The notes under the pieces: model-generated
The model's database searches: none
What the model saw: only the letters and a program-made list of their open reading frames with translations
What the model was told of the DNA's origin: nothing
Made by a program: the position numbers and the translations under genes
DNA from: a virus
Virus record (IMG/VR): IMGVR_UViG_3300017917_002250
Location: 1 to 21,986 of that record
Reading direction: 5' to 3' (one strand)
Length of the DNA: 21,986 nucleotides
Shown: positions 1 through 21,986 of the stretch, in pieces
Layout of the letters: each line of letters opens with the position of its first letter
How positions within the stretch are numbered: the first letter of the stretch is position 1

Positions 1-96
1 TAAGTCATCCCATTTTTTGATGGTATCTTCTTTGATAACACGAAGGTGCTTAAGACCGATGTTACCAACCATACCTGATTCTAATAATGCTCCCAT
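1..96 (-). CDS. Probable major capsid protein, N-terminus only (gp23-like)
   Basis: An open frame of exactly 32 codons runs from an ATG at 94-96 off the left edge. It starts MGALLESG and contains IKEDTIKKWDDL. T4 gp23-type capsid proteins have a similar short N-terminal helix with a Lys-Trp pair (T4: LLNKWKPLL), but the fragment is too short to identify alone. The call depends mainly on position: 29 nt downstream of the scaffold gene and two genes after the prohead protease, as in T4 order 21-22-23. LLE at residues 4-6 and IKE at 21-23 fit the (L/I)xE consensus of gp21-type proteases, which remove the capsid N-terminus in T4. There is no Shine-Dalgarno sequence; the leader is A-rich. Confidence 0.6.
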   Translation of the reverse strand, partial: MGALLESGMVGNIGLKHLRVIKEDTIKKWDDL

Positions 97-125
97 TTTT
101 GAATTGTATTTTGTTTTTTAATTTA

Positions 126-1313
126 TTATTTTAATTTTCCCATTAAATCTTTCATTCTCTTGAATTGTGGATTTTCATAAGCTTTCGCTTCTGCCAATAC
201 TTCTTGAGATGTTGATGTAGATGGAGTATTAGAGATTTTTTCAACCACTGATTCAGTAACTGTTGTTTTTGTACCTAATTCAGTTTTTATTGTATTGAAT
301 AAATTTTTAGCCTCATTCATTGTAGAAACTGTATCAAATCTCTTTAAAATGTTCAATTTCTCTTGTTTTGTTGTAGAGTGTTCAGTAAATAAACGAGTAG
401 CGTAAGCTAAGTTTGCGTTAAATACAGCAACTTCGTTAAGTTTTTCTTTGAAAAGAACTAAAGCTTTCTTGTACTCGGCGTTTTGCTTTTTCAAGTTTTC
501 AACTTCTTCATTCAATCCTTCAGGACGACCTGCTTTGTATTTTTTACCTTGTTTTGCCCCACCTCTTGCGTCTGCAGCAAAAGTTAAGTGAGATGCTTCG
601 TCTACTTCTTCTTCTTTAGATTCTTCTTCCTCTTCTGAAACTTCCATTTCTTCAGATTCTTCTTCCTCTTCTTCATCTAACTCAATTTCGTACATGATTT
701 CCTCATCCATCTCGTCCATTTCTGGTGCTTCAAATTCTGATTCTTCATCTTCACTATCAAGTTTGATAATGTAATCTTCGTCATCCGTAGTAAGTTCAAC
801 GTTGTTTCCGTCTTTTTTAACTACAATACCATCTTCAGGTTTCATAGCTTTGAATACTTTAAGAACTTCATCATCTGAAGCACCTGTCATATCCATAACG
901 TCTTCGTCTTCACCTTCTTCGTCATCTGCAGAAAATTCATCCATAGATGGTTCTTCTTCTTCTGATTCAGAATCGGTAGGTAATTCATCATCACCCATTT
1001 CTGAGTCTAATGAATCGATACCCTTACTTGGGTCTTCGTTATCGAGGTCCGTAGTGTCATTTTCAGCGTCGTCTGCTTCCGCATCCTCGTCTGACATATC
1101 ATCTGCCTCTTCTTCAGGTGTTGGTTGCTCATCCATAGGAGTTTCCTCTTCTTCTGTTGCAACTTCTTCCTCTTCTTCCAATGATTCTTTAAGCAAGTCA
1201 TTTAGTTCTTGTTTCATAGTTGAAGCAAGTATACCTTTTGCATTTTGCTTTACTGCTTCTTCAAGAGTTTGTACTTGAAGTAACGCTTGTTCTAAAATTG
1301 ATTTTTCAGTCAT
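126..1313 (-). CDS. 22: Prohead core scaffold protein (gp22-like)
   Basis: This 395-residue protein has a very acidic middle, roughly residues 42-240, dominated by Glu, Asp and Ser. The C-terminal third is helical with coiled-coil character (about 265-305) and includes FNANLAYATRLFTE, a segment typical of gp22-type prohead core proteins. In T4 this protein forms the inner core on which the capsid shell assembles, and the prohead protease later degrades it. Its place between protease and capsid genes is the T4 place. The C-terminus RMKDLMGKLK closely matches a segment at the C-terminus of the neighbouring protease. It is longer than T4 gp22 because of the acidic insert. The family call is firm from position and composition, but exact homology was not tested. 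A TATTTATA element lies 23 nt upstream of the start. Confidence 0.78.
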   Translation of the reverse strand: MTEKSILEQALLQVQTLEEAVKQNAKGILASTMKQELNDLLKESLEEEEEVATEEEETPMDEQPTPEEEADDMSDEDAEADDAENDTTDLDNEDPSKGIDSLDSEMGDDELPTDSESEEEEPSMDEFSADDEEGEDEDVMDMTGASDDEVLKVFKAMKPEDGIVVKKDGNNVELTTDDEDYIIKLDSEDEESEFEAPEMDEMDEEIMYEIELDEEEEEESEEMEVSEEEEESKEEEVDEASHLTFAADARGGAKQGKKYKAGRPEGLNEEVENLKKQNAEYKKALVLFKEKLNEVAVFNANLAYATRLFTEHSTTKQEKLNILKRFDTVSTMNEAKNLFNTIKTELGTKTTVTESVVEKISNTPSTSTSQEVLAEAKAYENPQFKRMKDLMGKLK

Positions 1314-1336
1314 TGTGAAATTTTGTTTTATTATAC

Positions 1337-1344
1337 TATAAATA
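1337..1344 (-). promoter_or_regulatory. Candidate late promoter element of the scaffold gene
   Basis: Read on the minus strand this is TATTTATA followed by GTA, 23 nt before the scaffold ATG. It is one of several such elements before minus-strand genes. No other promoter-like signal is visible in this 85-nt gap. Confidence 0.4.
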
Positions 1345-1398
1345 GTGTCATTTTATGAAAAATCCTATTTCCCAATATTAATAACCCTATAAAATTTA

Positions 1399-2082
1399 TT
1401 ATTTGGATAAAAAAGTATCTAATTTGCCCATTAATCTTTTCATTTTATCTTCCACTGGAGCCTTTTTTTCTTCAGACTCTTGATATTGGTCTCTTTCTGA
1501 CATATCACCGAATACATAAGCACCTGGAGTTGATGGGGATGATACTAAATCAAAACAAACGAGTTCAAAATCTTCTTGTACTATGTTTTGACCTTTAACA
1601 TTTTTAAGGGAACCAACTCCACGTGATGAAATACCCAAAGTTGCTCCGTTCATGATTAACATTGCTGCTTGGTCACCTTTTGTGGAAACAATACCCATCT
1701 TCTTCCAACCTGGAGAAGTGAATAATTTGATTTTACCCATTAACATTTTACCGTCCCACCAAGTCTCAAGAATTGAGTGTGAAACTCTATCTAAATCGAT
1801 TAGAGAAGATGAAGGGTGATTTAATTCATTTAAAGCACCACCCTTTTTAATAAGTGATTGGTATTTTTCGTTTTCTCTCTTTAATAGAACTTCAGGGTAT
1901 ATTCTTCCGTTCTTATTTGGAGTATCGTATTTTTGTAAAACAGCATAAAGGATAAGGTCTTGTGAAAAGTCCATATCCTTCATTTCTGATATAATTTTTT
2001 TGTTGTCTTCGGGAGAAACATGGCCAGCGTCATATTCAATTAAAATCCCATGTCCCGTATCTTTTGGTCCTAATATCTTCAT
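1399..2082 (-). CDS. 21: Prohead core protein protease (gp21-like serine protease)
   Basis: This 227-residue protein has the layout of T4 gp21-type prohead proteases. NGRIYPEVLL is at 58-67, ELNHP with the probable catalytic His at 86-90 (His89), DRVSHSI at 98-104, and LGISSRGVGS with the probable catalytic Ser (152 or 153) at 149-158. The family cleaves scaffold and capsid proteins at (L/I)xE sites inside the prohead before DNA packaging. The tail (residues 205-227) carries MKRLMGKL, nearly the same as the C-terminus of the scaffold protein. It is encoded just upstream of the scaffold gene, as in T4. The ATG at 2080-2082 follows a TATTTATA element by 16 nt. Which Ser is catalytic was not established. 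Confidence 0.88.
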   Translation of the reverse strand: MKILGPKDTGHGILIEYDAGHVSPEDNKKIISEMKDMDFSQDLILYAVLQKYDTPNKNGRIYPEVLLKRENEKYQSLIKKGGALNELNHPSSSLIDLDRVSHSILETWWDGKMLMGKIKLFTSPGWKKMGIVSTKGDQAAMLIMNGATLGISSRGVGSLKNVKGQNIVQEDFELVCFDLVSSPSTPGAYVFGDMSERDQYQESEEKKAPVEDKMKRLMGKLDTFLSK

Positions 2083-2095
2083 TTATAGATTTTAT

Positions 2096-2115
2096 TACTA
2101 TAAATACATCGATAT
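2096..2115 (-). promoter_or_regulatory. Candidate late promoter of the protease gene
   Basis: On the minus strand it reads ATATCGATGTATTTATAGTA, with the core at 2099-2106. It differs at only two positions from the element before the gene at 10007-11005 (11036-11055). It ends 13 nt before the protease start codon. Confidence 0.45.
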
Positions 2116-2120
2116 CCCTA

Positions 2121-2546
2121 TTATTTTTTAGATTTGTGAAAATTGAATAACTTTTTATCCGTTAATCCATCATTAACAACATCCTCCAATAAATTTTTTA
2201 TTATATTTTTCACTTCTTTAGATTTTACATCAAATTGTTTTTCAACATATAATGTGATTTCTAAATTCATAAAAGACCTTTTTTCTAATTTAATTCCCTT
2301 AGTTCTTATATCTAAATCAACAATAGATTGTTGTTTAAAATGTGGATTTTTTAAATTATAAATAAATTCCTTTATTTTTCGTCTAGTCTTTAAAATTGTT
2401 TGATTGTAATCGTCAGTATCATTTTCTGGTTGTACCCAAGAATTCAATTTTAAGTAAATGGTTTTAAGGTTTTTAAAATCTACGGTACCATACCCGATTT
2501 TTACATTATTGTAAGTCCCTAACGGGATATACTTACCTGTTTTCAT
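2121..2546 (-). CDS. Unknown phage protein, 141 aa
   Basis: I do not recognise this protein. It starts MKTGKYIPLGTYNNVKIGYG and appears mixed alpha/beta, with a basic helical C-terminus (LTDKKLFNFHKSKK). No signal peptide, membrane segment or catalytic motif is visible. It sits 38 nt upstream of the prohead protease and is separated from the upstream helical protein by the plus-strand bS21 gene and its terminator, so it must have its own promoter. An imperfect TATTTATA-like element (AATTTATA) lies at 2583-2590. Position suggests a head-assembly accessory protein, but that is inference only. Confidence 0.7.
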   Translation of the reverse strand: MKTGKYIPLGTYNNVKIGYGTVDFKNLKTIYLKLNSWVQPENDTDDYNQTILKTRRKIKEFIYNLKNPHFKQQSIVDLDIRTKGIKLEKRSFMNLEITLYVEKQFDVKSKEVKNIIKNLLEDVVNDGLTDKKLFNFHKSKK

Positions 2547-2626
2547 TAATTTCTCATTATTATATATTATTTTATGGTGTTATATAAATTATAAGAAAAA
2601 AATATTACAAAACCAAAAAATTTTTA

Positions 2627-2634
2627 TATATTTG
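2627..2634 (+). promoter_or_regulatory. Candidate host-type -7 element of the bS21 gene
   Basis: TATATTTG matches the Bacteroidota housekeeping -7 consensus TAnnTTTG and lies 18 nt before the bS21 ATG. No good -33 TTTG is visible at the expected distance, so the call is weak. No Shine-Dalgarno sequence follows it. Confidence 0.35.
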
Positions 2635-2652
2635 TAATATACTTATTATATT

Positions 2653-2844
2653 ATGATTATAATCGACTTATCAAAAGAAAAAAACATCGAAAGTGCTTTA
2701 AGAACTTATAAACAAAAAGTTCAAAAAACTAAGCAAATTCAAAAATTGAGGGAAAGACAAGAATTTGTAAAACCTTCAGTTACTAGAAGAAAAGAAGTTT
2801 TAAAAGCAGTCTATGTTCAACAAATAAAAAACGGTCTTAATTAA
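2653..2844 (+). CDS. rpsU: Ribosomal protein bS21, phage-encoded
   Basis: The 63-residue product matches bS21 over its whole length. It has the MIII start, ALRTYKQKVQKTKQIQKLRERQEF with the basic helix pair, then KPSVTRRKEVLKAVYVQQ. The KPSVTRR and KAVYVQQ segments are typical of Bacteroidota bS21. bS21 binds the small subunit near the 3' end of 16S rRNA. In Bacteroidota, bS21 together with bS18 and bS6 is reported to occlude the anti-Shine-Dalgarno sequence, with a Tyr at position 54 implicated (from memory); this protein has Tyr54. It is the only plus-strand gene within the left 12 kb and ends inside a shared palindromic terminator. The leader has no Shine-Dalgarno sequence. Length and conserved residues argue for an intact, functional protein. 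Confidence 0.93.
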   Translation: MIIIDLSKEKNIESALRTYKQKVQKTKQIQKLRERQEFVKPSVTRRKEVLKAVYVQQIKNGLN

Positions 2845-2855
2845 GACCGTTTTTT
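2826..2855. terminator. Perfect palindromic bidirectional terminator
   Basis: This is a 30-nt perfect palindrome centred at 2840/2841. Each half has A6, ACGGTC and TTAA, giving a U-tract in both directions. It lies across the 8-nt overlap (2837-2844) of the convergent bS21 gene and the minus-strand 247-residue gene. Both stop codons (2842-2844 and 2837-2839) and the last codons of both genes lie within it. Confidence 0.85.
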
Positions 2856-3580
2856 AATTCTGTTAATCTGTAGTAGTTGTATTTCGATGTTGTCATTTGA
2901 GTAACCTCATCTTTTACCTTATTTAATTTATTGGTTAAATCCGTGTCATTTGATTCACTTAAAAGTGTTGATACTTGATTAATAATAGATTCTTTTAATT
3001 CTACAGTTTTAGTGGATAATTCCTCTTGAGGGATTGATAAAATAGTTTTCAATTCTTCTTTTTGTGACTCTGATAATGTATTAGAATATAAAACGTTAAA
3101 ATTATTTGCCAAAACGGCTTGTAATAATGACTCATTAGGTACTAATGTCGAACCTTTAGATTCTTGTATATCTTTTTTGGTTGTTAAATGTTCAACCAAT
3201 TTCTTTTTTGCAATTACTTTCTTTTCAATATTTGATAATGAATCTTTTTCTGATAGAACATCTAAAGATTCGTATAGTTCATTTGTTTGAATACTAACAT
3301 CTCCCAATTGTTTATCCAAAGATTCACAAAATGTTGATAGTTCATTATCTAACATTGATTGTCCCAACATTGTACTTAAACCTTCAACATAAAGTTTTGC
3401 GGTTTCTTTATCCTCAATAAATTTATTTTCAATCTCTTCATAAAACAAATACATTTCTTTAAAGTCTTTGTTTTCTTTAATTGTACTTAAAATATTCTTA
3501 ACTTCTTTCTTATTTTCATTTGAATAAGATTCAGTTAATTTTGTCAACATTTTAGTTTTAATAATACCAAATTTGTTCAT
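2837..3580 (-). CDS. Helical head-module protein, 247 aa, unknown
   Basis: This protein is almost wholly predicted helical, rich in Glu, Lys, Leu and Ser, with few aromatics and no membrane segment. The start codon is two nt after the portal stop, so it is co-transcribed with the portal gene. In T4 the small prohead-core genes 67 and 68 lie between portal and protease, so a core or internal head role is plausible, but no sequence similarity was recognised. LTE at residues 15-17 near the basic N-terminus fits the gp21-type cleavage consensus and could release a capsid-targeting leader. Its last five residues (KNGLN) equal those of the convergent bS21, because both are encoded by one palindrome. 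Confidence 0.72.
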   Translation of the reverse strand: MNKFGIIKTKMLTKLTESYSNENKKEVKNILSTIKENKDFKEMYLFYEEIENKFIEDKETAKLYVEGLSTMLGQSMLDNELSTFCESLDKQLGDVSIQTNELYESLDVLSEKDSLSNIEKKVIAKKKLVEHLTTKKDIQESKGSTLVPNESLLQAVLANNFNVLYSNTLSESQKEELKTILSIPQEELSTKTVELKESIINQVSTLLSESNDTDLTNKLNKVKDEVTQMTTSKYNYYRLTELKNGLN

Positions 3581-3582
3581 TT

Positions 3583-5418
3583 CTAATCGTTTAAAATATC
3601 GTTCAATTTATTCTCTATTTCATAAATATTCTGTTGAGCTCTTTCCATATCAAATAATATGTTGTTACCTTCTTTTTCTTCACCTAACATTCCTAAAATT
3701 TTAGATTTCTTAGATTTAGATGGTGTATATGATTCACTTAGTGGTCCTTCTCCTTCACCACCTGTAGGTGCTGGTGGAGCACCTCCCATATCCATCCCAC
3801 CTCCAGGTTGTTCACCATCCATTGCACCGGCATCTTCTAATTTTTGTCTCTCATCTTCAGGAATACCATATTTAGAATCGACATCATCAAATATACCTGA
3901 ACGTTTAATAACATTTTGAGTGTTTGTTAATTCAAATCCCATAGCACGTTCTAAACGTTGTTGTTGTAAATCAAGTAACACTTCACTATCACTCATACCT
4001 AAGATGTTTTTCTTAGCCCATGTATGAGACACTGGTAAAATACCAACTTGTGATTGGTCTGATGTTGCATCTTTATAAAGAGTAATTTTTTCTTTCCATT
4101 GTTCAATACGTAATAAATCAGATTGAGCTGATGGGTTAGTTAATGATAAAGAGAAATTATCTAAATCTTCCTCTAAACCTAACAAATAAAGATGTACTAA
4201 TGCAATCTTATTTAATTCTTGTATTAATGATTTTTGAATTCTATTAATTGTACGAGCAAAACGAATATCCATTAACGCTAAACTTTTACCCTCACCAACA
4301 ACTTCTTCAAAACCTAAGAATGCTTTTGGTATACGTAACGCAGCTAATAATTTCTTTTGAATGTATTCAATATCGGCAATTTCACCCAAGTTTTGTGCTC
4401 CAGGTAAAGTTTCAATTGGATTTGTTTGTGATGGGTCACGTACAGGAATAAAATAATCTTGGTCTACCGCCATTTGATTATATCTCATGTCTACATTACC
4501 ATTACGTGGGTCCGCAACTTGATCCCTTTTAAATTTGTTTGCAACACGTTGTACATATGGTTCAATATCTTTATCATCCATATTACCAACGAACACTTTG
4601 AATACACGTCTTTCAGGTGCTCTCGATGTTCTGTAGATTAACATAGCATCTTCTGCAAGTAAAAGTTGTTTCCAAATCCTTCTAATCTTATCTAACATAG
4701 AAGTACCGTATGGTAACTTTCTATCATCACCTAATAATCTAAAATGTGCAATTTCCCAAGCTTGGAATTCCATATCTTTGTTTTTCCAAGTGAAACGTAA
4801 TTCTCTTGTTGGTACTTTAATATCTGTATGTGCATTTGGTGTTTTAGATGCTGCACCCTCAATCCTTTCAATTTCAATATTTGGTAATTGTTGTACACCA
4901 ACAATACCCTTTTCAGGATCAATTTTTAAATACACAAAATCATCACCGTACTTACATAAACCACGAGCCCACATTTGTAAGTTTGTGTTTATATCCATTT
5001 TATTATGGAATAAATCTTCAAGTATATTTTTAACTCTTTCAGAATCAGAAAATATAGTCAATATTTGACCTTTTTCTGACATAGTTGTCGATTCCTCTGC
5101 ATAAATGTCTAATGCTGCAGAAATTTCAGGAGTGAACTCCATAGATTCATAGTCATAATATGCTGATAATCTATTTGGTTCGTAATAAACTGATTGGTTA
5201 TAAAGAGATTGGTCTAATTTTGTCCATTTATCTGCAACATATTGACTTTGTTGCGCTTGCAACATTGCTCTTTCGTATTCTTCTCTACTGTCTGTTTTTA
5301 ATATTTCATCTTTGTCAAAATTAAACGAAGGTGGATTTACGGTCCTTTGTTTTGTTTGATTTGGATAACCAAACATTTTCGTTAATTTCTGAAAGACGGT
5401 TAGATTCTGATCTGCCAT
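3583..5418 (-). CDS. 20: Portal vertex protein (gp20-like)
   Basis: This 611-residue protein has the features of T4 gp20-type portals. The N-terminal region includes SAYYDYESMEFTPEISAALD (about 85-104) and the stretch DIYAEESTTMSEKG. It continues with GLCKYGDDFVYLK, a stem/clip region with SRAPERRVFKVFVGN, and IPKAFLGFEEVVGEGKSLAL with RFARTINRIQKSLI. Twelve copies form the portal ring through which DNA is packaged and to which the neck binds; in T4 it also nucleates prohead assembly. It is longer than T4 gp20 (524 aa), mainly through a Gly/Met/Pro-rich insert near 530-565 and a helical tail (585-611). The terminase gene ends 38 nt upstream, so the T4 tail genes 18 and 19 are not between them. 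Confidence 0.93.
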   Translation of the reverse strand: MADQNLTVFQKLTKMFGYPNQTKQRTVNPPSFNFDKDEILKTDSREEYERAMLQAQQSQYVADKWTKLDQSLYNQSVYYEPNRLSAYYDYESMEFTPEISAALDIYAEESTTMSEKGQILTIFSDSERVKNILEDLFHNKMDINTNLQMWARGLCKYGDDFVYLKIDPEKGIVGVQQLPNIEIERIEGAASKTPNAHTDIKVPTRELRFTWKNKDMEFQAWEIAHFRLLGDDRKLPYGTSMLDKIRRIWKQLLLAEDAMLIYRTSRAPERRVFKVFVGNMDDKDIEPYVQRVANKFKRDQVADPRNGNVDMRYNQMAVDQDYFIPVRDPSQTNPIETLPGAQNLGEIADIEYIQKKLLAALRIPKAFLGFEEVVGEGKSLALMDIRFARTINRIQKSLIQELNKIALVHLYLLGLEEDLDNFSLSLTNPSAQSDLLRIEQWKEKITLYKDATSDQSQVGILPVSHTWAKKNILGMSDSEVLLDLQQQRLERAMGFELTNTQNVIKRSGIFDDVDSKYGIPEDERQKLEDAGAMDGEQPGGGMDMGGAPPAPTGGEGEGPLSESYTPSKSKKSKILGMLGEEKEGNNILFDMERAQQNIYEIENKLNDILND

Positions 5419-5456
5419 GTTAATAAATACTTTTCTTTATAATATAAACTAAATTA

Positions 5457-7250
5457 TTAGTATTTTGAACTGTCTTTTGTTCTTCCAAATAACCACATAT
5501 TTTCCCTATATGCATCCTTAGTTGCATTTAATGAGTTATTTTGATAATAAATGTTATTATTATCGATACCCATCGAACCTATTTGGTCAAATGAAGTTCC
5601 ATATGAATAAAACGATTTATTAGGTTCATATGTTCTCTCAGACATAGTCCAAGAGTCCAACATGGCTTTATTTGCATTCTCATTTTTTTGTAATTGATTG
5701 AAACACATATCAGCAGCATATAATGCCATTGACATTGACATAATTGCATCGTCATGTGCACCTTTCATATGGTCAGGTCTACCATTAATGTAAACGAATG
5801 TGTTTAGTTCATTTAATAATCTATTTGACCTAACACTAAATCCTTTTCTTAACTGTTCTTCAAATGCAGCAACAATCTGAGTTCTTTTGTTATTGAAATT
5901 TAGGCCAGGTATCTTATCCATGGCCTTTTTATTCCACTCCCAAATGTTTTGAGTGTTTATACCTTCAATATATAAATTCTTATAATTTAATTCTTGTAAT
6001 TTTCTCGATGTTGCAACACCCATTCCTCCGGTTATATCGGTGACAATAAATGCATTTCCATATAGGATACCCCATTTATACGCAACTGCGGCCAAATCAT
6101 CTGGCGGTATTTTACCAATATATTCCGCAACTTGTTCTCTTTCATCAAAATCTATAATATTGATTGATGAGAAGTCCTCACTATCGCCTCTACTTACATC
6201 CACACCCATAATATAACGATGACCGATAACGGGTTCTTTCCATTGCCAAAATGTCCCCTGCATGTATTTTTCTTTAGGAACACGAATCATATTTTTTGCA
6301 ATGTTCTCTTGAACGTCACCAGGAATTACACCATCACCCGAACCTAAGAAGTCACATTCCAATTCTTGAGCAATCTTACGTCTGTCATATTTGAATTTTT
6401 TAGACATAGATTCAAACCAAGATGAATATGGTTTATACCCTTGTTCTTCCAATTCTGTATATTTTTCAATATCAAAATCCCATAAAACAACTTCCTCATC
6501 ATTATATTGTTCTCTATTTAACATGTAATGACAAATATCTTGACATTTAACCCAACGTAAATCTTTGGTGTAACGAGGATCTTTAAACCATCTTAAATCT
6601 GTTATATGAAAATCGTTTAGTCCACGTATTGCTTGGTCATAAACTCCATAATATATGGGGTCATAACCGTTTGGTGTAGACACTAATATGATTTTACCTC
6701 CCGTAGATAGAGAGGCCATAGATGCCGCCCAAAAATCCTCACCAGCTTCAATATAGGCGGCCTCATCAAATACAAGTATTGTTGGAGTGTAACCACGTAA
6801 CGCATCCGCAGATGTTGCTACGGCTTTAACCTCACAACCATTGTTTAATTTAAATCTACTTTCCGAATTTTTATCAGGTGAAAATCCTACATTCAACCAC
6901 TCAGGCCATTGTTCCAAAAAGTGACGAACTTTGTTAGCCATCTCAACCGCAGTATCTTTTTTATTTGCAATTAATAATACTCTTTCGGGTTCTGTTGCTT
7001 TTGCGGTTTGTAATTTTTTAGAAATCCATGCGGCAGTTACGGTTGTAACTCCGGCTTGTCTATATTTTCTTGTAATATTTTCGTTGTAAGTCTCATAATC
7101 TTTGATTAATTGGACTTGGTCTGGAAATAATTCTAAGGGAACATATTTTTTTTGTGTATTGTCATATGTGGTTAGATAAGTTCTTAATGCGTATGGTGCA
7201 TCTTTTATTATCTTCGCATATTCCATTAACTGTTCTGCTCTATTATTCAT
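5457..7250 (-). CDS. 17: Terminase large subunit (gp17-like)
   Basis: This 597-residue protein is the DNA-packaging ATPase and nuclease. The ATPase half has a deviant Walker A (RQAGVTT, 64-70), Walker B with the catalytic Glu (ILVFDEAAY, 158-166) and the coupling motif STPNG (191-195). The nuclease half has acidic residues at Asp351 (GVDVSRGDS), Asp405 (VTDITGG) and Asp500/Asp501 (HDDA). T4 gp17 has GKTT where this protein has GVTT, so the usual Walker A Lys is Val here. It works with the portal during packaging. No small terminase subunit was recognised next to it. A TATTTATA element ends only three nt before the chosen ATG, so Met9 is an alternative start. A terminator lies just upstream. 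Confidence 0.95.
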   Translation of the reverse strand: MNNRAEQLMEYAKIIKDAPYALRTYLTTYDNTQKKYVPLELFPDQVQLIKDYETYNENITRKYRQAGVTTVTAAWISKKLQTAKATEPERVLLIANKKDTAVEMANKVRHFLEQWPEWLNVGFSPDKNSESRFKLNNGCEVKAVATSADALRGYTPTILVFDEAAYIEAGEDFWAASMASLSTGGKIILVSTPNGYDPIYYGVYDQAIRGLNDFHITDLRWFKDPRYTKDLRWVKCQDICHYMLNREQYNDEEVVLWDFDIEKYTELEEQGYKPYSSWFESMSKKFKYDRRKIAQELECDFLGSGDGVIPGDVQENIAKNMIRVPKEKYMQGTFWQWKEPVIGHRYIMGVDVSRGDSEDFSSINIIDFDEREQVAEYIGKIPPDDLAAVAYKWGILYGNAFIVTDITGGMGVATSRKLQELNYKNLYIEGINTQNIWEWNKKAMDKIPGLNFNNKRTQIVAAFEEQLRKGFSVRSNRLLNELNTFVYINGRPDHMKGAHDDAIMSMSMALYAADMCFNQLQKNENANKAMLDSWTMSERTYEPNKSFYSYGTSFDQIGSMGIDNNNIYYQNNSLNATKDAYRENMWLFGRTKDSSKY

Positions 7251-7263
7251 ATATATAAATACG

Positions 7264-7289
7264 AAAAAAGGGAGTTAAAACTCCCTTTT
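7264..7289 (-). terminator. Terminator after the 493-residue gene
   Basis: An 11-bp perfect stem (AAAAGGGAGTT with AACTCCCTTTT, two-base loop) is flanked by a run of six A on the plus strand, giving a U-tract for minus-strand transcription. It separates the gene at 7292-8773 from the terminase gene. Confidence 0.85.
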
Positions 7290-7291
7290 AA

Positions 7292-8773
7292 TTATTCTTT
7301 AGGTCTATCAAGACCTAATTGTCTAAACAAATCATCTAAATCATCCTCATCGTCATCCTCACCATCGTTTGATAAATCGATACCAAGTCCTCCTAAGAAA
7401 TCTTTTAAATCGTCAGATTCTGTTTCATCTGACATCATATCTAATTCGTCATTAAATTGATTTAATGATTCCTCATAATCTTGTTCATTAAACATTTGTT
7501 GTATTGATTTCATAAGGTCAGTCATTAAACGTTTTCCGTTTTCACTATCACTAACAACTTCTTTCATCAAAACTAAGAACTTTTTAGCTGGTAATTGGAA
7601 AATATGCATTAACATGTAATTTTGTAATTGCTTTCCATTTTCTAAAATCACTTCATCAGGAAATTGAGCTCTAATTCTATCCCATATTGCTGGACCTAAG
7701 ATTAATGTCCACATTTCTTTTTCCAATGTACTCTCTAACTTTTGAGCTTGTTGATACATTTCTCTATCTTGTGGATTTGAATATTCACCAGGTTGTCCGT
7801 GACTACCTAATATTTCAAAAACACCCTTAATTAATTCATGTATTAAAACTGGAAAATTAATTCCTCTTGCGATTATTTTAACTTTTTGTTCTCCACCACC
7901 TTCTTCTCCTTCATCACCAGTTTCACCTGTCTCATCATCACCAGGAAATTCCGTTTTAACCTTACCCGCAACACTATCTGAAGATCCCTTAATCATTGAG
8001 GGACTAAATTGCCAATAATTTGCATCGTTAACGGACATCATTATACCATAATCGTTATATAATTCATCAGAACCTGTAATCTCTCTAAGTTTTTCACCAA
8101 CAAGTTGGTACATATAATGACCTCTTTTTGATGCCCCTTGAATAATACTATTAATTAAAGTTAATTTTGCTCTCTCTAAATCTAATTGTTTTAAATCGAT
8201 ATATAATTCCTCCTCAACTTCTTGATTTTCAGGATTAATCTGAGGTTGTTCTTGATTATTTTCCTCATCATCATCTTCAACATCAACTTCATCTGGATTT
8301 TGTTCAGGACCTTGTTCTCTATTAAAATCACTCGTATCTATTTCATTCATACCAACGATTTTAGCGTCAAACTCAACTTCTTCACCAATACCCATTTCTT
8401 CTTTTACAATTTGAATTGCCAATTGTTCTAAAGCTTCTTTGTGTGCTGACTCAAGTCTAATAATATTATTATGAGCATTAAACATCATCATTGTTAATGC
8501 ACCCATATCACCATTTAAGGTTCCTTGGTAATTTGTATATTGTCTAACGTTGTTAACAATTTGTCTATATCTTTCAGAAGCCAAAAGTTCTTGAAAATTT
8601 TGGTTAGGTTCATTACCTGTTTTAGGAAAAGGTATTTTCTTTAAAGGTGTGTCACCTGAAGCTAATTTAGCTTGTAATTCGGGATTTGGTCTATCCGCAG
8701 TATCAAAATCCATTGCCATCTCATTCAAATTTTTATTGATTAAAGATAACAAATTTTTCTTAGATAATTTCAT
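7292..8773 (-). CDS. Probable structural/core protein, 493 aa, unknown
   Basis: I do not recognise a family. The protein opens with a basic amphipathic segment (MKLSKKNLLSLINKNLNE) ending in LNE at 16-18, which fits a gp21-type cleavage site. A helical region (60-125) follows, then acidic stretches near 160-190 and 278-295 and a more hydrophobic domain with INFPVLIHELIKGVFEILG (305-323). It ends in a strongly acidic tail with two similar motifs, DFLGGLGIDL and DLFRQLGLDR. The gene is 9 nt after its upstream neighbour and ends in a strong terminator before the terminase gene. The small-terminase position in T4 corresponds to this place, but size and composition do not fit a small terminase. 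A head-interior role is the best guess. Confidence 0.75.
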   Translation of the reverse strand: MKLSKKNLLSLINKNLNEMAMDFDTADRPNPELQAKLASGDTPLKKIPFPKTGNEPNQNFQELLASERYRQIVNNVRQYTNYQGTLNGDMGALTMMMFNAHNNIIRLESAHKEALEQLAIQIVKEEMGIGEEVEFDAKIVGMNEIDTSDFNREQGPEQNPDEVDVEDDDEENNQEQPQINPENQEVEEELYIDLKQLDLERAKLTLINSIIQGASKRGHYMYQLVGEKLREITGSDELYNDYGIMMSVNDANYWQFSPSMIKGSSDSVAGKVKTEFPGDDETGETGDEGEEGGGEQKVKIIARGINFPVLIHELIKGVFEILGSHGQPGEYSNPQDREMYQQAQKLESTLEKEMWTLILGPAIWDRIRAQFPDEVILENGKQLQNYMLMHIFQLPAKKFLVLMKEVVSDSENGKRLMTDLMKSIQQMFNEQDYEESLNQFNDELDMMSDETESDDLKDFLGGLGIDLSNDGEDDDEDDLDDLFRQLGLDRPKE

Positions 8774-8782
8774 ATTTGTAAA

Positions 8783-9607
8783 TTATTTTTTATCCTCTTT
8801 TAGTGCCTTTGGATTTGGATTAACTTTAGGTCCAGGTTGAAAGGGTGTTTTAGGTTTAGATGGTTTTGTTCCTGGGTCAACTTTAGGTTTTGAAGGTGCA
8901 ATTTTTGGACCATCTTCTTTTAAAGCCTTTGGATTTGGATTAACTTTTGGGCCGGGTTGAAATGGGGTTTTAGGCTTCGAAGGCTTTGTTCCCGGGTCAA
9001 CTTTAGGTTTTGAAGGTGCAATTTTTGTATCATTAGCTACAATTGCATCATAAGTCATAAATTCAGGTAAACCATTATGTCCCGTTTTAACGTTTGGACC
9101 ATATTGATGTACTTCTGATTCGTTTAGTTTCATACTAATTAATTCCATAATTTCATTTTTTGATGTAAAACTATGAAAATTTTCTTCAGCTAACGTCTCA
9201 ACCCAATTTTTAATTTCTTGAGATTCATCCATATGAGTATGGTCACATTTACAATCTTTGATTGAACTGCCACAATCATCACATGTTTTGGTATCGTTTT
9301 TCTTTTGACCTTTTAAAATTTTAAAATCTTGTGCGTCAATTTTACCGTTGTGATTTTTATCTATTTTTTTCTGATTTCCTTTTAATTCTTCAGAAACTTC
9401 TCCTTCCTCACCAACAAGTTTAATATCTTGTTTTTTTGCTAAATTTTGTAATGCAACACTTTTTGATAATGCATCAGCCGTAGTTGTAACCGCCTCACCT
9501 AACATTCTATTAGCCAAGTTATTAAGTTGTTTATCTGTGAATTTTACCAATGTCTTTTCTGACATTCCTTCCTTGATTAATCTTTCAACTAATTCTGACC
9601 TTTTCAT
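8783..9607 (-). CDS. Protein with zinc-ribbon, EF-hand-like loop and duplicated Pro/Lys tail
   Basis: This 274-residue protein is of unknown function. The N-terminal helix has LGE at 36-38, a possible gp21-type cleavage site. KIDKNHNGKIDAQDF (81-95) matches an EF-hand/dockerin-type calcium loop. A probable zinc-binding cluster follows, CDDCGSSIKDCKC (109-121) plus HTH. The C-terminus carries two copies of a 38-residue Pro/Lys-rich repeat (195-232 and 235-272) of identical protein sequence. The start codon overlaps the previous stop as ATGA, implying translational coupling. Position within the head operon suggests a virion or prohead protein. The basic repeats could contact DNA or other head proteins, but that is inference. 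Confidence 0.75.
   Translation of the reverse strand: MKRSELVERLIKEGMSEKTLVKFTDKQLNNLANRMLGEAVTTTADALSKSVALQNLAKKQDIKLVGEEGEVSEELKGNQKKIDKNHNGKIDAQDFKILKGQKKNDTKTCDDCGSSIKDCKCDHTHMDESQEIKNWVETLAEENFHSFTSKNEIMELISMKLNESEVHQYGPNVKTGHNGLPEFMTYDAIVANDTKIAPSKPKVDPGTKPSKPKTPFQPGPKVNPNPKALKEDGPKIAPSKPKVDPGTKPSKPKTPFQPGPKVNPNPKALKEDKK
8792..9025 (-). repeat. Tandem 120-nt repeat encoding Pro/Lys-rich units
   Basis: Two 114-nt units (8912-9025 and 8792-8905) are separated by 6 nt. Both encode the same 38 residues, starting KIAPSKPKVDPGTKPSKPK. About a dozen base differences between them are all silent, so the duplication is not recent and the protein sequence has been held constant. Confidence 0.9.
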
Positions 9608-10005
9608 ATATCTTTAAATTTTATTTCTTCATTTATTAGAAGATAACCTCTAAGTTTTAATTTTTTTGTAACATTTTCTAAAGATTCACCAAATTTAAAT
9701 GTTAATCTTTCTTCATCTGAATTTATATCAAATTTTTCCCAAGCCATTGCAATTATACCATCTACAGCATCAATAACTCCGAAATAATCGGAGTCTTGAA
9801 TTAATTCTAATTGTAAATCTGTGTTTTTTAACAAACCAACTAAGTCAACATATTCAACTTCAGGTGATTTTGGTAAAGAGGACAATGAAGCTGGCACTAC
9901 AAACCATTCGTCCATGTCAATTTCAGTACTTTTACTGAAAATAAATTCATATTGTTTTTGACCCTTATAATCTGAGCCAATTTCATTGACATAGATGAGA
10001 TGCAT
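9604..10005 (-). CDS. Unknown phage protein, 133 aa
   Basis: I do not recognise this protein. It begins MHLIYVNEIGSDYKGQKQYE and looks like a compact alpha/beta fold with alternating hydrophobic segments (YEFIFS, WFVVPASL, GYLLINEEI). No signal peptide, membrane helix or catalytic motif is visible. It is encoded between two probable structural genes, one nt after the upstream stop, with a 4-nt ATGA overlap to the downstream gene. It is therefore expected to be expressed with the head operon. Moderate acidity and regular strand pattern suggest a folded accessory component rather than a disordered core protein. Confidence 0.7.
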   Translation of the reverse strand: MHLIYVNEIGSDYKGQKQYEFIFSKSTEIDMDEWFVVPASLSSLPKSPEVEYVDLVGLLKNTDLQLELIQDSDYFGVIDAVDGIIAMAWEKFDINSDEERLTFKFGESLENVTKKLKLRGYLLINEEIKFKDI

Positions 10006-10006
10006 T

Positions 10007-11005
10007 TTATTTGAAGTATTTGCTTAATTTTTCACTAATTGCTTGATTGATGTCATTCTTAATTTCATCTAAATCAAGTTCTTGAATATCGTCTTGAGCT
10101 TCTTCGCTCGCTTCAATATCCGCATAGTTACTCAAATCTAATTCACTTGTTTCCTCGTCATATCCAATTGGTGATTCTATAAAGCTATTTAATAAATCCA
10201 TTGTTTCACCTAAATCTTCGTCTCCTGAAATTGGTTCTTCATCTGATGTAGGTTCTTCAGCTGGAACTTCACCTGTTGGTTCTTCTCCACCCATTTCTTC
10301 TTCCCTTTCAAATTTCTTACCAATTTCTTCAATATCTTCGTCATCTAATTTATCTAAATCAACCGCAGATATAATCATGTTTAAAATGTACTTGATATCA
10401 TCACTTTCCATTTTATTTTGTAAATCTCTTAATTCTTGACCTAATTTACCTGCATATTTTTGAGCTTCAGCCATATAGTCAGATCGTTTAGACTCACCGT
10501 CCGCTGGAGGTAATTCACCAGCAGGTTCTTCTGCAGGTACATCCATTGGGACTTCTTCACCACCCATATCATCCGCTGGCGGAGGTACATCACCACCTGC
10601 ATCAGGTGCTGGTACATCCAATGACGGTTCTGCCATTGGAGATTCCTCTTGAGGTTTAGTTTGTTTTAAAACATATTTTGTAGCCTCTTGAAGTTCTTCT
10701 TGACCTTTTAAAAGTTCAAGTCTTTTGAATGCGTCTGAATATGATGAAAATCTATTTTTGTTTTTCATAAACATACCACCAATGTAATCAAGTGAACTTT
10801 CATTCAAACCTTTTTTTACATAGTAACCATCTTTTTCTTTAACGATACCGTAAACACTACCATTTGTAGATTCTCTTACTAATTCCGCTGTTTTAGATGA
10901 TGATGATGATTTGTTATTGTTGTTGTAGTATGTTAACTCGAGAATTCTCTTTAATTTGTCATCTCCGTTAAGCTTTTCACTACCAAGGGGTTTTAAATCT
11001 GCCAT
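10007..11005 (-). CDS. Acidic low-complexity head-module protein, 332 aa
   Basis: The protein begins MADLKPLGSEKLNGDD and has a Ser/Asn run near 29-37. A small folded segment follows, about 50-110 (GSVYGIVKEKDGYYVKKGLN). Two Pro/Glu/Gly-rich acidic regions (about 120-165 and 230-270) flank a helical segment (175-230), and the C-terminal helix ends SEKLSKYFK. ILE at 21-23 fits a gp21-type cleavage site. The composition resembles prohead core or internal proteins of T4-like phages, but no family was identified. It is the first gene of a run extending through four genes to the terminator before terminase, and has one of the best TATTTATA elements in its leader. Confidence 0.72.
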   Translation of the reverse strand: MADLKPLGSEKLNGDDKLKRILELTYYNNNNKSSSSSKTAELVRESTNGSVYGIVKEKDGYYVKKGLNESSLDYIGGMFMKNKNRFSSYSDAFKRLELLKGQEELQEATKYVLKQTKPQEESPMAEPSLDVPAPDAGGDVPPPADDMGGEEVPMDVPAEEPAGELPPADGESKRSDYMAEAQKYAGKLGQELRDLQNKMESDDIKYILNMIISAVDLDKLDDEDIEEIGKKFEREEEMGGEEPTGEVPAEEPTSDEEPISGDEDLGETMDLLNSFIESPIGYDEETSELDLSNYADIEASEEAQDDIQELDLDEIKNDINQAISEKLSKYFK

Positions 11006-11035
11006 TTTGTTAATTGTTAGATATACTTATTCTTA

Positions 11036-11055
11036 TCCTATAAATACATTGATAT
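11036..11055 (-). promoter_or_regulatory. Candidate late promoter of the 332-residue protein operon
   Basis: On the minus strand it reads ATATCAATGTATTTATAGGA, with the core at 11039-11046. The core lies 33 nt before the ATG at 11005. It is nearly identical over 20 nt to the element before the prohead protease gene. Confidence 0.45.
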
Positions 11056-11075
11056 AGGGAAAAAAATAAGGTTCT

Positions 11076-11822
11076 TTATTGTGTTATAGATAATTTCTTA
11101 TCTGTAAGTTCTGTTTTTAATTTTAATAATTTCTCAATATACCCATTTCTTCTAAGTAATTTAAATGTTAGATTCTCATAAGAATACTCTCCACCTGATT
11201 CTAAACCACTTTGTCTAAACTCTTTTATCTTCTTCCTTAACTCTTCAATTGATTCAATGGGTCCTCTCTTTTTAATTAAATTATCGATTTTTTTAATGTA
11301 TTCTTCTGATTTTTGAAGTATCATTTTATCATCTATGTTAGGTTTTACCTCATTAGGTTCAACTAACCATTTGTTATTTAATACTGAATATACACCAGAT
11401 GAGACATGTTCTTCATTTACATCTTGAACATATAGTTCAACATCATACCCCTTAATTGTGATATTATGTTTTTGATTCCAAACATTTTTCTTAGCATCAA
11501 AAAATTCTTTTAGTAAATCTAAATTGTAATCAGTTTCTTTAAAATCAATTAGAATATGTAAATCAACATCGGAATATTGTGACCAATTATAGTTTGCTAA
11601 TGAACCTGTTAAAACTATATCATGAATGAAGAAATCGATACCCAAACTTTCAATAAAGTCATTTGAAATCTTCAATAAACTTTTTCTAATATCCTCACGC
11701 ATAAAGAATTTACCCTTATCTCCCTCGAAAATTTGGTTAGATAACGAATCCTTAGGTTTAAAAGATTTTACAATGTTCTTATCCTCTTCCTTATCCTCAA
11801 TTAATTCTTCAAATAAACTCAT
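11076..11822 (-). CDS. Nucleotidyltransferase (DNA polymerase beta superfamily)
   Basis: The 248-residue product carries the hallmark of the superfamily: LTGSLANYNWSQYSDVDLHI (71-90), with the Gly-Ser pair at 73-74 and metal-binding Asp85 and Asp87. A third acidic residue is probably in YDVELYVQD (126-134). These enzymes transfer a nucleotide from NTP to a protein, RNA or small molecule; the substrate cannot be deduced here. The C-terminal half is helical and basic and may bind the substrate. The ATG overlaps the stop of the KTSC gene (ATGA), so the two are probably made together. A type II toxin pairing is unlikely from size and context. Confidence 0.8.
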   Translation of the reverse strand: MSLFEELIEDKEEDKNIVKSFKPKDSLSNQIFEGDKGKFFMREDIRKSLLKISNDFIESLGIDFFIHDIVLTGSLANYNWSQYSDVDLHILIDFKETDYNLDLLKEFFDAKKNVWNQKHNITIKGYDVELYVQDVNEEHVSSGVYSVLNNKWLVEPNEVKPNIDDKMILQKSEEYIKKIDNLIKKRGPIESIEELRKKIKEFRQSGLESGGEYSYENLTFKLLRRNGYIEKLLKLKTELTDKKLSITQ

Positions 11823-12064
11823 CCTTTTTTGGTATACTTATGACTTCTGGCGATATTCTCGTTGAAGTATTTTCCTTGAGATTCTGCAAGTCTAAACTTA
11901 GTAAACTTATTCCAAGGAACTTTATTATATTCATAAATAGCACCATTATTAAAAGTCACCGTTAAATCCTCGGTTTCAGTATTAAATGATGCGTTTTTTA
12001 AATTTGATGAGTTGATTACAATATCAATCATCTTTCCGTTAATTGTTTCAGATATAATAGCCAT
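11819..12064 (-). CDS. KTSC-domain protein
   Basis: This 81-residue protein matches the KTSC domain. It has INSSNLKNASFNTETEDLTV, then the strand FNNGAIYEYNKVPWNKFTKF, then AESQGKYFNENIARSHKYTKKG. The domain takes its name from lysyl-tRNA synthetase C-termini and also occurs as small stand-alone proteins in phages and bacteria. Its biochemical role is not established; nucleic-acid binding has been suggested. It is translationally coupled (4-nt overlap) to the nucleotidyltransferase, suggesting a joint function. It begins after the Hsp20 terminator, so it starts a new transcript. An imperfect late-type element TATTTATT lies about 30 nt upstream. Confidence 0.85.
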   Translation of the reverse strand: MAIISETINGKMIDIVINSSNLKNASFNTETEDLTVTFNNGAIYEYNKVPWNKFTKFRLAESQGKYFNENIARSHKYTKKG

Positions 12065-12107
12065 ATGTTTGTGTTTTATACTATAATATACACAATAAAT
12101 ATCAAAT

Positions 12108-12140
12108 AAAAAACCCCCGATTTCTCGAGGGTTTTATTTT
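12108..12140 (-). terminator. Terminator after the Hsp20 gene
   Basis: An 11-bp stem with one C-A mismatch and a TTTC loop (AAAACCCCCGA with TCGAGGGTTTT) is followed on the minus strand by a T-rich run. It overlaps the last codons of the Hsp20 gene and isolates it from the KTSC gene. Confidence 0.8.
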
Positions 12141-12507
12141 AGTTCAAAGAAATTAGTCTTTCAACCGACTTTTTCTTACTTTTTGGGAGTAGTATTTCAA
12201 TTACTCCATTTTCTACACTACCATTGATATTCTTTTCATCTACATCGTCAGGAACATTATATGATTTTTTAAATGATCCAACGAATGAAAAATCATCACT
12301 CTCTTTTTCATATGATATGGTTAAGGTACTTTCTTTTAATGCAATTTTCACATCCTCTTTAGAAAGTCCTGGTACGGATAGTAATATCCTATAACCGTCA
12401 TCTGTTGTGGTAATGTTAGAATTGATTCTGTTATTGGCTCTTAAATAAGCCTCGTCAAACACTCTATCAAAAGTGTTAAAAAATGGGTCTTTGAATAATG
12501 TAATCAT
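12139..12507 (-). CDS. Small heat-shock protein Hsp20
   Basis: This 122-residue protein is an alpha-crystallin-domain chaperone. The domain covers about 30-115 and shows GYRILLSVPGLSKEDVKIAL (38-57), STLTISYEKE, and the characteristic SVENGVIEILLPK near the C-terminus. Hsp20 proteins bind unfolding polypeptides without ATP and pass them to ATP-driven chaperones; T4-like cyanophages also carry them. The N-terminal arm is short and the usual C-terminal I-x-I anchor is not evident, so it may form small oligomers only. It is divergently transcribed from the Clp ATPase, with an inverted-repeat-rich spacer between them. This suggests co-regulation of a proteostasis pair. Confidence 0.93.
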   Translation of the reverse strand: MITLFKDPFFNTFDRVFDEAYLRANNRINSNITTTDDGYRILLSVPGLSKEDVKIALKESTLTISYEKESDDFSFVGSFKKSYNVPDDVDEKNINGSVENGVIEILLPKSKKKSVERLISLN

Positions 12508-12562
12508 TGTTTTACGTTTTTATTTTACATATTATTAATTTTTCATTTTACAAATTGTGAAC

Positions 12563-12620
12563 CAAATGTCTAAAACTGACAATTAGACATTTGTTAGATA
12601 TTTTTTTAGACATTTTGTCT
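12563..12620. promoter_or_regulatory. Operator-like repeats between hsp20 and clp
   Basis: An 11-bp inverted repeat, CAAATGTCTAA (12563-12573) and TTAGACATTTG (12583-12593), is followed by a third copy of TTAGACATTT (12606-12615). That copy is itself part of the small palindrome AGACATTTTGTCT (12608-12620). All lie in the divergent spacer, upstream of both genes, and could bind a shared regulator. Confidence 0.5.
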
Positions 12621-12624
12621 TTTA

Positions 12625-12656
12625 TTTGTTTTTTAGAATGAAATATGTTATGTTTG
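12625..12656 (+). promoter_or_regulatory. Host-type promoter of the clp gene
   Basis: TTTG at 12625-12628 and TATGTTTG at 12649-12656 match the Bacteroidota -33 (TTTG) and -7 (TAnnTTTG) elements with 20 nt between them. The predicted leader is short (about 16 nt) and has no Shine-Dalgarno sequence. Confidence 0.6.
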
Positions 12657-12678
12657 TAATAACAAAACTTAATAACAC

Positions 12679-14697
12679 ATGGCAGTAGATTTTTTTGAAG
12701 AAGGACCAACTTCAACACCCAAAAAGGGACGAAAAGGTTCAACCACACCAATCTTAGATAATTTTTCACGAGACTTAATTAAGTTGGCGGAAGAAGGTAA
12801 GATTGACCCTATAGTTGGTAGGGATAAAGAAGTAAAACGAATTGCACAAATTCTTTCTCGTAAAAAGAAAAATAATGCGGTTATTGTTGGTGATGCCGGT
12901 GTTGGTAAATCGGCGTTAGTTGAAAAATTAGCATTAATGATAGTGAAAGGGGATTGTCCAACTAATTTGTTAGATAAGAGATTAATGTCATTAGATTTAA
13001 CATCATTAGTTGCTGGAACAAAATACCGTGGACAATTTGAAGAAAGAATAAAGGCAATTTTAAATGAGTTAGTAGAATCACCTAACGTAATCATTTTTAT
13101 CGATGAATTACATACCATGGTTGGTGCTGGTAATGCGAGTGGTGCTATGGATGCTGCAAACATTCTTAAACCTGCATTAGCTCGAGGAGAAATACAATGT
13201 ATTGGTGCAACAACATTTGATGAATTTAAAAAACACATTGAAAAAGATGCTGCATTAGTAAGAAGATTTCAAAAAGTAATTTTAAAGGAACCCACATCTG
13301 CAGAAACAGTTGAAATTTTACATAACCTTAAAGATTCATATGAAAGTTTTCATAGGGTTCAATACGAAGAAGGTGTGATTGAAACTATTGTTAAATTATC
13401 AGGTAGATATATTACCGATAGACAATTTCCTGACAAGGCGATAGATGTTATTGATGAATTAGGTTCTGAAAAGAGAGTATCAAGTAGAATTCCCGAATCT
13501 ATTGAAAAATTAAAGAAGCTAATAGATGAGGTTAAGGAAAAGAAACTTCAAGTTGTTAAAAATCAAAATTACGAGCAGGCGGCAAAGTTAAGGGATGAAG
13601 AGAAAAAACTTTTTGATAAGCTTGAATCGGAAAAACTTAAATGGGCTGAAAAACAAAAAGACAATAAGATACCAGTTTCAATTGATGATGTTTACACCAT
13701 AGTTTCGGATATGACAGGCGTACCAATCACTAAGTTAGATACCAAAGAAACTGAAAAATTGTTGAAAATGGAATCTCTATTAACAAATAAAGTTATTGGT
13801 CAAGACGAGGCTATTACAACTATTTCTAAATCAATACGTAGAAACCGTGTAGGTATTAAAGATGCTAATAAACCAATTGGTTCGTTTATATTTTTAGGTT
13901 CAACAGGTGTTGGTAAAACACATTTAGCGAAATCATTGGCCGAATTGTTATTTGGTGATCCAGATAAAATTATTCGTGTTGATATGAGTGAATTTATGGA
14001 TAGACATAATGTTTCTAAATTGATTGGTTCCCCTCCAGGTTACGTTGGTTATGATGAAGGAGGTCAATTAACCGAAAAGGTTAAAAACAATCCATTCTCG
14101 GTAATCTTATTTGATGAGATTGAGAAAGCACATAAAGATGTTTTCAATTTATTACTTCAAATTTTAGACGAAGGTCATTTAACAGATTCATTTGGAAGAA
14201 AAGTTAATTTTACAAATTGTTTAATAATCATGACATCAAACATCGGAGCTAAACGTGTATCTGAATTTGGTGGTGGAGTTGGTTTTAATACATCTTCAAG
14301 CGAAACTCAAAAATATGAAGTTCGTAAATCAATTATTCAAAAGTCATTAAAACAACATTTTAATCCTGAATTCTTAAATCGTATTGATGATGTGATATTA
14401 TTCAATGCACTTAATGAGAAAACATTAAAGAAGATTATTCAGATTGAGATTGGAAAATTAAATAATCGTTTAATTGATAAAAATTATATGATAACATTTG
14501 ATAAATCGGTTATCGAAAGAATTTATGAATTAAATACACAAGAAGAATATGGTGCGAGACCACTCAAAAGAATTATTCAAAATCTTTGTGAGGACTTTTT
14601 AAGTGAAGAAATTTTAAAAGGTAATATTAAAGAAAATGAACAATTAACTTTAAAATATAAAAACGAAAATTTAACAATTGTAAAAAAATTGTTATAA
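12679..14697 (+). CDS. ClpC-like double AAA+ unfoldase without N-domain
   Basis: The 672-residue protein has two AAA+ modules. D1 has Walker A GDAGVGKS (71-78), pore loop KYRGQFE (115-121) and Walker B IIFIDE (138-143). A short middle region carries a UVR-like QNYEQAAKLRDEEKKL (296-311), as in ClpC. D2 has Walker A GSTGVGKT (407-414), pore loop GYVG (454-457), Walker B VILFDE (475-480) and sensor-2 GARPL (625-629). VGF at 534-536 is at the position of the ClpP-docking tripeptide of ClpC/ClpA. The N-terminal Clp_N double repeat is missing; about 25 low-complexity residues replace it. It likely unfolds proteins for the host ClpP peptidase, with altered substrate or adaptor choice. No ClpP gene is in the window. 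Confidence 0.93.
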   Translation: MAVDFFEEGPTSTPKKGRKGSTTPILDNFSRDLIKLAEEGKIDPIVGRDKEVKRIAQILSRKKKNNAVIVGDAGVGKSALVEKLALMIVKGDCPTNLLDKRLMSLDLTSLVAGTKYRGQFEERIKAILNELVESPNVIIFIDELHTMVGAGNASGAMDAANILKPALARGEIQCIGATTFDEFKKHIEKDAALVRRFQKVILKEPTSAETVEILHNLKDSYESFHRVQYEEGVIETIVKLSGRYITDRQFPDKAIDVIDELGSEKRVSSRIPESIEKLKKLIDEVKEKKLQVVKNQNYEQAAKLRDEEKKLFDKLESEKLKWAEKQKDNKIPVSIDDVYTIVSDMTGVPITKLDTKETEKLLKMESLLTNKVIGQDEAITTISKSIRRNRVGIKDANKPIGSFIFLGSTGVGKTHLAKSLAELLFGDPDKIIRVDMSEFMDRHNVSKLIGSPPGYVGYDEGGQLTEKVKNNPFSVILFDEIEKAHKDVFNLLLQILDEGHLTDSFGRKVNFTNCLIIMTSNIGAKRVSEFGGGVGFNTSSSETQKYEVRKSIIQKSLKQHFNPEFLNRIDDVILFNALNEKTLKKIIQIEIGKLNNRLIDKNYMITFDKSVIERIYELNTQEEYGARPLKRIIQNLCEDFLSEEILKGNIKENEQLTLKYKNENLTIVKKLL

Positions 14698-14725
14698 ATA
14701 GTTGACTTTTTTATAAAGTTATATA

Positions 14726-14733
14726 TATTTATA
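14726..14733 (+). promoter_or_regulatory. Candidate promoter downstream of clp
   Basis: TATTTATA occurs here in the plus orientation, within a spacer after a plus-strand gene. A TTGACT at 14702-14707 and TATATT at 14724-14729 (16-nt spacing) would also suit a sigma-70-like promoter. It may drive a short RNA ending at the 14811-14838 terminator or the lipoprotein gene. Confidence 0.35.
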
Positions 14734-14738
14734 TTCTT

Positions 14739-14838
14739 GGAGGTTCTCTTTGTCGATTACCTTTTCGTTTTTTTCATAAGTAAGTGGGGTTGAACCCACC
14801 CAAAGACCTTAAACCCCGACATCTCGTTGGGGTTTTTT
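14739..14838 (+). other. Possible leader RNA or attenuator with an SD-preceded mini-ORF
   Basis: GGAGG at 14739-14743 is a perfect Shine-Dalgarno core, the only one I found at proper spacing before a possible start. Six nt later a TTG opens a nine-codon frame (14750-14779). Two competing structures follow. GTGGG/CCCAC (14784-14788 with 14795-14799) precedes the terminator. GGGGTT (14786-14791) can instead pair with AACCCC (14812-14817), the 5' arm of the terminator. This resembles an attenuator, but could be chance in a simple 3' untranslated region. Confidence 0.25.
14811..14838 (+). terminator. Terminator between clp and the lipoprotein gene
   Basis: A stem AACCCCGAC (14812-14820) with GTTGGGGTT (14826-14834), containing one G-U pair and a five-base loop, is followed by six T. 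Confidence 0.85.
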
Positions 14839-14883
14839 ATTAAAATTTTGTTTTGTGATTGATTTTTCGTATATTTACATTAT

Positions 14884-15057
14884 ATGAAAAAATATACTTT
14901 TATTTTAGCTCTTGGTGTTGTATTAACACTGGCAGCATGTGGTTCAGGGTCAACCGCAACTGAAACAACTGACTCAACAGCGGTTCAAGCTGATACTACT
15001 GCAGTAACAGCGGATTCTACTTCAGCACCAGTTGCTGACACTACAGCTGTAAAATAA
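14884..15057 (+). CDS. Small lipoprotein, 57 aa
   Basis: The frame encodes a lipoprotein signal peptide MKKYTFILALGVVLTLAAC, with lipobox LAAC and the modified Cys at 19. A short mature part rich in Thr, Ala, Ser and Asp follows, with imperfect repeats of the type AD(S/T)T (QADTTAV, TADSTSA, VADTTAV). There is no folded domain. The mature sequence after Cys (GSGSTATE) does not look like the Lys/Asp/Glu-type surface-export signal of Bacteroidota, so a periplasmic-face location is more likely. Superinfection exclusion or lysis control are known roles of small phage lipoproteins, but nothing here decides between them. It has its own terminators on both sides, so it is transcribed alone. The ATG follows a near-match TATATTTA element. 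Confidence 0.8.
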   Translation: MKKYTFILALGVVLTLAACGSGSTATETTDSTAVQADTTAVTADSTSAPVADTTAVK

Positions 15058-15061
15058 GAAT

Positions 15062-15092
15062 TGGGGTCGGTAATCACTCCGGCCCTCATTTT
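15062..15092 (+). terminator. Terminator after the lipoprotein gene
   Basis: GGGTCGG (15064-15070) pairs with CCGGCCC (15079-15085), with one U-G pair and an eight-base loop, followed by TCATTTTT. It lies 6 nt after the stop codon. Confidence 0.75.
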
Positions 15093-15111
15093 TAATTTTA
15101 AATTCCTCTCC

Positions 15112-15540
15112 ATGGATACAAATACAGAAAAACAAGGTGACTTAATACTTCTTAGAGGTTTACCCGGTTCAGGTAAATCAACTTTAGCTAAAGTTATTTT
15201 ACAATTACCATCAAATACTGAACCTGAAGTTTTATCAGCAGATGATTTTTTTGAAACTAAAGATGGTGAATATAATTTTGACCCCACAAAATTAAAAGAG
15301 GCTCACAATTATTGTCAATTTAGATGTTCTGAAAGAATGAGGCAACAAAAATCAAAAATTGTTATCGCCAATACCTTCACTCAAGAATGGGAAATGGATG
15401 AATATTTTAAAATGGCAGAAAGGTACAATTATAGAGTTCATACTGTGATTGTTGAAAATAGACACGGTAATGAAAATATCCACGGAGTCCCTGAAGATAA
15501 ACTTCAACAAATGAAGGATAGATTTCAAATCAAATTGTAA
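15112..15540 (+). CDS. P-loop polynucleotide kinase-like protein
   Basis: The 142-residue protein has Walker A GLPGSGKST (16-24), LSADDFF (41-47) with Asp44 in the position of the kinase general base, and an Arg-rich lid region RCSERMRQ. It ends after a strand-helix unit with VIVENRHGNENIHGVPEDK. This is the compact AAA_33 / T4 polynucleotide-kinase-type fold. T4 Pnkp joins such a kinase to a phosphatase domain that removes 2',3'-cyclic phosphates; that domain is missing here. The RNA ligase gene follows at once, so 5'-OH phosphorylation of cleaved RNA is the likely role. I chose ATG 15112 because an upstream in-frame TTG would place the start inside the preceding terminator. No Shine-Dalgarno sequence is present. 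Confidence 0.85.
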   Translation: MDTNTEKQGDLILLRGLPGSGKSTLAKVILQLPSNTEPEVLSADDFFETKDGEYNFDPTKLKEAHNYCQFRCSERMRQQKSKIVIANTFTQEWEMDEYFKMAERYNYRVHTVIVENRHGNENIHGVPEDKLQQMKDRFQIKL

Positions 15541-15607
15541 ATGAGTCAATTCATTGAATCTTTTATCAAATCAGTAAACCCACCACAAAAAACACCAATC
15601 AAAAACT

Positions 15608-16786
15608 GTGTTAAGTACATTAGAAAAATATTACAAAGATGGTTTGTTACAAAAACAAACACACCCAACTCTTGATTTAACTATTTGGAATTATTCTCCA
15701 AAAGTTCAATATGAAAGGTTATGGGATGATATTACTACACAGTGTCGAGGATTGGTCACAAATTCCAAAGGAGATATCGTTGCAAGACCATTTAAGAAGT
15801 TCTTTAATTATGAAGAACACAAACCTGAAGATATTCCAAACGAAGACTTTGTGGTTTACGAAAAGATGGACGGTTCTTTAGGTATCCTTTTCTATTACGA
15901 ATATGAATTAAGTGACGAGAGAAGATATAACATATGGTTCAATAACAATTACGAGACAGGAATGGAAAGATTCTTTGATCCAAACAATTTACCTAATTTT
16001 GATGACTCGTATTATGAACCAACACCAAAAACAAAAGGTGAGTGGATAATGGCAACTCGTGGTTCATTTACATCACCACAAGCAATTAAAGGAAAGGAAA
16101 TTCTTAATAAACATGACATTAGTCCATTAAGAAAAGACAACACATATTTGTTTGAAATTATCTATCCTGAAAATAGAATTGTTGTTGATTATGGTAATGA
16201 AGAAAAATTGGTGGTTCTTGGTGCAATTCATACTGAAACAGGTGACGAAGTATCAAATAGTGCATTGTTCACCATGACTGGATTAGGATTTGAAGTTGTA
16301 ACAACATATAAGACTTGGGGAGAAGGGTATGATTTACTTAAGGAAGAAATATCAAAAGATAAAGAAGGTTATGTAATTCGTTTTAAGAGTGGTTTTCGTA
16401 TGAAAATCAAAGGTGATGAATATAAACGACTTCATCGAATTTTAACTAACATATCTAATAGAGATATTTTTGAATATGTTAAAGAAGGAAAACCTTTAGA
16501 TGAAATATTAGATAAAGTACCTGACGAATTTTACAATTGGGTAAAAGAAACTAAAGAGATGTTTGAATTACAATTTAAAACGATAGATTTAGAATATCGT
16601 TTAATATTTAATAATATAATTGAAAATAATAAAGTCACAGATAAAAAAACATTTGCACAATATGCTCTTAGTTATAATAACTCTTCAATTTTATTTGCAA
16701 TGTTTGATAAAAAAAATTATAAACACATAATTTGGAAAATATTATATCCAACTTATTCAAAACCATTTAAGAAAGATGAAAATTGA
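15608..16786 (+). CDS. RNA ligase, T4 Rnl1-type
   Basis: The 392-residue protein shows the nucleotidyltransferase motifs of Rnl1-family ligases: motif I KMDGS with the adenylated Lys at 86 (86-90), motif IIIa FEIIYPENRIVVDY (182-195), motif IV EGYVIRF (253-259) and motif V MKIK (265-268). CRGLV (46-50) and RPFKKFFNYEE (60-70) upstream are also typical. The enzyme seals 5'-phosphate and 3'-OH RNA ends; in T4 it repairs tRNAs cut by host anticodon nucleases. The start is GTG, placing the conserved QTHP at residue 17 as expected; no in-frame ATG lies upstream before a stop. It is followed, with an 11-nt overlap, by the cREC-like gene, and preceded by the kinase gene. Confidence 0.93.
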   Translation: MLSTLEKYYKDGLLQKQTHPTLDLTIWNYSPKVQYERLWDDITTQCRGLVTNSKGDIVARPFKKFFNYEEHKPEDIPNEDFVVYEKMDGSLGILFYYEYELSDERRYNIWFNNNYETGMERFFDPNNLPNFDDSYYEPTPKTKGEWIMATRGSFTSPQAIKGKEILNKHDISPLRKDNTYLFEIIYPENRIVVDYGNEEKLVVLGAIHTETGDEVSNSALFTMTGLGFEVVTTYKTWGEGYDLLKEEISKDKEGYVIRFKSGFRMKIKGDEYKRLHRILTNISNRDIFEYVKEGKPLDEILDKVPDEFYNWVKETKEMFELQFKTIDLEYRLIFNNIIENNKVTDKKTFAQYALSYNNSSILFAMFDKKNYKHIIWKILYPTYSKPFKKDEN

Positions 16787-17261
16787 TAAAAAAAGACTTT
16801 ATTTAGATGACGTTAGAACACCTAAAGATAATGATTGGATTGTTGTTAGAAACTATGATCAATTTGTTTCTAATATTAGATTGAATGGATTAGGGTCTTA
16901 TGAAGTTATATCGTTAGACCATGATTTAGGTGAAGAATCTATGATTGAATATTACACAAACGTAAAAAATAATTATGAATTAAATTATGAAAACATTGTT
17001 AATGAAAAAACAGGTTATGATTGTTGTAAATTCTTAGTTAGTGAGAGTATGAGTAAAAATATTCCATTACCACAAATATATGTACACTCAGCAAATCCAA
17101 TTGGTAGTGCAAATATGATGGGATACATTAACAATTATTTAATGAATTGTAATTTACCACAAACGTGCATTAGAGTGAAAATTGAACATACCATTGATGA
17201 ACCATTACAACTTTCTCCCGAAGCAAGAAAGGCAAGATGGGACAGAAATAGTGACAAATAA
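16776..17261 (+). CDS. cREC-like cyclic-phosphate processing receiver domain protein
   Basis: The 161-residue protein has LYLDDVRTP (8-16, Asp11/Asp12), ISLDHDLGEE (45-54, Asp48/His49/Asp50), TGYDCCKFLV and IYVHSANPIGSANMMGYI (101-118). This pattern is that of the receiver-like domain predicted to process cyclic phosphates in RNA-repair loci (cREC). The Asp and His residues would hold a metal. Because the kinase gene here lacks the phosphatase/cyclic-phosphodiesterase half of T4 Pnkp, this protein could supply the 3'-end healing step before ligation. That is inference from context. It starts inside the end of the ligase gene, which implies coupled translation. Activity of the family is, as far as I recall, still a prediction. 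Confidence 0.82.
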   Translation: MKIDKKRLYLDDVRTPKDNDWIVVRNYDQFVSNIRLNGLGSYEVISLDHDLGEESMIEYYTNVKNNYELNYENIVNEKTGYDCCKFLVSESMSKNIPLPQIYVHSANPIGSANMMGYINNYLMNCNLPQTCIRVKIEHTIDEPLQLSPEARKARWDRNSDK

Positions 17262-17312
17262 TTTTTTTATTTTCAAATAAAAATGTATCTTAGACCTAGA
17301 AATTATTAACCA

Positions 17313-17663
17313 ATGGCATACACTAGCAAAACAAGAACACCATATAAAAAAATGTACATAAAAGGAAAGTATGAAGATTTTAGCGACTTTTATGATGTAA
17401 ATAAAAAACCCATATATGATAACATATTTGAAGTTTTTAAAGGGTTTGAAGGGAACAAAAAAAGAGTCTTAACTTTATATATTCAAGCAATTATACAGGG
17501 TTTAGAGTGGGATACTGAGTTCAAATTCAATAGAACCGATACCATTGTATTAACAAGAGACGTTTTACCATATTTTGAAAGTATTGAGGATTATGAAAAA
17601 TGTGCTGAAATAAAAAATTTATATGAAGTATTGACAAATAAAAAAGAATTATCTATAATTTAA
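17313..17663 (+). CDS. Unknown protein, 116 aa
   Basis: I do not recognise this protein. It has a basic, Thr/Lys-rich start (MAYTSKTRTPYKKMYIKGKYE) and an otherwise alpha-helical, acidic/aromatic character. FSDFYDVNKKPIYDNIFEVF and VLTLYIQAIIQGLEWDTEF are followed by RTDTIVLTRDVLPYF and a final helix with EKCAEIKNLYEVL. No membrane segment or catalytic motif is visible. It lies 51 nt after the cREC-like gene without a terminator between them, so it may belong to the same transcript as the RNA-repair genes. It ends just before a hairpin pair and terminator. Function remains open. Confidence 0.7.
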   Translation: MAYTSKTRTPYKKMYIKGKYEDFSDFYDVNKKPIYDNIFEVFKGFEGNKKRVLTLYIQAIIQGLEWDTEFKFNRTDTIVLTRDVLPYFESIEDYEKCAEIKNLYEVLTNKKELSII

Positions 17664-17665
17664 TT

Positions 17666-17683
17666 GTATCAGGAGAGAGATAC
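17666..17683 (+). other. Small hairpin with purine loop
   Basis: GTATC (17666-17670) pairs with GATAC (17679-17683), presenting an AGGAGAGA loop. It starts 2 nt after a stop codon and 20 nt before a terminator. It could be an RNA-stability or protein-binding element. Confidence 0.3.
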
Positions 17684-17702
17684 GTTTTATCATTTTTGTC
17701 AT

Positions 17703-17737
17703 ATCCCCGTTTGTTAATTACTTACGGGGATTTTTTT
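17703..17737 (+). terminator. Terminator of the plus-strand RNA-repair transcript
   Basis: ATCCCCGT (17703-17710) pairs with ACGGGGAT (17724-17731) across a 13-base loop, followed by seven T. There is no U-tract on the other strand, so it works rightward only. Confidence 0.85.
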
Positions 17738-17849
17738 ATTGTAAAATATAATTGTACTTTATAAAGAACTTCTTGTTATTATCCTATTTTTCTTGGTATT
17801 CTAATATTTTTGTTGTATTTTTCTAATAGTTATATAAAAAAAATACAAT

Positions 17850-17999
17850 ATGTTAAACTTACTTATAGGTCTCTTCGTTTTATGTTCCTCATTCGGAATA
17901 ACACTTTCTAAAGTTCAAACTCAATACGGGTTCCGTAAACAACGTGAACACATCAAACCTCTTACATTAGATAAAGATGTGTTAAAGTACAACTCTTGA
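17850..17999 (+). CDS. Small membrane protein, 49 aa
   Basis: The frame encodes MLNLLIGLFVLCSSFGITLS, a single hydrophobic segment, followed by a basic tail (KVQTQYGFRKQREHIK) and a short acidic-neutral end. The topology is probably N-out or a signal anchor with the basic tail in the cytoplasm. There is no Shine-Dalgarno sequence. A TATTTTTG (17805-17812) lies 37 nt upstream and fits the host TAnnTTTG element. Its last 18 nt overlap the 3' end of the convergent secreted-protein gene. No family was recognised; small phage membrane peptides of this kind can be lysis or exclusion proteins, but this is only a possibility. The frame is short, so confidence is moderate. Confidence 0.5.
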   Translation: MLNLLIGLFVLCSSFGITLSKVQTQYGFRKQREHIKPLTLDKDVLKYNS

Positions 18000-19400
18000 T
18001 CCAATCAAGAAATTACTTAACCACGGTGAACCCGAGGCGGTATTACCACTTAGTTTATAATTAAAACTAAATCCAAATCGTTTACTTAATTTATAGTCAA
18101 ACGAACTACCTAACAGGAATCCCATATTTCTATTAACAGTTGATGTGCCGGCAACACTATTCCACGATATTGGTGCAAACATTGTAAATATTTGGGGTGA
18201 TACCGTTAATTTTTTACTATATTGATATGGTTTAGTCCAAAAGGCAACTACCGATGATGACATATTATAATCATATCCATTTTTTTCATTTTTAAGAAGT
18301 AAATTTATTAAACCTAAATTATATCCAAACACACCTTTCTTAGGTGTTGGTTTAATCCATGTATAACCCAATAAATTCATATAATTCCCATTCAAATATG
18401 CAAATGCGGTTGAGTATGAATGTATTGCATTTAATTTACCGTTTTGAAAATCCATTTTAGTGTATCCACCACTTACTATAAATGTTTTTAAATCACTCAT
18501 TATAACTGTATTAGCGGAATAACTTTCATCACCCATTAATGATGATTTAGACACTCCAATTGTTGCAGATTGTAACCATCTACCATCTGGTGATTCTATT
18601 ACCGATAAATCTGAAGATAATAACATTGGATTTGTTGCTACCGCTTTTTCTTTTTTCTTCTCTTCTTTCTTTTTTTCCTCTTTCTTCTCTTCTTTCTTTT
18701 CTTCTTTAGATTCCTCTTTCTTCTCTTCTTTTTTTTCTTCCGATTTTGTTTCCTCTTTCTTCTCTTCTTTTGATTCCGATTTACTTTCAGTTTTCTTTTC
18801 TTCGGTTTTAGATTCACTCTTTGTTTCTGATTTAGTTTCAGTTTTAGACTCTGTTTTACTTTCAGAAGATGAACTACTCGATGATGAACTATTTGATGAA
18901 GATGAATTACTTGAACTTTGTGCAGACGATGAGTTACTTGTTGGTGGTGGAGTTGATGTGCTTGGTGGTGGTGTTGAACTCGCCGCCGCTGAACTTGCAG
19001 TACTACTTGCTGCGGAACTAGCGGACGAGGATGCCGCACCACTTGCCGCGGAACTTGCGGCGGTTGACGCTGCAGATGCTGCCGCGTTAGACGCAGTTTG
19101 AGCCGCAGCATTTGTAACCGTTTGTTGAACAATCGGATTATTAATTACTGGACACGTTAACGCTTCATAAGTTGCTTTAGTTGTTATTAACCATGTTTGT
19201 ACAACCCCTGTTTGTACTTCCATTGGGGAAAATGTTCTTACTTGACTGTAAAAAGATACGGTTGCATAACCATTTATTATAGTGGTAGTTGCTATCTTTT
19301 TTTCACCACTACATTTATCAACAAAAGTTTGTGTGTATGTTTGTGAAAAAGATTTAAAACTAAAAAATAATATTAGGAGAGATATAATATATTTTTTCAT
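17982..19400 (-). CDS. Secreted protein with Ala/Ser and Lys/Glu linkers and a probable OM barrel
   Basis: This 472-residue protein has four parts. A signal peptide (1-20) ends SFSQ. A small N-terminal domain (21-92) has two Cys, 30 and 83, that could form a disulfide. A long low-complexity stalk is Ala/Ser-rich at 97-180 with two PPP runs, then Lys/Glu-rich at 181-252. A C-terminal domain (255-472) of alternating hydrophobic and aromatic strands ends FLIGSRVVL, as outer-membrane barrels do. The likely location is the outer membrane with a periplasm-spanning or exposed stalk. Its ATG overlaps the stop of the upstream barrel gene by one base (TAATG). It is unusual for a phage; a receptor-masking or envelope role is inferred. 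The GC-rich Ala codons contrast with neighbouring DNA. Confidence 0.8.
   Translation of the reverse strand: MKKYIISLLILFFSFKSFSQTYTQTFVDKCSGEKKIATTTIINGYATVSFYSQVRTFSPMEVQTGVVQTWLITTKATYEALTCPVINNPIVQQTVTNAAAQTASNAAASAASTAASSAASGAASSSASSAASSTASSAAASSTPPPSTSTPPPTSNSSSAQSSSNSSSSNSSSSSSSSSESKTESKTETKSETKSESKTEEKKTESKSESKEEKKEETKSEEKKEEKKEESKEEKKEEKKEEKKKEEKKKEKAVATNPMLLSSDLSVIESPDGRWLQSATIGVSKSSLMGDESYSANTVIMSDLKTFIVSGGYTKMDFQNGKLNAIHSYSTAFAYLNGNYMNLLGYTWIKPTPKKGVFGYNLGLINLLLKNEKNGYDYNMSSSVVAFWTKPYQYSKKLTVSPQIFTMFAPISWNSVAGTSTVNRNMGFLLGSSFDYKLSKRFGFSFNYKLSGNTASGSPWLSNFLIGSRVVL
18644..18707 (+). repeat. 64-nt homopyrimidine tract
   Basis: The plus strand is only C and T from 18644 to 18707, with a second pure tract at 18711-18741. 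It encodes the Lys/Glu-rich stalk on the other strand, so protein composition explains it. Such a tract could still form triplex DNA or be prone to length change. Confidence 0.8.
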
Positions 19401-20212
19401 TATTTGTTATTCAAACCTATCGATATTTGATTGTAATTTCTTATTGGGTCCCTATCTAATTTTAAAGTAAAAAACTTAAAGTCTCTTATTATACCAAATT
19501 TAAATGTTGTAAAATTTGAGTTTGATTTAGGAAATGAGATACCCCCAAGAGCATCTCTACCTTGATATCTTATGATTTCATTACCAAATCCAATCATTCC
19601 ATGAACACCTAACTTACCAAATCTTTTACCTCCACCAAGATATAATGTCCCTTGTTTAATAAAATCGTTTTTACTTAATGGAAAATCTACTTCATTAATT
19701 CTACCATATGGATAGTATTGATTTTGGTCAATATCATATGACATGGTATAATCTAAAATAAAATATGATTTTTTATTTCCAATTGCACCCCAAAAAGATG
19801 CTTGTTTATTATTTGTATAACCCACACCAAAAGTGGTGTAAATTGATTCTTTTCTAATAGTATCTCTTTTACCATTTTCATATACATGAATAACACTTCT
19901 CTGCCTCCATCCAAAATCATCATACCATATATAAGGAAATGGTTGATACCAACCCCAATTTCCCCAATAGTACCCATATGGGTTTCCTGCAGTCGCTCTC
20001 CATCTTCTTGTTAAAGGTTGGTTTGGTATAGGTTGACCAGGTCTTATTGGTTCGGTTTGTGTTCTCCATCTACTAACATCGTTTCTTTGTGGAATTGATT
20101 GTTGAATTCTAGGAGTTTCCACTCTTTGTTGAGGTGGATTATTTCTCCAAGATGATACTTGACTGTAAATTACAGTAGGTATTAATAATAAAATTGTCAA
20201 TATCGTTTTCAT
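19400..20212 (-). CDS. Secreted protein, probable outer-membrane barrel, 270 aa
   Basis: The protein has a signal peptide MKTILTILLLIPTVIYSQ. An Arg/Pro/Gln-rich disordered segment (about 20-70) contains repeated RW motifs (SSWRN, SRWRT, RRWRA). A very aromatic patch follows, YGYYWGNWGWYQPFPYIWYD (about 79-98). The C-terminal half has alternating strands (SIYTTFGVGYTN, FWGAIGNKKSYFILDYTMSY, GTLYLGGGKRFGKLGVHGMIGFG) and ends ISIGLNNK. This fits a small outer-membrane barrel or surface protein. No family was recognised. It is translated just before the 472-residue secreted protein (TAATG junction), so the two probably work together. A TATTTATAGTA element ends 16 nt before the start codon, and the CsgG-like gene terminates just upstream. 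Confidence 0.78.
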   Translation of the reverse strand: MKTILTILLLIPTVIYSQVSSWRNNPPQQRVETPRIQQSIPQRNDVSRWRTQTEPIRPGQPIPNQPLTRRWRATAGNPYGYYWGNWGWYQPFPYIWYDDFGWRQRSVIHVYENGKRDTIRKESIYTTFGVGYTNNKQASFWGAIGNKKSYFILDYTMSYDIDQNQYYPYGRINEVDFPLSKNDFIKQGTLYLGGGKRFGKLGVHGMIGFGNEIIRYQGRDALGGISFPKSNSNFTTFKFGIIRDFKFFTLKLDRDPIRNYNQISIGLNNK

Positions 20213-20228
20213 ACGTTTATTGTTTTAC

Positions 20229-20236
20229 TATAAATA
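20229..20236 (-). promoter_or_regulatory. Candidate late promoter of the two barrel genes
   Basis: On the minus strand it reads TATTTATA followed by GTA, 16 nt before the ATG at 20212 and just after the terminator of the upstream gene. Confidence 0.45.
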
Positions 20237-20238
20237 TA

Positions 20239-20265
20239 AAAAAAGGGGTTATTAAACCCCTTTCT
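20239..20265 (-). terminator. Terminator after the CsgG-like gene
   Basis: AAAGGGGTT pairs with AACCCCTTT across an ATTA loop, with a further A-run on the plus strand giving a U-tract for leftward transcription. Confidence 0.85.
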
Positions 20266-20288
20266 TATTTATTTCTTTATTTGATAAA

Positions 20289-21008
20289 TTATTTTGTAAA
20301 AATCCCCTTTTTAATCATTCTGTCTAAAATATTGGCACATGCAATATCTAATGCTTTCTTTGTTGCAATTGAAATTGTTGATTGATTAAACTTAATAGGG
20401 TCTACAGTTGCGTCTGACAATAAAGTTAATTCTCTTCTTGTTGTTGCTTCACCCAAACCCGAAGCTCCGAATAAAACTCCGGTTTCTGCGTCGGTAAATC
20501 TAACCTGTAAACCAATACGAGTAACCATATTATCTTTAATTCCGTCTTTTAGATTGATTGTCTCATCTTCAGATATTGAATAATCATAACATTCAATTGT
20601 AACAAAGTATTTTGCTAAATTAATCTTACCGCGACCATCCAATTTATTTTCAGAAATACCAGCCTGAGATGCTTGGAATTGTTTTACCATACGATTCTTA
20701 ATCTCCGTCTTATCTTCGGTAAATTTGAATCTATTTAAGTTTTCAAGGTATTCCATTGATATGTTAGCAACACCCAAACCTACACGTTTTTCTTTCAATT
20801 CGGGGTACATTTCATATACTTCATCAGAAATACCACATTTAAGGATTTGAATTGGGATTTGTGGACCTTCATAATCCATATATGCTGAAATATCTCTTTT
20901 CTTTTCAAAATCAGCTTTATATTGTTCTGTTTTAGTTGAACCGATTGTTTGTCCAAATGAAGTTAGACTAATCAGTATAATACCTAATAGTAATAATATT
21001 TTTTTCAT
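20289..21008 (-). CDS. CsgG-like secreted protein
   Basis: The 239-residue product starts at ATG 21008 with a signal peptide (MKKILLLLGIILISLTSFGQ). A longer frame from 21071 would overlap the upstream gene and spoil the signal peptide. The mature part resembles CsgG-family proteins: VGLGVANISMEYLENLNRFKF, then a strand pair NLAKYFVTIECYDYSI, IGLQVRFTDAETGVLFGASG and a final helical segment FNQSTISIATKKALDIACANI. CsgG forms the outer-membrane pore for curli export, with relatives in other secretion roles. Here the lipobox Cys of E. coli CsgG is missing, so anchoring must differ. A membrane-protein gene lies 7 nt upstream and two barrel genes lie downstream. I am fairly but not fully sure of the family. 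Confidence 0.65.
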   Translation of the reverse strand: MKKILLLLGIILISLTSFGQTIGSTKTEQYKADFEKKRDISAYMDYEGPQIPIQILKCGISDEVYEMYPELKEKRVGLGVANISMEYLENLNRFKFTEDKTEIKNRMVKQFQASQAGISENKLDGRGKINLAKYFVTIECYDYSISEDETINLKDGIKDNMVTRIGLQVRFTDAETGVLFGASGLGEATTRRELTLLSDATVDPIKFNQSTISIATKKALDIACANILDRMIKKGIFTK

Positions 21009-21015
21009 ATCTATT

Positions 21016-21243
21016 TTATTTTGATGGTCCCTCGTACCATATGTTATCTGGGTTATTTTTAAATGTCCCATCTATTTTCCATGAAATTTGATTTGAAATG
21101 TCTCTACTTCTTTCTTCTTGACCCGTAAAGTGTAAATAAAGAAAAAAGATTTGGAAACATAATGCAGATATAACCCAAGCACCCACTAAACATACGTAAA
21201 CTTGGAATATCTTTTCTCCGATGGTTTTTAATGATAATGTCAT
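21016..21243 (-). CDS. Small inner-membrane protein, 75 aa
   Basis: The protein has one hydrophobic segment, about residues 14-38 (VYVCLVGAWVISALCFQIFF), between a short basic N-terminus and a hydrophilic C-terminal half with EERSRDISNQISWKIDG and NNPDNIWYEGPSK. The positive-inside rule suggests the N-terminus is cytoplasmic and the tail periplasmic. It is expressed with the CsgG-like gene 7 nt downstream. A spanin-like or envelope-signalling role is conceivable, but no family was recognised. A TATTTATA element (21257-21264) lies 13 nt before the ATG, after a strong terminator. Confidence 0.68.
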   Translation of the reverse strand: MTLSLKTIGEKIFQVYVCLVGAWVISALCFQIFFLYLHFTGQEERSRDISNQISWKIDGTFKNNPDNIWYEGPSK

Positions 21244-21275
21244 AATATATTTTATATATAAATATGCTCAAAAAA

Positions 21276-21297
21276 AAAGGGAGTAAAAACTCCCTTT
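21276..21297 (-). terminator. Terminator after the holin-like gene
   Basis: AAAGGGAGT (21276-21284) pairs with ACTCCCTTT (21289-21297) across an AAAA loop, with more A on the plus strand side. The GGGAGT/ACTCCC core is shared with the terminator at 7264-7289. Confidence 0.85.
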
Positions 21298-21300
21298 ATA

Positions 21301-21558
21301 TTAACCTTCCGATTCTTCTTTCTTTTTGTGTGAGAACTTATCTAAAGTATCTGCACCCATACCAATTCCTGTAATAATCATCACCGCATTAACCAATTCA
21401 GGTGATGGTGCAAAATCCGCGTGAGAGAACGAATTTAAAATCATTGTAATACATAGGAATAACGCACCTATCATTGCGATTACCGGTTTAACCGATATTG
21501 ATCCCCTTTCATCTTTGAAAAGTTCAATAACCCATTCTTTAAATTTCATTTTTGTCAT
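21301..21558 (-). CDS. Holin-like two-helix membrane protein, 85 aa
   Basis: The protein has a cytoplasmic-looking N-terminus (MTKMKFKEWVIELFKDERGS). A first membrane segment follows at about 25-45 (VIAMIGALFLCITMILNSF), then a short loop with SPEL. A second hydrophobic segment is at about 55-70 (VNAVMIITGIGMGADTL), and the charged tail is DKFSHKKKEESEG. Size, two helices and a strongly charged C-terminus fit class II holins, which permeabilise the inner membrane to time lysis. No endolysin gene is in the window to confirm this, so a structural or exclusion protein is possible. Its ATG lies 16 nt after the upstream stop, and its own terminator follows. Confidence 0.65.
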   Translation of the reverse strand: MTKMKFKEWVIELFKDERGSISVKPVIAMIGALFLCITMILNSFSHADFAPSPELVNAVMIITGIGMGADTLDKFSHKKKEESEG

Positions 21559-21574
21559 TTTTAAATTTTATTTA

Positions 21575-21986
21575 TTATCCTTCCATAAGAATTTCTGATT
21601 CTTCATCTTTAACCTTCCCACATTTCAAACACTCCTCATCACCATCACCATCTAAATCACCCCAAACGTGTTCACATTGTCTATGTGCAAAGTATTCATC
21701 GATTTTACCATCACCATCGAAATCTAAACCATCCATTACACCATCACCATCTTCATCGATTTCAACACCTTTCTTTTCTACTTTCGGTGTTTCTCCCACT
21801 TGTATTGTATCTTGTGAGTTTGATTCAGATAAAACCAATGGTGTTATTGACATTGGTGCTATTGGATTGTTTGGCATATCTGCGGTATTACTTAATGATG
21901 TACCATCTTCCTCATCCATCTTTTGTACTAACATCTTATCCTTATCAGTATCACTAAACCAATAATCGATAATCTTACCATAAGAA
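21575..21986 (-). CDS. Ca/Zn-binding-type protein, C-terminal part (cut by right edge)
   Basis: The frame stays open from the stop at 21575 to the window edge, reading SYGKIIDYWFSDTDKDK before the first Met at 21934. That Met is therefore probably internal and the true start lies beyond 21986. The visible part has a disordered Ser/Pro/Asn region, then DEDGDGVMDGLDFDGDGKID, two EF-hand or thrombospondin-3-like calcium loops in a row. The segment CEHVWGDLDGDGDEECLKCG follows, in which a Cys-His-Trp...Cys-x-x-Cys zinc ribbon is split by a third DxDGDGD loop. It ends ESEILMEG. It shares the mix of calcium loop and Cys cluster with the protein at 8783-9607. It lies 16 nt upstream of the holin-like gene. 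Function is unknown. Confidence 0.7.
   Translation of the reverse strand, partial: SYGKIIDYWFSDTDKDKMLVQKMDEEDGTSLSNTADMPNNPIAPMSITPLVLSESNSQDTIQVGETPKVEKKGVEIDEDGDGVMDGLDFDGDGKIDEYFAHRQCEHVWGDLDGDGDEECLKCGKVKDEESEILMEG

Follow-up and report, generated by a model that had tools for sequence, protein, structure and literature searches.

A compact kinase, RNA ligase and cREC gene cassette in a T4-like phage record, with a predicted role in RNA end repair

The window, meaning the whole 21,986-base virus record analysed here, carries genes for a portal protein, a terminase and a prohead protease of the T4 type (Pfam, PHROG). Its virus is T4-like, belongs to an uncultured lineage and infects bacteria, and relatives indicate that the host is probably a member of the Bacteroidota; the cREC protein encoded here is close by sequence (58% identity) to that of a cultured relative with a Flavobacterium host. 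The cassette under study consists of three ORFs encoding a small kinase (PNK), an RNA ligase (RNL) and a receiver-like protein (cREC), and lies directly 3' of a terminator-like hairpin (-15.5 kcal/mol; z -3.7 versus shuffles). The coordinates of these and neighboring features are collected in Table 1.

Table 1. Features of the cassette and its surroundings in the window.
Feature	Position	Strand	Description	Matches
Nucleotidyltransferase-like gene	11076..11822	-	Conserved protein	NTP_transf_2 (weak), phrog_36119
KTSC-domain gene	11819..12064		Adjoins the nucleotidyltransferase-like gene	
Hairpin	15063..15086	+	Terminator-like; 8 pairs, 6 GC, T-rich tail	
PNK	15112..15540	+	Polynucleotide-kinase-like P-loop protein, kinase half only, 142 aa	AAA_33, phrog_2071, phrog_505
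Small ORF	15541..15675	+	Putative, 44 aa (MSQFIESF...IRKILQRWFV...); starts directly 3' of the kinase stop, overlaps the beginning of the ligase gene in a different frame	
RNL	15608..16786	+	T4 Rnl1-type RNA ligase, GTG start, 392 aa	PF09511, phrog_562, 2c5u
cREC	16776..17261	+	Receiver-like protein, 161 aa, inserted helix 54-66 and C-terminal tail	PF20274
ORF4	17313..17663	+	Conserved downstream of cREC or ligase	

The first-pass annotation had described three adjacent, partly overlapping genes. Adjacency was borne out, whereas overlap was found only between the ligase and cREC genes (11 nt, 16776-16786); a gap of 67 nt lies between the kinase and ligase genes and contains the start of a conserved small ORF. 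This small ORF keeps its start, N-terminus and position in 44 loci; at 62 other loci the same place is taken by an 80-82-aa form with a pN/pS of about 0.37. It may represent a gene for a small protein that has been truncated onto the ligase. Upstream, the nucleotidyltransferase-like gene was considered as RlaP and rejected, given the absence of an RlaP match in Pfam. Downstream, the ORF4 model (pLDDT 87) returned no convincing fold match, and ORF4 was discarded as a fourth cassette component because, although invariably close by, it has diverged in step with the backbone Clp gene rather than with cREC.

The classes of the kinase and the ligase were assigned by homology. PNK matched Pfam AAA_33 (2e-17) and the PHROG families phrog_2071 (9e-41) and phrog_505, polynucleotide kinase (3.6e-9), with the latter match covering only positions 3-140 of the 295-position profile, which correspond to its kinase half. 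Its P-loop (G16..K22), D44 and lid R117 are conserved in 68 distinct relatives. The protein stops after the kinase domain; the N-terminal P-loop kinase of T4 Pnkp is therefore present and the C-terminal HAD phosphatase is not, in agreement with the earlier description of a kinase lacking the phosphatase half. The proposed Rnl1-type ligase was likewise confirmed, as RNL matched the entire PF09511 (RNA_lig_T4_1) model (8e-16; 1-227 of 227), the PHROG RNA ligase family phrog_562 (1.2e-67) and the solved structure of T4 Rnl1 (2c5u; 9.7e-13). The nucleotidyltransferase motifs are invariant, namely K86-x-D88-G89 with the catalytic lysine, E183, E253-G and K266-x-K268, and RNA sealing activity would be expected from its family. 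Right after the catalytic-lysine motif, at residues about 97-144, RNL has an insert of ~45 aa that some ligases of the lineage share and others do not. Five relatives (L048-L050, L052 and L053) have a ligase gene interrupted by a segment of ~1.1 kb (8244-9357 in L049) that includes a homing-endonuclease-like ORF; a search of the L049 segment with Rfam intron models, with a homing intron in mind, gave no match.

The third gene had been called cREC-like, and this identification held: cREC matched PF20274 (cREC_REC) at 1.4e-22 and 80.6 bits, well above the cut-off of 27, over profile positions 2-88 of 88. The AlphaFold2 model (mean pLDDT 93.3) has a receiver-like fold. Foldseek against the PDB returned mainly receiver domains, which were weak by E-value (best 4.7e-3) with a probability of 0.98 and TM of about 0.4-0.5, and viral cREC models were matched strongly (E 3.8e-8). 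Across 77 phage and bacterial sequences, the invariant residues were D11, D12, R14, D48, H49, D50, L51, G52, H104 and N107, which include all four aspartates (Asp11, Asp12, Asp48 and Asp50) singled out beforehand. The inserted helix and the C-terminal tail are additions of the phage protein relative to the bacterial form (~100 aa). Diverse bacteria commonly carry short, highly conserved cREC genes of this size (L180-L259), and no comparable ligase or kinase was found within ~6 kb of these bacterial loci. As of 2022, cREC was experimentally uncharacterized, with cyclic-phosphate processing standing as a prediction (PMC9503650); our full-text literature search, whose coverage was not complete, found no experimental work on it.

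Among 61 distinct viral ligase rows, cREC lies just downstream of the ligase in 44, elsewhere on the locus in one, and is absent from 14, with two rows ending too early to decide; the fraction of 44/61 is biased upward because the ligase set was partly seeded with cREC. The presence of cREC changes at least eight times on the ligase tree, and close relatives of the window include some with kinase and ligase and no cREC. Once the backbone Clp gene was controlled for, the pairwise distances of PNK, RNL and cREC across 48 loci remained correlated with one another (partial r 0.34-0.47, permutation p 0.001), in a test that is lenient for related sequences; the backbone-side nucleotidyltransferase gene was also partially correlated, at 0.33 with cREC. 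Kinase, ligase and cREC also follow one another in this order in a different genomic context, without the Clp and nucleotidyltransferase genes (L012-L016 and L058). Given the recurrence downstream of 44 ligases and the co-variation of the three proteins beyond the backbone Clp gene, the arrangement is more than chance, which supports the functional linkage proposed for the three genes; by comparative genomics, cREC belongs with the kinase and the ligase. In a few relatives, genes are inserted between ligase and cREC (L038 9193-10014, L043 8866-9486, L128 11022-11645), and those of L038 and L043 had no Pfam match.

In some relatives (ARRANGEMENTS), a calcineurin-like phosphoesterase, here termed MPE-A, joins the cassette. 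It lies between kinase and ligase with cREC also present (L012-L016, L058), ahead of cREC and kinase (L070), or immediately ahead of kinase and ligase where cREC is missing (L149, L152); in L160, which also lacks cREC, it is close by. In several phage groups, members of the MPE-A family (L012 8165-8818 and relatives) accompany the kinase, the ligase or cREC. A strict exchange of cREC for the calcineurin-like enzyme, suggested by L149, L152 and L160, was rejected, since L012-L016, L058 and L070 have both and G016-G018 neither. Unrelated cultured phages add further combinations: the V5-like Enterobacter phage EC152 carries a calcineurin-like phosphoesterase, Rnl1, cREC, kinase and SIR2; Ochrobactrum phage vB_OspM_OC (OC) a free HAD_PNKP phosphatase, cREC, Rnl1, kinase and a metallophosphatase; and Streptomyces phage NootNoot cREC, Rnl1 and a full kinase-HAD Pnkp. 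Thus, kinase and Rnl1 are repeatedly accompanied by cREC irrespective of which phosphatase the phage has, and cREC need not itself be the phosphatase because it co-occurs with established RNA phosphatases. The first-pass view of a three-protein split of the T4 Pnkp/Rnl1 system does not survive these comparisons: cREC has no relationship to the HAD domain of Pnkp, some close relatives of the window lack cREC, and in other phages cREC stands beside an intact Pnkp (NootNoot), a free HAD_PNKP (OC) or a calcineurin-like phosphoesterase (EC152, L012, L070). cREC was also rejected as the lost Pnkp phosphatase, as NootNoot and OC carry both.

We surveyed 23 large related records (71 to 336 kb) for 3'-end enzymes; their completeness is not established, and absences are suggestive only. 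HAD_PNKP, KptA and RlaP gave no match in the 23 records and 2H nothing above cut-off, while MPE-A occurred in nine and HAD_SAK_2 (Swiss-army-knife HAD) in six, which coincide exactly with the records that carry cREC together with MPE-A. Eleven cREC-bearing records, which may be incomplete, have the window arrangement (G001 of 151 kb, G002, G005-G010 including G009 of 217 kb, G012, G019 and G022), and none of them contained HAD_PNKP, HAD_SAK_2, 2H, KptA or a linked-type metallophosphoesterase. Because none of these enzymes appeared in the 11 records, cREC is suggested as the main phage candidate for 3'-end healing in window-type cassettes. Three further records (G016-G018) carry kinase and ligase and lack cREC, MPE-A, HAD_SAK and the other 3'-end enzymes sought, except for an unlinked MPPED-like metallophosphoesterase that several cREC-bearing records also have. 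The 3' ends could instead be processed by host enzymes or by further unlinked phosphoesterases.

Rnl1 requires a 5'-phosphate and a 3'-OH, and many RNases leave a 5'-OH and a 2',3'-cyclic phosphate. Our preferred reading, to which we assign a probability of about 0.5, is that the cassette is an RNA end-healing and sealing unit in which cREC acts on a cyclic or terminal phosphate, a chemistry that is itself predicted. The small kinase would phosphorylate the 5'-OH ends of cleaved RNA, and the Rnl1 ligase would adenylate the 5'-phosphate end and then join it to the 3'-OH end. As the kinase supplies the 5'-phosphate and a 3'-OH is still needed, cREC is the obvious candidate for the other end, where it would most likely open the 2',3'-cyclic phosphate and perhaps also remove the resulting monophosphate. 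Its active site may be formed by the Asp11/Asp12/Asp48/Asp50 cluster with His104/Ser105. The purpose is likely the reversal of RNA cleavage by host defense or toxin RNases during infection, possibly including the anticodon nucleases put forward in the first-pass annotation. We infer the chemistry of cREC, the RNA target and the defense countered alike. Against this reading stand the relatives that keep kinase and ligase without cREC, G016-G018 among them, the established RNA phosphatases found alongside cREC, and the frequent occurrence of cREC away from RNA ligases in both phages and bacteria. A stronger version, in which cREC by itself does all 3'-end healing, acting both as a cyclic phosphodiesterase and as a phosphatase and so taking the place of the Pnkp HAD domain as well as of the calcineurin-like enzyme, appears unlikely; if true, it would add a third, aspartate-based class of RNA 3'-end-healing enzymes with a receiver fold.

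The strongest competing explanation retains RNA mending by the kinase and the ligase and has cREC act on soluble NAD-derived or cyclic nucleotide signals from host defense, for example ADP-ribose cyclic phosphate or cyclic ADP-ribose, rather than on RNA ends; we regard it as possible and clearly less probable than the RNA end-healing reading. cREC is widespread in phages and bacteria, and in other phages it is often fused to Nudix or located near Macro and SIR2 genes (PMC7824862, PMC9503650). The jumbo phage CBB and Cellulophaga contexts of cREC, the bacterial cREC genes with neither such a ligase nor such a kinase nearby, and the coexistence of cREC with dedicated RNA phosphatases all lean in the same direction. 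On the other hand, no SIR2, Macro or Nudix gene was recognized beside the window cassette among the ORFs scanned with Pfam, and cREC co-varies with the kinase and the ligase.

A non-catalytic role is rather improbable in our estimation: cREC would be a sensor or adaptor that controls or tethers the kinase and the ligase, either by binding RNA ends or through phosphorylation of Asp48. Such a role would fit a receiver fold that retains the acidic pair and the phospho-acceptor position, and a gene that can be lost while kinase and ligase stay. However, the invariant R14, H49, D50, H104 and N107 are atypical of signaling receivers and suggest an active site, and no association with histidine kinases was found in the published survey (PMC9503650). 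Finally, a ligase serving tail-fiber attachment, or a cassette acting on DNA, with RNA repair not the main role, is very improbable, for although the PHROG name of the ligase family, "RNA ligase and tail fiber protein attachment catalyst", reflects a second role of T4 Rnl1, the conserved pairing with the kinase and with cREC or phosphoesterases serves no role in tail assembly and the active-site motifs of the ligase are all retained.

If cREC heals RNA ends as the preferred reading has it, the receiver fold, best known from signaling, would also be that of an RNA-repair enzyme, and phages would have an extra interchangeable module against RNA-cleaving immunity beside the HAD, 2H, KptA and calcineurin-like enzymes. 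With cREC as the main visible 3'-end-healing candidate among three genes, the window cassette offers the simplest setting for testing this protein.

Several elements of this picture have been predicted before. Predictions published in 2021-2022 already covered cREC itself and placed it in operons with phage RNA ligases, kinases, sirtuins and calcineurin-like enzymes, and Iyer and colleagues proposed cREC as a 3'-end processor for phages in general (PMC7824862, PMC9503650). The V5-like phage neighborhood was described as comprising a sirtuin, a T4-like RNA ligase, cREC, a nucleotide kinase and occasionally a calcineurin-like phosphoesterase (PMC9503650). Like the window, V5-like phages (EC152) have a kinase-only P-loop protein, Rnl1 and cREC close together; in the window, the gene order is different, neither a sirtuin nor a phosphoesterase lies beside the cassette (the Pfam scan of ORFs found no sirtuin gene in the cluster), and cREC has 161 aa with its inserted helix and tail, in contrast to 114 aa in EC152. 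Phage OC likewise encodes kinase, cREC and Rnl1 as individual genes of a tight operon, but it places cREC before the ligase and additionally encodes a metallophosphatase and a free HAD phosphatase of the Pnkp type. T4 resembles the window in its 5' kinase (Pnkp) and Rnl1 sealing enzyme, but the Pnkp HAD phosphatase is absent from the window and from the 23 large related records, and the fold of cREC differs from it. In the bacterial Pnkp of the Clostridium thermocellum type, a metallophosphoesterase, a kinase and a ligase are combined in a single protein. This combination is paralleled by L149, L152 and L160, with a calcineurin-like gene near or upstream of kinase and ligase, whereas the window has no such phosphoesterase near the cassette, separate proteins and a ligase of the Rnl1 type. 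The window cassette is thus a minimal version of an already predicted phage RNA-repair kit, and this minimal form is its distinctive feature.
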